DNA of 64,000 nt, taken from assembly GCF_900114435.1 (NCBI RefSeq), contig NZ_FOZK01000003.1, positions 372,001 through 436,000 of the forward strand, read 5' to 3'. Position numbers and translations under genes: made by a program. This document shows positions 1-64,000 of the stretch, piece after piece. Each line of letters opens with the position of its first letter. Position 1 is the first letter of the stretch. Source of the stretch: Halomicrobium zhouii (GTDB taxonomy: Archaea; Halobacteriota; Halobacteria; Halobacteriales; Haloarculaceae). The notes under the pieces were generated by a model that did not search any database, was not told where the DNA came from, and saw only the letters and a list, made by a program, of their open reading frames with translations.

Positions 1-80
1 CTGGTGTCGCCACGAGCTACTGGAAGGCTAGATAGCGCTCGCGGACTGGCGCTCCCGGATCACGCCGCCTCCGAGGAGGA

Positions 81-644
81 CTACTGCTCCAGCGTCTCCG
101 CTCGCCACCGAACGAGCTGGTCGCGGTCGCGCGCGTCATCGGGCAGTTCGTCGAACCATCGCGCGTCGGTTATCTCACCGTCCGGGTCGTCGACGGTCAG
201 TGCGGTCGTCTCGGCGCGAGCCTGGTAGATCGGCAGGACGCCCCACGTGTCGTAGTCTCCACACCGGAACTCGACCCGGGCGAGCAGCGCCAGCCCCTCG
301 AACGCCGCGTCGACGCCGGCCTCCTCCATCAGTTCGCGACGCGCGGCCGCCCGGAACGACTCGTCGCCGTCCACTTCCCCGCCGGGGAGGACCCACATGT
401 CCACGTCGTCGTGGCGGACCAGCAGTAGTTCACCGGACTCGCGGTACGTTATCGCGTGGGCACCGTAGGGGAGGCCGTTGTCGCGGATGCGGTCCGCGAC
501 GGTCCTGAACCGCGGCCGAGAGACGCTGCGGTGACGGGTGCACTCGAGGAAGTCCTCGTGGCGGTCCGCGACGGAGTGATACGTCTGTTCTGCCGACTGG
601 CGCGCGACGTCGCCGAGGTACCAGAGGTCGTCGACCGTCGTCAT
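81..644 (-). CDS. NUDIX hydrolase
   Basis: A 187-residue protein with a complete Nudix box at residues 89-111: Gly89, Glu95, Arg103-Glu104, Glu107-Glu108 and Gly110 are all in consensus spacing. The family hydrolyses nucleoside diphosphates linked to another moiety, using divalent metal held by the box glutamates. About 60 residues precede the Nudix fold; they are charged and helical-looking, as in a group of haloarchaeal Nudix proteins. The substrate cannot be told from sequence. It is transcribed away from the RNA-processing cluster that starts at 824, so the 180 bp between them holds two divergent promoters. Confidence 0.9.
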   Translation of the reverse strand: MTTVDDLWYLGDVARQSAEQTYHSVADRHEDFLECTRHRSVSRPRFRTVADRIRDNGLPYGAHAITYRESGELLLVRHDDVDMWVLPGGEVDGDESFRAAARRELMEEAGVDAAFEGLALLARVEFRCGDYDTWGVLPIYQARAETTALTVDDPDGEITDARWFDELPDDARDRDQLVRWRAETLEQ

Positions 645-790
645 CGATGCCGTCTGGGTATCGCACCGTGTCTCGGTCTCGGAACCGATCCGTCCGGGGG
701 CGAAGATGGTGACATGCCACCCGTTTCGCGCGTCACTGTCATAAGTGTTCGACCCGGGCCAGTGGCGTCCGCCGAGCAGGTCAAATCAGA

Positions 791-799
791 CCCTTTTTG
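791..799 (+). promoter_or_regulatory. TATA-like element for the 824 operon
   Basis: A CCCTTTTTG tract is centred about 27 nt before the ATG at 824. That spacing places the transcription start at or next to the start codon, giving a leaderless message. Confidence 0.5.
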
Positions 800-823
800 C
801 CGTCCACCCCTGTACCGATCGAT

Positions 824-1009
824 ATGGCATTCGAAGAGGACGACGCTGTCATCTTGCACGACGAACACAGCGAGTACGACGGGGAGGAGGGGACGGTCAC
901 CCAGGTCGTCGAGACGATGTTCGGGGACGCGAACTACACCGTCTCCTTCGAGGACGGCCAGGAGCAGGGCATCCCGGAGGACTCCCTCGAACCCGTCGAC
1001 GAGGAGTAA
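824..1009 (+). CDS. Small acidic protein, SH3-like (DUF1918-like)
   Basis: A 61-residue acidic protein beginning MAFEEDDAVIL. The ATG at 824 is preferred over an upstream one at 797 because a TATA-like tract lies 27 nt before it. The pattern of short beta strands (GTVTQV, YTVSFEDGQEQGI) suggests a small SH3/KOW-like barrel. Function is not known to me. It is 11 bp upstream of the exosome-type gene and probably opens the RNA-processing operon. Confidence 0.7.
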   Translation: MAFEEDDAVILHDEHSEYDGEEGTVTQVVETMFGDANYTVSFEDGQEQGIPEDSLEPVDEE

Positions 1010-1020
1010 CGACGATTTCG

Positions 1021-1446
1021 ATGGCCTCGGTCCCGTTTCACTACGTCGAACTGCGCGCATTCTCCTACGCCACCGAGGACGAGAAGCGAGTCGAACAGGC
1101 GCTCCGGACGTTTCTCCCCGAGGACGTCGAACTCCAGCGGCACACGTCCGAGGGTCACTACGGCGACCGCATCGTCGTCCTCTCGGCCCGCGTGGAGCTG
1201 GCGGACGAGATTCGACACGTCCTCTCCCAGGTCGCGACCCTGGACGACGTCGACGACGTCGTCGCCGAACTCGACGACCGGGTGGACGACAACTGCTCGT
1301 TCTTCCTGACGTTCGACAAGCAGGCCGCCTTCGGTGGCGAGGTCCGGCGCGGCGACGGGATCACGCTCCGGGCGAAAGTCGAGGCGTATCCGGCCAAGCG
1401 GGAGAAGGCCGTCACCAACGCCCGTGAAGTGCTGGAAGCCCTATGA
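1021..1446 (+). CDS. RNA-binding protein, predicted exosome subunit (COG1325)
   Basis: A 141-residue protein starting MASVPFHYVELRAFSYATED. It matches the archaeal COG1325 family, small alpha/beta RNA-binding proteins predicted to belong to the exosome because they are encoded with exosome, RNase P and proteasome genes. The context here is exactly that: it overlaps the RNase P component 3 gene by 4 nt (ATGA), so the two are translationally coupled. Family assignment is by motif and context; exosome membership is inferred. Confidence 0.85.
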   Translation: MASVPFHYVELRAFSYATEDEKRVEQALRTFLPEDVELQRHTSEGHYGDRIVVLSARVELADEIRHVLSQVATLDDVDDVVAELDDRVDDNCSFFLTFDKQAAFGGEVRRGDGITLRAKVEAYPAKREKAVTNAREVLEAL

Positions 1447-2171
1447 GGTACGAGGCAGTCCACGCCCGGCCGGACGGCGATAGTACCGTCGCGCGGCTGG
1501 CGCTGACCGCGAGCGAGTACGGCTTCGACGGCATCGTCGTCCGGAACCACGGTGACGCCCTCGCGGACTACGACCCAGAGGTGGTCAGCGAGACGTACGA
1601 CGTCGACGTCGTCCCGGCCGTGGAGGTCAGAGCGGACGACCCGTCACAGGCCAGTGGCTACGTTGGGAACCACCGGCCCGACACCGTCGTCCTCGCAGTC
1701 CACGGCGGGACCGTCGCGATGAACCGGTTCGCCGTCGAACAGGCCGCCGTCGACGTCCTGGCACATCCGATGCGCGACGACGGCGATTTCAACCACGTAC
1801 TGGCGAAGGAAGCCGCGGCGAACGGCGTCCGCGTGGAGTTCTCGCTCCGCGACGTCCTCGATTGCACCGGTGGCCGACGCGTCCGCCGCCTCCAGTCCCT
1901 CCGGAAGCTCCGCGAACTCGTCGACTACTACGACGTCCCCTACGTCGTCAGCGCGGACCCGACGAGCCACCTGCAACTCCGGGCCCCGCGCGAACTCGTC
2001 GCCGTCGGCGAGGCCATCGGCTTCTCCAGCGAACAGGTCGAATCCGGCCTCGCGGAGTGGGGTCGAATCGCCTCACGCAACCGGGAACGACTCTCGGACT
2101 CCTTCGTCGAACCCGGCGTTCGTCGCGTCGACGAACGAGACCCGGGCTCTACCGGAGACGACCACGACTGA
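1443..2171 (+). CDS. rnp3: Ribonuclease P protein component 3 (Rpp30)
   Basis: A 242-residue protein of the Rpp30/PHP-like TIM-barrel family. Typical features are the early strand and helix ending in GFDGIVVRNHGD, the central DVLAHPM strand, and the VEFSLRDVL segment. With Pop5 it helps the RNase P RNA fold and cleave tRNA 5' leaders. Its start overlaps the stop of the upstream exosome-type gene (ATGA at 1443). The partner gene rnp2 lies at 3493, separated by a membrane-protein gene, a repeat array and a methyltransferase. Confidence 0.93.
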   Translation: MRYEAVHARPDGDSTVARLALTASEYGFDGIVVRNHGDALADYDPEVVSETYDVDVVPAVEVRADDPSQASGYVGNHRPDTVVLAVHGGTVAMNRFAVEQAAVDVLAHPMRDDGDFNHVLAKEAAANGVRVEFSLRDVLDCTGGRRVRRLQSLRKLRELVDYYDVPYVVSADPTSHLQLRAPRELVAVGEAIGFSSEQVESGLAEWGRIASRNRERLSDSFVEPGVRRVDERDPGSTGDDHD

Positions 2172-2239
2172 ACGGTACAGACATCGTTCCGGGCCGAACG
2201 ACCGGTGATTTTATGTTGTAGTTGGTACTCTAACAAGAC

Positions 2240-2659
2240 ATGGGGTCAGAGAACGTAAGCTTCGAAGCAGCGGTCATCGCCGCTGTCGGGGTGGTGCTCG
2301 GGGTCGCCCACCTCTTCGGCGCGATGCTCGCGCTGCTATCGCAGGGGGTGAACAGCGTGTTACTGCTGGCGAACTCGGTGCCAGTGACGACGACAACCGC
2401 TATCGCGTTGATGCTGACAGCCGGATTCCTGGGGACGGGGAGTCGACAGGGCCGGTACGTGGGGATGGTGGCCTTCGGCGCGGTCGCGGTGTTCGGCCGA
2501 CCGTCGCTCGTGGCTCCGGAGCCGTTTCCCGTCGCACACGCGGGACTCGCACTGCTCGTCGTACTGTACCTGGCGCTCCGGAACCCGATCACCGAACCGG
2601 AACGGTCGAACGTCGACGAGTCGACCAGCGCGACCAGGCTCGGATCGACGATCCGGTGA
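2240..2659 (+). CDS. Haloarchaeal membrane protein, unknown function
   Basis: A 139-residue protein with about four hydrophobic helices (roughly residues 8-37, 42-60, 72-90, 95-112) and a short polar tail. I do not recognise a family. It starts 68 nt after rnp3. Its stop codon lies inside the first unit of the minisatellite at 2653, so the last two residues and the stop are written in repeat sequence. Expansion or contraction of the array could change its C-terminus. Confidence 0.7.
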   Translation: MGSENVSFEAAVIAAVGVVLGVAHLFGAMLALLSQGVNSVLLLANSVPVTTTTAIALMLTAGFLGTGSRQGRYVGMVAFGAVAVFGRPSLVAPEPFPVAHAGLALLVVLYLALRNPITEPERSNVDESTSATRLGSTIR

Positions 2660-2760
2660 GCAGAACCGGTGATCCAGAGCCGGTGATCCAGAGCCGGTGA
2701 AGCAGAACCGGTGATCCAGAGCCGGTGAAGCAGAACCGGTGATCCAGAGCCGGTGAGACG
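2653..2760. repeat. Minisatellite, eight units of about 14 bp
   Basis: Tandem units begin CCGGTGA and alternate between CCGGTGATCCAGAG and CCGGTGAAGCAGAA. Units start at 2653 (13 bp), 2666, 2680, 2694, 2708, 2722, 2736 and 2750 (partial). The four type-B to type-A steps create a 28-bp higher-order repeat. A lone CCGGTGAAACGG near 2778 looks like a decayed further unit. The array spans the 3' end of the membrane-protein gene and the leader of the methyltransferase gene. Confidence 0.95.
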
Positions 2761-2857
2761 GAATTGACGAGACGGGACCGGTGAAACGGTCGCCATCCGA
2801 CGAGCCGGGTCTCCGCGAGTCGTATGCTTCATTGGCCTCGCCCGCGACGGGAGTGAC

Positions 2858-3496
2858 ATGAAGAAGTCCCTCGAAGAGCACGCCGACCGGTTTTCCGAGC
2901 AATCCGCCGAGTACGACGAGCAGCAGGACTCTGTGGCCTACCGAGAGTGTGCCGACCTCGTCGTCCGGTACGCGAACCCGGGACCGGAGGACGTGGTCCT
3001 CGACCTGGGGACCGGGACCGGAGCCATCGCCCTGCCGCTGGCCGAGCGATGCGAGTTCGTGCACGGCCGGGACATCAGCGAGGGGATGCTCTCCGAAGCC
3101 CGGGCGAAGGCCGCCGACCGCGCCGTCGAGAACGTCGAGTTCGCCGAGGGCCGCTTTCGCGAGCCGAACGTCGACCGCAACATCGACGTCGTCACCTCGA
3201 ACTTCGCGATGCACCACCTCGACGACGAGGAGAAGGCCGAGGCCATCGACGTCATCGCCGCCCTCGAACCCCGGCGATTCGTCCTCGGCGACGTGATGTT
3301 CTTCGGCGACCCGGACCCCGACGAGACGTTCTATAGCCCAGACGTCGACGACCCGGCGACGGTCGGCGTGCTGGCGGACGCCTTCACGGACGCCGGGTTC
3401 GCCCTCACGGCAGTCGAGAGCGTCCACGATCAGGTTGGCGTCCTGGTCGGGGAGCGGGTCCCCGACGGCGACGGCATCGAGGAGGCACCGCGGTGA
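2858..3496 (+). CDS. Class I SAM-dependent methyltransferase
   Basis: A 212-residue Rossmann-fold methyltransferase. Motif I is VLDLGTGTGAIALPLAE near residues 47-63, followed by the acidic GRDIS strand and a motif IV-like SNFAMHHLDDEEK. The start MKKSLEEHADRF is conserved in form with related archaeal proteins. It sits between the two RNase P protein genes and overlaps rnp2 by 4 nt (GTGA). That place in the archaeal RNase P/proteasome operon suggests an RNA or translation-factor substrate, but this is not shown by the sequence. Confidence 0.88.
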   Translation: MKKSLEEHADRFSEQSAEYDEQQDSVAYRECADLVVRYANPGPEDVVLDLGTGTGAIALPLAERCEFVHGRDISEGMLSEARAKAADRAVENVEFAEGRFREPNVDRNIDVVTSNFAMHHLDDEEKAEAIDVIAALEPRRFVLGDVMFFGDPDPDETFYSPDVDDPATVGVLADAFTDAGFALTAVESVHDQVGVLVGERVPDGDGIEEAPR

Positions 3497-3972
3497 AACA
3501 CCTCCCGAAACACCTCCGCCAGCGCTGGCGATACCTGGGGGTAGCCATCGAGACCTGGCCCGACGCCGCGTTCGGCCGGCGCGACTTCCAGCGGGAGCTG
3601 TGGTACGCCGCCCAGAACCTCTTCGGTGACGCCGGCAGCGCGGACCTCGACATGACGGTCCTCCGGTTCGATCTGGCCGACAGTGACGGCGCTGCAGTGG
3701 TCCGGACGCGGCGGGACGAGGAACCACGGGCGAGAGCAGCCCTTGCCTGCGTGGCAGCGGTCGACGGAGACCCGGTCGGAATCCGCGTGAGGGGGGTAAG
3801 CGGCACCGTGCGAGCCTGTGAAGAAAACTATATACATCGCCGACGGGAACCACCGGACCAGAGACACGTCGCGTTCGAGGACGCGGAGGAACCCGCCGTC
3901 GCCCGTGACGGGAAGGTCGACGTGCGGACCCCCGAGGGCTACTCGGGCGCGACCACACTCGATTTCCAGTAA
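3493..3972 (+). CDS. rnp2: Ribonuclease P protein component 2 (Pop5)
   Basis: A 159-residue protein with a GTG start at 3493 that overlaps the methyltransferase stop. The first ~115 residues have the Pop5 RRM-like fold pattern: KHLPKHLRQRWRYLGVAIE opening, a central strand DMTVLRFD, then GIRVRGVSGTVRACEENY. The polar tail after residue 120 is a common haloarchaeal extension. It pairs with Rpp30 (rnp3 at 1443) as the catalytic-enhancing dimer of archaeal RNase P. psmA begins 2 nt after the stop. Confidence 0.92.
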   Translation: MKHLPKHLRQRWRYLGVAIETWPDAAFGRRDFQRELWYAAQNLFGDAGSADLDMTVLRFDLADSDGAAVVRTRRDEEPRARAALACVAAVDGDPVGIRVRGVSGTVRACEENYIHRRREPPDQRHVAFEDAEEPAVARDGKVDVRTPEGYSGATTLDFQ

Positions 3973-3974
3973 CT

Positions 3975-4787
3975 ATGCAGGGCCAAAACCAACAGCAGGC
4001 GTACGACCGGGGGATAACGATCTTCTCGCCGGACGGGCGTCTCTATCAGGTCGAGTACGCACGCGAGGCCGTCAAGCGCGGCACCGCGAGTATCGGCATC
4101 CGGACCAGTGACGGCGTCGTCCTCGCAGTGGACAAACGGATCCGGTCGCCGCTGATGGAGCGCTCCTCCGTCGAGAAGATCCACAAGGCCGACGACCACA
4201 TCGGCATCGCCAGCGCCGGCCACGTCGCCGACGCGCGCCAGCTCATCGACTTCGCCCGCCGACAGGCGCAGGTCAACCAGCTCAGGTACGGCGAGCCGAT
4301 CGGCATCGAGACGCTGACCAAGGAGGTCACCGACTACATCCAGCAGTACACCCAGGTCGGCGGCGCCCGGCCGTTCGGCGTCGCGCTCATCATCGGCGGC
4401 ATCGCGAACGGCAAACCCCGCCTCTACGAGACGGACCCATCCGGGACCCCCTACGAGTGGAAAGCCCTCGCAGTCGGCGCCGATCGCGGCGACATCCGGG
4501 AGTACCTCGAAGCGAACTACTCCGAAGAGATGGTCCTCGACGACGGCATCGACCTCGCGCTGGAAGCGCTCGCGTCCGTCAACGACGACGAACTCGCTCC
4601 CGAGGGAATCGGCATCGCCACCATCGACGTCGAGACGGAACAGTTCCGGGAACTCAGCGACGACGACAAAGAGGCACACCTCAGCGATCTGGGCATCCTG
4701 GGATCGGCCGACGACGAGGAGACAGACGACGAATCCGCAGACGAGTCCGCCGAGACGTCCGACGACGAGCCCGACGAGGAGTCCTGA
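3975..4787 (+). CDS. psmA: 20S proteasome subunit alpha
   Basis: A 270-residue alpha-type proteasome subunit. The N-terminal alpha signature is intact (YDRGITIFSPDGRLYQVEY) and is followed by AVKRGTASIGI. Alpha subunits form the outer rings and the gate and lack the catalytic Thr. Residues from about 232 on are almost purely Asp/Glu/Ser, a haloarchaeal C-terminal tail. The gene is 2 nt after rnp2, reproducing the archaeal link between RNase P, exosome and proteasome genes. Confidence 0.97.
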   Translation: MQGQNQQQAYDRGITIFSPDGRLYQVEYAREAVKRGTASIGIRTSDGVVLAVDKRIRSPLMERSSVEKIHKADDHIGIASAGHVADARQLIDFARRQAQVNQLRYGEPIGIETLTKEVTDYIQQYTQVGGARPFGVALIIGGIANGKPRLYETDPSGTPYEWKALAVGADRGDIREYLEANYSEEMVLDDGIDLALEALASVNDDELAPEGIGIATIDVETEQFRELSDDDKEAHLSDLGILGSADDEETDDESADESAETSDDEPDEES

Positions 4788-4915
4788 CGACGGGTCGGCA
4801 CACGTATTTTCGGTGTCACGCACTCTCCAGACGTCTCGCATCGTGACCGTTCGTGTCGGCGAAGCAGTACCATCTAGCCGCTAAAGTTATTACCGTTCGA
4901 ACGAAGGAGGAAATT

Positions 4916-5137
4916 ATGGCCTGCGTACGATGTGGGGGATCGATGGCAGAGTTCGAACTGGGGGAGAACGTCTCGCGACGATGCGAGGAGTGTGGATTCG
5001 TCGACGTCCCGGTGTCCCACGTTCGCGAGGAATCGCCACGTGAATCGTGGGAAGACGCTATCGACCGGTTCAACGCGCGACAGTACGGCGTGAAAAGAGA
5101 CGTCACCACCCACCGACCGGGAACCGCGGACGACTGA
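4916..5137 (+). CDS. Small zinc-ribbon protein
   Basis: A 73-residue protein with two CxxC knuckles, MACVRCGGS at the N-terminus and RRCEECGFVD at about residues 22-31, expected to bind one zinc. The ATG at 4916 is preceded by GGAGG at 4906-4910, one of the few clear Shine-Dalgarno sequences here, and this decides the start over an upstream ATG at 4853. Such one-domain zinc proteins are common in haloarchaea and most lack an assigned role. Confidence 0.8.
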   Translation: MACVRCGGSMAEFELGENVSRRCEECGFVDVPVSHVREESPRESWEDAIDRFNARQYGVKRDVTTHRPGTADD

Positions 5138-5257
5138 TAGTGGTGGTTGTACTTCGTTACCGGTGTCTCTTCGCAACCGGCCGGTTCAGCTCCGGTTCAC
5201 TACCGATAGTGTCTGGCTCCTGAAAATAGTTCCAATCACTGTGAGAAACGACCGGTA

Positions 5258-6328
5258 TCAGTCGTCGCTCGCCGCTTCGATCTCCTCGTCGGGTTCCGAT
5301 TCGCTCTCGTCGTCCTCCGAAGCAGATCCCGCCGTGTCGCGGTCCTGATCTTCTTCCTCCGAGCGGCCAGCGACGAGGGCGCCGCGGGAGACGCTGTACA
5401 TCGGTTCCTCGGCGTGCCTGACGTCGCTGATGGAGAACGGGATGTCGGCGTCCTCGAGGTGCTGTTCGAACAGTTTCGAGAACCCGTTCGGCGAGGACGT
5501 GCCGCCCGTGACGACGACCGGCACGTCGAGGCCTTCTTCGATGTCCTCCTCGTCGACCTCCTTTCGGATCTTCTCGATCACGTAGTCCAGGAGATTCTCG
5601 TAGTAGATCGACAGCGCACCCTCGACGCCACCGACGTCGGTCGTGAAGTCGAGTTCGAAGCCGTCCTCCTTGATGGAGGTGACCTTGTCGACCTGGGTAC
5701 CAGTCGCCTGGGCCGCCTGTTCGTCGATCCAGTCCCCACCGCGGGCGACGGAGAACTTCATGACTGGAACCGCGTAGTAGGCCAGGCAGACGTTCGTCAT
5801 GCCGGCTCCGAAGCTGATCCCGAGCCCGGTGAAGTCGTTGTCGGCGAGTTCCGAGTAGATGACCGACATCCCCTCGTTGATCGGTTCCGCGTCGTACCCC
5901 ATGTCGTTCAGGAACGACTCGATCGTCTTCTGGTGGTACAGCGTGCTGAGGTCGGAATCGATCGGGTCGGCGGGCGAAGAGAAGTACAGTTTCTCGTCGG
6001 GCCGGTCGGGCGACCCGACGACCTGTTCGATGATGAGTTTCATCATCGGAATCGCCGACTTCTCGTCCGAGGAGAGGATCCCCTGGGACATCGGTCGCCG
6101 CGTCTCGCGGTTGAAGATGTTCGCGAAGTTCAGCGCGTCGTCCCCCAGGACGTACACGTCGTCGTCCTTCCGGATGTGAAGGACGTCCGACCGAGAGAGC
6201 ATCTGCTCGGCCATGTCACTGTACTCTATCTCCACGAAGGAGTTCCGTTGCTGGACGAACACGGTGTCAGTACCCTCCTGTTTCGCCGACAGGATGTTCA
6301 TCGTACCCACGTCAAGTCCTTTAGCCAT
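5258..6328 (-). CDS. Salactin/volactin-type actin homologue
   Basis: A 356-residue actin-superfamily ATPase. It begins [14 protein letters not shown] (phosphate-1-like loop), has [18 protein letters not shown] as the phosphate-2 segment near residue 170, and [17 protein letters not shown] as the adenosine motif. The last ~35 residues are an acidic low-complexity tail. It resembles salactin of Halobacterium salinarum, a dynamically unstable filament, and the Haloferax homologue volactin. An AT-rich 95-bp leader with TTTAAT/TTTAAA-type tracts lies between it and the upstream membrane-protein gene, so it has its own promoter. Confidence 0.88.
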
Positions 6329-6423
6329 GGTTACAGAGTCGAAAATTAAACCCCGCCGTATTAAATCTATGTTTGTGCATGTTATAGAGTAATTATTCTC
6401 GAATGAACAATCTTAGTGAGTGA

Positions 6424-7308
6424 CTAACGTCCGAACGTCGCGGCGACTCGTGCGAGGACCCTCGCGAGGAACGTCTCGTCGTCGCTGGAAGACGCCTCCT
6501 CTCTGCGCCGGCGACGTAACTCGCGTAGCTGGTCGGTCTGGTCGTCGACCGTGGTCTCCGAGCGAGCGGTCGTCTGTTCGCCGCCCTTGACCGTCCGGAG
6601 GCCACTCACCTGCTCGTCGACCCCGGTGCTGTGTACCTCCGTCGTGGCCGCCTGCAGACCCGAGGTATCGAACTCACTCTCGTCGGACGTGAGCGTCAGG
6701 GCCGTCCCCTCGTGGCGTTCGACGCCGCCCCACGTGAGTTCGACGTCCGCCATGGCCTCGTCGATGTCCTGACGGATCTCGTCGTCGCTGATCTGCGCGT
6801 CGTCCTCCGTCTCTTCGGGGGCGAAATCGGCGGGCGCGGGCCTCGCCCGGTCGATGTGGTACGCCACCATCGCGGCGCCGGTCGACGCGAGGACGGCCGT
6901 CAGTCCCACGCCGTAGACGGCGAGGACGTGAATGCTGTACTGGGGACCACTCCCCTCGGCCCACATGTACGGATATGCGTAGGTGAACAGCCCGATAGCG
7001 ACGAGACAGACGACGACACCCGAAGCGCCACCGACCAGGCCCCGACGGTCGACCGGGAGCAACACGATGACCGACGAGAGCGCCGTCGGGACGGCGAGCA
7101 TCCCGAGCGCGAAGGCCACCTCGCGCGCGACGTAATCGCTCAGTTCCACCCACTGCCCGGCGGCGCCTGCGCCGAACGCCCCCAGTCCGAGTCCGACTGC
7201 CCCGAAGAACAGCGCGAACCCGAGGTAGACGTCGACGTTACTGTCTGGCTCGCCGATTATCCGTCGGTACCACTCGAACAGTCGTCCGTCCGTCTCAGTC
7301 CCCGTCAT
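6424..7308 (-). CDS. Four-helix membrane protein with disordered tail (CdpA-like, DUF7139)
   Basis: A 294-residue protein from the ATG at 7308 (a GTG at 7314 is an alternative). Four transmembrane helices occupy about residues 25-160; the remaining ~130 residues are hydrophilic, Ser/Thr/Asp-rich and end in a conserved-looking basic amphipathic segment (FLARVLARVAATFGR). This layout is like CdpA, a haloarchaeal cell-division membrane protein that tethers the FtsZ2 machinery. The assignment rests on architecture and remembered similarity and is tentative. Its position next to an actin homologue would fit a cytoskeletal role. Confidence 0.6.
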   Translation of the reverse strand: MTGTETDGRLFEWYRRIIGEPDSNVDVYLGFALFFGAVGLGLGAFGAGAAGQWVELSDYVAREVAFALGMLAVPTALSSVIVLLPVDRRGLVGGASGVVVCLVAIGLFTYAYPYMWAEGSGPQYSIHVLAVYGVGLTAVLASTGAAMVAYHIDRARPAPADFAPEETEDDAQISDDEIRQDIDEAMADVELTWGGVERHEGTALTLTSDESEFDTSGLQAATTEVHSTGVDEQVSGLRTVKGGEQTTARSETTVDDQTDQLRELRRRRREEASSSDDETFLARVLARVAATFGR

Positions 7309-7416
7309 AGCCACCCCGCTCGGTAACCCGCCTCATTACGTGAACCGTTCAGCTTAATCCGCCATTAGTTTTTCGTGGGGGACGTTACGGACTCAATAAT
7401 CGAACCCGTAGTATTT

Positions 7417-8175
7417 TCAGAAGTCGTCGGAGAACGAAATGCGAGTGACCCGACCCGGCGTCGTCCTGTATCGCCAGACGTGAGCGCCGTCCCTGGCCGG
7501 TTCGACGCGAGATATCTGCCGGAGTCCCGTCTTGATACAGCCCCACCAGGCGTCCTCGCTCCCGTACCCGGCGGGAAGCTCCTCGTACAGTTCGTCGACG
7601 AAGTCCCCCCGCTTGGCCTCGGTCTGCTCTCTGAGGAGACACAGTGCGGCGCCGACGGCCCACCGTCGTCGGTCGCAGAGTTCCTCGTCGTGCCCGGGCA
7701 CGTCGATGGACGCGACGTCGGCGACGTCGTCCCCGGGGAACCCCTCCTCACGTGTCGACCGGGGATCGTAGTCGATAGCCGTCCACCCGCGCTCACCGAG
7801 CCTGTCGCTCGTCTGTGCGACCGCGCGCCGCGCGAACGCGTCGACCCGTTCGCGCTCCACGTCGGCGAGGCTCTCGACGACGTTCGTGAGTTCCTCGTCT
7901 TCGATCCGAGCGACGGCGTCCTCCGCGCCGTCGATCGAGAGGTCGACGTCGTCCGTGGTCGAGTCGTCGGAGCGGACGTCCCCCGAGCGCTCGCGACGAA
8001 CTTCGCTGGCAAATGCAGCGAGGCGACTGTGGCGCATCCCGTCCCCCTCCAGCGAGAACCGCTGTTCGACGACCCAGGCCAGGTACGACTCGACCGTCTC
8101 GAACTCGAGGAGGTCCGCCTCGATCGCGAGCGACCGCGCGGTCTCGTCGTCTATCGAAACCTCGAAACTCCGCAT
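7417..8175 (-). CDS. Hypothetical haloarchaeal protein
   Basis: A 252-residue protein starting MRSFEVSIDDETARSLAIEA; longer in-frame starts would run into the SBDS promoter. The N-terminal ~45 residues could be a small DNA-binding or dimerisation unit. A central acidic stretch is followed by a C-terminal ~80-residue block with two helices (VGAALCLLREQTEAKRGDF, WWGCIKTGLRQI) and a final beta strand, compatible with a winged helix. No family is recognised. It is divergent from SBDS. Confidence 0.65.
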   Translation of the reverse strand: MRSFEVSIDDETARSLAIEADLLEFETVESYLAWVVEQRFSLEGDGMRHSRLAAFASEVRRERSGDVRSDDSTTDDVDLSIDGAEDAVARIEDEELTNVVESLADVERERVDAFARRAVAQTSDRLGERGWTAIDYDPRSTREEGFPGDDVADVASIDVPGHDEELCDRRRWAVGAALCLLREQTEAKRGDFVDELYEELPAGYGSEDAWWGCIKTGLRQISRVEPARDGAHVWRYRTTPGRVTRISFSDDF

Positions 8176-8264
8176 TCGGCGCGGTGATTCCGCCCACACC
8201 GCTATAAATCCATACCCATCACCGTCGCGAGAGAAGGCGGGGTCGGACGGCTCGCTGAGAAAGG

Positions 8265-8272
8265 CCTTTAAG
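8265..8272 (+). promoter_or_regulatory. TATA-like element of the SBDS gene
   Basis: CCTTTAAG is centred 27 nt upstream of the ATG at 8295, which predicts a leaderless transcript. Confidence 0.55.
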
Positions 8273-8294
8273 CCATCCACGGATACCGACAGGT

Positions 8295-9020
8295 ATGATA
8301 TCTCTTGACGAGGCGGTGGCCGCGAGGCTCGAATCGCACGGCCAGCGATTCGAAGTGCTGGTCGATCCGGACGCGGCACTGGCGATAAAGCGCGACGAGT
8401 TCGACGGAGACCTGGAGGACGTCATCGCGGCGGAGGACGTCTTCGAGGACGCCTCGTCGGGGGACAGACCCCCCGAGAGCTCCCTGGAGGAGGTCTTCGA
8501 GACGACCGACCCCCTCGAGATCATTCCGGAGGTCATCAAACAGGGAGAGATCCAGATAACGGCTGAACAGCGCCGCGAGATGCAGGAACAGAAGCACAAA
8601 CAGCTCGTCCAGACCATCACTCGGAACGCCGTCAACCCCCAGATGGACGACGCGCCCCATCCACCGGAGCGCATCGAGTCCGCGCTCGAAGAGACCGACT
8701 TCCGGATCGATCCGATGGAACCGGTCGAGAACCAGGTCGACGACGCCCTCGAGGCGCTCCGGCCAGTCATCCCCATCAGGTTCGACGAGGTGACCGTCGC
8801 CGTGCAGGTTCCTGCGGACTACGCTGGCAGTGCACAGTCACGGATCCGTCAGTTCGGTGACCTGGACCGGGAAGAGTGGCAGAACGACGGTTCCTGGGTC
8901 GGCGTCCTGACGTTCCCTGCGGGGATGCAAAACGAGTTCTACGACCTCGTGAACGAACACACGAGTGGCGAGGCAGAAACACAGATCGTCAAGGACGAAG
9001 ACGACCTGCGAACGCGGTAA
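8295..9020 (+). CDS. Ribosome assembly factor SBDS
   Basis: A 241-residue archaeal SBDS/Sdo1 protein. The FYSH domain fills residues ~1-90 with the typical VLVDPDAALAIKRDEF and acidic AAEDVFEDASSGDRP segments. The middle domain carries GEIQITAEQRREM and the HPPERIESALEE signature. A ferredoxin-like C-terminal domain ends in a strand around AGSAQSRIRQFGD. SBDS works with an EF-2-like GTPase to release the anti-association factor aIF6 from new 50S subunits. Confidence 0.95.
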   Translation: MISLDEAVAARLESHGQRFEVLVDPDAALAIKRDEFDGDLEDVIAAEDVFEDASSGDRPPESSLEEVFETTDPLEIIPEVIKQGEIQITAEQRREMQEQKHKQLVQTITRNAVNPQMDDAPHPPERIESALEETDFRIDPMEPVENQVDDALEALRPVIPIRFDEVTVAVQVPADYAGSAQSRIRQFGDLDREEWQNDGSWVGVLTFPAGMQNEFYDLVNEHTSGEAETQIVKDEDDLRTR

Positions 9021-9050
9021 ACGGGTCGCAGAAGCGGCAGCGGCCGACAG

Positions 9051-9377
9051 TTATCCTTTCCGGAACCCGAGCAGGAAGCCGCCGGTGAATCCGGCGCTGA
9101 CGGGCAGTGCCGAGAGCAGGCTCATCATCCACGATGGAGGTTGCGAGCCGGCGGCGTCGCCGGCTGCTCTGGTCGCGTTCGAGGCCGTTCCGGTTATCGC
9201 TCCCCAGTCGACGGAGAGGACGCCGCGCGTTTCGAGGAACTTGAAGAGGGCGAGCTGGATGCCCACGAGGACGGCGATTATCTTGGCCACCTTCTTGGCG
9301 GCGAAGCCGATGACGCCGCCGATGACCGCGCCCCCGCCAAGTTCCAGACCGAGCTGTTGCGGGTTTAAGTCGACCAT
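9051..9377 (-). CDS. FUN14-family membrane protein
   Basis: A 108-residue protein from the ATG at 9377; a TATA-like TTAAG at 9401-9405 is 27 nt upstream, favouring this start over a GTG at 9386. It has the Gly-rich pattern of FUN14 proteins: ELGGGAVIGGVIGFAAKK, a second hydrophobic helix around IIAVLVGIQLALF, and a last one at SAGFTGGFLLGF. The prokaryotic role is unknown. Confidence 0.85.
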   Translation of the reverse strand: MVDLNPQQLGLELGGGAVIGGVIGFAAKKVAKIIAVLVGIQLALFKFLETRGVLSVDWGAITGTASNATRAAGDAAGSQPPSWMMSLLSALPVSAGFTGGFLLGFRKG

Positions 9378-9456
9378 ACCCGACACGTTACAGTCGTGGC
9401 TTAAGTCTTTTGTGCCCCTTCGCGAGCCGGGAGCGACCGGCCGAGGTCCGGACTGG

Positions 9457-9465
9457 ATTTAAATA
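9457..9465 (+). promoter_or_regulatory. TATA-like element of hflX
   Basis: ATTTAAATA lies about 28 nt upstream of the GTG start at 9490 and is among the best TATA matches in the window. Confidence 0.6.
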
Positions 9466-9489
9466 CGGTGGCGGCGTAATCCACGGTGA

Positions 9490-10800
9490 GTGACGCCAAG
9501 CCAGCCAACCGAACGAGCGGTCGTCGCAAAGCGCGTCGACTCCGGAACGGCGGACACCGAGGAGATAACGGACCTCGCGCGTGCGGCCGGGTACGAAGTC
9601 GTCGGCGAACTGACCCAGACGCGAACCGAGGACCCAGCGTACCACCTCGGGGAGGGGAAGGTCGACCGCCTCGCGAACGTCGTCGCCCGGGAACGGGCGA
9701 CCGCAGTCATCTTCGACAACCAGCTTGGCCCGTACCAGACGTACAACATCGGGAACAAACTCCCCGACGGGACGAGCGTCATCGACCGGTTCCGACTCAT
9801 CCTGGAGATATTCGGCCAGCGCGCCCAGACGCGGAAGGCACAGCTCCAGGTCGAACTCGCCGAACTGCGATACGAGCTCCCGCGCGCGGAAGCCAAGGCC
9901 AGCCTGGCCAAACGCGACGAGCGTCCGGGGTTCATGGGGCTGGGCGAGTACGACGAGAGCCGCGAGCAGGACATCAAGAAACGGATCTCCCGTATCCGCG
10001 ACGAACTCGACTCCATCCAGGAGACGGAGGAACACCGCCGCGAACAGCGCCGGGAGTCGGGGTTCGACCTGGTCGCGCTCGCGGGCTACACGAACGCCGG
10101 TAAGTCGACATTACTCCGACGACTCGCCGAGGACGTCGACGTCGACGCCAACGAGGACCTCCACGCGGACCTCGACCCGACGGCCGAGAGCGAGGACCGC
10201 CTGTTCACGACCCTGGGGACCACGACTCGCCGGGCCGACATGGACCGCCGGGACGTGCTCGTGACCGACACGGTCGGCTTCATCTCCGACCTGCCCCACT
10301 GGCTCGTCGAGTCGTTCAAGTCGACGCTCGACGCCGTCTACCGGGCGGATCTGGTCCTCCTGGTCGTCGACGTCAGCGAACCCGTCGAGGAGATCCGGGA
10401 GAAGCTCGTGACGAGCCACGACACGCTCTACGAGCGCAACGAGGCACCCATCGTCACGGTGCTGAACAAGACCGACCTCGTCGACGACGAGGAGGTCCAG
10501 CGCAAGAAGGCAGCCCTGTCCGCGCTCGCACCGAACCCGGTGACCGTCAGCGCGAGGGAGGGAGAGAACGTCGACGCGCTGCTGTCCCGAATCGACCGAG
10601 AACTCCCCGACTACGAACGCGAGCGTCTCGTCCTGCCGATGACGGACGACACGATGAGCGTCGTCTCGTGGATCCACGACCACGCCCGCGTCGACGACGT
10701 CGACTACGGCGACCAGGTCGTCATCGAGTTCGAGGCCCGCCCGGCCGTCGTGGAGCGCTCGCGCGCGAAGGCCGGCGAAATCGCCGAAGCCTCGGCCTAG
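9490..10800 (+). CDS. hflX: GTPase HflX
   Basis: A 436-residue protein starting with GTG. The N-terminal HflX domain holds DPAYHLGEGKVDRL and IFDNQLGPYQTYNI, then a coiled linker with the glycine patch GFMGLGEYDESREQD. The G domain follows: Walker A GYTNAGKSTLL at ~197-207, G3 DTVGFISDLP, and G4 NKTD near residue 331. HflX binds the ribosomal large subunit and can split stalled ribosomes. The length is normal for haloarchaea. Confidence 0.96.
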   Translation: MTPSQPTERAVVAKRVDSGTADTEEITDLARAAGYEVVGELTQTRTEDPAYHLGEGKVDRLANVVARERATAVIFDNQLGPYQTYNIGNKLPDGTSVIDRFRLILEIFGQRAQTRKAQLQVELAELRYELPRAEAKASLAKRDERPGFMGLGEYDESREQDIKKRISRIRDELDSIQETEEHRREQRRESGFDLVALAGYTNAGKSTLLRRLAEDVDVDANEDLHADLDPTAESEDRLFTTLGTTTRRADMDRRDVLVTDTVGFISDLPHWLVESFKSTLDAVYRADLVLLVVDVSEPVEEIREKLVTSHDTLYERNEAPIVTVLNKTDLVDDEEVQRKKAALSALAPNPVTVSAREGENVDALLSRIDRELPDYERERLVLPMTDDTMSVVSWIHDHARVDDVDYGDQVVIEFEARPAVVERSRAKAGEIAEASA

Positions 10801-10815
10801 CGACCCTTTTCCGCG

Positions 10816-12243
10816 TTATCCGTCGGTTGCGTCGCCGAGCGCCGTCGGTATCCGTTCGAGGACGTCCGAGGCGACGTAGCCCGTCCCGCGGTCGTCGTAC
10901 AGGGTATCGCCGGCCCGACCGGTGGTGAACGAGGCCATACACGCCGCGTCGAAGGAGTCCTGGCTGTCGAGGTACGTCGCGACGACGCCCGAGAGCAGGT
11001 CGCCGGTGCCCCCAACGGCCATCCCCGGATTGCCGGCGCGGCACAGCCGAGTACGGTCCCCGTCAGAGATCACGTCGACTGCCCCCTTCGCGAGAACGAC
11101 GTGACCGAGTTCGTCCGCGATGCGCTCGACCTCGTGGGCGTTCTCGGCGAGGTCGTCGACTTCCGGACCGCCCAGGGCAGCCAGTTCTCTGCTGTTGGGC
11201 GTACAGACCACCTCGGCCTCGGTGTCGACGTCCGGGACGACCGAGAGCGCGTCGGCGTCGGCGACCACCGGCCCCTCGAAGGATTCGAGGAACCGTCGCG
11301 CCGCGTCCAGCGTCTCGTCCGCAGTCCCGAGGCCCGGTCCCAGCACGACCACGTCGTCGTGTTTCGTGGCCGTCTCGACGAGACCGTCGACCTGGTCCGG
11401 CGTGAGTCGCTCGCCCTCGTAGGGTTGGACGATGAGGTCCGGTTCGTACCCCTGGATCTCGCCGGCCACGGAGTCGGGCGCGGCGACGAAGGACAGTTCC
11501 GCCCCGGACCGGAGCGCGGACTGGGCGCTCAGCGCCGGGGCGCCGGTGTAGGGACCGCCACCGATGACGAACACGCGGGCGCTGCGGTCTCTGCCCGCCA
11601 ACCGTCGAAGGTCGCCCGGGCCGACGTACTCCTCGGCCGCGGGCGGGATGCCGATGTCCGCGACGGTCACCGTCGCCTCGAGGCGTTCGAGCCCTGGCTT
11701 CGAATCGTGGAACGTGACGACGTGGTCCGCGTCCACCGCGCTGTCCGGGAGCGTTCCGGTGTCGGCGTCGAACCCGGAGGGGACGTCGACCGAGACGACC
11801 GTGGCGTCGCTGTCGTTCACCGCTTCGGCGGCGGTCGCCGCGGGTTCCCTGAGGTCGCCAGAGATGCCCGTCCCGAGCATCGCGTCGACTACGACGTCAG
11901 GGTCACCTAGCGAGAGAGAACGCGAGTCACGGACAGCACGGGCGTCGTACTCCGCCTGGCAGAGCGCGTCCCAGTTCTCCCGGGCGATGTCGGTCGTGAT
12001 GGTCTCGGCGCGGCCCAGCAGGAGAATCTCCAGGTCGAACTCGTCGAGGAATCGCGCCGCGACGAACGCGTCGCCGCCGTTGTTCCCGCGGCCGGCGACG
12101 ACCGTGATGGTCGCACCGGGGTCGGCGACCTGGCGGACCACGCGGGCGACTGCGTTGCCCGAGGACTCCATCAGCTGCTTTCGCGGGACGCCGAGGGCGT
12201 CCGCGTTCTCGTCGACGACGGCCATCCTGCTGCCCGTGATCAT
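10816..12243 (-). CDS. nnr: Bifunctional NAD(P)H-hydrate epimerase / ADP-dependent dehydratase
   Basis: A 475-residue two-domain NAD(P)HX repair enzyme. The N-terminal epimerase domain (YjeF_N, residues ~1-210) has VVAGRGNNGGDAFVAARFL and VDVPSGFDADTG. The C-terminal dehydratase (ribokinase-like, ~220-475) has VVLGPGLGTADETL, VVADADALS and the nucleotide-binding GNPGMAVGGTGDLLSGV. The epimerase interconverts R- and S-NADHX and the dehydratase uses ADP to regenerate NAD(P)H. It is convergent with hflX, 15 bp away. Confidence 0.95.
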   Translation of the reverse strand: MITGSRMAVVDENADALGVPRKQLMESSGNAVARVVRQVADPGATITVVAGRGNNGGDAFVAARFLDEFDLEILLLGRAETITTDIARENWDALCQAEYDARAVRDSRSLSLGDPDVVVDAMLGTGISGDLREPAATAAEAVNDSDATVVSVDVPSGFDADTGTLPDSAVDADHVVTFHDSKPGLERLEATVTVADIGIPPAAEEYVGPGDLRRLAGRDRSARVFVIGGGPYTGAPALSAQSALRSGAELSFVAAPDSVAGEIQGYEPDLIVQPYEGERLTPDQVDGLVETATKHDDVVVLGPGLGTADETLDAARRFLESFEGPVVADADALSVVPDVDTEAEVVCTPNSRELAALGGPEVDDLAENAHEVERIADELGHVVLAKGAVDVISDGDRTRLCRAGNPGMAVGGTGDLLSGVVATYLDSQDSFDAACMASFTTGRAGDTLYDDRGTGYVASDVLERIPTALGDATDG

Positions 12244-12303
12244 GGATCTGTGTTCGGTCGTCCGCGTAGTAATTGTGGTGGACCGTACGCCAGAGCGGTC
12301 GCT

Positions 12304-12579
12304 TCAGCGACGGATCTCGAAGGAGTCGAACCCCTCTGGCTCGTCGTACTCTATCTCGACGTCCTCGACGTGGGCCCGGTCGCTCCCCTCGTGGCACCAC
12401 TCGACCATCTCCTCGACGGCGTCCTCGGGTCCCTCGAAGACGGCCTCGACGCGGCCGTCGGACAGGTTCTTCACCCAGCCGTCGACGCCTCGCTTGCGGG
12501 CCTCTTCCCGCGTGGTCGCACGGTAGAAGACGCCCTGGACCTTCCCGGAGACGAACACGTGTGCGCGAGTGTCGGTCAT
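12304..12579 (-). CDS. acyP: Acylphosphatase
   Basis: A 91-residue protein from the ATG at 12579. The catalytic signature GKVQGVFYRATTREEA is present, including the Arg that binds the acyl phosphate, followed by GWVKNLSDGRVEAVFEG with the catalytic Asn. It hydrolyses carboxyl-phosphate bonds such as acetyl phosphate. It lies 33 nt downstream of the OGG gene and is probably co-transcribed. Confidence 0.94.
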   Translation of the reverse strand: MTDTRAHVFVSGKVQGVFYRATTREEARKRGVDGWVKNLSDGRVEAVFEGPEDAVEEMVEWCHEGSDRAHVEDVEIEYDEPEGFDSFEIRR

Positions 12580-12612
12580 GGACGGTCGTACTCGCGAGCG
12601 CGGCAAAAATCC

Positions 12613-13521
12613 CTAGCGACTGTCGCCGCCGCTCCGGAGGTAGTGGAAGATGTACGTTTGAACGTACCCGGCGTACTGTCCGCCCAGCGACTCCCGGATG
12701 GCCCGCGACGTCTCGGCGTACGAGCCGCGGTCGCAGTCCGGGAAGTAGTCGGCGATGGTCGTGCGGAGCCACGTGTCCAGCGGGACCGCCTCCAGGAAGT
12801 CGAGCGAGAAGAGGAGGACGCAGTCTGCGACCTTGTCCCCGACGCCGACGAAGCGGGTGAGGTGCTCGCGGGCGTCTTCGTACGCCATCTCCCGGGCTGG
12901 CGCCGGGTCCGCTTCGCCGCTGGCCACCATCTCGGCAGTCTGCTGGACGTAGGGAGCACGGTAGCCGAGACCGAGATCCCGGAGTTCCGCTTCCGTCGCG
13001 GCTGCGAGGGCGTCGGGCGTGGGGTAGGCCCGGTAGGTCTCCCCGTCGAACGCGACTGGGTCCCCGTACTCTCGACGCAGCGCGGTCTGCATCGCGTGGA
13101 TCCGCTCGACGCGCATCTGGGCCGAACAGATGAACGAAATCAGGCAGCCGAAGGGCGGGTCGCGGACGAGGCGCAGTCCCCAGTAGGCGTCGTAGGCGTC
13201 CTGGACGACGTCGTCGTCCGGCGAGGCCGCCCGTATCGCGTCCAGGTCGTCGTCGAGGCGAAGCAGTCGACGGAGATGTGGGTCCGCGTCGAGAGACGAC
13301 TCCCACTCCAGTGTTCCGTCGACCTGGCGCGTCCGGACGAACTCCGGGGCCCCGTCGACCCGTATCGTCGTCCAGTACCAGGCGTCGCCGCCGTGGGCAC
13401 CGGAGCCGTCGTACATCCGGCCGTCCTCGCGGTCCCAGAGGTACGACTGGCCGCTCTCGACGGTCGATTGCAGGTCGAATCCACCCGGCAGCGAACTGAC
13501 GTCGACGTGCCCGCGTTCCAT
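12613..13521 (-). CDS. ogg: 8-oxoguanine DNA glycosylase (OGG1 type)
   Basis: A 302-residue HhH-GPD glycosylase with the OGG1 layout: an N-terminal domain opening SLPGGFDLQSTVESGQSYLW, then CLISFICSAQMRVERI, and the helix-hairpin-helix FVGVGDKVADCVLLF containing the Schiff-base lysine. The catalytic Asp is in VPLDTW. It removes 8-oxoguanine and nicks the abasic site. It is upstream of acyP on the same strand. Confidence 0.93.
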   Translation of the reverse strand: MERGHVDVSSLPGGFDLQSTVESGQSYLWDREDGRMYDGSGAHGGDAWYWTTIRVDGAPEFVRTRQVDGTLEWESSLDADPHLRRLLRLDDDLDAIRAASPDDDVVQDAYDAYWGLRLVRDPPFGCLISFICSAQMRVERIHAMQTALRREYGDPVAFDGETYRAYPTPDALAAATEAELRDLGLGYRAPYVQQTAEMVASGEADPAPAREMAYEDAREHLTRFVGVGDKVADCVLLFSLDFLEAVPLDTWLRTTIADYFPDCDRGSYAETSRAIRESLGGQYAGYVQTYIFHYLRSGGDSR

Positions 13522-13607
13522 CTACCGGTTCCTGTCGGTCAGGCGGCTTTGGCCTTTCGAGTCAACCGGCCGAACCTTCTTGGTAGTGGGTGTCGAACCG
13601 CTCACAT

Positions 13608-14120
13608 ATGGACTGCAGAGTCGTCGTCGAGGCGGCCGTCCCCGTATACGACGTCGAAACGGCCGACGAGGCGGTCAGGATAGCCATCTCGAAGACGGGC
13701 GAGATGCTCAACCCCGACCTCAACTACGTCGAGATCAACATGGGCGAACGGGCCTGCCCGCACTGCCACGAGGAACTGGAACCGGCGTTCGTCGCCGCTG
13801 ACGAGAGCCTTGTCGCGCTCGAACTGGAGATGACCGTCTTCAACGTCGAACGCGACGAACACGCCGCCCGGATCGCCCGCAAGGAGATCGGTCAACGGCT
13901 CGAGAACATCCCACTCGAAGTCCTCGAGATCGAGGACGTTCCGGACGAAGACGATGACGACGATGCACTCGAGGCGGAGACGGACGACGAGGGAGAGACG
14001 GAGAGCACAGCGTCGAACTCGATCAGTGACGCCGACCAGCCCGTCGATGGTGACGAAGCCGGTCAAGGGGACGACGACGAGGACGTGCTGCCCGAGTTCG
14101 AGGAACTGATCGACGAGTAA
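13608..14120 (+). CDS. UPF0212 (DUF555) family protein
   Basis: A 170-residue protein from the ATG at 13608; a CTTCTT tract about 28-30 nt upstream supports it over the ATG at 13590. The archaeal DUF555 core covers residues ~1-115: VVVEAAVPVYDVETADEAV, LNPDLNYVEINMGE and one CPHCHEE metal knuckle. The last ~55 residues are an acidic low-complexity tail. The biochemical role is unknown. Confidence 0.9.
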   Translation: MDCRVVVEAAVPVYDVETADEAVRIAISKTGEMLNPDLNYVEINMGERACPHCHEELEPAFVAADESLVALELEMTVFNVERDEHAARIARKEIGQRLENIPLEVLEIEDVPDEDDDDDALEAETDDEGETESTASNSISDADQPVDGDEAGQGDDDEDVLPEFEELIDE

Positions 14121-14219
14121 CGCCCGAATCGCGACGGTTCGGCCGCTGGAGTTCGTTCACGCGCGGGAGAGCGAGAAGCGGAGCGCTAGAAGCGTAGGGA
14201 AACCGAAAGGAACGAAACC

Positions 14220-14456
14220 TCAGTCTGCGGCAGCGGAAACGGGTTCTTTCTCTTCGGCGAGCATCTCCGACGTGATGCCCTTCGCGAGCGCGAAGACGGC
14301 GGCCTTGTGGTCCGTCTTCGACTTGTGGATGGACGTCGGCTGGACGCCAAGTTCCGCGTACTCGTCGTGTTCGACGTCGTCACCAGTCTCTTTCTCGTAG
14401 TGAGTCTGTACCTGTGCAAGCAGGCCGTGAAGATGTATGAGTTCCTGCTTTTTCAT
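14220..14456 (-). CDS. UPF0058 family protein
   Basis: A 78-residue helical protein starting MKKQELIHLHGLLAQVQ (ATG 14456; a TTG lies at 14462). It matches the archaeal UPF0058 family, with HYEKETGD, the SIHKSKTDHKAAVFALA block and an acidic end. Function is unknown. It stands alone with an AT-rich upstream region. Confidence 0.88.
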   Translation of the reverse strand: MKKQELIHLHGLLAQVQTHYEKETGDDVEHDEYAELGVQPTSIHKSKTDHKAAVFALAKGITSEMLAEEKEPVSAAAD

Positions 14457-14570
14457 GTTCAACCGTTCCTAATAACTCGAGGGTTATAGTAGTACTCTGA
14501 GTGTAGTTAACACACTCCCTTCACTTGTGGTACGGACTGTCTACCGGTAGCGTCTCATGACCGTGAAACA

Positions 14571-14576
14571 CTTTAG
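14571..14576 (+). promoter_or_regulatory. TATA-like element of aIF2-beta
   Basis: CTTTAG is centred 27 nt before the ATG at 14601, predicting a leaderless message. Confidence 0.45.
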
Positions 14577-14600
14577 GAATCGGACAACCTACCGTTTCGT

Positions 14601-15005
14601 ATGGACTACGACGACATGCTCGACCGGGCCGTCGACGAGACACCCGACATCGAGGGGAGCAGTGAGCGCTTCGAGGTGCCGTCGCCGGAGATCCGACAGG
14701 AAGGTAACGCGACCGTCTTCGAGAACTTCCAGTCGGTCTGTGACACGCTGGGTCGGGAAGACGAACACGTTATGAAGTTCCTACAGAACGAACTCGGGAC
14801 GAACGGTCACATCGACGAGAGCGGTCGGGCGCGCCTCACCGGCGAGTTCAACCAGCGCCGCATTGAGGCGGCGGTCGACGAGTACACGGAGACGTTCGTC
14901 ATCTGTCCGGAGTGTGGCCTGCCGGATACGCGGCTCGAACAGGACCAGGGCGTCCCGATACTGCGATGTGAAGCCTGCGGGGCGCGCTCCTCGACCAGTT
15001 CCTGA
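14601..15005 (+). CDS. Translation initiation factor aIF2 subunit beta
   Basis: A 134-residue protein with the aIF2-beta/eIF5 fold: an N-terminal helix with MLDRAVDETPD, a central domain (NFQSVCDTLGREDEHVMKFL, IEAAVDEYTETFVICPEC) and a C-terminal zinc ribbon with CPECG and CEACG. It is part of the heterotrimer that brings initiator tRNA to the ribosome. The gamma and alpha genes are not in this window. Confidence 0.95.
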   Translation: MDYDDMLDRAVDETPDIEGSSERFEVPSPEIRQEGNATVFENFQSVCDTLGREDEHVMKFLQNELGTNGHIDESGRARLTGEFNQRRIEAAVDEYTETFVICPECGLPDTRLEQDQGVPILRCEACGARSSTSS

Positions 15006-15026
15006 TCACTGAAACGCCAGTCTCGA

Positions 15027-15206
15027 CTACTGGAGCCCCTTCAGCGTCTGCAGGTCGCGGTCTGTCCGCGCGAACTCGGCGAGCCGTCGGCTCGCGTGGC
15101 AGTTCGGACAGTGAAAGGTCCCGTCGTGGCGCGGGAGGTCGCTCGGCGTCGACTCCCAGTCCTTGGTACACTCCGGACACAGTAATCGGACGTATGCCTC
15201 GACCAT
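15027..15206 (-). CDS. Small haloarchaeal zinc-ribbon protein
   Basis: A 59-residue protein from the ATG at 15206, with CPEC and CPNC pairs about 23 residues apart and the ending LAEFARTDRDLQTLKGLQ, typical of a conserved haloarchaeal single-zinc family. It probably binds nucleic acid or protein; no role is assigned. It lies between aIF2-beta (convergent) and the TFB gene. Confidence 0.78.
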   Translation of the reverse strand: MVEAYVRLLCPECTKDWESTPSDLPRHDGTFHCPNCHASRRLAEFARTDRDLQTLKGLQ

Positions 15207-15296
15207 GTGTGTAGTTGGCACGCAGCACGCCATCAAAAAGGTGTCGTCCCGGCTCGTGTCGTCCTGGCAGTCGAGTCGTCCCAGCGCTGGCGGCGA

Positions 15297-16277
15297 TCAG
15301 GCGGGCATCCCTTCCGCTTCGAGCAGCTCCTTGTACCGGTTCCGGATGGTGACCTCGGAGATGCTCGCCACCTCGCTGACCTGGCTCTGGGTGACCTTCT
15401 CGTTGCTCAGCAGCGAACCGGCGTACACCGCAGCGGCGGCCAGTCCCACGGGGGATTTCCCGCTGAGGACGCCGTCCTCACGGGCGGCCTCGATGAGCTC
15501 ACGGGAGCGTCGTTCGGATTCGTCCGAGAGGTCGAGGTCGCTGATGAATCGCGGGACGTAGCTCTCGGGCTTCGCAGGCGCGACTTCGAGACCGAGTTCG
15601 CGGACGATGTAGCGGTACGTCCGGGTTAGCTCCATCTTATCGACGCGGGAGACCCGTGCGATCTCGTCGAGCGACCGGGGCGTCCCGGCCTGGCGCGCGG
15701 CGGCGTAGACGGAGGCCGTCGCGACGCCCTCGATGGACCGGCCCGGGAGCAGGTCCTCGCTGAGGGCGCGCCGATAGATGACGGAGGCCGTCTCGCGAAC
15801 GTTCTGGGGTAGCCCCAGCGCGCTCGCCATCCGGTCGATCTCGCCGAGTGCCTGCTTGAGGTTGCGCTCCTTGGAGTCCCGGGTCCGGAACCGCTCGTTC
15901 CAGGTCCGGAGGCGCTTCATCTTCGAGCGCTGCTTGCTCGACAGGGAGTTGCCGTAGGCGTCCTTGTCCTGCCAGCCGATGTTGGTCGACAGGCCCTTGT
16001 CGTGCATCATGTTCGTCGTGGGCGCACCGACCCGGGACTTGTTGTCGCGTTCGCTGGAGTCGAAGGCGCGCCATTCGGGGCCACGGTCGATCTCGTCTTC
16101 CTCGACGACGAGGCCGCAGTCCGTACACACGGTCTCGCCGTGTTCGGTGTCGGCCACGACGTCGCCGCCGCACTCCGGACAGACCTCCTCTGACTCTTGC
16201 TCTTCGGTCTGCTCGCTCCTCACCGCCTGTTCGTCTACCTGTTCGCCTGCGTTGGTTCGGACTGGGGATTCACTCAT
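15297..16277 (-). CDS. tfb: Transcription initiation factor IIB (TFB)
   Basis: A 326-residue general transcription factor. The zinc ribbon is at residues 33-54 (CPEC...CTDC), followed by the B-finger RGPEWRAFDSSERDNKSRVG, the linker, and two cyclin repeats (~130-220 and ~225-320). The recognition helix VSEVTIRNRYKEL binds BRE next to the TATA box. Haloarchaea carry several TFBs, so this is one paralogue. The 279-bp region upstream has two TATA-like sites for it (around 16315 and 16365). Confidence 0.97.
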   Translation of the reverse strand: MSESPVRTNAGEQVDEQAVRSEQTEEQESEEVCPECGGDVVADTEHGETVCTDCGLVVEEDEIDRGPEWRAFDSSERDNKSRVGAPTTNMMHDKGLSTNIGWQDKDAYGNSLSSKQRSKMKRLRTWNERFRTRDSKERNLKQALGEIDRMASALGLPQNVRETASVIYRRALSEDLLPGRSIEGVATASVYAAARQAGTPRSLDEIARVSRVDKMELTRTYRYIVRELGLEVAPAKPESYVPRFISDLDLSDESERRSRELIEAAREDGVLSGKSPVGLAAAAVYAGSLLSNEKVTQSQVSEVASISEVTIRNRYKELLEAEGMPA

Positions 16278-16556
16278 GATGGGGGAACTCTCGTGACTGC
16301 CGCGGACGCAATCCTTAAGAAATCGGTGCGATCCGCCTAACTCTTTGTAAGTGCGAAATCCATATAAGGGTTTCGGTAGTTGTGGTAGCTAACCGCACGA
16401 CGTAAGGGGGACGGTTCCAGATCGGTAGTAGACAACAAATACCGACGAGCGGGCACGTGATCCTCGGCACCGGTTCCGCCACCAGGCGGGCGAGCGGGAC
16501 GTCGTTGCTACTACCGTCCCGGGCGGCCAGTCTTCGAAGCGGGCAGTAGCAGCCGC
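16278..16556. promoter_or_regulatory. Region between the TFB and ferritin-like genes
   Basis: No gene is seen. Minus-strand TATA-like tracts lie near 16313-16320 (TTCTTAAGG) and 16361-16369 (CTTATATGG), either of which could drive tfb. An inverted repeat, GGTAGTAG at 16424-16431 and CTACTACC at 16508-16515, brackets the central part and could act as the terminator of the ferritin-like gene or as a regulatory structure. Confidence 0.4.
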
Positions 16557-17903
16557 TTACTCGCTCGTAATGAACCGGCTAGCTATCTCGGTGACCTCGT
16601 CCATCGTCTTTGCGCCGTCGAAGGCGTCGGGGAAGGGGCTCGCCGTGTTCAACTCGTTCAGGAAGCTCGCGTGACGAGCCTCGACGTCGTGAATAGCCGC
16701 CGCGGCCTCGAAGACGCCGTCGTTCTCGACGGTGGGTGCGGCGCCCGCGTACGCGGCGACGCCGGTGTTCTCGAGGGCCTTGCCGACGGCGAGGAACTCG
16801 CTCGGCGTCTCGTACCCGAAGTCGTACGCCGCCTCTTCGACGGGCGTTCCACCGAGTTTCTCGACCGTCTCCCCGATCGCGTCGACGTGCGCTTTCTCGT
16901 GGTCCCGGATCACCGCGAGGCGGTCCGGTACGGAGGTCCGGAGGTCGTCGTCGAACTCACTGAGCACGTCGGCGCCCGTGATATCGTCGTCCGCGAACAT
17001 TTCGAGTCCGTCTCGGTAGAAGGCGTGCTCGAGGTGTTCGAGCGTCAGCGCGTAGTTCAGGACGTCGACGTCGGAGTTGTCATCCTCCATCTTCCGATCC
17101 GCGGTGGGATCTTCGCCGGCTCGACCACCCAGATCACCGAGCTCGGTGGTGATGAAGTCCCCGGCGATATCGATCACTTCGTCCATCGACTTGGCTTCGC
17201 CGAAGGCCCTGGGAAACGGGGAGGAGTCGGTGAGGAGATTCAGGAAGCTGGCGTGCCTGGCCTCCACGCTGTGGACCGCGAGTGCGGAGGGCAACACGTC
17301 GTTGCTCGTGACCGCGGGTGCTGCCCCCTTGTACGCGGCGACGCCGGTGTTCTCGAGCGCCTTCGCGACGGCAAGGAACTCGCTGGGCGTCTCGTACCCG
17401 AAGTCGTACGCGGCTTCGCCGACCGCGTCGCCACCGAGCTGTCCGACGACCTCGACGATCGTCTCGACGTGAGCCTGCTCGTGGTCGCGGATGGTCGCCA
17501 TCCGGTCCGGCACCTCCATGCGAACCGTCTCGCCGAAGGGCTCGAGGACGTCGGCGTTCGTTAGTTCGTCCTCAGCGAACGTGTCGAGGCCGTCGCGGTA
17601 GAAGGCGTGTTCGAGGTGTTCGAGCGTCAGCGCGTAGTTCAGGACGTCGACGTCCGGATGGAGCGGTTCCGCCGTCGACGTCTCGGTTTCACTGGGCGTC
17701 TCGGTCGGGGTGTCGGTGTCCATCGCCGTCGCGGGCTCCGTCGACGTCCCGCTACTGTCGCTCCCCTGGCAGCCGGCGAGCATCGCGGCGCCGATACCGG
17801 CCGTCCCGGCGAGCAGGCGTCGTCGGGTCGTCACGTAGTCCCGAATGGACTCGGCGTCGTTCTGTGCGCGTTTGTCGGCGTCGGACGGATCGTCTCTCAC
17901 CAT
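16557..17903 (-). CDS. Tat lipoprotein with duplicated ferritin-like domain
   Basis: A 448-residue exported protein. RRRLLAGTAGIGAAMLAGC is a Tat signal with a lipobox Cys at residue 44, so it should be anchored outside the membrane. A Thr/Glu-rich linker leads to two ferritin-like domains (residues ~84-255 and ~278-448), each opening DVDVLNYALTLEHLEHAFY and carrying RDHE.AHV, FGYETPSEFLAVAKALENTG and VEARHASFLN motifs. Paired Glu/His residues in each would bind a di-metal site. It is the Ferritin_2 (DUF4439-like) type, not a cage ferritin. The halves are very similar at DNA level, pointing to a recent duplication. Confidence 0.85.
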   Translation of the reverse strand: MVRDDPSDADKRAQNDAESIRDYVTTRRRLLAGTAGIGAAMLAGCQGSDSSGTSTEPATAMDTDTPTETPSETETSTAEPLHPDVDVLNYALTLEHLEHAFYRDGLDTFAEDELTNADVLEPFGETVRMEVPDRMATIRDHEQAHVETIVEVVGQLGGDAVGEAAYDFGYETPSEFLAVAKALENTGVAAYKGAAPAVTSNDVLPSALAVHSVEARHASFLNLLTDSSPFPRAFGEAKSMDEVIDIAGDFITTELGDLGGRAGEDPTADRKMEDDNSDVDVLNYALTLEHLEHAFYRDGLEMFADDDITGADVLSEFDDDLRTSVPDRLAVIRDHEKAHVDAIGETVEKLGGTPVEEAAYDFGYETPSEFLAVGKALENTGVAAYAGAAPTVENDGVFEAAAAIHDVEARHASFLNELNTASPFPDAFDGAKTMDEVTEIASRFITSE

Positions 17904-17922
17904 GCAGAAGGACCAACCAGCA

Positions 17923-17934
17923 TTATTTAAAAAG
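17923..17934 (-). promoter_or_regulatory. TATA box of the ferritin-like lipoprotein
   Basis: On the minus strand CTTTTTAAATAA is centred about 26 nt before the ATG at 17903. It is one of the strongest TATA boxes in the window and implies a leaderless transcript. Confidence 0.65.
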
Positions 17935-18080
17935 AGATTTCCCGAACTGCGGCCGGACTCTTACCCAATTTCGCCCGTAATGTCACCGGCATCCGGTGAT
18001 TTGCAGGCCGAACGGACGGTTCCGTTTCGAGAGGCGAGTTGACGAAGAGGAGTGCGATCTGGTCCGGAACAGCCCGAACG

Positions 18081-18386
18081 TTAGTCCCACGTTACCCAGG
18101 CCAGGAACGCCAGACCGAACGTCTCGAGGACGTGGAGCGCCATCATCGCCTGCCACGCGATGGCCGGAACCGCAGTACTGAACCACACCGACAGGTCCTG
18201 GTGGAGGAGGTAGAAGTACAGCGCGAGCGCGTTCTCAGCGAGCAGAAATAGGGAGAACAGCAGGTTGCCGAGGGTGTGTTTGGACCGGATCTGGTAGTAA
18301 TTGCGGCCCCAGACGTATCCGAGGGCACAGAGCAACAGGACGTTTAGCCCCGCTGCGAGCCGTGCGACGTCAATCCAGGCGACCAT
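18081..18386 (-). CDS. Small membrane protein paired with HTH regulator
   Basis: A 101-residue protein from the ATG at 18386 with three hydrophobic helices (about residues 5-24, 36-58, 68-98). It includes GRNYYQIRSKHTLGNLLFSLFL, a motif I associate with haloarchaeal membrane proteins encoded next to ArsR-like regulators. It is downstream of the HTH gene at 18441, separated by 54 nt. Function is unknown. Confidence 0.75.
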   Translation of the reverse strand: MVAWIDVARLAAGLNVLLLCALGYVWGRNYYQIRSKHTLGNLLFSLFLLAENALALYFYLLHQDLSVWFSTAVPAIAWQAMMALHVLETFGLAFLAWVTWD

Positions 18387-18440
18387 CGATACCTCCTTTC
18401 CCGAGAACGCGAATATACTCTTTCCCAATTTGGACCATAG

Positions 18441-18716
18441 TTACTCTGCTGCCTCCATTATCTCCTCGACCGTCTCCCAGTGGTGGCGCGTCTGGTCTGT
18501 CGGCAGGTAGACCGCGCCGTAGTCGTCGCCGCTGTCTGTGACGATGTCGTTGTCTTCGAGGACGTCCAGGTGGTGCCGGATAGTCTTGTAATCGAGGTCG
18601 AGCGCGTCGGCGAGCTGGTTCGCGTTCCGGGGGCGGGAATCCAGGGCCCGCAGGAGACGGATGCGGTTCGTCCCGCCTCTCGTCCCGGTCAACACGTACC
18701 AGAGCACGGCCTCCAT
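18441..18716 (-). CDS. Winged-helix (ArsR-like) regulator
   Basis: A 91-residue protein with one winged helix: TNRIRLLRALDSRPRNANQLA, the recognition helix LDYKTIRHHLDVLEDNDIV and a wing around SGDDYGAVY. No Cys or His sensor motif is visible, so it is probably not a metal sensor. It shares an operon-like layout with the membrane protein at 18081. Target and signal are unknown. Confidence 0.85.
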   Translation of the reverse strand: MEAVLWYVLTGTRGGTNRIRLLRALDSRPRNANQLADALDLDYKTIRHHLDVLEDNDIVTDSGDDYGAVYLPTDQTRHHWETVEEIMEAAE

Positions 18717-18781
18717 TGCTCAGTTGCTCACGCCCGGCCCTTGTAAGCGCGTTGCAAAGGGCGAGAGAGGCGTCGAAGCGG

Positions 18782-19066
18782 TCAGACTGTGAACAGGTGA
18801 CCGTCGCGCGGGACGTCGAACAGGCCGATGCGCGCGCCGGCGTCGAGCCACGCGTGGCCGTAGGAGAACGACGCCAGCGCGTTGACCGGGTCGTCGTCCT
18901 CCCTGAAGTGGCGTCCGTCTTCGAGGTACGATTCGGCCATCTCCGCGCACTCCAGAGCGGCGTCGTGCATCGGCGTCCCCTCCGGCGGCGCTACCTCGGC
19001 GGCGTCGACGGCCTCGGCGAGCAACCCCTCGTACCGGTCGGTCTTCTCTTCGAGATCGGCGGACAT
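18782..19066 (-). CDS. DUF357 domain protein
   Basis: A 94-residue helical protein starting MSADLEEKTDRYEGLLAEAV. It shows the archaeal DUF357 pattern of two amphipathic helices with AALECAEMAESYLEDGRHF and a central VNALASFSYGHAWLDAGARIGLF. Function unknown. It is divergent from trxB; the 108-bp spacer must carry both promoters. Confidence 0.82.
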   Translation of the reverse strand: MSADLEEKTDRYEGLLAEAVDAAEVAPPEGTPMHDAALECAEMAESYLEDGRHFREDDDPVNALASFSYGHAWLDAGARIGLFDVPRDGHLFTV

Positions 19067-19174
19067 GCTCGCACCTCGTTCGCCCATTGCCAAATCCCTT
19101 GGCCTGCAGCCGCGGTCGTGTGCCGACTCCGACACAGCGCAACCTACAAAACCCGCTGTACAGTACATCGTCCC

Positions 19175-20224
19175 ATGACCGAGGACGTCGCGGAACACCG
19201 AGAGCTCATCATCGCGGGCACGGGCATCGCGGGGCTGACGGCCGCCATCTACGGGGGACGGGCGAACCTCGACCCGCTCGTACTGGAAGGCGACGAACCG
19301 GGCGGCCAGCTGACGCTCACGACCGACGTGGCGAACTACCCCGGCTTCCCGGAGGGGATCAGCGGCCCGGACCTGGTCAACAACATGAAAGCGCAGGCCA
19401 GCAAGTTCGGGGCCGACCTCGAACACGGGATCGTGGTCGACGTAGACGACAGCGACCGGCCCTTCCGCGTCGAGGTGAACGACGGCACCGTCTACACCTG
19501 CGACGCCTTCGTCGCCGCCTCGGGCGCCAGCGCACGCACGCTCGGCGTCCCCGGCGAGGACGAACTGATGGGCTACGGCATCTCGACGTGTGCCACCTGC
19601 GACGGCGCGTTCTTCCGCGACGAGGACATGCTGGTCGTCGGCGGCGGCGACGCCGCGATGGAAGAGGCCAGCTTCCTCACCAAGTTCGCCGACACCGTCT
19701 ACGTCGTCCACCGCCGCGACGAGTTCCGCGCGGAGGACTACTGGGTCGAGCGTGTCGAGGACCACGTCGAAGACGACGACGTCGAGATCCTGGAGAACAC
19801 CGAACTCCTGGAAGTCGAGGGCTCGCCCGAAGACGGCGTCGACCAGGTCGTCCTCGCGGAACACCCCGAGGGTCACCCCACCGACAAACTCGACCACGAG
19901 GAGACGGAGACGTTCGAGTTCGACGTCGGCGCCGTCTTCCTCGCCATCGGCCACACCCCGAACACGGAGTACCTCGAAGGGACCGGCGTGGAACTCGACG
20001 ACGAGGGGTACATCAGGACGAAGGGTGGCGACGGCGGCGACCAGACCGCCACCGACGTCGAGGGCATCTTCGGCGCGGGCGACGTCGTCGACTACCACTA
20101 CCAGCAGGCCATCACGGCCGGTGGGATGGGCTGCAAGGCCGCCATCGACGCCGACCAGTACCTCGAGAACCTCACCGGGACGCAGGCGGCGAGTACGGAG
20201 TCGGCCGCGGAAGCGGACGACTGA
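19175..20224 (+). CDS. trxB: Thioredoxin reductase (FAD/NAD(P)H)
   Basis: A 349-residue flavoprotein starting MTEDVAEHRELIIAGTGIAG, so the FAD Rossmann motif is at residues ~12-20. The redox-active CATC sits in STCATCDGAFF, followed by the NAD(P)H motif VVGGGDAAMEEA and the C-terminal IFGAGDV FAD contact. It reduces thioredoxins or related small redox proteins. Several thioredoxin-fold genes appear later in the window (58708, 59498) but are not linked. Confidence 0.95.
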   Translation: MTEDVAEHRELIIAGTGIAGLTAAIYGGRANLDPLVLEGDEPGGQLTLTTDVANYPGFPEGISGPDLVNNMKAQASKFGADLEHGIVVDVDDSDRPFRVEVNDGTVYTCDAFVAASGASARTLGVPGEDELMGYGISTCATCDGAFFRDEDMLVVGGGDAAMEEASFLTKFADTVYVVHRRDEFRAEDYWVERVEDHVEDDDVEILENTELLEVEGSPEDGVDQVVLAEHPEGHPTDKLDHEETETFEFDVGAVFLAIGHTPNTEYLEGTGVELDDEGYIRTKGGDGGDQTATDVEGIFGAGDVVDYHYQQAITAGGMGCKAAIDADQYLENLTGTQAASTESAAEADD

Positions 20225-20310
20225 TCGCGGACGCGTCGCAGACACGTCGGCGCCGTTTCTGAGCTCCCGATACCCACAGGCCCTTTTACCGGGAGCCCCG
20301 AATCCATAGC

Positions 20311-20598
20311 ATGGCAAGTGATACTGTCACGCTGACGCTCGAATCCGAGGAAGACACCGACGAACTGGAACTCCCGCGCGAACTGGTCGACATGCTCCGG
20401 GAGTCCGACGACGAGACGGCCCCCGAGGTCGTCGGCGACATCGCGATGATGGGGTTCGCCCAGCGCATCCACGGCGCGGCCCACCACGCCGAGGGCGAAC
20501 CGGACCAGCAGATCGCCGACCTGAACGATCTGACGATGGACCTGTTCGAGGACCGGTTCGGCGCGACGTTCGGTGAACTCACGGGCCACGACCACTGA
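20311..20598 (+). CDS. Hypothetical haloarchaeal protein
   Basis: A 95-residue acidic protein starting MASDTVTLTLESEED; CCCTTTTAC lies 26 nt upstream of the ATG, as expected of a leaderless gene. The body is helical with a His-containing stretch (FAQRIHGAAHHAEGE) and a His-Asp-His end. Conserved-looking in haloarchaea but with no function known to me. Confidence 0.7.
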   Translation: MASDTVTLTLESEEDTDELELPRELVDMLRESDDETAPEVVGDIAMMGFAQRIHGAAHHAEGEPDQQIADLNDLTMDLFEDRFGATFGELTGHDH

Positions 20599-20651
20599 AC
20601 TCACGGGTTCCTTCTCCCTTCGTTTCGCGCGGATAGCGCCCTGCTCGTCGC

Positions 20652-21314
20652 TCAGGCGACTGTCCAGCGGAGCAACACGCCGTCGTCGATCCGCTCGACG
20701 TCAGATAGCGCCAGTTCCGGGAACGAGTCGACGAAGCCGTCGCCGTCGGCCAGCGTCGGCGCGTCGCGGCCGCCGATGACCGACGACCCGACGTACACCG
20801 AGAGCTCGTCGACGAGGCCTTCCTCGAACAGCGAGAAGATGAGTTCCCCGCCGCCCTCGACCATCAACTGGTCGACGCCGTCGCCCTCGAGTTTGGCCAG
20901 CGCCGTCACGAGTTCCACCCGGTCCTGGCCCGTCGCGATCACCGTCGCGCCCGCGTCCTCCATCTGCTCGACGAAGTCCGGCGGCGCAGCCTGACTGACG
21001 AGGAGGTAGGTGTGCGCCCGGTCGTCGAGGACGGTGGCGTCCGGCGGCGTCCGGACACGCGAGTCCGCAACGACGCGGGCGGGGTTGGGAGGGTCGCCCG
21101 CCTCCTCTCGCCCAGCGCGCCTGGCTGCGTCGTCGACCGTCAACGACGGGTCGTCGGCGATGACTGTCCCCACCCCGACCATGACGGCGTCGCTCTCGGC
21201 TCGCAGTCGGTCCATCCGGTCGAAGTCGTCGGGACCGGAGATGGCTACCTGCTCGCGTTCGCGCGTCGAGAGCTTCCCGTCCGCGCTCATCGCGGCGTTG
21301 ACGACGACGTGCAT
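20652..21314 (-). CDS. 2,5-diamino-6-ribosylamino-pyrimidinone 5'-phosphate reductase (RibD C-terminal family)
   Basis: A 220-residue RibD_C/Rib7-type reductase from the ATG at 21314 (a GTG at 21326 is possible). It opens HVVVNAAMSADGKLST and has DAVMVGVGTVIADDPSLTV, VVADSRVRTP and the C-terminal VEGGGELIFSLFEEGLVDEL that binds NADPH and substrate. In archaea it reduces the ribose side chain before deamination in riboflavin and F420 biosynthesis. Confidence 0.9.
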   Translation of the reverse strand: MHVVVNAAMSADGKLSTREREQVAISGPDDFDRMDRLRAESDAVMVGVGTVIADDPSLTVDDAARRAGREEAGDPPNPARVVADSRVRTPPDATVLDDRAHTYLLVSQAAPPDFVEQMEDAGATVIATGQDRVELVTALAKLEGDGVDQLMVEGGGELIFSLFEEGLVDELSVYVGSSVIGGRDAPTLADGDGFVDSFPELALSDVERIDDGVLLRWTVA

Positions 21315-21395
21315 GTCAGTCCGCACGGTGCAGTCGCGAAAACCGCTTACGGTCCCGGTCCCCGTCGCGTGAGGCCGCGGTGGACGGGTCCCCTA

Positions 21396-21881
21396 TCAGG
21401 CGTCTGAGGGCGCGTCCCCGGTGGCTCTCGACGGCCTGTTCTTCGCGAGGAGCTTCCGGGTGTCCAGGCTCTTCTTGCCGTGGTTGGCCGTCTTGATCCG
21501 TAGCTTCGGCCCGTCGATCCACAGCTCGCGGACGTCGAGGACGGCCTCGTGTTTCCAGCTCTTCATTCGGGCCATCCCCGTCTCGTCTAGCTCGACGAAC
21601 GTGCGGGGCGTCTCGTTCCCGCCGAGTTCCCACGTCGTGTCTCCCATCTCCACGGTCTCGCGCTGTGCGGTCGCCCACTCGAAGACCACGAGGTGTTGCT
21701 CGCGAGGTTCGTCCCCCCGTTCGTGGTCGACCCTGGTCCGAGTCTCGTAATCGATACCGAAGTGGGCCGCCCACAGCTCCAGGTACTCGAAGTCGAACCG
21801 TTTCTTTCCCTGCCCTTTGCCCGACCTGTTGGTCCAGACGACGTGCGAATTCGTCGGCTTCTGTCCGAACGTTCCGACCAT
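21396..21881 (-). CDS. Hypothetical protein
   Basis: A 161-residue protein, unusually basic for this genome (GKGQGKKRFDFEYLEL near the start, NHGKKSLDTRKLLAKNRPSR at the end). It is rich in aromatic residues and looks like an alpha/beta fold with no cofactor motif I recognise. It is immediately downstream (minus strand) of the AT-rich region that also holds the RPA promoters. Confidence 0.6.
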   Translation of the reverse strand: MVGTFGQKPTNSHVVWTNRSGKGQGKKRFDFEYLELWAAHFGIDYETRTRVDHERGDEPREQHLVVFEWATAQRETVEMGDTTWELGGNETPRTFVELDETGMARMKSWKHEAVLDVRELWIDGPKLRIKTANHGKKSLDTRKLLAKNRPSRATGDAPSDA

Positions 21882-22122
21882 GATATCAGTTCCGTACGGC
21901 GATCGTGGCGGGCTCTCGGCGGGCCGTCGCCTCCGAGCTTCCTCCCCGACAGGCTCCGTCGTCTGTCCGCGCGCTCGGACGGCCGTCCTCGCGATCGGGC
22001 CGACGTGTACTCACGATGTAGGGAGTAGTATAGTTATCACTAATAAAAATATACGCCCGCGATCGGCCGTCATCCTTATATCGACCGTCCACGCGCCGCC
22101 GGTCGCTGGCGCCACAGAACCC

Positions 22123-22126
22123 TTTT
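22123..22126 (+). promoter_or_regulatory. Proximal TATA-like tract of the RPA operon
   Basis: CCCTTTTCAG is centred 27-28 nt before the ATG at 22153. A second, better TATA (CTTATAT, 22075-22081) lies further upstream in an AT-rich stretch and would give a leader of about 50 nt, so two promoters are possible. Confidence 0.45.
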
Positions 22127-22152
22127 CAGCACCCACTCCGAACCACCAATCG

Positions 22153-23430
22153 ATGACGCTCGAAGACCATGCCGAGGAGCTCGCCTCCGACCTCGGCGTT
22201 GACAAAGCGGAGGTCACACGCGACCTGGAGAACCTGGTGAATTACTCGGTGCCGATGGACGAAGCGAAACAGAGCCTCCGCCGTAAATACGGCGACGGCG
22301 GGGCCGGGGGCGGTGGCGGCGGCCCGACGAGCAAGGATATCGCGGATATCTCGCCCGACGACGGCAACGTCACCGTCACGGCGCGGGTGCTCACCGTCGG
22401 CCAGCGCTCCATCCAGTACCAGGGCGACGAACACGTGATATTCGAGGGCGAACTCGCGGACGAGTCGGGGAAGATTTCCTACACCGCCTGGGAGGACTTC
22501 GGCCTCTCGCCGGGCGACACCATCGAGGCCGGCAACGCCGGCGTCCGGGAGTGGGACGGCCGCCCCGAACTCAACCTCGGCGAGTCGACGTCGCTGTCGA
22601 TTCTCGACGAGGCCCTCGACGTGCCCTACGAGATCGGTGGCGACAGCGAACTCACCGACCTCGTCCCCGGCGACCGCGGCATCAACGTCGAGGTCACCGT
22701 CCTCGAGGTCGAGGAGAAGACCATCGACGGCCGCAACGGCGAGACGGACATCCTCAGCGGCGTCTTCGGCGACGAGAGCGGCCGGCTTCCCTTCACGGAC
22801 TGGGACCCACATCCCGAGATCGAAGAGGGCGCCTCGATCCGCATCGAGGACGTCTTCGTCCGCGAGTTCCGCGGCGCGCCGTCGGTCAACGTCTCGGAGT
22901 TCTCGACCGTCCGACCGCTCGACCGCTCCGTCGAGGCCAGCGAGAGCGCCCAGTCGATGCGCGTCCGCGAGGCCGTCGAGTCCGGCGGCCTGTTCGACGT
23001 GGAACTGACGGGCAATATCATCGACGTGCGTGACGGCTCGGGACTCATCGAGCGCTGTCCCGACTGCGGCCGCGTCGTCCAGAACGGCCAGTGTCGCAGC
23101 CACGGCGCCGTCGACGGCGTCGACGACCTGCGGACCAAGGCCATCCTCGACGACGGAACCGGGACTGTGACCGTCGTCCTCGACGACGAACTCACTGCAG
23201 AGGTGTACGGCGGCGACCTGGAAGACGCGACCGAACACGCCCGCGACGCGATGAACAAGGAAGTCGTCGCCGAGCGTATCGCCGACCGCATCGTCGGCCT
23301 GGAGTACACGGTTCGGGGCTCGCTGTCCGTCGACGACTACGGCGCCAACCTCGACGCGACGGAGTTCGCCGTCACAGACGACGACCCGGCCGAGCGTGCG
23401 AAGGCCTTCCTCGCGGAGGTGGGCGCATGA
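22153..23430 (+). CDS. Replication protein A, large type (RPA1-like)
   Basis: A 425-residue single-stranded-DNA-binding protein from the ATG at 22153. After an N-terminal helical domain and a Gly-rich linker come at least three OB folds (starting near residues 70, 175 and 280). The last contains a zinc finger (RCPDCGRVVQNGQCRSHG). Length and operon match Haloferax Rpa1. The stop overlaps the next gene by 4 nt (ATGA). Confidence 0.93.
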   Translation: MTLEDHAEELASDLGVDKAEVTRDLENLVNYSVPMDEAKQSLRRKYGDGGAGGGGGGPTSKDIADISPDDGNVTVTARVLTVGQRSIQYQGDEHVIFEGELADESGKISYTAWEDFGLSPGDTIEAGNAGVREWDGRPELNLGESTSLSILDEALDVPYEIGGDSELTDLVPGDRGINVEVTVLEVEEKTIDGRNGETDILSGVFGDESGRLPFTDWDPHPEIEEGASIRIEDVFVREFRGAPSVNVSEFSTVRPLDRSVEASESAQSMRVREAVESGGLFDVELTGNIIDVRDGSGLIERCPDCGRVVQNGQCRSHGAVDGVDDLRTKAILDDGTGTVTVVLDDELTAEVYGGDLEDATEHARDAMNKEVVAERIADRIVGLEYTVRGSLSVDDYGANLDATEFAVTDDDPAERAKAFLAEVGA

Positions 23431-25175
23431 GTGAATCCCAGGGCGGTGCAGGACGACGCGAGGTCGCCTGGCGCCTGTTCGCGGCGGAGTTCGACGACGC
23501 GGACTACTCGTACTCACAGAGCGACGAGGAACGCGCCCCGAACTACGTCGTCACGCCGACGGGTGCGCGCGTGAATCGCCTCTTCGTCGTCGGCGTGCTC
23601 ACCGAGATAGAGACCGTCAGCGAGGACTACCTGCGGGCCCGCGTCGTCGACCCGACTGGCCCCTTCGTCATCTACGCCGGGCAGTACCAGCCCGACGCGC
23701 TGGCGTTCCTCGAACAGGTCGAACCCCCGACGTTCGTCGCCGTCACGGGGAAGGCCCGGACCTACCAGCCCGACGACTCCGACCAGGTGTTCACCTCGGT
23801 CAGGCCGGAGTCGATCAGCGAAGTCGAGGCGGCGACCCGCGACCGGTGGGTCGTCCAGACCGCCGAGCAGACGTCGAACCGCGTCGCGCGGATGGCCGAG
23901 GCCAAGCACTCGGGGCTCTCGGGCGACGAGTTGCAGACTGCCCTCGAAGCTCACGACGTCGAGGAAGGTCTCGCAGCGGGCATCCCGCTCGCGCTCGACC
24001 ACTACGGGACCACCGGCGACTACCTGGCCGCCGTCCGCCAGACGGCGCTAGATGCTGCCCGCGTCGTCGCCGACGAGATAGACGAGGCCGAATCGCTGGA
24101 CGTGCTGCCGGGCCAGGGCGGCGACGACGCCATCGCCGACCTCGTCGAACGACCCATCGACGTTGACACCCTGGGCACGGGCGACGACGCGGGGGACGAG
24201 ACCGTCGACGAGGAACCGACCGCCTCGGAATCCGAGGAGAACGCCGCGGAGGCCGGCGCGGGCAACGGGTCCGCCATCGGCACGGCGGAGTCGAGTAGCC
24301 AGGCCGACTCGACGCCGGAGAGCGAGACGGGCGAGACGACCACCGACGGGGCGGCGGACGCGTCGACCGTCGATTCAGCCGACGAGGGCGGCACTGACTC
24401 GGTAGCCGAACCAGCCAGGGAATCCACGGACGCGGCCGCGTCGGAACCGGCCGACGAGCCGGCCGACACCGCACCCGAAACCGGAGACACGTCGACAGGT
24501 GAAGACATGGTCACGAACGAACCGGCAGATGCGGCAGCTACCGGGGACGAGGCCTCGGCGGACGCGGCCACGGACTCGCCCGACGCGACGGCGAACCCGG
24601 ACAGCCCCTCCTCGGGCGACGACGACCTGGAGGACTTCGAACCGGAGTTCGACCTCGACGAGGACGAGCGCGAAGAACTCGAAGAGGAGTTCGGCACCGA
24701 GTTCCAGAGCGGCACCGAAGTCTCGGAGCCCGGCGAGGCCGGCATCGAGACGCCGGACCCAGACGAGCCGGAAGGCGACGGTGCCGAGGCGGGAGCGGAC
24801 GCCGCCGAGCAGGCCGAGGGAACGGCGGAGGCGACCGGCGCCGAGCCGACGACAGAGATAGACGACGTCGAAGAGACGGAACCGGCGGACGACGTCGCTG
24901 TCGAAGACGAGGACGAGGAAGCGACCGAGACGGAAGCCGCCGAGGACGACGAGTCCGCCGAGGACGTCGACCTGGACGAGGTCGACCTCGAAGACGCCGT
25001 CATGGACGCGATGAGCGACCTCGACGACGGCGACGGCGCCCAGCGCGACGACGTACTCGCGGCGGTCGTCGACCGCACCGGCGCAGACCCCGGTGACGTC
25101 GAAGACGCCATCCAGGACGCGCTGATGGGCGGCCGGTGCTACGAACCCGACGACGCCACCCTCAAGCCGATCTGA
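23427..25175 (+). CDS. RPA-associated protein (COG3390, Rpap1-like)
   Basis: A 582-residue protein. Residues ~1-235 are the COG3390 OB-fold domain (REVAWRLFAAEFDDADYSY, PFVIYAGQYQPDAL, VFTSVRPESISEVE) and the C-terminal ~55 residues form a small helical domain (VLAAVVDRTGADPGDVEDAI). Between them lie about 280 residues of Ala/Glu/Asp/Ser/Thr low complexity. RPAP partners physically associate with RPA in Haloferax. The start overlaps rpa and rpe follows after 4 nt. Confidence 0.92.
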   Translation: MSESQGGAGRREVAWRLFAAEFDDADYSYSQSDEERAPNYVVTPTGARVNRLFVVGVLTEIETVSEDYLRARVVDPTGPFVIYAGQYQPDALAFLEQVEPPTFVAVTGKARTYQPDDSDQVFTSVRPESISEVEAATRDRWVVQTAEQTSNRVARMAEAKHSGLSGDELQTALEAHDVEEGLAAGIPLALDHYGTTGDYLAAVRQTALDAARVVADEIDEAESLDVLPGQGGDDAIADLVERPIDVDTLGTGDDAGDETVDEEPTASESEENAAEAGAGNGSAIGTAESSSQADSTPESETGETTTDGAADASTVDSADEGGTDSVAEPARESTDAAASEPADEPADTAPETGDTSTGEDMVTNEPADAAATGDEASADAATDSPDATANPDSPSSGDDDLEDFEPEFDLDEDEREELEEEFGTEFQSGTEVSEPGEAGIETPDPDEPEGDGAEAGADAAEQAEGTAEATGAEPTTEIDDVEETEPADDVAVEDEDEEATETEAAEDDESAEDVDLDEVDLEDAVMDAMSDLDDGDGAQRDDVLAAVVDRTGADPGDVEDAIQDALMGGRCYEPDDATLKPI

Positions 25176-25179
25176 TCTG

Positions 25180-25941
25180 ATGGGCGTCGAACCGGTCCCC
25201 GACGTGCCCGCGGCCGTCGCCGAGGGGGACGAGGAGCGGCTGTTGCTGATAGCCGATTTCCACGCCGGCATCGAGTCGGAGCTCCGGCGCGACGGCGTCG
25301 AACTCGCGAGTCAGGCCGAGAGCCGACGGGAGCGCTTGCTCGGACTCGTCGCCGAGACGGACCCGGACCGCCTCGTCGTCCTGGGGGACCTGGGCCACGA
25401 GATCGGCCAGTCGAAGGGCGTCGAGCGCGAGGAACTGACCGACCTCTTCGCGGCGCTGGACGTCCCCGTCACGGTCGCGAAAGGGAACCACGACGGCGAC
25501 GTCGAGGAACTCGTCCCCGAGGTCGACGCCGACGTGACGATCACGCCGACGGACGGCGCGCGAATCGGAAACATCGGCGTCGTCCACGGCCACACATGGC
25601 CGAGCGAGGACGTGCTCTCGGCCGACGTGGTCTGCGTCGGCCACGAACACCCCGTCGTCCGCCTGGAAGACGAGGTCGGCGGCCGCCGCGTCGAGCGCGT
25701 CTGGCTCCGCGGCGAACTGGATCCAATCACCTTCGAGGCCCACTACGACTGGGACCTAAACGAGGCCCCCGCCATCGGCGGCGACCTGGTCGTCTTCCCG
25801 GCGTTCAACGACCTCTCCAGCGGGACGTGGGTCAACGTCGAGGGCCAGGAGTTCCTTTCGCCGTTCCTGCCAGAGGGGCTGACCGGCGGCGAGGCGTACA
25901 TGCTCGACGGGACGCGGCTAGGGCCCTACGACCTGGTCTAG
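25180..25941 (+). CDS. RPA-operon metallophosphoesterase (COG1407, RPE-like)
   Basis: A 253-residue calcineurin-like phosphoesterase with the metal motifs in order: ADFHAG, VLGDLGHE, KGNHDGD, GHTWPSEDV and VGHEHP. It is the third gene of the haloarchaeal rpa1-rpap1-rpe operon, 4 nt after rpap, and is probably a nuclease or phosphatase linked to repair. Its stop overlaps by 4 nt the convergent gene at 25938. Confidence 0.92.
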   Translation: MGVEPVPDVPAAVAEGDEERLLLIADFHAGIESELRRDGVELASQAESRRERLLGLVAETDPDRLVVLGDLGHEIGQSKGVEREELTDLFAALDVPVTVAKGNHDGDVEELVPEVDADVTITPTDGARIGNIGVVHGHTWPSEDVLSADVVCVGHEHPVVRLEDEVGGRRVERVWLRGELDPITFEAHYDWDLNEAPAIGGDLVVFPAFNDLSSGTWVNVEGQEFLSPFLPEGLTGGEAYMLDGTRLGPYDLV

Positions 25942-26228
25942 CCCCACATGAGGTATCCAGAAACCACAGTGCCGGCGAGCGCGAGGACCTGTGAGACCAG
26001 TAGCCAATCGGGGACGTCGTCCGGCATGAACCGGTCGGGGTCGACGACGCCGACGAGTCCGCCAGCCATCGCGAGCCCGCAACAGGCGACGTAGAGAGCG
26101 CCCTGCCCGTCGGTGTAGTCGACCGACTTCACCCACGCCCAGTACAGCTGCGTCGCCCCGTAGAGAACCCAGACCAGCGAGACCAGTCGTGCGCGGTTCA
26201 CGACCGAACGATTTCGTGACGACCGCAT
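25938..26228 (-). CDS. Small membrane protein
   Basis: A 96-residue protein from the ATG at 26228 with three hydrophobic helices (about residues 12-30, 42-58, 74-94) and a short basic N-terminus (RSSRNRSVVNRAR), suggesting the N-terminus is cytoplasmic. No family recognised. It is convergent with the phosphoesterase and 26 nt downstream of a second small membrane protein. Confidence 0.65.
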   Translation of the reverse strand: MRSSRNRSVVNRARLVSLVWVLYGATQLYWAWVKSVDYTDGQGALYVACCGLAMAGGLVGVVDPDRFMPDDVPDWLLVSQVLALAGTVVSGYLMWG

Positions 26229-26254
26229 AACATTTGCTGGATAGTGTGATGCCG

Positions 26255-26518
26255 TCACGTCAGCGTCACGGCGACGCCAGCACCGAACAGCACGACGCCG
26301 ATACCGAGCAAGACGATCTTCCAGGTCGCCGGTTCGTCAGTGGAGACCAGATCGGGCCGGACCAGCGCGGCAGCGCTCGTGAGGAGCATACCGAGACCCG
26401 CGACGACGAACAGACCGGCCGTCAACGTGAGCGACGAGGAGAGCTGGACGCCGCCGAACACCAGTGCGAGCAAGCCGAACGTTCCAGAGAGCGCGTGGTA
26501 GAGTTGCGTCTTGTCCAT
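26255..26518 (-). CDS. Small membrane protein, paralogue A
   Basis: An 87-residue protein starting MDKTQLYHALSGTFGLLALV with three predicted helices (about 9-28, 32-52, 67-86). The loop after helix 2 reads ALVRPDLVSTDEPAT and lines up with AMVRPTTISDDRASP in the neighbouring protein at 26584, so the two look like diverged tandem duplicates. Function unknown. Confidence 0.65.
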   Translation of the reverse strand: MDKTQLYHALSGTFGLLALVFGGVQLSSSLTLTAGLFVVAGLGMLLTSAAALVRPDLVSTDEPATWKIVLLGIGVVLFGAGVAVTLT

Positions 26519-26583
26519 GCGAACGAGAGGCGTGTGAGGACGAAAAGGGCTGTGAAGGGGGTGCGGGCGACTCCCACCGGCGG

Positions 26584-26841
26584 TCACGCGAGGAGCACTA
26601 CCACGAGCAGCGTCAGACAGAACAACGCGAGGAGGCCGGAGAGTACCGGTGACGCCCGGTCGTCGGAGATAGTCGTCGGTCGAACCATCGCGACGAGGCC
26701 CGGCAAGAGCATCCCGACGCCGATGAGGACGAGGACCCAGGTCACGAGGCCCGCGTTCGGACCGACGTCGTCGACCAGGGTGAGAAGCCAGAGCCCGCCG
26801 GCCGCCGCGAGCAGCCCCGCGTTCACTCGGCGAGTGTCCAT
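26584..26841 (-). CDS. Small membrane protein, paralogue B
   Basis: An 85-residue protein starting MDTRRVNAGLLAAAGGLWLL, again three helices with the VRP..(I/V)S-type loop between helices 2 and 3. It resembles the product at 26255 in length, topology and loop motif. It is divergent from the Lhr helicase gene, with 76 bp between starts. Confidence 0.65.
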   Translation of the reverse strand: MDTRRVNAGLLAAAGGLWLLTLVDDVGPNAGLVTWVLVLIGVGMLLPGLVAMVRPTTISDDRASPVLSGLLALFCLTLLVVVLLA

Positions 26842-26917
26842 AGCGGGAGTGCCAGGACAGTTGACAAAAAGGTGGTGAACCACGCCGCTTAATCCGATCA
26901 AGCCCATACTCCTGCTG

Positions 26918-29749
26918 ATGACTGACGGGGTGACGGCGGGGGAGGCGGCCTTCACCGCGCTCGGCGAGGACGTCCGCTCGGCGCTGTCCGAGCGGGGCTT
27001 CTCGACGCCGACCGAGCCCCAGCGCCTGGCGATTCCGCCGCTTGCGTCCGGGAAGGACGGCCTCGTCATCGCCCCCACGGGCACCGGGAAGACGGAGACG
27101 GCGATGTTGCCTGTCTTCGACCAGCTGGCGAGGGAGGAGCGCTTCGGCATCGGCGCGCTGTACGTCACGCCGCTGCGGGCGCTCAACCGCGACATGCGCC
27201 AGCGGCTGGATTGGTGGGGCGAGACGCTCGACCTGCGCATCGACGTGCGCCACGGCGACACCACGGACTACCAGCGCCAGAAACAGGCGAACGACCCGCC
27301 GGACGTGCTCGTGACGACGCCGGAGACGATTCAGGCGATGCTGACCGGGTCGAAGCTCCGGACCGCGCTGGCGGACGTCGAGCACCTGATAATCGACGAG
27401 GTGCACGAACTGGCCGCCTCCAAGCGCGGGGCGCAGTTGACCGTCGCGATGGAGCGGGTACAGGAACTCAGCGGGCCGTTCCAGCGCATCGGGCTCTCGG
27501 CGACGGTGGGCGACCCTGAAGAGGTCGGCAGGTTCCTCACCGGCGGCGAGGACTGCGAGATAATCGAGGTCGACGTGGGCAGTCGGCTGGACGTGAACGT
27601 CGTCCAGCCCAGCGTCACCGAGGCGGACCAGCGACTGGCCAGCGAACTGGTGACCGACGCGGAGGTGGCGAGTCACGTCCGCTACATCGCGGACCTCATC
27701 GAGGCCAACGAGTCCGTCCTGCTGTTCGTCAACACGCGCCAGACAGCCGAGGCGCTCGGCTCGCGGTTCAAGGAACTGGGAACCAACATCGGCGTCCACC
27801 ACGGCTCGCTGTCCAAGGAGGCCCGCATCGACGTCGAGGACGCGTTCAAGGACGGCGAACTCGACGGGCTGCTGTGTACCTCCTCGATGGAACTGGGCAT
27901 CGACGTCGGCCACGTCGACCACGTGATCCAGTACGGCAGCCCCCGGCAGGTGTCGCGCCTGCTCCAGCGAGTCGGGCGGGCGGGCCACCGGCGCGACCTC
28001 GTGTCGTCGGGGACCGTCGTCACGACCCACGCCGACGACACGCTGGAGGGGCTGGCCATCACCCGGCAGGCGATGGACGGCGACGTCGAGCCCGCCGGCA
28101 TCCACGACGGGAGCCTCGACACCGTCGCCAACCAGGTCGCGGGGCTGATCATGGACAACGGCGAGATCCCCGCGATGGAGGCCTACGAGATAATCACCCG
28201 GGCCTACCCCTTCCGGGACCTCACCGTCGACCAGTTCGAGCAGGTAGTGCGGGAGATGGGGTCGAACCGGGTGATCTGGATCGACGAGGAGGAAGACACC
28301 CTGGAGAAACGCCAGGGCACCTGGCAGTACTTCTACCAGAACCTCTCGATGATCCCCGACGAGGCGACCTACGACGTGGAGGACGTGGCCTCGGGCAACC
28401 AGATCGGGACCCTCGACGAGAAGTTCGTGGTCAACTTCGCCACGCCGGGGGAGGTGTTCATCCAGCGCGGCGAGATGTGGAGAATTACGGAGATCGACGA
28501 AGAAGAGGAGACGGTGACGGTCTCGCCCATCGAGGATCCGGCCGGCGAGGTTCCCTCCTGGGTCGGCCAGGAGATTCCCGTGCCGCCGGACGTGGCTCGG
28601 GAGGTCGGGGAACTTCGTCGGGTGGCGGGGGGCCAGTTGCAGGGCGGCGCCTCGACGGAGCGCGTCGCGAAGGACCTGGAGACTCGCTACGACGCCGAGG
28701 CGCCGACCATCACCGCCGGGCTGGAACAACTCGAGAAGCACGAGCACGCGCTGCCGACGGACGAGGACGTCGTCGTCGAGATGCGCGGCCGGGAGGCCGT
28801 GGTCAACGCCTGCTTCGGTCACAAGATCAACGAGACCCTGGGTCGCACGCTGTCGGCCCTTTTGGGCCAGCGCGCCGGGTCGACCGTCGCGATGGAAGTC
28901 GACCCCTACCGCATCGAACTGGAACTTCCCAAGGGCATCAGCGGCGCCGACGCCGTCGAGATTCTCGAAACTACGGACCCCGACCACGTCGAGGCCATCA
29001 TCGAACTCAGCCTCAAGAACTCCGATGCGCTGAAGTTCAAGCTCGCGCAGGTCGCGGCCAAGTTCGGGACGCTCAAGCGCTGGCGCGGGAAGGGCTCGAC
29101 GAGCTTCGGCCGCGACCGGCTGGCGTCGGCGCTCGAAGACACGCCCATCTACGACGAGGCCGTCCGCGAGGTGTTCCACGAGGACCTGGCCGTCGAGGCG
29201 ACGAAGGAAGTCCTGCGGGACATTCAGGACGGCACCGTCGGGCTGGAGACCGTCGGCGACCGGACGCCCATCGGACTGGGCGGCAAGTCCGCCAGCCGGG
29301 AACTCCTCTCGCCCGAGCACGCCGACGCCAGCGTCATCCAGACCGTCCGCGAGCGCATCCAGGACGACCGCGTCATCCTGTTCTGTCTCCACTGCCAGGA
29401 CTGGCAGCGGACGACGAAGGTGAGCCGGGTGCGCGACCAGCCGGACTGCCCCGACTGTGGCTCCACCCGCATCGCCGCGCTGAACCCCTGGGCCGACGAA
29501 GTCGTCTCGGCCGTCAAGTCCGGCGACAAGGACGAGGAACAGGAGAAGATGACCCAGCGGGCGTATCGCTCCGCCTCCCTGGTCCAGACTCACGGGAAGA
29601 AAGCCGTCATCGCGCTCGCGGCGAGAGGCGTCGGTCCGCACAACGCCGCCCGGATCATCAACAAGCTCCGCGAGGACGAGGACGAATTCTACCGGGACAT
29701 CCTCGCCCAGGAACGGGAGTACGCCCGCACCAAGTCCTTCTGGGGCTGA
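26918..29749 (+). CDS. lhr: Lhr-type ATP-dependent helicase
   Basis: A 943-residue superfamily 2 helicase. RecA domain 1 has Walker A APTGTGKTE (~residue 53), the DEVH box IIDEVHELA (~160) and motif III SAT. RecA domain 2 has motif IV LLFVNTRQTAE and motif VI QRVGRAGHRRD. The Lhr core winged helix and beta sheet follow, and a C-terminal Cys4 knuckle (CLHC and CPDCG near residues 830-850) is present. Lhr proteins unwind DNA-RNA hybrids and branched DNA in repair. TATA-like CTTAAT is 27 nt before the ATG. Confidence 0.94.
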   Translation: MTDGVTAGEAAFTALGEDVRSALSERGFSTPTEPQRLAIPPLASGKDGLVIAPTGTGKTETAMLPVFDQLAREERFGIGALYVTPLRALNRDMRQRLDWWGETLDLRIDVRHGDTTDYQRQKQANDPPDVLVTTPETIQAMLTGSKLRTALADVEHLIIDEVHELAASKRGAQLTVAMERVQELSGPFQRIGLSATVGDPEEVGRFLTGGEDCEIIEVDVGSRLDVNVVQPSVTEADQRLASELVTDAEVASHVRYIADLIEANESVLLFVNTRQTAEALGSRFKELGTNIGVHHGSLSKEARIDVEDAFKDGELDGLLCTSSMELGIDVGHVDHVIQYGSPRQVSRLLQRVGRAGHRRDLVSSGTVVTTHADDTLEGLAITRQAMDGDVEPAGIHDGSLDTVANQVAGLIMDNGEIPAMEAYEIITRAYPFRDLTVDQFEQVVREMGSNRVIWIDEEEDTLEKRQGTWQYFYQNLSMIPDEATYDVEDVASGNQIGTLDEKFVVNFATPGEVFIQRGEMWRITEIDEEEETVTVSPIEDPAGEVPSWVGQEIPVPPDVAREVGELRRVAGGQLQGGASTERVAKDLETRYDAEAPTITAGLEQLEKHEHALPTDEDVVVEMRGREAVVNACFGHKINETLGRTLSALLGQRAGSTVAMEVDPYRIELELPKGISGADAVEILETTDPDHVEAIIELSLKNSDALKFKLAQVAAKFGTLKRWRGKGSTSFGRDRLASALEDTPIYDEAVREVFHEDLAVEATKEVLRDIQDGTVGLETVGDRTPIGLGGKSASRELLSPEHADASVIQTVRERIQDDRVILFCLHCQDWQRTTKVSRVRDQPDCPDCGSTRIAALNPWADEVVSAVKSGDKDEEQEKMTQRAYRSASLVQTHGKKAVIALAARGVGPHNAARIINKLREDEDEFYRDILAQEREYARTKSFWG

Positions 29750-29830
29750 CGGGCGGTCCCACTTACGTCCCCGATATCGACCGCTGATCCGGCCCGAGAC
29801 GTTATTTCCGGGGCCGAGAGAGAAGCGGCC

Positions 29831-30649
29831 ATGGACGGGGAGAGACGACGGTTACTGGTGGGGACCGCCGGCGGACTGGCCGCGCTCGCGGGCTGTTCGT
29901 CGCCGTTCGAGTTCGGATCGAGCGGGTCGGACGCGACGGGGGAAGGCGGTAGTCAGAACCTCGGCGACGGCTATCACGCACCGTCACTGGAGGAGCGCCC
30001 GGATGGCTGGGAAGTCACGGACACCCGGCGCTCGACGTTCGAGCGCGAGAAATTCGGGGTCGGCGTGAAGGGGTACGCGTCGACGAAGGTGTACGAGGAG
30101 ACAGCGCTCCGCGAGGCCGTTTCAGAGAAGACGCGGGGGCAGTTCGACGGCCGCCTGGCAACCTTCTTCGCGACGAAGATCAACCTGACCGGCGAGGCGA
30201 CCGCGGCGGCCGGCGTCGACCGGATATCCGAGTTCGCGAAGGACCGGTTCGAGGGGGAACTCGACAACCAGAACCTGGGGAACGTCAGGGAAGTCGAACC
30301 CGGTGGATCGACGCCCGACGTCGGCGGCGAGGTGTACGAGTACCGCGGCGAGTACGAGACGCCGGAGATCAGTCGGACGGTCGACGTCCCCGACGTCGGG
30401 ACGCGGGAACTCGTCATCCCGGCCGACACGCTCCCGGTCGCGGGCCTCGTCAGCGTCTGGAAACCGAGCAACGGCGTCGCCTACGTCGGTGGCGGGGCCT
30501 TCCCGGCGGCGAACTACGCGCAGGAAGACACCATCTCGATAACGAGCGAGGCCGGCGACGGTATCGACCTGGTCGTCAGAGTGAACCTCGGCATCGATCC
30601 GGGGGCGCTCCGCAGCGACGTCGTCACGATGACGGAGCAGGTCGGGTGA
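29831..30649 (+). CDS. Tat lipoprotein, DUF6517-like
   Basis: A 272-residue exported protein: ERRRLLVGTAGGLAALAGC is a Tat signal with lipobox Cys at about residue 22. The mature part is beta-rich with a WEVTDTRRSTFEREKFGVGVKG block and no cofactor motif. It is like a haloarchaeal family of surface lipoproteins of unknown role (DUF6517 as I recall). It lies between lhr and the MutS-like gene on the same strand, with its own spacing of 82 bp. Confidence 0.7.
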   Translation: MDGERRRLLVGTAGGLAALAGCSSPFEFGSSGSDATGEGGSQNLGDGYHAPSLEERPDGWEVTDTRRSTFEREKFGVGVKGYASTKVYEETALREAVSEKTRGQFDGRLATFFATKINLTGEATAAAGVDRISEFAKDRFEGELDNQNLGNVREVEPGGSTPDVGGEVYEYRGEYETPEISRTVDVPDVGTRELVIPADTLPVAGLVSVWKPSNGVAYVGGGAFPAANYAQEDTISITSEAGDGIDLVVRVNLGIDPGALRSDVVTMTEQVG

Positions 30650-30685
30650 GAAACGCCTAAACCGGCCGACGGTCAGGGTGCGTAC

Positions 30686-32440
30686 ATGCGACTGGAGGAG
30701 TACTGGGGCATCGGCCCGAAGACGTCCGATCTGCTGACCGAGGAGCTGGGGATAGAGCGGGCCGTCGACGCCATCGAGTCGACGGACACGCGCGCGCTGA
30801 CCGAGGCCGGCCTCTCACGCGGGCGGGCGACCAGGATCCTCCGGCGGGCGACGGGGAAGGAGGCGATGGATCTCCTGGCGACCCGCGACACCCGCGACGT
30901 GTACAAGGAGTTGCTCCAGATGGCCGAGGAGCACGCCGTCACCGAGCGGGCCGCGGACAGTATCCGCGTCCTCACGCCGCTCCCGACCCAGGAGGCGATG
31001 GAGGAGCGCCTGGACGAGGTCGAAGCCGCCTGCGACGCGTGGACCGCGCTCGACGACGAAACCCAGCGGACCGTGCTGGCGGCGTTCACCAAGTACGACG
31101 GCGGCGGCGGCGAACTCGCGGCCGTCCGGACCGCCATCGCACTGAAGGAAACGGGCGTCGAGTCGGGCGTGTTCGCGCCGCTCGCCGAACTTGACGCCGA
31201 CGCGCTGGCGGACGCCGCCCGCGCGCTCGCCGGCCTGCGTGGCGAGAGCGACCGGGTCGGTGAGGGCGCCGACGACGAACTCGACCGGCTCCGGGAGCAA
31301 CTGGGCCGCGTCGAAGACCTGGCAGCGGACTCGATGACCGTGGTCGAGGAGCTCCAGGAGAGCGCCCGCCGCCCGGACGAGTTCCAGGACGCGTTCGTCC
31401 GCCACGTCACGTCGGAGAGCGAGGTCGACGTCGGTCGCGTCCGTGAGGCAACGCCGGACCAGGCCACAGACGCGCAGGACTTCGTCGACGCTGCACTCCG
31501 CTCGCTCGTCCAGAATCTCCGGTCGGCCGTCGAAGAGCGCGAGGAGACGGTCGCCGCGACGCTGGAAGACGACCTCGCCGACGCGCGCAAATCGGTCGAC
31601 GCCGCTGTGACGGCGGTCGACGACGTCGCGCTGTACGTCTCGCTGGCCCGTTTCGCCGTCGCCTACGACCTCACGCGGCCGTCGTTCGTCGACGACCGGC
31701 AGGTCGTCGCCATCCAAAACGCGACGAACCTGTTCCTCGTCGAGGGCGGCCTGTCGGTCCAGCCCATCAGCTACGCCGTCGGCGACCACGAACTGGACGC
31801 GGGCCGGGACCTCCCCACTGGAGACCGCGTCGCCGTCCTCACCGGGGCGAACTCCGGCGGGAAGACGACGCTGCTGGAGACGCTCTGCCAGGTCCAGTTG
31901 CTCGCCCAGATGGGGCTGCCCGTCCCCGCCGACCAGGCGGAGGTCAGCGTCGTCGACACCGTCGTCTTCCACCGACGTCACGCGAGTTTCAATGCGGGCG
32001 TCCTGGAATCGACGCTCCGCTCCGTCGTCCCGCCAGTGACCAGCGGCGGGCGCACGCTGATGCTCGTCGACGAGTTCGAGGCCATCACCGAGCCGGGCAG
32101 CGCCGCGAACCTGCTCCACGGCCTCGTCACGCTCACGGTCGAACGCGACGCGCTGGGCGTGTTCGTCACGCACCTCGCGGACGACCTGCAACCCCTTCCC
32201 GACGCGGCCCGCACGGACGGCATCTTCGCCGAGGGGCTGAGCCAGGACCTGGAACTGCAGGTGGACTACCAGCCGCGCTTCCGGACCGTCGGCAAGTCGA
32301 CGCCGGAGTTCATCGTCTCCCGCCTCGTCGCCAACGCCGCCGACCCGACCGAGCGCTCCGGTTTCGAGACGCTGGCCCAGGCCGTCGGCGAGGAGGCCGT
32401 CCAGCGGACCCTCTCCGACGCGCGCTGGACTGGCGAGTGA
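30686..32440 (+). CDS. MutS-family ATPase, archaeal
   Basis: A 584-residue protein starting MRLEEYWGIGPKTSDLL, an N-terminal helix-hairpin-helix. A long coiled-coil lever (about residues 100-320) leads to the MutS ATPase: Walker A GANSGGKTTLLE (~385), then the Q-loop region, Walker B LMLVDEFEA (~456) and a THLADDL switch. It lacks the mismatch-recognition domain of MutS1, so it is a MutS5/MutS2-like archaeal protein. Role in recombination or repair is inferred. CCTAAACC lies 27 nt before the ATG. Confidence 0.88.
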   Translation: MRLEEYWGIGPKTSDLLTEELGIERAVDAIESTDTRALTEAGLSRGRATRILRRATGKEAMDLLATRDTRDVYKELLQMAEEHAVTERAADSIRVLTPLPTQEAMEERLDEVEAACDAWTALDDETQRTVLAAFTKYDGGGGELAAVRTAIALKETGVESGVFAPLAELDADALADAARALAGLRGESDRVGEGADDELDRLREQLGRVEDLAADSMTVVEELQESARRPDEFQDAFVRHVTSESEVDVGRVREATPDQATDAQDFVDAALRSLVQNLRSAVEEREETVAATLEDDLADARKSVDAAVTAVDDVALYVSLARFAVAYDLTRPSFVDDRQVVAIQNATNLFLVEGGLSVQPISYAVGDHELDAGRDLPTGDRVAVLTGANSGGKTTLLETLCQVQLLAQMGLPVPADQAEVSVVDTVVFHRRHASFNAGVLESTLRSVVPPVTSGGRTLMLVDEFEAITEPGSAANLLHGLVTLTVERDALGVFVTHLADDLQPLPDAARTDGIFAEGLSQDLELQVDYQPRFRTVGKSTPEFIVSRLVANAADPTERSGFETLAQAVGEEAVQRTLSDARWTGE

Positions 32441-33166
32441 TCGATTTTGTCGCGGCGAAGTAACTCTCCGTTGTTTTCGCGCGTTTGGCCCAGGGAAAGG
32501 GGTGTCGACGCCGCGTGAGCCGCGGCGCCGAAGCGGACAGACGGTCCGTCGCGTGGCAAGAGCGACGGTCCGTGGATACCACGACAAGACACTGCTGGGA
32601 TGCAGGCACGGGTCGCCCCGCGCCCGACAGGTTCGGTGTGTGTGGTATCCGCCGATACGGTTGACTTGCTTGCAGAGCGGCCGGGGGACCGGCCGCGGGA
32701 GCGGGTGGGGTTCGGACACTCGGACCGGACGGCATCCGTCCCACCCGTCGTCGGGACGCGAGGACGACGGGCGGGCAGTTCTGCGTTCTGGATGCACGTC
32801 CGCTCCAGTTCGGGAGAGGTGCGACGTGGGTTTTGTTACTCCCTCGATACCGGCAGCGTCAGCGGTCGCTACTACCTGCCAGTCGGTTCGAAGGCGGTGC
32901 CTGCGCGCTCTCTGATCCCGGAAGGCAGCCCCTGTCCGGAGAGTGAATGCTTCACGCCAGGAGTCGAAGCCGGGAGACGGCGCGGGCCGTCGTCCGCCGA
33001 TAGACTCACTCCGTTCGTCTCCCGAGCCCGGCCTCTCACAGCTCGGCCGGACGCCGATAGACTCACTCCGTTCGTCTATCGAGCCCACGCTCACTTCGTT
33101 CGCGTGGACGCCGGCAGACTCGCGGAGTCGAGAACGGATGGGAGATGGTTGCGAGCGATACGCCGG
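32441..33166. other. 726-bp stretch without a supported gene
   Basis: Reading frames crossing this stretch have no recognisable protein and poor codon bias. It holds several strong hairpins, for example GCGGCCG...CGGCCGC near 32680-32700, a 26-bp direct repeat (32995-33020 and 33052-33077), and a run of three hairpins at 32996-33107. No RNase P RNA or SRP RNA consensus could be found by eye. Confidence 0.5.
32995..33077. repeat. 26-bp direct repeat
   Basis: Bases 32995-33020 are repeated exactly at 33052-33077, 57 bp apart. Each copy contains the 11-base core TCACTCCGTTC. In the second copy the repeat runs into a perfect 8-bp inverted repeat (33055-33062 with 33074-33081). Confidence 0.9.
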
Positions 33167-33481
33167 TCATTCGCCCCCGTCGACGACGAGGCCGTTCACG
33201 TCGGTGACGCCGAACCCGTCTTCGAGGGTGGCTTCGACCGTGGCCGGCCTGTCGTCCGCGTCGGCGGGGACCTCGGCCGTGAGTCGGGCGTCCGCGTCGA
33301 CGCGGATGTCCGTCCACGTCGGTCGGACCGACGTGACGCGCTCGACGGTCACCGCCGTGACGCCGTCGACGTTCGCGAGGACGTCGGCGACGCCCGATTC
33401 GAGGTTGCCGGCCTCGCCGCGCGGGACGCGCAACGAGACGTCGACCGATGCGTCGACAGGGGTAGTCGCTTGTAGCGACAT
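33167..33481 (-). CDS. Hypothetical haloarchaeal protein
   Basis: A 104-residue protein starting MSLQATTPVDASVDVSLRVP. It has an alternating strand/helix pattern (VSLRVPRGEAGNLESGVADVL, VTAVTVERVTSVRPTWTDIRV, ATVEATLEDGFGV) suggesting a ferredoxin-like fold. Codon use is high-GC3 as in real genes. I associate it with a conserved haloarchaeal family of unknown function. The sequence before its ATG contains a tRNA-like T-arm (33491-33507). Confidence 0.65.
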   Translation of the reverse strand: MSLQATTPVDASVDVSLRVPRGEAGNLESGVADVLANVDGVTAVTVERVTSVRPTWTDIRVDADARLTAEVPADADDRPATVEATLEDGFGVTDVNGLVVDGGE

Positions 33482-33931
33482 AGGCTTCCGCCGCGATTCG
33501 AACGCGGGCGCGGCCTGCGAGGCCGCGTCGTGCCTGTCACGCGGGAGCGTGTCGCCGCGAGTCCCCCACGAGACAGTGATGCCTCTGGCGAGCGGGAGAC
33601 GCGCGGCTGTCAGCGCCGCGGCCCGGATGGACCGCGTCCGTTGCTCGGCAGCCGGGCGCTGCCGACACCCGGAAGGGTGCCACCACGACTCGGCGCCGTG
33701 GATTCGACCGTCCCACCGGGAATCGAACCCGGCTCTCGGGGCGGACGCCCCGCGTGCTAGCCAGTTACACCGTGGGACTGTTCGGGAGAACGGGCCTGGA
33801 CCGCCCACGACCCACGCTCGCCGAGCGCTGGCGCGTGGCAACGTGCGCGATCCGGTGGCGGACGGACCGCACCGTGGCCACCAGTGGAAGGCAACGTGAA
33901 AAGTCGCCGGCGGCCCGCGTCCCGAAGTCGT
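33482..33931. other. 450-bp noncoding stretch with tRNA-like remnants
   Basis: No protein gene is supported. On the minus strand it contains an isolated T-arm plus hairpin (33484-33526), a near-complete cloverleaf (33710-33778) and a GGGTG...CACCC hairpin (about 33667-33681). It separates the genes at 33167 and 33932. Confidence 0.5.
33710..33778 (-). pseudogene. tRNA-like cloverleaf, probably a decayed tRNA gene
   Basis: Minus strand: acceptor GTCCCA (33778-33773) pairs with TGGGAC (33715-33710). The D-stem GTGT/GCAC, anticodon stem CGGGG/CCCCG (33752-33748 and 33741-33737) and T-arm CCGGG-TTCGATT-CCCGG (33732-33716) are all fully paired. Faults are a 6-base anticodon loop (CGTCCG), no U33, C instead of U at position 8, and an unpaired first acceptor position. 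It may be a pseudo-tRNA or a divergent element-borne tRNA. Confidence 0.5.
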
Positions 33932-34096
33932 CTACGCGGCGAGGGACGCGAACCGGCGATAGCTGGTGTCCACCAGACCATTCCAGCCGTCACCGATTGC
34001 GCAACCCGCCACGGTGTCGAGAATCCCGTAGCGGGCCGCGGGCCCTCCGCCGATCGCGTGGCGAATGGCCGTCGGTGACGGAACTGTCATGATCAT
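33932..34096 (-). CDS. Possible small protein, 54 residues
   Basis: Starts ATG 34096 (or 34090): MIMTVPSPTAIRHAIGGG. Codons are GC3-rich and the composition (Gly-rich, GDGWNGLVDTSYRRFA) looks protein-like. A TTTAATATAT tract at about 34130-34141 on the minus strand is a plausible TATA box. No family is recognised. Confidence 0.4.
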   Translation of the reverse strand: MIMTVPSPTAIRHAIGGGPAARYGILDTVAGCAIGDGWNGLVDTSYRRFASLAA

Positions 34097-34211
34097 TTCG
34101 TGGAACACCTCGTTACACAGGTCGACAGGTGGCAATATATTAAACCTTTTTCACGAGTGTGAACGTACCACAAGCTTCGGTTCAGCTGCTCGGCTGCGAC
34201 GGAGATGACCC

Positions 34212-34295
34212 AGCCTTTTGGCGTTCGTCCACGCAGGTCTGTACATGGACACAGCGACGGGAACGGAGGGAGATCGTGGGTTTCGAACTCCGTGA
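34212..34295 (+). promoter_or_regulatory. Archease promoter with overlapping 16-codon upstream ORF
   Basis: CCTTTTGG (about 34214-34221) sits roughly 27 nt before an ATG at 34245. That ATG opens a 16-codon ORF ending at 34295, which overlaps the archease GTG (34276) in another frame. GGAGGG (about 34265-34270) would serve the archease start. Confidence 0.35.
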
Positions 34296-34686
34296 CCACA
34301 CCGCGGACGTCGCCGTGGCAGCGACGGGCGAGACGCTCGGAGACGTCTTCGCCGCCGTCGCCGACGGCCTGACGGCCGCGATGTGCGAGGACGTCCCCGA
34401 CGGCGGCGAGCGGTTCGACGTCTCCGTCGATGCCGAGAGCCGGGAGGCACTCCTGTTCGACTTCCTCGACGAACTCATCTACGTTCGCGACGTCGAGAGC
34501 GTCCTGCCGACCGACCACGATGCCACGGTGGAGCGCGAGGGTGACCGCTGGCGCGTCGACGCGAGCGCCCGCGGCGTCCCACTTTCCGCCGTCACGGCCC
34601 GCGAGGTGAAGGCGGTGACGTACTCCGAGATGGACCTCTCGGAGACGGCCGACGGCTGGGAGGCCTACGTCGTCTTCGACGTGTGA
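34276..34686 (+). CDS. Archease
   Basis: A 136-residue protein starting at GTG 34276 (GFELRDHTADVAVAATGETL). The HTADV motif and the C-terminal KAVTYSEMDLSETADGWEAYVVFDV are family hallmarks; the conserved Asp/His residues bind metal. Archease activates the RNA ligase RtcB in tRNA splicing. rtcB is not in this window. The GTG start is chosen because it gives the normal length and follows a GGAGGG ribosome-binding sequence. Confidence 0.92.
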   Translation: MGFELRDHTADVAVAATGETLGDVFAAVADGLTAAMCEDVPDGGERFDVSVDAESREALLFDFLDELIYVRDVESVLPTDHDATVEREGDRWRVDASARGVPLSAVTAREVKAVTYSEMDLSETADGWEAYVVFDV

Positions 34687-34826
34687 GGGCGCCTTCGACA
34701 CTGGGCTGAGTGGACCGAGCCACAGCCCGAGTTAATAATCCACCACACGAGGGATGGCAATTTCTGTTGTTAGAGCCCGTTTCGCTAACAGCTTGATTAA
34801 TAACCCGTGACGGCCTAGTCCCGACA

Positions 34827-37271
34827 ATGACAGATGCGAACGCCGACGCCCCCGGTGACGCCGTCCCACCGGACGATACCGGCGAACCGGCGGGGACGGC
34901 CGACGAGGCGGTTTTCGACATGGACGTGCCCGATATGGACTGTGCGTCCTGTGCGGGCAAGGTGACGAGTGCGCTGGAAGGGACCGACGGCGTCCAGCGC
35001 GTCGACGCCCGCCCGGCCACCGGCACCGTGAGCGTCGGGTACGACGACGGACGGGCCGACGGCGACGACCTCACGCGAGCCGTCGAGTCCGCCGGCTACG
35101 AGGTGACCGGCACGAGCGGTGACGGCGCCGACGAAGACGGTCACGCCCAGGACGCCGACGGGACCCGTAACGTCTGGACGAGCCCGCGGGCGATCAAGAC
35201 CTGGATCGGTGCGGTGTTGCTCGCCGTCGGAATCGTCTTCGAGCCCGCGCTGGTCGGACTGGTCGACGACCCCGTCGTCGCGACAGTCCTCTCGACGGAG
35301 TTCTCGCTCGCCGACGTGCTCTTCCTCGGCGCCGTCGCCACGGCGGGCCAGGAGATTCTCCGGGGAGGGTACTACTCGGCGAAGAACGCCGCGCTCGACA
35401 TCGACTTCCTGATGAGCGTCGCGATGGTGAGCGCCGTCGCCGCCTCGGTCGTCTCTCCCTCGGCCAACTTCTACTTCGAGGCGGCGACGCTCGCGGTGCT
35501 CTTTAGCATCGCGGAACTGCTGGAGCGGTACTCGATGGACCAGGCCCGGTCCTCGCTGCGCGAGCTGATGGACCTCTCGCCGGACGAGGCGACCGTCCGT
35601 CGGGAGGGAGAGGAAGTGACGGTTCCCGTCGAGGAGGTCACCGTGGGCGACGCGGTGCTCGTCCAGCCGGGAGAGAAGATTCCCCTCGACGGCGGAGTCC
35701 GCGAGGGGGAGAGCGCCGTCAACGAGGCGCCGATCACCGGCGAGAGCGTCCCCGTCGACAAGGCCGACGGCGACGAGGTGTACGCCGGCACGATCAACCA
35801 GGCCGGCTTCCTGGAAGTCGAGGTCACCGCCGCGGCGGGCGAGGACACCCTCTCGCGTATCGTCCAGCTGGTCGAGGACGCGCAGGCCAACAAGACGGAA
35901 CGCGAGCAGTTCGTCGACCGCTTCGCCGGCTACTACACGCCCTTGATGGTCGCGCTCGCGATCCTAGTCGCGACGGTCCCACCGCTAGTTCTGGAGGGCC
36001 CCGTAACCGCCGGCGTTGCCGGCTACGCGGTCACCTTCCCGGCGGGGTGGATGCCGTGGTTCGTCAACGGCATCACCCTGCTCGTGCTGGCCTGCCCCTG
36101 CGCGTTCGTCATCTCGACGCCGGTGACCGTCGTCTCCGGCATCACCAGCGCCGCCAAGAACGGCGTCCTCATCAAGGGCGGGCGCTACCTCGAATCGATG
36201 GGACAGGTCGACGCCGTCGCGATGGACAAGACCGGTACGCTCACGCGGGGCGAACTGGCCGTCACGGACGTCGTCCCCCTGGGTAACCGGTCCGAGGACG
36301 ACGTCCTCGCGTGCGCACGCGGGCTCGAACAGCGCTCCGAGCACCCCATCGGCGAGGCCATCGTCGCCCACGCGAGCGACGCCGGCGTCGACACCGCCCA
36401 GGTCAGCGAGTTCGAGAGCCTCACAGGCAAGGGCGTCCAGGCGACCCTCGGCGGGGAGGCCCACTACGCCGGGAAACCCGGCCTCTTCGACTCACTGGGC
36501 TTCGACCTCGAACACGTCCACGTCGTCGAGAGCGACGACGGTATCGAGGACGAGGTCCGGGACCTCTGTGACCGCCAGGGCTGTCTCAACCTCGCCGAGG
36601 ACACCATCCCGCGCCTCCAGCGCGAGGGGAAGACGGTCGTCCTCGTCGGAACGGAGGACGAACTGGAAGGGGTGGTCGCCGTCGCGGACGACGTCCGTCC
36701 CGAGGCGGCCTGGACCGTCGGGCGCCTCCAGGACCTGGGCGTCGAGGTCGTCATGCTCACCGGCGACAACGAGCGGACCGCCCGCGCCATCGGCGACCGC
36801 GTGGGCGTCGACGACGTCAGGGCGGCGCTGCTCCCCGAGGAGAAGGTCGAAGCCATCGAGGAACTCGACGCCGAGTACGAGGGCGGCGTCGCGATGGTCG
36901 GCGACGGTATCAACGACGCGCCCGCGCTCGCGACGGCGACGGTGGGCGTCGCGATGGGCGCGGCCGGCACCGACACGGCCATCGAGACGGCCGACGTCGC
37001 GCTGATGAGCGACGACCTCTCGAAGCTTCCCTACCTCTACGACGTGGCCCACCAGGCCAACGGCGTCATCCGGCAGAACATCTGGGCCAGCCTCGGCCTG
37101 AAGGCGATGCTGGCCGTGGGCGTCCCCCTCGGCGTGGTGAACCTGGCCATCGCCGTCCTGCTCGGCGACGCTGGAATGACTGTCGGTGTGACGGGCAACG
37201 CGATGCGACTCTCGCGCGTGCGTCCGGAGACGCCCGAGGCGACGGAACCCGGGACGGACGCGGCTGCGTGA
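34827..37271 (+). CDS. Heavy-metal P1B-type ATPase (Zn/Cd-like)
   Basis: An 814-residue metal pump. An N-terminal HMA domain carries MDCASCAGK (~residue 37). TM helices surround CPC (ACPCAF, ~420), followed by DKTGT (~466), SEHPIGEA, GDN and GDGINDAPAL. TM8 has NIWASLGLKA and a GD.GMTV motif, the pattern of P1B-2 Zn/Cd/Pb exporters rather than copper pumps. It exports divalent metal using ATP. GATTAATAAC centred 28 nt before the ATG is the TATA box. A Cys-containing insert (DRQGC) lies in the nucleotide-binding domain. Confidence 0.93.
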   Translation: MTDANADAPGDAVPPDDTGEPAGTADEAVFDMDVPDMDCASCAGKVTSALEGTDGVQRVDARPATGTVSVGYDDGRADGDDLTRAVESAGYEVTGTSGDGADEDGHAQDADGTRNVWTSPRAIKTWIGAVLLAVGIVFEPALVGLVDDPVVATVLSTEFSLADVLFLGAVATAGQEILRGGYYSAKNAALDIDFLMSVAMVSAVAASVVSPSANFYFEAATLAVLFSIAELLERYSMDQARSSLRELMDLSPDEATVRREGEEVTVPVEEVTVGDAVLVQPGEKIPLDGGVREGESAVNEAPITGESVPVDKADGDEVYAGTINQAGFLEVEVTAAAGEDTLSRIVQLVEDAQANKTEREQFVDRFAGYYTPLMVALAILVATVPPLVLEGPVTAGVAGYAVTFPAGWMPWFVNGITLLVLACPCAFVISTPVTVVSGITSAAKNGVLIKGGRYLESMGQVDAVAMDKTGTLTRGELAVTDVVPLGNRSEDDVLACARGLEQRSEHPIGEAIVAHASDAGVDTAQVSEFESLTGKGVQATLGGEAHYAGKPGLFDSLGFDLEHVHVVESDDGIEDEVRDLCDRQGCLNLAEDTIPRLQREGKTVVLVGTEDELEGVVAVADDVRPEAAWTVGRLQDLGVEVVMLTGDNERTARAIGDRVGVDDVRAALLPEEKVEAIEELDAEYEGGVAMVGDGINDAPALATATVGVAMGAAGTDTAIETADVALMSDDLSKLPYLYDVAHQANGVIRQNIWASLGLKAMLAVGVPLGVVNLAIAVLLGDAGMTVGVTGNAMRLSRVRPETPEATEPGTDAAA

Positions 37272-37308
37272 CCCCACCGTTATCACCCAGCGCCCCTTCG
37301 CGGCAGGT

Positions 37309-38574
37309 ATGGAACGGTACGACCAGATCTACCGGCTCTACCGGGACTTCGACACGGAGACCCTGGAGGCCTACCAGGACTTCGTCGACCTGTTTCCCCC
37401 GGTCGATTCGCGGGTAGCGCTCGACCACTGGGAGGAGGCGACCGACGAACTGGAGCGGCGCAAGGCGGAGATACGGGACGGGTTCGACGAGGAGGGAGAC
37501 GTGTTCGCCGAACTCGCGGCCACGCTGAGCCGCGACCAGGCGTTCACGGCCCTGGATCTGGCCACCGAGTACGAGCGGCCGGTCAACGCGCTCGTCCTCG
37601 ACGTCGACGAGACGCTCCGGACTGCTGGCCGGACGGACAACGAGATTCCACGGGACGTCCTCCACCGCCTCCACCAGTTACACGAGGACGGCGTGCCCAT
37701 CGTCGTCTGTACGGGCCAGACCCTCGAGAACGTGAAGGGCTTCCTCATCCAGGGGCTGGGGAACGAACTCGTCCACTCCGGCGACCTCAGCATCGTCTAC
37801 GAGTCGGGCAACGGCGTGTTCACGCCCGGACACGGCCCGGACACGAAGCAACTCCTCTACGAGGACCTCGACGACGAGATCACCGACGTGTTCGCGGCCG
37901 TGCGCTCGCGAATCGTCACCGAGGCCCCCGACGAGATCCGCCGGGGCTGCCATCTCCAGGGTAACGAGTTCAACGTGACGCTGAAGCCCAACGCGGAGAC
38001 GGGGACGCCGGCCGCACAGGAAGTCATCGACCACGCGCTCGTGTACGTCGTCGACCTGCTGGCGGACGCCATCGGCGAACAGGTCGGGTACGACGGCGGG
38101 TCGAGTGGAGCGGAGGCGGCCCCCGCGTCGTGGGCGAGAGCGCTCTACAGCAGAGACCCGGAAATCGAGCAGGTCCTGCGGTCGCGAGACGCGCTCCCCG
38201 ACGTCGACCCGGACGACGTGCCGGCGGACCTGGCCGCGATCCTCGAACGAATCGACGTCGCGTACTACGAGGCCGACGCCGCCGAAATCGTCAGCCTCGA
38301 ACTCGACAAGGTGGCGGGTGTGGAGGCGGCCTTCGACGTGCTCGGCGTCGACGACCCCTTCGCCCTCGTCATGGGCGACAGCAAGAGCGACCTGCGCGTG
38401 ATGCGGTGGCTCGAAGAACGAGGGGCAGGACTCGCCGCGGCCCCCAAACACGCCTCCCGGGACGTCCTGGACCACGTCATCAGGACGGACGAGCTACTGT
38501 TCGACGAGGGCGACGCCGCCTCCATCCTCGAACTCGCCGCCGGGACGAACCTCTTCGCCGAACTGGACGGGTAA
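37309..38574 (+). CDS. HAD-superfamily hydrolase
   Basis: A 421-residue protein. A ~90-residue helical N-terminus precedes HAD motif I (LVLDVDETLRT, residues ~97-107); motif II is VVCTGQT, and motif IV is MGDSKSDLRVM (~357). The large gap between them leaves room for a Cof-type cap, which includes CHLQGNEFNVTLKP. Substrate unknown. It is 37 nt after the metal ATPase and could be co-transcribed. Confidence 0.82.
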   Translation: MERYDQIYRLYRDFDTETLEAYQDFVDLFPPVDSRVALDHWEEATDELERRKAEIRDGFDEEGDVFAELAATLSRDQAFTALDLATEYERPVNALVLDVDETLRTAGRTDNEIPRDVLHRLHQLHEDGVPIVVCTGQTLENVKGFLIQGLGNELVHSGDLSIVYESGNGVFTPGHGPDTKQLLYEDLDDEITDVFAAVRSRIVTEAPDEIRRGCHLQGNEFNVTLKPNAETGTPAAQEVIDHALVYVVDLLADAIGEQVGYDGGSSGAEAAPASWARALYSRDPEIEQVLRSRDALPDVDPDDVPADLAAILERIDVAYYEADAAEIVSLELDKVAGVEAAFDVLGVDDPFALVMGDSKSDLRVMRWLEERGAGLAAAPKHASRDVLDHVIRTDELLFDEGDAASILELAAGTNLFAELDG

Positions 38575-38764
38575 GTGACGGACCGGACACGGACCGACTA
38601 CGGGCTGACGGTCGACGACTCGGTCCACGAACCGACCGACGAAGCGAGCGAGGGATCGACCGGCAGAATGGGTTCTCGATCCGCCCGGCTGTGACACACC
38701 GCCAGGCGAACGTTTCCCGACTGTCGGACGGGCAGTCGACGTACAGCAGTGCCAGCGTCCCGGT

Positions 38765-39043
38765 CTATATCATGTTCTCCGCTTCGATCGTCTCCCAGAC
38801 GGCCTCGCCGTGGTCTGTGATACCGTAGACGCGGCCCTTCTTCCGGTCCTCCGATACGAGGAGCTCCGTGAGTTCGTGGTCGCGGAGTTCCTGCAGCGCG
38901 CGCGAGACGTGAGCCACGCTCAGGTCCGTGTCTTCGGCGATCCGTGAGGGCGTGGCGGGGCTGTCACTGAGGCGTTTGAGCGTCGCGATCCTGTACCGTG
39001 AACTGATGACGTAGCTGACGTCGTCCCATTCTGATGCAACCAT
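38765..39043 (-). CDS. Winged-helix regulator
   Basis: A 92-residue protein from the ATG at 39043: VASEWDDVSYVISSRYRIATLKRL, then the HTH PSRIAEDTDLSVAHVSRALQ and a wing ending GRVYGITDHGEAVWE. The form is that of haloarchaeal single-domain HTH proteins of the MarR/DUF2250 kind. Target unknown. It faces a 490-bp noncoding region upstream. Confidence 0.85.
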   Translation of the reverse strand: MVASEWDDVSYVISSRYRIATLKRLSDSPATPSRIAEDTDLSVAHVSRALQELRDHELTELLVSEDRKKGRVYGITDHGEAVWETIEAENMI

Positions 39044-39533
39044 AGTTTTGATCTGGGCGCGGTGGCGAGCTGGCCGACCGCCGGGTCGTCGAACGGTCGG
39101 GGTGGGCTCGGTCCCTGTCCCTGTCAACCGTTTGGGACGAACTCCGGATAACTATCACGTCAGTTCTAGAAGGACAATCGCAAGTAAGAGTGGGTTTACT
39201 GGACTATAGATACGGTTTCTCGGAGTAACAACGGCCATACTCTCACGTCGACCCACCCCCGTTCGGAGGCGGCGACCCCTCACTCCCGCGCTCAACCGGT
39301 AATCTACGGGGGGTACTCCGCTGTCACGAGTGGCCTGCTGTCGCCGAGTTACTGAGATGAAGCCGGATTCCTCGATAACGTCGACATAATCCGACTCATA
39401 TCGCAACGGGAGCGGTTCAGGCGGGTCACCCGGGAGTAACTGGCCGACTGTTCGGTGCGACGACGCAATCGATTGAGTCGACACATCGATAGTCGTCACG
39501 CGTGCGCCGGCGGTTCGTCGAAGCCAGGAGTCG
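39044..39533. other. 490-bp intergenic region
   Basis: No gene is supported. A minus-strand reading frame of 114 codons (39155-39499) starts MTTIDVSTQSIASSHRT but becomes arginine-rich and has no recognisable domain. The region is less GC-rich than its surroundings, with an AT-rich stretch at about 39150-39240, and must hold the promoter of the HTH gene. Confidence 0.45.
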
Positions 39534-40541
39534 CTACGTCGCGCGCGCCACGGCGTCGATGGCCCGGTCGACGTCCCCGTCGTCGACGTCCCAGTGGGTG
39601 CAAAAGCGCACGACGTGGTCGTCGAAGGGGACGCCGAGGAGCCCCTCGGACTCGCAATCGTCGAGGAACGCCTCGGCTGGCCGGTCCGTCTCGACGAGGA
39701 CGACGTTCGTCTCTGGCGGGGTGACAGTGAGTCCGTCGACCTGGTCGATCCCGTCGGCGAGTCGCGCCGCGCGCCGGTGGTCCGCGCCGAGTCGGTGTCG
39801 GTTCTCGAGCGCGCGCAGGCCCGGCGCGGCTATCATCCCCGCCTGCCGCATCCCGCCGCCCAGCAGTTTCCGGTTGCGTCGCGCCGCGTCGACGAACGAC
39901 AACGAACCGGCGAGGATCGATCCCACGGGCGCGCCGAGCCCCTTCGAGAGACAGCACATCACCGAGTCGACGTGGTCGACGAAGGCCGACGCCGCGACGT
40001 CGTGGGCCGTCGCCGCGTTGAACAGCCGCGCCCCGTCGAGGTGGACCGGGATCCCCAGGTCGTGGGCGGCCTCGGCGGCCGCAGCGACGTCGTCGGGAGA
40101 GTGGGCCGTCCCACCCTTGCTGTTGTGGGTGTTTTCGAGCGAGAGGAGCCCCGTCCCGGGTCGATGGTCGCTCGCCTCGACGCAGCCGTCGCGTACCTGC
40201 GCCGGAGTCACGACGCCGCGTTCGCCCCCGTCGAGCGTGCGCGGCTGGAGGGCCGCGTGCTGGGCGAGACCTGCGAGTTCCCACTTGTAGATGTGGCTCT
40301 CGCGCTCGCAGAGTAGTTCCTGGCCCCGTTCGGTGTGGGTCCGGGCGGCCACCTGGTTGCCCATCGTCCCCGAAGGGACGAAGAGCGCCGCCTCGGTACC
40401 GAGTACCTCGGCGGCCCGCGTCTGCAGCTCGTTGACCGAGGGGTCTTCACCGTAGACGTCGTCGCCCACGCTCGCGTCGCGGGCGGCGTCCCGCATCGCC
40501 TCGCTCGGCCGGGTGACTGTGTCGCTCCGCAGGTCGATCAT
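39534..40541 (-). CDS. Low-specificity L-threonine aldolase
   Basis: A 335-residue PLP enzyme starting MIDLRSDTVTRPSEAMRDA. FVPSGTMGNQVA, LLSLENTHNSKGGTA, PVHLDGARLFNA and the PLP-lysine motif MCCLSKGLGAPVGS are all present. It cleaves threonine or allo-threonine to glycine and acetaldehyde. The ATG at 40541 is chosen because the family starts at this DLRSDT motif. It is divergent from the TRAM gene. Confidence 0.93.
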   Translation of the reverse strand: MIDLRSDTVTRPSEAMRDAARDASVGDDVYGEDPSVNELQTRAAEVLGTEAALFVPSGTMGNQVAARTHTERGQELLCERESHIYKWELAGLAQHAALQPRTLDGGERGVVTPAQVRDGCVEASDHRPGTGLLSLENTHNSKGGTAHSPDDVAAAAEAAHDLGIPVHLDGARLFNAATAHDVAASAFVDHVDSVMCCLSKGLGAPVGSILAGSLSFVDAARRNRKLLGGGMRQAGMIAAPGLRALENRHRLGADHRRAARLADGIDQVDGLTVTPPETNVVLVETDRPAEAFLDDCESEGLLGVPFDDHVVRFCTHWDVDDGDVDRAIDAVARAT

Positions 40542-40791
40542 GTCCCCACCGTAGCGGCCGGACACGCAAAACTCCGCGGGTGATAGTGGTGGTTGTAGGC
40601 CCGTCCCGGCGTCCGGCCGAACGCCGGTACAACGGTACAACCATCATTACGAGTCCGTCGCCGCGTCGGCGCTCTCGACCGCGCCCCTGAAAATCGCAGC
40701 GCGAATGTGTCGGACGGTTGTCTCGTTGGCGATCTGATAGTCGGTAGATTCATAGTACGGTTCCCCCGATTTTGTCGGGACTAGCGAAACC

Positions 40792-41244
40792 ATGGAGATT
40801 TCAGACAATCTTGCCTGTCTCTACAGCGCACAGGTGGAACAGCGTGACGGCAGGTACGTCATCGAAGTGCCTGAAACCGAGGTATCGGTCGGCGACGTCG
40901 CGCCCGGTGACGTGTATCGCATCGCGTTGCTCGCCACCGACGAGGCGGGAGACGACGAGGGGACTGCCTCGCAGCCCCGGTCCCGGTCTGGGTCACAGGA
41001 CCAGTCCTCGTCCCGGAACGGGACGCGAGCCGACCAGGGACCGCCGGTCGACGAGGGCGAGCGCCGCACCGTCGACATCGAGGACATCGGCGAGAAGGGC
41101 GACGGCATCGCCCGCGTCGAACGCGGCTACGTCGTCATCGTCCCAGACACGGAACAGGGCGAACGCGTCACCATCGAGATCACCGACGTGAAGGAGAACC
41201 TCGGGTTCGCGGAAGTCGTCGAACGCAAGGCGTACTACGAGTAA
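40792..41244 (+). CDS. TRAM-domain RNA-binding protein
   Basis: A 150-residue protein with an N-terminal strand region (LACLYSAQVEQRDGRYVIEVPE), a Ser/Arg/Gln-rich linker (~55-80) and a C-terminal TRAM domain (~88-148: VDIEDIGEKGDGIARVERGYVVIVP, FAEVVER). TRAM proteins of this kind act as RNA chaperones in archaea. It is monocistronic with a 250-bp upstream spacer. Confidence 0.9.
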   Translation: MEISDNLACLYSAQVEQRDGRYVIEVPETEVSVGDVAPGDVYRIALLATDEAGDDEGTASQPRSRSGSQDQSSSRNGTRADQGPPVDEGERRTVDIEDIGEKGDGIARVERGYVVIVPDTEQGERVTIEITDVKENLGFAEVVERKAYYE

Positions 41245-41376
41245 GGACGGTCGAGTACCGCGGACCGAAATCCGGGACGGATCGGGCCTGCCGTTGCGTC
41301 GCAACGTCCGGAGCATTCCCGGGTGAGGAATCGCCAGAAAGGGGAGCGCTGGGCCCCTCGTCGGACGACGGGACCG

Positions 41377-42474
41377 CTACGGGTCGCCGTTGTAGATGCC
41401 CGGTTCCTCCTCACCCTCGACCTGTATCACGCCCAGCATGCCCTTGCGGACGACCCGGGTGAGCGCGTGGTCGACGAGCTTGATCGGCCCCGGAACTGGC
41501 GTGTCTATCTCCGCGGCGGCGACGGTCCCGGGGGCGACCGGTGCCGTCTCGACGAACCGGTCGGGCTCGGAGACCAGGTCGCCGTCGCGGTAGAACGTCT
41601 CCCAGACGTTCCCGATGCCGTGCCAGGAGCTGATGTGGTTCGGACCGCCGTTGGAGTGGAAGATGCGGACGCGGTCCCCTTTCTCGACCGTGACCGGTCC
41701 GTAACCGTCCCCGGTGAACGCGTACGCCTCGCCGTTGAGGCAGACGTAGGTGGAATCCTGAGACTTCGCCGCGTCGATGTCGAACTCGTGGTGGCCCTCC
41801 TCGCCGGGCGCGCCGTTCGTGTAGAGTTCGTGCTGGCCGAAGAACAGCTCGTGGTCCACCTCCGGGAGCCCCTCCTCTGGTTCGACCAGGATGGCGCCGA
41901 ACATCCCCGCGCTGATGTGGTGGTCCATGTTCGGGACCGCACAGTGGTAGATGAAGACGCCCGGGTAGGTGGCCTGGTACTGGATCTCGGCGCTCTCCCC
42001 CGGCGCGATGGTCGTGTCGCTCGCACCGCCGCCCGGCCCGTAGACGGCGTGGAAGTCGATGTTGTGGGGTAGCTGGCTGTCCTCGGGATTGTTCAGCCGG
42101 AAGGTGACGGTGTCGCCGCGGCGCACCCGGACCATCGGCCCCGGAACCCGGCCGTCGAAGGTCATGTAGTCGAACGTGACGCCGGGCTCTATCTCCGCGG
42201 TCACCTCTTCGGTCGTCATCTCGACCTCGTGGTGGCGCGGCTCGTCCCAGTCGACCGGGTCCGGGATGTCTCGCGGGTCCGCCGCTATCCGGTCGACGTC
42301 GACGTCTTTCGCCGGGTCGAGTCCGTCCTCCGTCGCCGTGTCGGTCTCGCCCTGATTCGTGCTGGCAGCAGCCTCTTCCTCCCCGTCGCCGGAACAGCCA
42401 GCGACGAACGCCGCCCCGCCCACACTGATCGTCGAGAGGAACGCGCGTCGGTCCGTGAATGGCATTTCTTTCAT
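41377..42474 (-). CDS. nirK: Copper-containing nitrite reductase NirK
   Basis: A 365-residue two-cupredoxin enzyme that reduces nitrite to NO outside the membrane. A Tat-lipoprotein signal (DRRAFLSTISVGGAAFVAGC) is followed by an acidic linker. Type-1/type-2 copper ligands are in order: LPHNIDFHA, YHCAVPNMDHH, SAGM, and a His in NHISSWHG; the catalytic Asp is in HNID. The start is ATG 42474 (42465 possible). It is divergent from the NrfC-like operon and forms a denitrification unit with the NO reductase at 47349. Confidence 0.95.
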   Translation of the reverse strand: MKEMPFTDRRAFLSTISVGGAAFVAGCSGDGEEEAAASTNQGETDTATEDGLDPAKDVDVDRIAADPRDIPDPVDWDEPRHHEVEMTTEEVTAEIEPGVTFDYMTFDGRVPGPMVRVRRGDTVTFRLNNPEDSQLPHNIDFHAVYGPGGGASDTTIAPGESAEIQYQATYPGVFIYHCAVPNMDHHISAGMFGAILVEPEEGLPEVDHELFFGQHELYTNGAPGEEGHHEFDIDAAKSQDSTYVCLNGEAYAFTGDGYGPVTVEKGDRVRIFHSNGGPNHISSWHGIGNVWETFYRDGDLVSEPDRFVETAPVAPGTVAAAEIDTPVPGPIKLVDHALTRVVRKGMLGVIQVEGEEEPGIYNGDP

Positions 42475-42904
42475 GGTGCTACAGGTCGAGAGAACGGAGG
42501 AGACCCCATTCAAACGCGGAGGACGTCCCAGATTCGTGAGAATTGTTCCCGAGATTCGAGACGCCCGACGCAGATGTTCGACCGGTCGTTTATGTCGCTA
42601 CGGCGGCATCCCGCAGTATTACGGGCCTTATACGGTCGTTCGAGGAGTTTCGATTTCGCGTTACGTGCGCACCCGTTAGTGACGGGCATCCGGGCGGGAA
42701 CGCGGGGCCCGACCGTTCCTGAGTCTGAGAGGACGCAGTTTAGCCCTCTTAAACGGCCGAGTGAACATCTTCACCCACGTTCTCAGCGGCTGAGATGCGG
42801 GTGCGCGAGTGAAGGGGGCGAGGGCGCCAGTTCAGGGCGATGGTGACGATGACGGAGTACAGCTGTCGACGGAACTGCACCGTAGTAACGGAGGGGAATC
42901 GTCC
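42475..42904. promoter_or_regulatory. 430-bp divergent regulatory region, nirK / NrfC-like operon
   Basis: No gene is supported. It carries GTGAACATCTTCAC (42761-42774, 5-bp arms), TCTCAGCGGCTGAGA (42781-42795, 6-bp arms), a TATA-like CTTAAA (about 42748-42753), and an imperfect palindrome GAATTGTTCCCGAGATTC (about 42539-42556) on the nirK side. The palindromes are candidates for an oxygen or nitrogen-oxide responsive regulator. Confidence 0.45.
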
Positions 42905-44146
42905 GTGACCGACGAGGGGCCAGTCTCGTTCGACGAGGACGAGGAAGCCCGGATGGAACGGGCCCTGGCGGAGGCCGGGTACGACACCGAACTCGGCGTG
43001 GAGATGGCGAAAGACGCCCAGCGCGTCGCGGCCGGTGAGCTGGGCGAGGCGGCCTTCTTCGAGCGGTACCACGAGGAGGTCCTCGACGAGTTCGGCCGGG
43101 ACGCCCGCGAACTGCCGGAACTCCGCGACGACGTCGACGGCGAAGTCGTCGCCGACGCCGACGACCCCGACGGGATCCGCGAGAGCCTGGCGGCCATCGC
43201 CGACGACGAGGGCGTCTCCCGTCGAGAGGTGATGAAGAAGGGCGGCGCGGCAGCGATGGCCCTGAGCGTCTTCGCCGGGGGCGGCGGCGCGGCGGCTGGC
43301 GAAGACCAGGGGGAATCCTACGACGGGACGCGCTACGGGATGGTCATCAACCTCAACAACTGCGACGGCTGTCTCGCCTGCGTGAAAGCCTGCGAGCAGG
43401 AACACGGCACCTCGCGGGGCGCAAACTGGATGTACGTCTTCACGTACGAGGACGAGGACCAGGACGGCGAGAACTTCCTCGTCAGGCCCTGCCAGCACTG
43501 CACCGACTCGCCGTGTACGAAGGTCTGTCCCATCGGCGCGCGCCACACCCGCGAGCAGGACGGCCTCGTGCTGACCGACTACGACATCTGCATCGGCTGC
43601 CGGTACTGCGAGGTGTCCTGTCCATACGGAGTCAACTACTTCCAGTGGGGCGACCCCGACGTCCCCGAGTCGGAGATCGACGACGACCACCAGATCGACG
43701 AGCGCGGCCGCTGGGTCGGCGCGCGCCCGCCGAAGGGCGTGATGGGCAAGTGTACGTTCTGCGTCGACCGGCAGGACGGCCAGATGGGCGAGGAGAAGGT
43801 CGGGACCACGGCCTGCGAGGAGGCCTGTGCGATGGACGCCATCCACTTCGGCGACCTGAACGACGAGGAGAGCGCGCCGAACCAGCACCTGGCAGCCTAC
43901 GAGGAGGCTCACCAGAACGACCACTCCGAGTGGGAGAACCGCACGGACGACCTGGTTTCGACGTTCAAGCTGATGGAGGAACGGGGGACCAACCCGAACG
44001 TCACGTACATCGGCAACGAACCCTCCCAGGACGCTCGCCAGGTCGAGGGCCCGGTCGCCTACGAGGACATGGGCCTCGTCGACGACCGAAAGCAGGAAGT
44101 GCTGGACAGCGGCGCCATGGCGACGGACGGAGGTGAGGAGGCGTGA
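42905..44146 (+). CDS. Tat-linked 4x[4Fe-4S] ferredoxin subunit (NrfC/PsrB-like)
   Basis: A 413-residue iron-sulfur protein from GTG 42905, preceded by GGAGGGG (42890s); an earlier GTG at 42809 is possible. Residues ~15-95 form a helical N-terminal domain, then VSRREVMKKGGAAAMALSVF is a Tat-like motif near residue 107. Sixteen cysteines in four motifs follow (CDGCLACVKAC, CQHCTDSPCTKVC, CIGCRYCEVSC, and CTFC...CEEAC). It should hand electrons to or from the NrfD subunit, which overlaps by 4 nt. No molybdopterin subunit is present. Confidence 0.88.
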   Translation: MTDEGPVSFDEDEEARMERALAEAGYDTELGVEMAKDAQRVAAGELGEAAFFERYHEEVLDEFGRDARELPELRDDVDGEVVADADDPDGIRESLAAIADDEGVSRREVMKKGGAAAMALSVFAGGGGAAAGEDQGESYDGTRYGMVINLNNCDGCLACVKACEQEHGTSRGANWMYVFTYEDEDQDGENFLVRPCQHCTDSPCTKVCPIGARHTREQDGLVLTDYDICIGCRYCEVSCPYGVNYFQWGDPDVPESEIDDDHQIDERGRWVGARPPKGVMGKCTFCVDRQDGQMGEEKVGTTACEEACAMDAIHFGDLNDEESAPNQHLAAYEEAHQNDHSEWENRTDDLVSTFKLMEERGTNPNVTYIGNEPSQDARQVEGPVAYEDMGLVDDRKQEVLDSGAMATDGGEEA

Positions 44147-45468
44147 GCACCGACGTCTCCGGTGTCAGTCGCGAGGTGCTCGTCCGACCGATCCAGTCCC
44201 GGTCGAAGGGGTACCTCCTCGCGCTGGCGGCGTCGCTGGCCGCCATCGGCGTCTGGGTGTTCTTCTACACCCAGCAGCTCGAACACGGGATGATAGTCAC
44301 TAACCTCGCCGACTGGGGTTCCGGCGGTGGCGTCCCGTGGGGCCTCTACATCGGGGCGTTCATCTGGTGGGTCGGCATCGCACACGGCGGGATCATCCTG
44401 TCGGCGGCGGTCCGGCTCATCGGCCTCGACACCTACCAGCCGGTCGCGCGGATGGCGGAACTGCTGACCATCGCCGCGCTGACCTGCGCGGGGCTGTTCA
44501 TCCTCATCCACGTCGGCCGGCCGGACCGGCTGGTCACGAGCGTCCTGCCAGCGTGGCCGACGCGCGTCCAGTGGTCGCCGCTGATGTGGGACGTCACCGT
44601 CATCACCGCCTACTTCGTGCTGACGGGGACGTACCTCATGCTGACCATCAGGTACGACGTCCACCGCCTCAGGGACCAGCTCCCGGACGTCCTGGAACCT
44701 GTCTACCAGGCCCTGATGATCGGGTACACGGAGAAGGAGGACGCGGTCGTCGAGCGGATGGTGTGGTGGGTCGCCTTCGCCATCATCATCATGGCGCCGC
44801 TGTTGCTCCACGGGGGCGTCATCCCGTGGCTGTTCGCGCTGTTGCCGTCGATGGCCGGCTGGCACGGCGGCGTCCAGGGCCCATCCTTCCTCTCCATCGC
44901 GCTCACCTCTGCGGTCAGCGGCATCATCATCATCGCCGCTGCCTTCCGGTGGGCCTACGACTGGGAGGAACTCATCCCCGACGCCGTGTTCCGGGGCCTG
45001 GCGAAGTGGCTTGGCTTCTTCAGCCTGCTCTTCCTCTGGCTGCAGCTCCAGCAGGTCGTGACCGGCATCTTCGCCGCGCCGACCACGCTCCAGCACGCGA
45101 CGGAGGTGAAGCTCTCGACGCCGCTGTACTGGGTCGCCATCGGGCTCGTCGGCCTGACGCTGGCCTACGTGTTCGCCTCGGCGCTGAAGCCGTCGCTGTT
45201 CAGCATCCGCGCGATGGTGATGGCCTCCTTCGCGGTGCTTGTCGGCACGCTCGTCGAGAAGACGCTGTTCGTCGTCGAGGGGCTCCAGCACGCCCACTTC
45301 GCGCTGTACGACGGCGTGCCGGGCGCCTACGTCCCCTCGCCGGTCGAACTCTCCGCGGTGCTCGGCACCGCCGGCATCGCGGTGCTATTCTTCCTGGTCG
45401 TCTCGAAGGTGATCCCGGTGGTCGAACTGCACGCCATCGAGGCGGACCACGAGGAGGTGAACCAGTGA
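44143..45468 (+). CDS. NrfD/PsrC-family quinone-interacting membrane subunit
   Basis: A 441-residue integral membrane protein, GTG start overlapping the Fe-S gene stop. About ten helices are visible. VPWGLYIGAFIWWVGIAHGG and the HVGRPDR segment match the NrfD fold, which oxidises or reduces quinones at the membrane surface and docks an NrfC-type Fe-S protein. The small membrane gene starts at the last base of its stop (TGATG). Confidence 0.9.
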   Translation: MSTDVSGVSREVLVRPIQSRSKGYLLALAASLAAIGVWVFFYTQQLEHGMIVTNLADWGSGGGVPWGLYIGAFIWWVGIAHGGIILSAAVRLIGLDTYQPVARMAELLTIAALTCAGLFILIHVGRPDRLVTSVLPAWPTRVQWSPLMWDVTVITAYFVLTGTYLMLTIRYDVHRLRDQLPDVLEPVYQALMIGYTEKEDAVVERMVWWVAFAIIIMAPLLLHGGVIPWLFALLPSMAGWHGGVQGPSFLSIALTSAVSGIIIIAAAFRWAYDWEELIPDAVFRGLAKWLGFFSLLFLWLQLQQVVTGIFAAPTTLQHATEVKLSTPLYWVAIGLVGLTLAYVFASALKPSLFSIRAMVMASFAVLVGTLVEKTLFVVEGLQHAHFALYDGVPGAYVPSPVELSAVLGTAGIAVLFFLVVSKVIPVVELHAIEADHEEVNQ

Positions 45469-45704
45469 TGGTCCCGCTCGCCTCGTCGGTGCCGCACACG
45501 CTCCCGTTCGTCGGCCCGGGAACGTACCTCATCTTCGGCATCGTCCTCGCACCGGTGTACCTCATGTTGGTGGCGTGGTTCCTTGGCGAACCGAGCGACC
45601 GGCAGTCGGCGCTGCTCGGCGTCGGCTACGTCGCCGGGCTGACGACGGCCATCTGGGGCGGCCTGTTCGTGGTGACGATGATCATCGATTTCGCGTTCTT
45701 CTGA
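45468..45704 (+). CDS. Small membrane protein of the NrfCD operon
   Basis: A 78-residue protein with two hydrophobic helices (about residues 18-39 and 49-76) joined by FLGEPSDRQSAL. Its ATG shares one base with the nrfD stop, so it is translationally coupled and probably a subunit or assembly factor of the same complex. No family recognised. Confidence 0.75.
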   Translation: MVPLASSVPHTLPFVGPGTYLIFGIVLAPVYLMLVAWFLGEPSDRQSALLGVGYVAGLTTAIWGGLFVVTMIIDFAFF

Positions 45705-45783
45705 CCCGACGGCACCGCCCGCCGACCCCGTCGGCGAAACACCCCCCGACCGCTGCTCCCGACCCCGAAATCTACACGACCCC

Positions 45784-46899
45784 ATGACCCAACCAGAACT
45801 CGAATCCGAACTGACCGACCGACTCGCGACCGTCCAGGACCCGGCGAACGACGACGACGACGTCGTCTCGATGGGCCTCGTGAACGACGTCACCGTCCGC
45901 GACGGCACCGCGGAGGTGTCGCTGGCGTTCAACGCGCCCTACGCGCCCGAGGAGATAGAGATAGGCAACGCAATTCGTGAAGAGATCGAGGACGCCGGCC
46001 TCGAACCCGACCTTCGCGCGAACGTCGGCGAGGAACACGGCTACGACGAGGACGTCCTGCCGGGCGTCCGCAACGTCGTCGCCGTCGCCTCCGGGAAAGG
46101 CGGCGTCGGGAAGACCACCGTCGCGGCGAACCTCGCGGCCGGGCTCAAGGACCTTGGCGCTCGCGTCGGCATCCTCGACGCGGACGTGCACGGCCCGAAC
46201 GTCCCCCGGATCTTGCCCACCGAGAACGAACCGGGCATCACGCCCGACGAGGAGATCGTCCCGCCCCGCTCGGACGGGGTCATGGTGATGAGCACCCACC
46301 ACATGATGCCCGACGACGAGGACGAACCCGCGGTCATGCGCGGGCCGATGGTGAACAACGTGATGATGAAGTTCGTCAACGAGGTCCAGTGGGGCCGACT
46401 CGACTACCTCGTCGTCGACCTCCCGCCGGGGACCGGCGACGCCTCCCTGAACCTGTTGCAGACGCTGCCCGTCGCCGGCGTCGTCATCGTCACGACACCC
46501 CAGGAGATGGCGGTCGCGGACGCCCGCAAGGGGCTCCGACTGTTCGCGGACCACGACGCCCCCGTCCTCGGCGTCGTCGAGAACATGAGCACCTTCCGGT
46601 GTCCCGGCTGCGGCGACGACCACTCGGTGTTCGGCGAGGGCGGCGGCGACGAGATACGCGAGGACTACGACGTCCCGGTCCTGTCGCGCCTGCCCATCCA
46701 CCCCGACTTCGACAGCCAGGGCGGGGACGGCCCGACGGTCCGCGACGACGACAGCGTCGTCCAGGAAGACCTGTTCGACATGGTCGACAGCGTCGCCGAC
46801 CGCATCGGCGAGGAGAATCGACGAAAAGTCGCGGAGCACGTCGACGCAGCGAGGGCAGACGCGGGCGACGACGTCCCCGCGGCGGCCGAGTCTCGCTGA
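45784..46899 (+). CDS. Mrp/ApbC-type iron-sulfur carrier ATPase
   Basis: A 371-residue protein. An N-terminal DUF59/MIP18-like domain (1-90) precedes the P-loop domain with the deviant Walker A SGKGGVGKTT (~residue 101), the switch DADVHGPNVPR, and DLPPGTGDASL. A CPGCGDDHSVF motif near residue 276 supplies the Cys pair that holds a bridging [4Fe-4S] cluster. It delivers Fe-S clusters. Its place between the NrfC-like protein (four clusters) and the NOR fits a maturation role, though it may be general. Confidence 0.93.
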   Translation: MTQPELESELTDRLATVQDPANDDDDVVSMGLVNDVTVRDGTAEVSLAFNAPYAPEEIEIGNAIREEIEDAGLEPDLRANVGEEHGYDEDVLPGVRNVVAVASGKGGVGKTTVAANLAAGLKDLGARVGILDADVHGPNVPRILPTENEPGITPDEEIVPPRSDGVMVMSTHHMMPDDEDEPAVMRGPMVNNVMMKFVNEVQWGRLDYLVVDLPPGTGDASLNLLQTLPVAGVVIVTTPQEMAVADARKGLRLFADHDAPVLGVVENMSTFRCPGCGDDHSVFGEGGGDEIREDYDVPVLSRLPIHPDFDSQGGDGPTVRDDDSVVQEDLFDMVDSVADRIGEENRRKVAEHVDAARADAGDDVPAAAESR

Positions 46900-46950
46900 A
46901 TCGTCGGCCCACCGTCGGCCGGTCGCGTTGTGCTCGACGGCCGGCCGCGC

Positions 46951-47232
46951 TCACGCTTCGTCGCGAAGCGCTTCTGCGACCGCCTGCAGTTCGCCTTTCC
47001 TGAACGCGTTCTCCGTCGCCGCTGGATCGTCGTCGTCCAGTTCACCGACCTTCCAGAGGATGCCCGCCCGCATCTGTGGCTTCGACGGGAGCCGGTTCGT
47101 GTCGACGTCGTAGCCCACGGCCTCGCAGATCGCGGCCAGCGCCTCCTTCGTGAACGCCGTGGAGTACTCTCGCTCGTACCGCCCGACCGAGACGCGGATC
47201 TCGTTCCGGAGGGCGTCGACAGTTGGTGACAT
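46951..47232 (-). CDS. Conserved hypothetical protein
   Basis: A 93-residue helical protein starting MSPTVDALRNEIRVSVGRY with the blocks EALAAICEAVGYDVD, PSKPQMRAGILWKVG and an acidic end. It looks like a small two- or three-helix haloarchaeal protein with no cofactor motif. It is convergent with the Mrp gene and upstream of the NOR 3' end on the same strand. Confidence 0.65.
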   Translation of the reverse strand: MSPTVDALRNEIRVSVGRYEREYSTAFTKEALAAICEAVGYDVDTNRLPSKPQMRAGILWKVGELDDDDPAATENAFRKGELQAVAEALRDEA

Positions 47233-47348
47233 TGACAGCAGTGTGAACCGGCCGCGTTGTGTACGTTCCGGTCACCGGTAGCATTCGCGACTGGGCGAGT
47301 CCGCGACCGGGCGAACGTCTCCGTCCGGAGAAAAAGCGGCGAGGGCCG

Positions 47349-49631
47349 TCAGTCGTCGCCCAGCACGCCTTCCGCCACCGCCACGTCGTCGACGCCGGGG
47401 TCCTCCTCGGACGCCCGGAGGACGAACCGCTTTCTCACGAGGTCGGCCGAGTAGATGGCCGTCCCCAGGATGATGAGCGTGTCACCGGGGAGCCGTGCCC
47501 AGAACAGGTCCTGGACGATCGGCTGGTTGTAGAACGCCAGGCTCCGGCCCGCGGCGTAGCTCTCCGTGAAAATCGCCTCCAGCTGGAGGAAGCCGACCGG
47601 GAGGACGGAGCCGAACACCATCAGCGCCAGGCCGACGTTCCAGCACCAGAACGCAGCCCGGAGCCACGACCCGTCCCATCGGTCCGGTTCGATTGACAGC
47701 TGGAGCATGTAGGTCACCATCCCCAGCGCGAGGAAGCCGAACGCGCCGAACATCGCGGCGTGGGCGTGGCCGACGGTGAGGTAGGTGCCGTGCTCGTAGT
47801 AGTTTATCAGCGGGAGGTTGATGAAGAAGCCGAGCACGCCGGCGCCCACGAAGTTCCACACGCCGCTGGCGACGATGAACATGAACGGGAGTTTGTACGG
47901 GAAGTCCTCCGTCTCGGACATCGCCGTGTACTGGCCCAGCGCCTCGTAGAGGATGAACACCAGCGGGATCAGTTCCAGCGTCGAGAAGACGCTCCCGATG
48001 GGCACCCACATGTCCGGCATCCCGACCCACCAGTAGTGGTGGGAGACGCCGATGACGCCCGTGCTCATCACCAGCAGCGCCTGGAGCATGACCGCCTTCT
48101 CCGCGCTCCGGCGTTTCAGCAGGTTCATCGACACCAGCGTCAGGCCGACGATGGCGACGATGAAGAACTCGAAGGCCCCCTCGACCCACATGTGGACGAC
48201 CCACCAGCGCCAGAACTCCGTGACGGCGATGTTCGTCTCGGGCGTGAAGAAGAAGCCGGCGGTGAATAGCAGCGCGATAGAGCCGCCGGCGTACAGGATC
48301 ATGTGCGCGAGGCCGTACACCGGCTCGCGGTCCAGCAGCGGCTTCAGCCCCCGGATCGAGAGGACCGCCCAGAGGCCGAACCCGGCGAGCAGGCCGAACT
48401 GCCAGAGCTTGCCGACTTCGAGGTACTCCAGCCCCTCGTTGCCGACGAGCCACCAGAGGTCGCCGAAGTAGCCGTTGGACCCGAGCCAGATGCCGCCCAG
48501 ACCACCGACGGTGACGACGACGATGGCCACGAGCAACCCGTCGATGTACGTCGACTGGCGCTTCGGTTCGTGCCCGGTCAGCAGCGGCGGGAGGAACAGG
48601 CCCGCCCCCAGCCACGTCGCGGCGATCCAGAGGATCCCCAGGTCGATGTGCCAGGTCTTCGCCATCGCGAAGGGAAGGATCTGCAGGATGTGGACGCCGA
48701 ATATCTCCTCGACGCCGAAGAAGCCCGCCCGCTCGATGTAGAAGTGCGCCAGGAGTCCCCCCAGTAACACCTGTGCGAGGAACAGTCCCGCCGCGACCGG
48801 GACGAACCGCAACGCGGAGCGCTGGCTCGGGAAGACGCTCACGTCGCCGGGTTCGGGCACCGAGAGCCCCTCCGCGGACGGCTCCGGCAGTTCGACGGCC
48901 CGGTAGAGCCAGATGCCGAAGCCCGCCCCCGCGACGAGCAACACCATCGCGACGACGCTCCAGGTCATCGCCGCCCCGGTGGCGTCGTTGCCCGCACCGG
49001 GCGCGTACGGCCACTCGTTCGTGTACGAGTGGTCACCGTCGGGTCGGTCGGTGTGGGAGAACCACGCCGTCCACATGGCGAAGTCGGCGAACTCCTCGGC
49101 CGCCGTCTCGGAGTCGATCATCCCCTCGGGGACGCCGCGCTCGTGGCTCCCCTCGTGGTAGCGCTCGACGTACTCCTCGCGCACCTGCTGGTGGGCGTAC
49201 AGTTCGGCCGCCGAGTACTCGATGTCACCACCCTCGTACTGGTCGTCGAGGTCCTGCTTCACGACGTCGTCCACCGCCGCCCGTTCCTCTGACGCCAGGC
49301 TCTCGTACTCGCCGCCGTAGCGCTCCTCGGCGTAGTACGAGCGCATGTACCGGGTCTTCAACTCCAGGGCGTCGGCCGTGTAGTCGGCCCCGTAGTACGC
49401 GCCGTTGCCCAGGATCGACCCGTGGTTCATCAGCCCGTTCTTCTGGAACGCCTTCTTCCCGTCCCTGATCTGTTCGTCGGTGACCACCGTCTCGCCGTCG
49501 GGCCCGACCACCTGTTCGGGTATCGGCGGCGCTTCCTGGTAGGCGAACCACGCACCAGCGCCCATGACGACGAGGTTGAACACGAACGCGACGGCTATCA
49601 CCTTCGCGATAGTTTTGCGTCGTAACTCCAT
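47349..49631 (-). CDS. Quinol-dependent nitric oxide reductase (qNOR)
   Basis: A 760-residue single-subunit NOR, which reduces two NO to N2O. An N-terminal helix and a ~200-residue exterior NorC-like domain without a heme CxxCH precede the 12-helix NorB core. Metal ligands are visible: VHMWVEGAFEFF (FeB His and Glu), GVSHHYWWVG (two His) and HAHAAMFGAFG (heme ligands). The missing CxxCH marks it as quinol-dependent. It is in the denitrification island with nirK (41377). Confidence 0.95.
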   Translation of the reverse strand: MELRRKTIAKVIAVAFVFNLVVMGAGAWFAYQEAPPIPEQVVGPDGETVVTDEQIRDGKKAFQKNGLMNHGSILGNGAYYGADYTADALELKTRYMRSYYAEERYGGEYESLASEERAAVDDVVKQDLDDQYEGGDIEYSAAELYAHQQVREEYVERYHEGSHERGVPEGMIDSETAAEEFADFAMWTAWFSHTDRPDGDHSYTNEWPYAPGAGNDATGAAMTWSVVAMVLLVAGAGFGIWLYRAVELPEPSAEGLSVPEPGDVSVFPSQRSALRFVPVAAGLFLAQVLLGGLLAHFYIERAGFFGVEEIFGVHILQILPFAMAKTWHIDLGILWIAATWLGAGLFLPPLLTGHEPKRQSTYIDGLLVAIVVVTVGGLGGIWLGSNGYFGDLWWLVGNEGLEYLEVGKLWQFGLLAGFGLWAVLSIRGLKPLLDREPVYGLAHMILYAGGSIALLFTAGFFFTPETNIAVTEFWRWWVVHMWVEGAFEFFIVAIVGLTLVSMNLLKRRSAEKAVMLQALLVMSTGVIGVSHHYWWVGMPDMWVPIGSVFSTLELIPLVFILYEALGQYTAMSETEDFPYKLPFMFIVASGVWNFVGAGVLGFFINLPLINYYEHGTYLTVGHAHAAMFGAFGFLALGMVTYMLQLSIEPDRWDGSWLRAAFWCWNVGLALMVFGSVLPVGFLQLEAIFTESYAAGRSLAFYNQPIVQDLFWARLPGDTLIILGTAIYSADLVRKRFVLRASEEDPGVDDVAVAEGVLGDD

Positions 49632-49696
49632 CGGACGTCCATTCTACACCCTGACAAAAGAAACGGGGGACCGTTCTCAGTCACCGGGTCCATGAC

Positions 49697-49708
49697 CGAA
49701 CGTGTTCG
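49697..49708. promoter_or_regulatory. Palindrome upstream of qNOR
   Basis: CGAACGTGTTCG has 5-bp CGAAC/GTTCG arms with a 2-bp spacer, 66 bp before the qNOR start. It lies about 40 bp upstream of a weak TATA-like tract (about 49654-49662). The arms match those I recall for the haloarchaeal regulator NarO, whose spacer is 4 bp. Confidence 0.4.
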
Positions 49709-49790
49709 CCAATCGACTCAGTTTCACCGTGTCACGGCGCGTGCTCGGCCAGCCGTCCCTCGCGAGCCCGCCGGTGGACCGACGGCATAC

Positions 49791-49796
49791 TTTTAT
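49791..49796 (+). promoter_or_regulatory. TATA-like element for the glycine-zipper gene
   Basis: TTTTAT is centred 27-28 nt before the GTG at 49822 and decides that start. Confidence 0.5.
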
Positions 49797-49821
49797 GGGC
49801 GTTCTGTGCGTCTCTCGACAC

Positions 49822-50034
49822 GTGAAATCACGAATCCTCTTCCTCGTCAACCGCGCGAAGTACGCAGCCATCGGCGCCGCCGTCGGCGCCGCCATCGGCG
49901 GCCTGTTCAGTCGAAACGCCGCGAGCACCGGCGGCGCCGTCGGCGGCCTGGCCGGCGCCGTCGTGGCCGAGACGCGAGCCAGCGCCGGGAACGCCATCTC
50001 GGACGTGAAAGAGAAGGTGCGGGCCGAGCAATAG
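49822..50034 (+). CDS. Small glycine-zipper membrane protein
   Basis: A 70-residue protein starting GTG 49822 (KSRILFLVNRAKYAAIGAAVG). TTTTAT at 49791-49796 puts the transcription start at this codon, so it is chosen over ATG 49795. The central AAIGAAVGAAIGG and GGAVGGLAGAVV repeats are a glycine-zipper membrane segment; the C-terminus is charged and helical. Function unknown. Confidence 0.65.
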   Translation: MKSRILFLVNRAKYAAIGAAVGAAIGGLFSRNAASTGGAVGGLAGAVVAETRASAGNAISDVKEKVRAEQ

Positions 50035-50167
50035 CGCTCTCCAGCGCGATAGCTGCTAAGCGTTCTGACACTGCGTCCCACAAAGGGGCGCTCTGCTCGT
50101 ACGTCCACCGGGATAACCATACCAACACCGAGCCTTCGCTCTCTCCGTTCACGAACTCGTCGCAGAA

Positions 50168-50189
50168 TGCTCCGTCAGGGATTCGAACC
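50168..50189 (-). repeat. Truncated copy of the tRNA-Glu 3' end (att-like)
   Basis: These 22 bases are identical to 50290-50311, the discriminator, acceptor 3' strand and T-arm of the tRNA-Glu gene, and lie in the same orientation 122 bp away. Partial 3'-end copies of a tRNA gene are the usual footprint of integrase-mediated insertion. Confidence 0.8.
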
Positions 50190-50289
50190 ACGCGAAGACG
50201 GTCCGCTCACTCCGTTCGCGGCTGCGACTTCTCTACTTCAAATCCCTTCCGTGCGCGCTTCGCTCACTCGTAGAACTCGTTCGCTGTAG

Positions 50290-50364
50290 TGCTCCGTCAG
50301 GGATTCGAACCCTGGTCCTTGCCGTGAGAGGGCAAGATGATTGGCCGGACTACACCAACGGAGC
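50290..50364 (-). tRNA. tRNA-Glu (anticodon CUC)
   Basis: A 75-nt cloverleaf including the discriminator A. Acceptor GCTCCGT/ACGGAGC, D-arm with GTGTAGTCCGGCCAATCAT, anticodon stem TTGCC/GGCAA with loop CTCTCAC (anticodon CTC, U33 present) and T-arm CCAGG/CCTGG with GTTCGAA are all regular. No intron; CCA is not encoded. Confidence 0.97.
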
Positions 50365-50429
50365 GTACTCATTTGTACCCCAGAGTAAGGTATAACGGTT
50401 GCGCTTTAGCGGCTCCCTGGGTGTGGTTC

Positions 50430-51581
50430 TCACTCCTCGTCGTCGAACGGCGATCCGGCGGCTTCGGGTTCGTGACCCGAGAGGCTGATGATGTTCTCGC
50501 GGCCGACGCGAAGTTTGCTGATGTCACCTTCGTCCTCCATCTCCGAGAGGAGCATGCTGACCTTGGACTTGGACCACTCTGTCTCGTCGACGATGTTGAC
50601 CTGTTTCATCCGACCGCCGTTGTCCTCCAGTAGTTTGAGGACGCGGTCGTTGTCGGAGAGGAGTTCCTCGTCCGGGATCGCGGCCGGCTCGGTGTCGGTC
50701 GTCGCAGGTTCGCCAGCGGCGCCGGCGGCCCCGGCCGCGTCGTCGGACGGTCCGTCGTCGCCAGAGAACGCACCGGACTGCCACACCGCGGCGCCGGCCA
50801 GCCCGATGACGACGACGAGCGCGCCGACGAGGACGAGCATATCGCCGCTGTTCGCGTTGCCGGGATCCGTCGACGAATCGGTCGTCTCGCCAGCGGAGTC
50901 ACCGTTTCCGCCACCGAGCGCGGACTCGTCGACGAGTTCCACGCGTGGGCGCCTGTCGGTGAACTGCTTCTCACCGACCCAGGTGACGGTGTCGCTCGAT
51001 TCCAGCGTGTCGCCCGACTGCGAGTATGATTCTGGGTCTGCGCTTCTGAAGGCGAGCGACGGCCCCGTCTCGAACACGAGCCGCTGGTTCTGTCCGATGT
51101 AGAGTCCGCCCTCGAACACGTCGCCGGCCCGGACGGTGTCACCGTCGGTCACGCCGAAGTTCGACCACGTGAACGACATCGTCACGACGCCCCGCTCGTC
51201 CGACAGCGTCGTCTCGTCGACCGACGCACTCCGGGAGAACGACGCGGCGTTCATCTCCCGACCGGTGACATCCGAGCCCGCCGTCGTCAGTTTCGTCGAC
51301 CGGTTGACGAAGTCGCGGTACATTCCGGACTCGTTCGCCTCGAACTCCGCGGCGAAGGCCTCGAACTGCTCGCGCTCGGACTCGTTTTCCAGCGGGCGAG
51401 AGTACTCGAACGTCCACTGCGCGCTCCCGTTTTCGTACATCTGGATGTTGAACACCGTCTGGGAGAACCCTTCCGGTGCCCCGAGGCGCGTGGGGCCCGC
51501 GTCCGACGCACCGAGTGCAGGAGCCACAGCGACGCTGGCAAACAGGAGAACGGCGAGACCGACGGCGACCGAGCGAGTCAT
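50430..51581 (-). CDS. Membrane-anchored winged-helix regulator
   Basis: A 383-residue protein. A signal peptide (~1-25) leads to an exterior beta-rich domain (~30-225) with several N-glycosylation-like NxS/T sites. A single TM helix follows at about 250-272 (MLVLVGALVVVIGLAGAAVW). The cytoplasmic part has an Ala/Asp linker and a winged helix (SDNDRVLKLLEDNGGRMKQVNIV, SKSKVSMLLSEMEDEG, GRENIISL). This is a one-protein transmembrane sensor/regulator known in haloarchaea (DUF7345/DUF7343-like as I recall). Target unknown. Confidence 0.82.
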   Translation of the reverse strand: MTRSVAVGLAVLLFASVAVAPALGASDAGPTRLGAPEGFSQTVFNIQMYENGSAQWTFEYSRPLENESEREQFEAFAAEFEANESGMYRDFVNRSTKLTTAGSDVTGREMNAASFSRSASVDETTLSDERGVVTMSFTWSNFGVTDGDTVRAGDVFEGGLYIGQNQRLVFETGPSLAFRSADPESYSQSGDTLESSDTVTWVGEKQFTDRRPRVELVDESALGGGNGDSAGETTDSSTDPGNANSGDMLVLVGALVVVIGLAGAAVWQSGAFSGDDGPSDDAAGAAGAAGEPATTDTEPAAIPDEELLSDNDRVLKLLEDNGGRMKQVNIVDETEWSKSKVSMLLSEMEDEGDISKLRVGRENIISLSGHEPEAAGSPFDDEE

Positions 51582-51640
51582 CTAGGGTATATCAGCCGAG
51601 GATGGAATAAAAGCGCTATGACTAACAGAGGGAGATAGAC

Positions 51641-54600
51641 TCATCGCACCGGCACGGCAGCGGCGAGTCGTTCGACCGGGTGCGACGGGGGTTGCCCACC
51701 GGGTCGATCCTCGAGTTGCGTCCGACAGGACGCGCCCGGTGCGACGACGCGGTCACCGGCGCTGTCGTCGATTTGCTCGAACAGGAGCCGGGCGATAGAC
51801 TGACTCATGGAGTAGTGTTCGGCCTCGTAGCCGAAACTCCCGGCCATGCCGCAACAGCCCGAATCGAGCGCGTCGACGTCGTAGCCGGCTCGTCTGAGCA
51901 CGCCCACGGCGTAGTGGTCCTTCCTGGTCGCCTTCTGGTGACAGTGGCCGTGATACGCAAGCGTCTCCGCGGGCGGGTCCCAGTCGACACCCTCGTCGAG
52001 GCCGAACCAGCTGAGATACTCACAGAGCCCGTAGGCGTTCGCGGCGACCGTCTCGGCCTCGGCGGTGGCCAGCAGGTCGAGGTAATCCGACTGGAACATT
52101 ACGGCGTCGGACGGTTCGACGGCGACGACGTCCCACTCCTCCCCGACGAGAGGTGCGAGTGCTGCCGCGTTGTGTCGTGCGCGCTCGCGTGACTTGTCGA
52201 GAAACCCCTTCGAGTGGGCAGCGCGCCCGCTGGCCCGCAGGTTCGCTGGCACGCGAACGTGAACGCCCGCGGCTTCGAGCACGCTGACAGCTGCCCTCAG
52301 GACGGCCGGATCGCTGTAGTTGTTGTACGTATCGGGGAACAGTACGGCCTTCCGGGCCGCGTCGTCGGCCGGAACCGCTGGCCCGCGGTCGGCGTACCAC
52401 TCGACGAAGGACTCCCGGTGGAACGTCGGCAGGTCGCGCTCGCGGGCGATACCGAAGAGCTTCTCCGAGACGACGTCGCTCCCGGGAAGCGAGGCCAGCC
52501 AGTTCGAAACCGGTGCGAGCGCGCTCCCGAGCTTGCTGAGTCGCTCGACGTCGGCGAACAGCCGGTCGCGCATGCCGGCCCCGTTCTCCTGGTGGTTCGC
52601 GTGCTGGAGTTCGGCCTTGAGCTTGGCCATGTCGACCTCGCTCGGGCAGTCGCGGGCACAGCCCTTGCAGCCGATACACAGGTCCATGATCTCGGTCGTG
52701 AACGCCTCGCTGGTCGGGTCCTGGGGGAGGTCGCCGCTCATCGCCTGCCTGAGCGCGTTGGCGCGACCGCGCGTCGCCGTCGACTCCTCCTCGCTCGCGC
52801 GGTAGGTCGGACACATCACCCCGCCGGTCGTCTCCTGGTGCCCGCGACAGCCCCCACAGCCGTGGCAGAGTTCGACCATCCCCTGGAACCCGTTGTCGTT
52901 GTCCCAGCGGAGTGCCGGGTCGAAGCCGGCGTCGAACTCGTAGTCGGGTTCGTACCGCAAATGCTCCGTCATGTCCACGTCGCCGCTGACCTGTCCGGGG
53001 TTCAGGAGCCAGTCCGGGTCGAAGGCGGTCTTGAGATCGCCGAAGAGCTCCCAGACGTAGTCGCCGTACAGCTTCCGGTTCCACTGCGTGCGGGCGCGAC
53101 CGTCGCCGTGCTCGCCGGAGACGCTGCCGCCGTACTCGAGGACCAGGTCCGTCGCCGCCTCGGCGATGGCCTCCATCTGCTCGACGCCGTCGAGAGACTT
53201 CGTGTCGACGAGCGGGCGGATGTGGAGACACCCCGGCCCGGCGTGGGCGTAGAAGCTAGCGAACGTCCCGTTGTCTTCGAGGACGTCCCGGAAGTCGGCG
53301 ACGTACTCGGCGAGGTTCTCCGGGGGCACCGCGGTATCCTCGATGAAGCTGACGTGCTTCTCGTCGGAGGTCCGGCCCAGCAAGATGGGGAGACCGCTCT
53401 TGCGGAGCTTCCAGAACCGGCTCCGTTCCGCGTCGCTGTGGGCCTCCCGGCCCGCGAAAGCGTGCAGCGGTTCCGCCGTCAGCTCTTCGGCACGTTCCTG
53501 CGGAATCGCCTCCGGTGAGACGTCGCCGACCCGATCGGTCAGCAAGTCGGCGACGTACTCTTTGCCTTCGCGGTCGGTCTCGGCGTAGAACTCGACGAGG
53601 AGGAGCGCCCCCGCCTGCTCGGGGACGATTTCGTTGACGAGTTCGCCGAACTCCTCGGTCGGGCGCGCCAGGTCCAGCAGGACGTCGTCGAGCACCTCGA
53701 CCGCCGACGGGTCGTGTTCGAGGATCGGGGGGACGTCCCGCATCGCGTCGACGAGGTCCTCGTAGGCCAGGAGCGCGAGCGCCTTCGTCTCGGGGACGGG
53801 TTCCAGCGAGACGGTCGCCTCGGTGACGACGGCCAGCGTCCCCTCGCTGCCCGCGAGCAGGCGCGCCAGGTTGACGCTGCCGGAGTCGGCTTCCTCGACC
53901 AGGCGGTCGAGGTTGTAGCCCGAGACGTTGCGCTTCAGGTCGGGGAACGCCTCGGCGACAGCCTCGGCTTCCTCGTCGACGATACGAGCGACCGCGGCGT
54001 AGATTCGCGACTCCAGGTCGTCGGATTCGACGGCGTCGGCGGGCTTTCCGGAAACCTCGAACTCCCCGGAACCGCCGGCGGCCCGCTCCCGGAGTTCCTC
54101 CAGCGTCACCTCGCCGAAGGTGGTGACCGTGCCGTCGGCGAGGACGACCTCGCACTCCTCGACGTAGGCGTCCGTCTTCCCGTACTTCAGCGAGTGCGAG
54201 CCCGTGGAGTTGTTGCCGATAGCGCCCCCGAGGACGCTCTTGTCGCCCCAGGCGGGGTCCGGCGCGAACTTCAGGTCGTGCTCCGCGAGGCGCTCGTTCA
54301 GGTCTGCGAGGATGACCCCAGCCTCCGCGCGTGCAGTCCGGGCCTCAGGGTCGACCGACTGAATCGAGTCCATGTGCCGCGAGAAGTCGAGGACGACCGC
54401 CTCGTTGACGGCCTGCCCAGCGAGGCTCGTCCCCCCGCCGCGCGGGAGCACCGGCGTCCCGCGCTCGGCGCAGTAGGAGACGACCGCCGCGACGTCCGCC
54501 GTCGACCGCGGGAAGACGACGCCAATGGGCGTCACCTCGTAGGCGCTGGCGTCCGTCGCGTACAGTTCCCGAGTGAGGTCGTCGAACCGGACGTCCCCGT

Positions 54601-54721
54601 CGACCCGCTCCCGGAGGTCCCTGACGAAGCCGGGCCGTTCGACGTCGCCGGCCTGGTAGTCGTACCGGGCCCGGTCGTCGCTCTCTGGGCCGTCGGCCGG
54701 TCCCTCCGTACTCGTTCCCAT
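51641..54721 (-). CDS. FAD-linked dehydrogenase with Fe-S and CCG domains (D-lactate/glycolate type)
   Basis: A 1026-residue fusion. An FAD_binding_4 domain (~50-290; PRGGGTSLAGQAV, GAIGNNSTGSHSLKYG) and an FAD-oxidase C-terminal domain (~300-560; GEHGDGRARTQW) are joined to a ferredoxin domain (CHGCGGC..., CIGCKGCARDCP). Two CCG-type modules follow, with YHGHCHQKA and SGCCGMAGSFGYE. It combines in one chain what GlcD-GlcF do separately, oxidising a 2-hydroxyacid and passing electrons to quinone. Exact substrate unproven. ATG 54721 is used. Confidence 0.9.
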   Translation of the reverse strand: MGTSTEGPADGPESDDRARYDYQAGDVERPGFVRDLRERVDGDVRFDDLTRELYATDASAYEVTPIGVVFPRSTADVAAVVSYCAERGTPVLPRGGGTSLAGQAVNEAVVLDFSRHMDSIQSVDPEARTARAEAGVILADLNERLAEHDLKFAPDPAWGDKSVLGGAIGNNSTGSHSLKYGKTDAYVEECEVVLADGTVTTFGEVTLEELRERAAGGSGEFEVSGKPADAVESDDLESRIYAAVARIVDEEAEAVAEAFPDLKRNVSGYNLDRLVEEADSGSVNLARLLAGSEGTLAVVTEATVSLEPVPETKALALLAYEDLVDAMRDVPPILEHDPSAVEVLDDVLLDLARPTEEFGELVNEIVPEQAGALLLVEFYAETDREGKEYVADLLTDRVGDVSPEAIPQERAEELTAEPLHAFAGREAHSDAERSRFWKLRKSGLPILLGRTSDEKHVSFIEDTAVPPENLAEYVADFRDVLEDNGTFASFYAHAGPGCLHIRPLVDTKSLDGVEQMEAIAEAATDLVLEYGGSVSGEHGDGRARTQWNRKLYGDYVWELFGDLKTAFDPDWLLNPGQVSGDVDMTEHLRYEPDYEFDAGFDPALRWDNDNGFQGMVELCHGCGGCRGHQETTGGVMCPTYRASEEESTATRGRANALRQAMSGDLPQDPTSEAFTTEIMDLCIGCKGCARDCPSEVDMAKLKAELQHANHQENGAGMRDRLFADVERLSKLGSALAPVSNWLASLPGSDVVSEKLFGIARERDLPTFHRESFVEWYADRGPAVPADDAARKAVLFPDTYNNYSDPAVLRAAVSVLEAAGVHVRVPANLRASGRAAHSKGFLDKSRERARHNAAALAPLVGEEWDVVAVEPSDAVMFQSDYLDLLATAEAETVAANAYGLCEYLSWFGLDEGVDWDPPAETLAYHGHCHQKATRKDHYAVGVLRRAGYDVDALDSGCCGMAGSFGYEAEHYSMSQSIARLLFEQIDDSAGDRVVAPGASCRTQLEDRPGGQPPSHPVERLAAAVPVR

Positions 54722-54823
54722 TGGCCTCACTTCGGCGCGGGAGCGGATTAAAACTCCGGCGGTCGCGAACGGGTACTGCTGTACTCGACGGGCACCGGTC
54801 TCGAAGGCGGTCCGGAGAGCGTC

Positions 54824-55567
54824 TCAGGGAGCCAGCCGGTTCTTCCGGTTCTTCATGTTCTCCTCGTAGTATTTGAATGTGATCGGGCACCAGTCCTTCG
54901 CCAGATCGAGCAACTCCTCGGTCATCTGCCGGATCTCCCACTGGCTGTCCGCCGCAGCGCGCATGTCAGCGATATGCATCAACATTCTGACATTCATCGA
55001 CATGACCATGTTGACCTTCGTTCCGATGGGGAGGACGAACCGGGCGTCCTCCGGCGGCATGCCGAGGTCGAGCAGTTCCTGATAGGACTCGACGGCGTCC
55101 GCGACGGTGTCACGGAAGATCTCGTCGCGCTCGGCGACAGTCTCCTCGTCGACCTGGCCGGTCTTCTGGTTGCGGCCGACCCAGTCGGGGTCGGTGGCCG
55201 ACGGCGGGACGACGACCATCTCGCCTTCGCGCACGTCCGCCGGGTCGACGTCGTCGAAAGAGACGTAGCGCATGCTCTGGACGTCGAAGGAGACGTGCCG
55301 GTGGCGGGTGATCTGGGCCATGCAAGACCGGCTGATCCCCTCGACGGCGAAGGTGACCTGCGGGTGCTCGAAGGGGCCGTAGTGGCCGTGGCTCAGGAGG
55401 TGGCCGATGAGCGTCTCCTTTTTCTCCTCGAGGGAGTCGCCCTCGACGGTCTCCATGGTCTCCTCGAACGTCTGGTCGCCGACGAAGGGTTCGCTGTAGT
55501 CGTTTCGCGCGCCGGTGCAGATGAGTTCCTCGGGGTCCTCGGTCGCCTCGAGTAGCCGGACTTCCAT
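54824..55567 (-). CDS. thyX: Flavin-dependent thymidylate synthase
   Basis: A 247-residue ThyX. The signature is RHRHVSFDVQSMRY (RHRxxSxxxQSxR), and the folate/FAD region HYGPFEHPQVTFAVEGISR and the C-terminal MLMHIADMRAAADSQWEIRQ are conserved. It methylates dUMP using methylenetetrahydrofolate, with FADH2 as reductant. Monocistronic, between the giant dehydrogenase and the ATPase/response-regulator pair. Confidence 0.96.
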   Translation of the reverse strand: MEVRLLEATEDPEELICTGARNDYSEPFVGDQTFEETMETVEGDSLEEKKETLIGHLLSHGHYGPFEHPQVTFAVEGISRSCMAQITRHRHVSFDVQSMRYVSFDDVDPADVREGEMVVVPPSATDPDWVGRNQKTGQVDEETVAERDEIFRDTVADAVESYQELLDLGMPPEDARFVLPIGTKVNMVMSMNVRMLMHIADMRAAADSQWEIRQMTEELLDLAKDWCPITFKYYEENMKNRKNRLAP

Positions 55568-55664
55568 ATCTGGTGACCCACGCGGAGCGTGATAATTCTA
55601 CTCAATAGGAGAGCGGACAGTCAGCGAGCGGAATAGATAGTCGACGAAGTGAGCCGGTGGTCGG

Positions 55665-56321
55665 TTACAGGTCCTGCCAGTCGCTCGGGTCGCTGGAGAG
55701 GCCGAGGACGCGGGCCTGGCGGGTGCCGTCGTCTTCCCGGACCTCGACGAGGCCGTCGAAGGCCTGCTTGATGACCTGGAGGGTCTGGTCGTCGTGGGCG
55801 CCGGAGTCGATGGTGAACACGCCGACGTAGCCCGCGGCGTCGAGGCGCGAGGAGAGGATGTGACAGAGCTTGAACACGGTCTTCTTGTCCGTGTAGGTCA
55901 GCATCGTCGAGAGCGAGAACAGGGCGAGTCTGCCCTGGTCGCGGCCGCTGTTGTGGAGGCCTTCCAGGGCCTTCGTGATGCCGATACCGATGCCGGTCAG
56001 GTCGCCGGGAGAAGAGACGTGGTGGGCGTAGATGCCCTCGGTGGCATCGCCGTCACCGCCGGAATCGCCCCGGCAGTCGACGACGCCGAGCTGGGAGTCC
56101 TCCAGATCTGGGACCGACTCGCGGAAGTCCGCCGCGATGTCGGCGGCGTCGTCGTTCGTCGTGACGACGACGGCACCTTCGCCATTGCGGGCGCCGTCCC
56201 TGAGCACCTCCAGGGCGAGTTCGTCCTTGCCAGTCATCGCGGGTCCGGCGACGAGGAGACTGGTGCCGGGCCGGACCGACGAGAGCGCGTCGAAGTCGAG
56301 TACACGTGAGAGATCGTACAT
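55665..56321 (-). CDS. RecA/RAD55-like ATPase (HTR-like)
   Basis: A 218-residue protein from ATG 56321 (MYDLSRVLDFDALSSV). It has a P-loop variant, LLVAGPAMTGKDELALEVL, and a Walker-B-like strand RLALFSLSTMLTY, as in KaiC-related single-domain ATPases that haloarchaea encode with signalling genes. It is 13 nt downstream of a HalX response regulator, so it is probably an output or partner of that regulator. Confidence 0.82.
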   Translation of the reverse strand: MYDLSRVLDFDALSSVRPGTSLLVAGPAMTGKDELALEVLRDGARNGEGAVVVTTNDDAADIAADFRESVPDLEDSQLGVVDCRGDSGGDGDATEGIYAHHVSSPGDLTGIGIGITKALEGLHNSGRDQGRLALFSLSTMLTYTDKKTVFKLCHILSSRLDAAGYVGVFTIDSGAHDDQTLQVIKQAFDGLVEVREDDGTRQARVLGLSSDPSDWQDL

Positions 56322-56334
56322 TGTCTCTTTGGGC

Positions 56335-56919
56335 TCACTCCGCTTCGTCATTGCTCAACCCGCGGAGGGTAGCGATAAAGTCTGCGTCGTCTTCGATACC
56401 ACCGAGACTATCCGAGAGGTTGTCCTGAAGTTCGGCAATCTCCTCCTTAAGTTCGTCGTATTCCTCGCTCTCGGCGAGTTCCGCGTTGCTCTTGGTCGCC
56501 TCGAGCGTCGCCCGCTTCTCGACCAGTGAGTAGTAGTCCTGCAGGAGCGCGTCGTACGCCGATCGGTCGAGGAGATTCTCCACTGTCTCGTGGAGTTCCT
56601 CGCTCCTGATAGGCTTCGAGAGGTACGCGTCGAACCCCATCTCCAGGATGTCGAAGTCGGGCTCGACCGCGGTGACCATCGAGACGCGACAGTCCAGGTC
56701 ACGCTCGCGGATCTGTTCGAGGACTTCGTCACCCGAGAGTCCCGGCATCATTCGGTCCAACAACACGACGTCCACGTCGGCGTCGAGTTTCGACAGTCCC
56801 TCGTCGCCATCGTGTGCCATCTCGACCTCGTAATCCTCGCGTAGCCAGAGCCTGTAGGTCTCCGCCACGTCGGGTTCGTCCTCGACGATGAGCACCACGG
56901 GTCGGTCCGAGTCTGTCAT
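56335..56919 (-). CDS. Response regulator with HalX domain
   Basis: A 194-residue protein. The receiver domain (1-118) has the acidic pair in VEDEPD, phospho-acceptor Asp55 in LLDRMMPG, a Thr in VTAV and Lys in LSKP. The C-terminal ~65 residues are the haloarchaeal HalX helical domain (YDALLQDYYSLVEKRATLEA, LQDNLSDSLGGI). There is no DNA-binding domain. It is followed by the RecA-like ATPase; no histidine kinase is nearby. Confidence 0.92.
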   Translation of the reverse strand: MTDSDRPVVLIVEDEPDVAETYRLWLREDYEVEMAHDGDEGLSKLDADVDVVLLDRMMPGLSGDEVLEQIRERDLDCRVSMVTAVEPDFDILEMGFDAYLSKPIRSEELHETVENLLDRSAYDALLQDYYSLVEKRATLEATKSNAELAESEEYDELKEEIAELQDNLSDSLGGIEDDADFIATLRGLSNDEAE

Positions 56920-57039
56920 TCTGTTCTCTATCGGCTGGTTTAATCAGCATCATACATAGCCCTGTGGGTAGTCCCGGCTGGCGCTCCGTCGGCCAGCGAA
57001 CGACAATAGCCAATACCCTGGCACGACCAGGGTGTGACG

Positions 57040-57618
57040 ATGATCGCAAACCTCGCGCTGGACCGCGACGTCTTCACGAGCAACGTCTTCCTCGTGACGG
57101 GCGAACGGACCGCGCTCGTCGACGTGGGCAACGAGTTCGACGTCGTCGAAGCAGTGCGGGACCGGGTCGACGACCTCGACGTCGTCGTCCTGACCCACAC
57201 CCACTACGACCACGTCGGGAACCTCGAGTCCGTCCTCGACGCCTTCGACGTCGAGGTGGTGGCCTTCGACGGCGACGCGGACGGCGTCACCAGGACCCTC
57301 GGTGACGGTGGGACCGTCCAGATCGGTGACCACGAGTACGTCGCGCTCCACACGCCGGGGCACAAGAACGACCACCTCTGTCTGTACAGCGAGGCCGCCG
57401 GCGTGCTCTTCGCCGGTGACCTCGTCTTCGCCGGCGGTAGTTTCGGCCGCACGGACCTGGACGAGGGCGACCGACCCACCCTGATCGAGAGCATCGAGCG
57501 GGTGCTCGACGTCGTCGACGGGGCCGAACTCCGCGAGCTACACACCGGCCACGGTCCGAGCGTGGAGTCGAACCCGTACCAGACCATCCAGATGGCCCAC
57601 CAGGCCGCGCAGTTCTAA
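57040..57618 (+). CDS. Metallo-beta-lactamase fold hydrolase
   Basis: A 192-residue protein from ATG 57040 (GTG 57034 possible). The zinc motif THTHYDHVGN is near residues 54-63, followed by HTPGHKNDHLCLY, FAGDLVF and a final TGHGPS. The size and motif set are of the glyoxalase II-like group of small MBL proteins. Substrate unknown. It is convergent with the cysteine synthase gene. Confidence 0.9.
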   Translation: MIANLALDRDVFTSNVFLVTGERTALVDVGNEFDVVEAVRDRVDDLDVVVLTHTHYDHVGNLESVLDAFDVEVVAFDGDADGVTRTLGDGGTVQIGDHEYVALHTPGHKNDHLCLYSEAAGVLFAGDLVFAGGSFGRTDLDEGDRPTLIESIERVLDVVDGAELRELHTGHGPSVESNPYQTIQMAHQAAQF

Positions 57619-57651
57619 CCGGAGCGGTCGCACCGCTTCTTCCGACCGGCC

Positions 57652-58563
57652 TCAGTCGAACAGGCCGGTGGACATGTACCGCTCGCCGCTGTCCCAGAAC
57701 ACCGTCACGACGAGGGGGTCCTCGACACCGTCGTCGACCAGGCGCTCGGCCACGTCTCTGGCGGCCAGATTCGACGCGCCCGAGGACTGGCCGACCAGGA
57801 TCCCTTCCTCCTCGGCCAGGCGACGGCACTCCGCTTCGGCGTCGTCGAGCGTCACCGTCGCCACGTCGTCGAGCAAGTCCACGTCGAGGTTGTCGCTGAC
57901 GAATCCGGGGCCCATGCCCTGGAAACTATCCTCGCCGGTGCCGGGTTCCATCCCCGAGAGGACCGCGTTGTCGGCGGGTTCGACCGCGACGATCTCGACG
58001 TCGGGGAACTCCTCGCGGAGGCGCCGGCCGATACCCGTTATCGTGCCGCCGGTGCCGACGCCCGCCACGAACGCGTCGACGGTCCGGTCGCCGACCTGGT
58101 CGAGAATTTCCGGCCCGGTCGTCTCGTAGTGTGCCTGCGGGTTGGCCGGGTTCTCGAACTGGCGCAACTGGACGAACTCGCCCGTCGCTTCGAGTTCGTC
58201 CGCACGCTCACGCGCGTCGGAGATGTCGCCGTCGACCAGATCTATCTCGGCGCCGTAGGCCTTCATGATCTGGCGTCGCTCGGGGGACTTCGAGGACGGC
58301 ATGATCAGGCGGACGTCGTACCCCTTTGCGGCGCCGACCATCGCCAGGCCGATGCCGGTGTTGCCGCTCGTCGGTTCGACGAGGGTGTCGTCCGGGTCGA
58401 GGCGGCCATCGGCCTCCGCCGCGTCGACCATGAACCGCGCCGGTCGGTCCTTCGCGGACCCGCCGGGGTTGAACGACTCCACCTTCGCCGCCACGGTCGC
58501 GCCCGCTGGCGAGTGGACCTCGACGAGGGGCGAACCGATAGTCTCGAGGATACTGGAGTTCAC
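57652..58563 (-). CDS. cysK: Cysteine synthase family PLP enzyme
   Basis: A 303-residue fold-type II PLP enzyme. The PLP lysine is in NPGGSAKDRPA, followed by EPTSGNTGIGLA, VAGVGTGGTITGIGR and GILVGQSSGASNLAA. It makes cysteine from O-acetylserine or a phosphorylated analogue with sulfide. A TATA-like ACTATA (58588-58593) lies ~27 nt before GTG 58563, favouring this start; GTG 58584 would add seven residues. Confidence 0.88.
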   Translation of the reverse strand: MNSSILETIGSPLVEVHSPAGATVAAKVESFNPGGSAKDRPARFMVDAAEADGRLDPDDTLVEPTSGNTGIGLAMVGAAKGYDVRLIMPSSKSPERRQIMKAYGAEIDLVDGDISDARERADELEATGEFVQLRQFENPANPQAHYETTGPEILDQVGDRTVDAFVAGVGTGGTITGIGRRLREEFPDVEIVAVEPADNAVLSGMEPGTGEDSFQGMGPGFVSDNLDVDLLDDVATVTLDDAEAECRRLAEEEGILVGQSSGASNLAARDVAERLVDDGVEDPLVVTVFWDSGERYMSTGLFD

Positions 58564-58707
58564 TGCGTCGGGATACGCCCTCACCCACTATACGCTGTCG
58601 GCCACCGGCAGCGTGTGCCGTGAGCGGTGACAGTCGCCCAGCATACGTCGCGAAACGACACCGATCCGGGCGGGAGCTTAATGTCGGAGGGTGCCAAAAC
58701 GTGGGGC

Positions 58708-59091
58708 ATGACCCTCGAAACCATGGAACCGAATCCCGTGTGGGTGGCCGACGCCTACTCGGACACCGTCGACACCCTCGCGGAACACTCGGACGAACTC
58801 GTCTACAAGGTCTGGGGCGGCGACTGGTGCAAGGACTGCCGATCACAGCTTCCGGACTTCGGTGCAGCCCTCGACGCCGCCGGCGTCCCAGACGAGAACG
58901 TCGAGCACTACGCCGTCGAGAAGGAAGACGACGGGAGCAAAGTCGGGCCAAAGGTGGAGGAGTACGACGTCGAGTACATCCCGACGGTCGTGGTCGAACA
59001 CGGCGGAGAGGAGATCGCCCGGTTCGTCGAGGAAGAGCCCGTCGCCATCGCCATCTACCTCGCGAACGAGATCGAAGCGGCGCTTGCCTGA
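58708..59091 (+). CDS. Thioredoxin-fold protein, WCKDC
   Basis: A 127-residue protein from ATG 58708. A CTTAATG element about 30 nt upstream supports it over ATGs at 58681 and 58627. The active site GGDWCKDCRSQLPDF follows an unusual N-terminal ~38 residues; cis-Pro is in YIPTVVV. A CKDC dipeptide differs from the usual CGPC, so its redox potential and partner may differ. Reduction by the TrxB at 19175 is possible but not shown. Confidence 0.82.
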   Translation: MTLETMEPNPVWVADAYSDTVDTLAEHSDELVYKVWGGDWCKDCRSQLPDFGAALDAAGVPDENVEHYAVEKEDDGSKVGPKVEEYDVEYIPTVVVEHGGEEIARFVEEEPVAIAIYLANEIEAALA

Positions 59092-59166
59092 GGGGTCACC
59101 GGTACGGTCGTCGACCCTGCGTTGTCAAGTCTGTCCCCTTTCTCCCCGTAGCCCGTCTCTCCCGGT

Positions 59167-59487
59167 ATGGCCCGTAACGACAATTACGACGACGATGCCA
59201 CCGCTAGCGGGAGCCTCGAGGACGAATCAGTCGACGACCCGCGCCTTCGTGACGACGCCGGCACGGCGACCGGGGACGACGTCGCGCGCGCGACGGCGCA
59301 GTCCGACGACGAGATGGTGTACGCCGGCGGACGGGAGGCGGACGACGGCTGGCTCACCCGCGGGCTCGCGTGGGCGCTCCTGCTCACCGGACTCGCCCTC
59401 TTTCTCTTCCCGGAACCCGCGACGTCGATGCTCGGCATCGGTCTGATAGTCGCCGGTCTCGTCGTCTGGGTCGTCAGCGCCGCGTAA
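59167..59487 (+). CDS. Small membrane protein with acidic N-terminus
   Basis: A 106-residue protein. Residues 1-62 are polar and Asp-rich; two hydrophobic helices follow (about 65-80 and 87-105) with only a short PEPATSM turn, so the C-terminal hairpin is in the membrane and the N-terminal tail is free. A DUF7312-like haloarchaeal family as I recall. Convergent with the YyaL-type gene. Confidence 0.7.
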   Translation: MARNDNYDDDATASGSLEDESVDDPRLRDDAGTATGDDVARATAQSDDEMVYAGGREADDGWLTRGLAWALLLTGLALFLFPEPATSMLGIGLIVAGLVVWVVSAA

Positions 59488-59497
59488 TCCGTCCCCG

Positions 59498-61639
59498 CTA
59501 CGCCTCGTCCGGCGACCACGACAGCGCCGCCGCCAGGTCGTGTTGCGGCGGCGAGCAGGCGAAGTTCCGGCAGGCGTACACGGTCGGCTCGCCGTCCCGC
59601 TGACTCCGGTCTGCCCAGATAGGCGGCGCCTCGTCCAGCCCCAGCGTCTCGAGCCACCCGTCGAGCCCGTCGGCCGTCGCGGGCCGCCAGGCCAGCAACC
59701 GGTCGGGGAGGTACGTCTCGGCGAGCGTCTCCCGCCACGATTCTGGCGCTTCGTCGGCCGCCAGGGTCAACTCCAGCGCGCCGCGAGAGTACTGGTCAGC
59801 CGCGAGGACGAGCGACGCGTGCTCCATCGGACTGGCCTCGATGCGGTTCGAGTGGGTCTCCAAGACGCGCTCGGCGACCGTCTCGAAGCGGTCGTCGGCG
59901 ACGAAGTGGTCCGCCGAGAGCAGTAACTGGACCGCCACGCCCGCGCTCGACGGCGTGGACCGGTCGGTGAGCTCCTGGGGGCGCGCCACGAGCGACTCGC
60001 CGCTGGAGGGCGTGAAGTAGAGCGTCCCCGCGTCCTCGTCCCAGAACTCCCGCTCGATAGCGCGGGCCAGGTCGAGGGCGAATGCGAGGTGCTCGACGTC
60101 GCCCGTCGCCTGGAACAGGTCGAGCGCGCCGCGGCCGAGGAAGGCGTAGTCCTCCAGGTACCCCTGGATGCTGACGTCGTTGTCCTTGTACCGGCGGCTG
60201 AGCGACTGACTCTCCTCGTCCCAGAGCCGTTCGCGGACGAAAGCGAGCGCATTTGCCGCTGATTCGTCGTACTCGTCGTTCAGGACGATCGACCCCTCAG
60301 CGAACGCGGAGATCATCAGCCCGTTCCAGCCCGCGAGCACCTTCTCGTCCCGGGCTGGTCGGGGTCGCTCCTCGCGCGCGTCGAAAACCTGTTCCCGGGC
60401 GGTCTCCAGCGTCGATTCGACCTCACTCTCGTCCAGCCCGTACTCCTCGGCCAGGTCCTCGACGGACGCCGCGAGCGTCAGCACCGTCGACCCCTCGAAG
60501 TTGCCGCGTTCGGTGACGCCGAAGCGGTCGCAGAACAGGTCGGCGGCCATCTCGTCCGCCACCGCCTCGCGTACCTCCTCGGGAGTCCAGACGAAGAACG
60601 CGCCCTCCTCGTCCTCACCAGCTTCGTTTTCACTCTGGGCGTCCAGCGTACTGAAGAAGCCGCCATCGTCGTGGGTCAGTTCGCGCTCGACGAAGTCGAA
60701 CGTTCGGCGGGGGACCTCGGCGTATCGCTCCTGGCCCGTCAATTGATAGCCGGCGAGGAACGCTCGCGGGATCTCGGCGTTGTCGTACAGCATCTTCTCG
60801 AAGTGGGGGACTACCCACTCGCGGTCGGTGCAGTAGCGGTGGAACCCGCCGCCGACGTGGTCGAACAGGCCCCCGCTGGCCATCGCGTCGAGCGTCTCCG
60901 TCGCGACCTCGCGATAGGACTCCTTTCCGATTCCGTTACGTTCGGACGCGCGCATGAGCGCGTGGAGTCGCCCTGGCTGTGGGAACTTGGGACCGCTGCC
61001 GCCCCCGCCCCAGCCACCGTACTCGCGATCGGCGCCCCGGACGGCGGTATCGGCGGCGAGTTCGAGCGCGCTTTCGTCGGGTGCGTCGCCGGGCTGGTCG
61101 GGCGTCGACGCCAGGTCGTTCTCGATGGCGGCGGTCCACTGCTCGGCACGCTCCACCATGTCCTCGCGCTGTTCGTCCCAGGAGTGCGCGATGCGTTCGA
61201 GCAGGTCGGGGAACGCCGGCATCCCGCGCTTCTCCTCGTTCGGGAAGTAGGTCCCGACGTAGAACGGCTTGCCCTCGGGCGTCAACCAGGCCGACAGCGG
61301 CCACCCGCCGTGGCCGGTCACCTGCTGGCAGATGCTCATGTACACCGAATCGAGGTCCGGGCGCTCCTCCCGGTCGACCTTGATCGGGACGAAGTGCTCG
61401 TTCAGCAGTTCGGCGACGTCCTCGTCGGCGAAGCTCTCGTCGGCCATGACGTGACACCAGTGACACGCCGAGTAGCCGATGGAGAGGAAGATGGGTTTCT
61501 CCTCCTCGCGGGCTTTCTCCAGGGCCGCATCGTCCCACGGCTGCCAGTTGACGGGGTTGTCCGCGTGCTGGCGCAGGTACGGGCTCTCCTCCTCGTCGAG
61601 TCTGTTCCGCGCCGTCGGTTCTGCGGCGTCGTCGGTCAT
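59498..61639 (-). CDS. YyaL/SSP411-type protein: thioredoxin domain plus (alpha/alpha)6 barrel
   Basis: A 713-residue protein. The N-terminal DUF255 thioredoxin-like domain opens [21 protein letters not shown] and has [17 protein letters not shown] with a CHWC motif. The rest is a six-hairpin helical barrel ([41 protein letters not shown]) of the N-acylglucosamine 2-epimerase kind. Widespread in all domains; the function is uncertain. Confidence 0.93.
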
Positions 61640-61745
61640 ACCACGACGTAGGCGAGCGACGCCTTTAGAAAGCCCGACTCGGGGACAGGAGAGCGCGAAC
61701 GGCCCGGGTACGTCGTGGTTCGCACGTCACAGTCGCTGCGGAGAA

Positions 61746-61753
61746 TTTATTTT
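61746..61753 (+). promoter_or_regulatory. TATA box for the gene at 61776
   Basis: TTTATTTT is centred 27 nt before the ATG at 61776, predicting a leaderless message and confirming that start. Confidence 0.6.
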
Positions 61754-61775
61754 CGGAAGCGTCGTTCTCGGATGT

Positions 61776-62585
61776 ATGGCGGGCGCGGAGATATCAGAGC
61801 TGCTTATCAACGTGGTACTGCCCGCGTGTCTCGTCTCGTCCGTGCTGGGCGCCGTGACCGTCGTCTACCAGCGAACGATGCGGTTCGACGATCCGACTCC
61901 TCTTGCCGCAGCACTGCTCGCGCTTTGCGGGAAGTCGTCGCACGAGGACCGGTGGAAACTACGGCTGGCTGCCGAGTGGGGGGCGTTCTCTGCGACGACC
62001 AGCGTGGCTCTCGTTCTGATCGTGGTGACAGAGACCAATCTCTTCGACGGGATGATCCCATTGGTATTGATCGGTGGGCAGCTGTTGGCCGCAGTCGTCA
62101 GATTCCAATCTCGCACCACCGACCCCAGTACGTTCCCATGGCGCAGTCTAGCCGGTCAGACCGTCGTGTTGTACCTCTCCTGGCAATTTCTCTGGGCCGG
62201 GCTCTGGGCGGTGACCCTCCCTATCCACGGATCCGGCCTCGTTCACGCGGTACCGACACCGGGCCGACTCTCAATCCTACTCGTCCTTCCAGCGGGTGGC
62301 CTGTACCTCGTCACAGGATTCCTCGCCGTCGGAATGGTTGTGAACCGGTCCGCCGAATTACTACGTTTCCCGAACGAAGTGCTCGCGGCAACCGCATCGA
62401 TAGCGGCGATAGCGGCATACGGTCTCCTGGGAACCGGCCTCGTCCCCTATCCCGCTTCCACCGCCGTCGACGACTGGTTTGCGATCGCTCTCGTCGTCGC
62501 GCTCCTCGCGATCGGACGGGTCGTCGTTTCCGGCGGTCATCAGTCGAAGGACGAATCGTCGGCGTCCGACCCCATTCGCCGCTGA
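61776..62585 (+). CDS. Polytopic membrane protein, unknown function
   Basis: A 269-residue protein starting MAGAEISELLINVVLPACLV with about six or seven hydrophobic helices. Polar loops include QRTMRFDDPTP and CGKSSHEDRWKLRLAAEW. Codon use is less GC3-biased than in neighbours, with more A/T-ending codons, which may mean later acquisition. No family recognised. Confidence 0.7.
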   Translation: MAGAEISELLINVVLPACLVSSVLGAVTVVYQRTMRFDDPTPLAAALLALCGKSSHEDRWKLRLAAEWGAFSATTSVALVLIVVTETNLFDGMIPLVLIGGQLLAAVVRFQSRTTDPSTFPWRSLAGQTVVLYLSWQFLWAGLWAVTLPIHGSGLVHAVPTPGRLSILLVLPAGGLYLVTGFLAVGMVVNRSAELLRFPNEVLAATASIAAIAAYGLLGTGLVPYPASTAVDDWFAIALVVALLAIGRVVVSGGHQSKDESSASDPIRR

Positions 62586-62866
62586 CGAACGATCACGATA
62601 GCGGGAACGGGTACTTCCCGAGACGTCGGCACCCCCTGTCTGCCGGTGCGTGGCGCGAAACTGCGGTGACCCGTGAGCCGAGTATCAGTTTCACTCTGTG
62701 GATAACATTTATCTAGCAGTTTACTAGATGTTCGCGACTTCACCTCCGAGATGTGGCGAATCGAGACCGTCGGGCATCTGACGTTCGTCGCATGTTACCA
62801 GAACAGTGAAGCGAGTTATCGCGGCGAAACTGTCGTCCAGCAGCCGTCGAGTCGCTGCCCGGTTCG
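62586..62866. other. Intergenic region with promoter-like palindrome
   Basis: Between two convergent genes. A TATA-like CATTTATC (about 62707-62714) runs into ATCTAG (62711-62716), which pairs with CTAGAT (62724-62729). A 61-codon frame starts at 62751 but overlaps the aldehyde dehydrogenase antisense and has no family support. Confidence 0.4.
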
Positions 62867-64000
62867 TCACTCGATCCAGACGGTCTTCCGGTTGACGAAC
62901 TCCTTCATTCCGATTTCGGAGAGTTCGCGGCCGTAGCCGGACTCTTTGACGCCGCCGAAGGGGACGCGTGGGTCGGACTTGGTGAGCTGGTTGACGTAGA
63001 CGCAGCCGGCGTCGATTCGCCTCGCGATCCGTTCGCCGCGGTCGCGGTCCTCCGTCCAGACGCTCGCGCCCAGTCCGAACTCCGTCTCGTTCGCCTTCCT
63101 CACCGCGGCGTCGGCGTCCTCTACTTCGTACAGCGTCGCGACCGGGCCGAACAGCTCCTCGGTGTCCGCCGGACAGCCGGCCGGCACGTCGGTGAGGACC
63201 GTCGGTGGGTAGTACGCGCCGTCGCGGTCCATCGGCTCACCGCCAGTGACGACGTTCGCGCCGGCATCCACGCTCGCCTGGACCTGGTCGTCGAGGTCGT
63301 CCAGGAGGTCCTGGCGGGCCTGCGGACCGACGTCGGTGTCCTCGTCGAACGGGTCGCCGATGGTCAGCGACTCGAACTCGTCGACCAGCCGGTCGGTGTA
63401 CTCGTCGTAAACGTCGGAGTGGACGATAAATCGCTTGGCAGCGATGCAGGACTGGCCGCCGTTCTGGTTCCGGGCCCAGGCGCCCGTCTCCGCGGCGGCT
63501 TCCAGGTCGGCGTCGTCGAGGACGACGAAGGGGTCACTGCCGCCGAGTTCGAGGACGGTCTTCTTCAGCTTGTCACCGGCGGCCGAGGCGACGGCGCGTC
63601 CCGCGGGGCCACTCCCCGTGAGCGTCGCGGCCCGGACCCGGTCGTCGGCGACGACGTCGTCGACGAGGTCGGAGGGCACCAGCAGCGACTGGAAGACGCC
63701 CTCGGGGTAGCCGGCGTCGCGGAGGATCTCCTCGATGGCCTCCGCACAGCCCGGGACGTTCGAGGCGTGTTTCAGGACCCCGACGTTGCCCGCGGTGATG
63801 TAGGGCGCGATGAAGCGAAAAACCTGCCAGAACGGGAAGTTCCACGGCATGACGGCGAGGACGATGCCCAGCGGTTCGTAGACTGTCTTCACCTCGGTGC
63901 CCGCCGGACTCGGGTAGTGTTCGTCTTCGAGGTAGGCGTGGGCGTTCTGGGCGTAGTGGTCACACGCCCAGGCGCACTTCTCGACCTCGGCGACGGCCTG
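62867..64000 (-). CDS. Aldehyde dehydrogenase, succinate-semialdehyde type (5' end outside the window)
   Basis: At least 377 residues; the frame stays open to the window edge, so the N-terminus is missing. Visible are the oxyanion Asn region MPWNFPFWQVFRF, the NAD-binding stretch TLTGSGPAGRAVASAAGDKLKK, catalytic Glu in LELGGSDPF, catalytic Cys in NGGQSCIAAKRF, and the C-terminal DPRVPFGGVKESGYGRE. It oxidises an aldehyde with NAD(P)+; the succinate-semialdehyde label is by overall similarity. Confidence 0.9.
   Translation of the reverse strand, partial: QAVAEVEKCAWACDHYAQNAHAYLEDEHYPSPAGTEVKTVYEPLGIVLAVMPWNFPFWQVFRFIAPYITAGNVGVLKHASNVPGCAEAIEEILRDAGYPEGVFQSLLVPSDLVDDVVADDRVRAATLTGSGPAGRAVASAAGDKLKKTVLELGGSDPFVVLDDADLEAAAETGAWARNQNGGQSCIAAKRFIVHSDVYDEYTDRLVDEFESLTIGDPFDEDTDVGPQARQDLLDDLDDQVQASVDAGANVVTGGEPMDRDGAYYPPTVLTDVPAGCPADTEELFGPVATLYEVEDADAAVRKANETEFGLGASVWTEDRDRGERIARRIDAGCVYVNQLTKSDPRVPFGGVKESGYGRELSEIGMKEFVNRKTVWIE

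Follow-up and report, generated by a model that had tools for sequence, protein, structure and literature searches.

What do an iron–sulfur (Fe-S) protein and a membrane quinone subunit accomplish in a denitrification locus that offers them no catalytic partner? The question is raised by a stretch of DNA from Halomicrobium zhouii, 64,000 nucleotides in all (the window), in which genes for a 16-Cys Fe-S protein, an NrfD-family protein, a coupled 78-residue membrane protein and an Mrp-type carrier lie between nirK and norZ. A preliminary description of this DNA reported each of these, and the absence of a catalytic subunit, and the sequence bears it out: no molybdopterin, multihaem or other catalytic gene occurs between nirK and norZ. 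We consider it likely that the four genes encode a menaquinol:cupredoxin (halocyanin) oxidoreductase, a minimal relative of alternative complex III (ACIII), and that the copy in the window is a denitrification-linked version. The features of the locus are as follows.

41377 to ~42474, minus strand: nirK, copper nitrite reductase with a Tat/lipobox N-terminus (TIGR02376, 368.5 bits against a cut-off of 296.3)
42569 to 42580, no strand assigned: degenerate motif CGCAGATGTTCG, two mismatches to CGAAYATDKTYG, upstream of nirK
42762 to 42773, no strand assigned: palindrome TGAACATCTTCA, a variant denitrification motif in the promoter of the Fe-S gene, present also in the near-twin locus (L032)
42905 to 44146, plus strand: Fe-S subunit, 413 aa; the GTG at 42905 is most likely the best start
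44143 to 45468, plus strand: ActC-like NrfD-family membrane quinol subunit (PF03916, E=5.6e-18)
45468 to 45704, plus strand: 78-aa membrane protein with two transmembrane (TM) helices, no Pfam family
45784 to 46899, plus strand: Mrp/ApbC-type Fe-S cluster carrier (PF10609, E=2.9e-85)
between Mrp and norZ, minus strand: 93-aa orphan ORF
47349 to 49631, minus strand: norZ (qNor), quinol-type nitric oxide reductase (PF22085 and PF00115)
49697 to 49708, no strand assigned: denitrification motif CGAACGTGTTCG, one mismatch, upstream of norZ

The Fe-S and NrfD genes overlap by 4 bp, and the start codon of the small-protein gene lies inside the NrfD stop (TGATG), so that the small protein is translationally coupled to NrfD. 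The order Fe-S, NrfD, small protein, Mrp is preserved in about 60 of the 80 named loci of a scan that took one genome per species, and its recurrence argues that the arrangement is not due to chance. The four genes form a conserved operon across Haloarchaea, one that contains only these genes and is without the haem c subunits ActA and ActE. The preliminary description singled out the first three, accurately as far as it went, but conservation extends to Mrp, so that the unit is a quartet. Because the small membrane protein is conserved in 106 distinct homologues, its ORF can be taken for a real gene; it has no recognizable relative in Pfam or the PDB.

The membrane subunit resembles ActC. Its profile matches only the ActC subunits of four ACIII structures in the PDB (E 1e-25 to 1e-27). 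The predicted model (pLDDT 79, pTM 0.85) has ten long TM helices, and a fold search with it returned the four ActC structures (TM-score 0.82–0.84), then ActF, and nothing else significant. PsrC and DmsC are not among the significant profile or fold matches, and an eight-helix, PsrC/DmsC-like NrfD protein, the form we also considered, is ruled out by this and by the ten helices of the model. H123 and D150 are invariant in all 146 sequences, and pairwise alignment equates them with H139 and D169 of ActC, two of the three residues (with D253) named as belonging to the quinone site (PMC8076601); at the D253 position the alignment has Leu, and this third residue is not conserved. Among NCBIfam models the best match is DsrP, at 75.9 bits below its cut-off of 350. 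The initial label ‘NrfC/NrfD’ thus has the family right but describes the NrfD protein poorly, ActC-like as it is. Distant matches to this protein show an in-frame TGA; because similar flags on NirK matches sit where the match ends, on its C-terminal side, we judge this to be a probable overrun past a normal stop.

The Fe-S protein begins with a helical PF16947 domain of about 65 residues, continues with a Tat-type motif (SRREVMKK) and then presents four [4Fe-4S] cluster motifs, with exactly 16 Cys for four clusters. The RR pair (residues 106–107) is invariant in 121/121 homologues and, since it follows a domain that is free of Cys in the window’s protein, the Tat leader is probably unusually long. 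Fifteen of the 16 Cys are invariant or nearly so across homologues; the remaining one is Asp in 11. Of 295 genomes from the phylum, only those of Haloarchaea gave matches to PF16947. In the profile search ArrB comes out best, scoring slightly above the C-terminal domain of ActB (residues 783–1007, E=2.7e-39), which is second, an order that fits the report that the nearest relatives of ActB are ArrAB (PMC10100899). The MopB-like N-terminal half of ActB is missing, the PF16947 domain and Tat motif standing in its place. DsrO is the best NCBIfam match (155.7 bits, cut-off 200), QrcC is also among the top matches and also below cut-off, and the Nrf model TIGR03149 gives 109 bits, far short of its cut-off of 377.6. 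The AlphaFold model of this subunit (pLDDT 58) was too poor for a fold search.

With bacterial ACIII (ActABCDEFG; PDB 6f0k, 6btm, 6lod, 8k9e), then, the quartet shares a ten-helix ActC-type subunit carrying two of the three quinone-site residues, an Fe-S subunit that resembles ActB in its C-terminal half, an occurrence in bc1-less genomes and, for one copy, a place beside a terminal oxidase operon. It differs in having an N-terminal PF16947 domain and a small two-helix protein, and in that its acceptor is probably a copper protein, not cytochrome c. It has neither the MopB-like half of ActB, nor the haem subunits, nor ActF—the host genome carries a single NrfD-family gene, hence no second NrfD subunit—and because these are missing, electrons should leave the complex by a route other than the known one. 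ActB has been reported as not found in archaea (PMC10100899). NrfABCD offers a 16-Cys Fe-S protein and an NrfD-family membrane protein in a nitrite context, but the quartet is without NrfB or the multihaem NrfA, the latter being absent from the locus in the window. DsrO and DsrP of the DsrMKJOP complex are the best-scoring models for the quartet’s two main proteins, and DsrP groups with ActC (PMC8076601), but both matches fall below cut-off and the operon has no DsrM, K or J genes. Haloarchaeal DmsABC resembles the quartet in its NrfD-family and Fe-S subunits, its HTH_10-type regulator and its PF16947 domain, there a separate small protein, but it has its own molybdoenzyme and an NrfD protein only ~27–35% identical to the quartet’s. 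Finally, haloarchaeal petABD, the b6f-like bc1 complex, would share the role proposed here, menaquinol to halocyanin, although its proteins are unrelated and it is nearly mutually exclusive with one clade of the module.

That clade emerged from a survey of 242 haloarchaeal genomes, a sample of the group. Clade A, which includes the window (81–85% identity), was found in 17 genomes, and its sister, clade B (55–66% identity), in 62. Trees of 123 and 160 sequences separate clade A, B1 (the Natronomonas/Halovenus group), B2 (the linked modules of Natrialbaceae) and a ‘lone’ NrfD group, also of Natrialbaceae, with the gene of its Fe-S partner at a separate locus. The same 242 genomes were searched for petB, with no true petB called where E > 1e-100: 175 have the gene and 67 do not. 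Clade B is present in 58 of the 67 petB-less genomes and in 4 of the 175 others (Fisher p=4e-41), a value that overstates the exclusion because the genomes are related; at the genus level the figures for clade B and petB are 20/4 against 6/44 (p=2.6e-9). The exclusion recurs in four families (f1, f3, f10 and f11), three of which (f1, f3 and f10) also have petB-positive sister genera without clade B. Nine petB-less genomes, mostly of one family (f2), are without clade B, and four genomes hold both. Clade A occurs with petB in 17/17 genomes.

How electrons pass from menaquinol to halocyanin in bc1-less haloarchaea, about one third of the group, has been listed as unresolved (PMC3403918; PMC8305020, section 3.1e). 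The module is a strong candidate for this link in the respiratory chain, and in bc1-less genomes its relatives most likely replace complex III altogether. The ‘novel energy-conserving complex’ of the preliminary description is accordingly recast: a complex is likely, but as a reduced, ACIII-like one. The host of the window carries petABD plus a separate nar-type cytochrome b, and its complex is therefore additional, not essential; it would offer a further route under denitrification.

A link to denitrification is visible in the promoters. The motif CGAAYATDKTYG has been described in Haloferax mediterranei, where it occurs in the promoters of nar, nirK, nor and nos (PMC11218638). At one mismatch or fewer it lies upstream of the Fe-S gene in 46/56 B2 (Natrialbaceae) and 11/21 clade A modules, and in none of 23 B1, 38 lone NrfD or 19 unlinked Fe-S promoters; the shuffled expectation is below two per set, and some of the promoter counts depend on start calls. 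Where present in the denitrification-linked class, it sits some 160–200 bp upstream. The window’s own Fe-S promoter has a three-mismatch variant, TGAACATCTTCA, which is one of 13 YGAACATNTTCR sites genome-wide (a reversed-pattern control gave 0); others of these sites adjoin halocyanin, DUF2249, COX1 and HTH_10 genes. The site before nirK is weak alone, matches of CGCAGATGTTCG grade numbering 46 in the window against 43 expected. The palindrome CGAAC-N4-GTTCG was little above background in the window and was set aside; it was the PMC11218638 motif that worked in homologues.

Gene neighbourhoods point to electron acceptors as well. A halocyanin gene (PF00127) is the immediate upstream neighbour of the Fe-S gene in some 14 loci; adjacency counts made with a halocyanin regex are lower bounds, since the regex missed genes that clustering found. 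Most Natrialbaceae modules have an HTH_10 regulator, with DUF2249 genes and nirK close by, and in all four genomes of genus g33 the unlinked Fe-S gene sits right beside an operon of COX4 and a fused CoxA/C. A simple rule that the trio goes with nirK does not hold: co-occurrence by genome is absent in clade B (p=0.88) and weak in clade A (13/17, p=0.046), where norZ is present in 16/17 genomes (p=5e-4). Adjacency is strong only in Natrialbaceae-type modules, 18 of 56 of which have nirK within 9.5 kb, as against 1 of 21 fetched clade A modules, that one being the window’s near-twin. The association with nirK that had been anticipated is thus real in Natrialbaceae but not general.

Together these observations are best explained by a family of two branches, one motif-free and standing in for bc1, the other linked to denitrification. 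The former would comprise Natronomonas, Halovenus and the unlinked pair in Natrialbaceae; the latter, the Natrialbaceae modules and the window’s clade, which coexists with bc1. Going further, we lean toward the view that this ActC/ActB-like branch, free of haem, molybdopterin and a second NrfD, is the missing complex III of bc1-less haloarchaea, duplicated or diverged into an aerobic and a denitrification-controlled form, the window having the latter.

The Tat pathway exports folded proteins. If we read the sequences correctly, Mrp probably supplies the Fe-S subunit with its clusters in the cytoplasm ahead of export, a role that fits Tat’s acceptance of folded substrates, and the small protein probably stabilizes the membrane subunit. 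The ActC-like subunit would oxidize menaquinol close to the membrane’s outer face, and the exported Fe-S subunit, with its four clusters, would relay the electrons to a cupredoxin (halocyanin). Reduced halocyanin might then serve NirK in denitrification or a terminal oxidase in aerobic respiration; the window’s copy probably feeds NirK. The quinol-oxidizing relay to an exterior acceptor that was first suggested for the trio gains strong support from the ActC- and ActB-type subunits, from H123 and D150, from the exported Fe-S protein and from the motif, but its connection with nirK depends on lineage.

Other arrangements can be imagined. The module might be an orphan of the Psr/Dms type that serves a molybdoenzyme whose gene lies at another locus. 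When the neighbours in the 80 loci were clustered de novo, no conserved catalytic partner emerged except in L045 and L097, where genes for a molybdopterin oxidoreductase, a NarH-like Fe-S protein and a NarJ/TorD-type chaperone stand immediately upstream of the module. These two indicate that other reductases can recruit the module, and haloarchaeal NrfD proteins have been lumped together as ‘DmsC’ (PMC8076601). Such a role for the family seems quite unlikely to us, however: two cases in ~140 loci are few, true haloarchaeal dms operons (L173) have their own Fe-S subunit and only a distantly similar NrfD, the fold and profile indicate ActC, and the exclusion of petB would be left unexplained. 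Electrons might also run the other way, from an external donor to the menaquinone pool, as in a Qrc-like complex; NrfD-type subunits can work in both directions (PMC8076601), and QrcC and DsrO stand, below cut-off, among the best matches of the Fe-S protein. We regard this as very unlikely, since the neighbourhood has no conserved gene for a hydrogenase, a formate dehydrogenase or a cytochrome c, the motif and the nirK, halocyanin and terminal-oxidase neighbours imply an electron sink, and exclusion with bc1 implies quinol oxidation.

It might also be that the complex III role holds for bc1-less lineages while clade A acts as a valve, for redox balance or NO stress, that discharges electrons to another exterior acceptor. 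Clade A always accompanies petB, its tie to norZ is closer than that to nirK, and only the window and its twin have nirK next to the module. Still, clade A has the same four genes and conserved residues as its relatives, half of its promoters carry the motif, and in the window the quartet sits between nirK and norZ, all of which makes a separate function unlikely; we prefer to see in clade A the same menaquinol:halocyanin oxidoreductase under denitrification control.

In the open-access literature searched, we found no paper that proposes an ACIII-like complex III in haloarchaea. The genes identified here form a defined and conserved set, amenable to deletion, whose occurrence co-varies with bc1 loss. 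If our reading is right, this set would extend ACIII-type chemistry to the archaea in its smallest form, with no haem and no MopB remnant, and would supply haloarchaeal denitrification with a quinol-oxidizing arm that shares its promoter motif with nar, nir, nor and nos.

In 11 unlinked Fe-S copies of Natrialbaceae, those encoded apart from NrfD, one cluster cysteine, C286, is replaced by aspartate; all 11 are without the denitrification promoter motif (L154-L157, L159, L160, L165, L167, L169-L171). Judging from sequence, this change could convert one [4Fe-4S] cluster to a [3Fe-4S] cluster; a [3Fe-4S] cluster has been reported in ActB, the Fe-S subunit of bacterial alternative complex III (PMC10100899). 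The N-terminal domain of the window's Fe-S protein, PF16947, is named 'Ferredoxin_N' in Pfam, but it resembles a helical domain for maturation or export more than a piece of a ferredoxin. It also occurs as a small stand-alone protein (L173:4869-5213, reverse strand numbering), encoded directly 5' of a dmsA-like, Tat-type molybdoenzyme gene.

The small membrane gene is doubled, as a tandem pair of paralogues, in 20 of the 56 linked Natrialbaceae (B2) modules (L076, L093, L104 and L105, for example). Two loci, L045 (105-11500) and L097, carry a seven-gene version of the module; there, it lies immediately 3' of genes for a molybdopterin oxidoreductase, a NarH-like Fe-S protein and a NarJ/TorD-type chaperone.

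Two further genes lie near norZ in the window, and the organism's own genome contains a second island with denitrification motifs:

46951-47232, minus strand: 93-aa ORF between mrp and norZ
51641-54730, minus strand: 1029-aa FAD-linked oxidase near norZ
C1:27000-45000 (L239, L240), own genome: second island

A Pfam search with the 93-aa ORF returned no matches and, among the named loci, only the window's near-twin, L032, has a counterpart. The 1029-aa protein, of the D-lactate/glycolate dehydrogenase type, is a fusion of an FAD-linked oxidase with Fe-S and CCG domains. The second island has several denitrification motifs, and encodes two cupredoxins, a multicopper oxidase, COX1, two DUF2249 proteins and an HTH_10 regulator. 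The genome also has a second nirK, at C1:85173.

Both petB and the clade B complex are missing from nine genomes (G001, G002, G007, G010, G039, G093, G220, G221, G236), most of which belong to a single family. In these, perhaps, electrons are passed on by quinol oxidases only.
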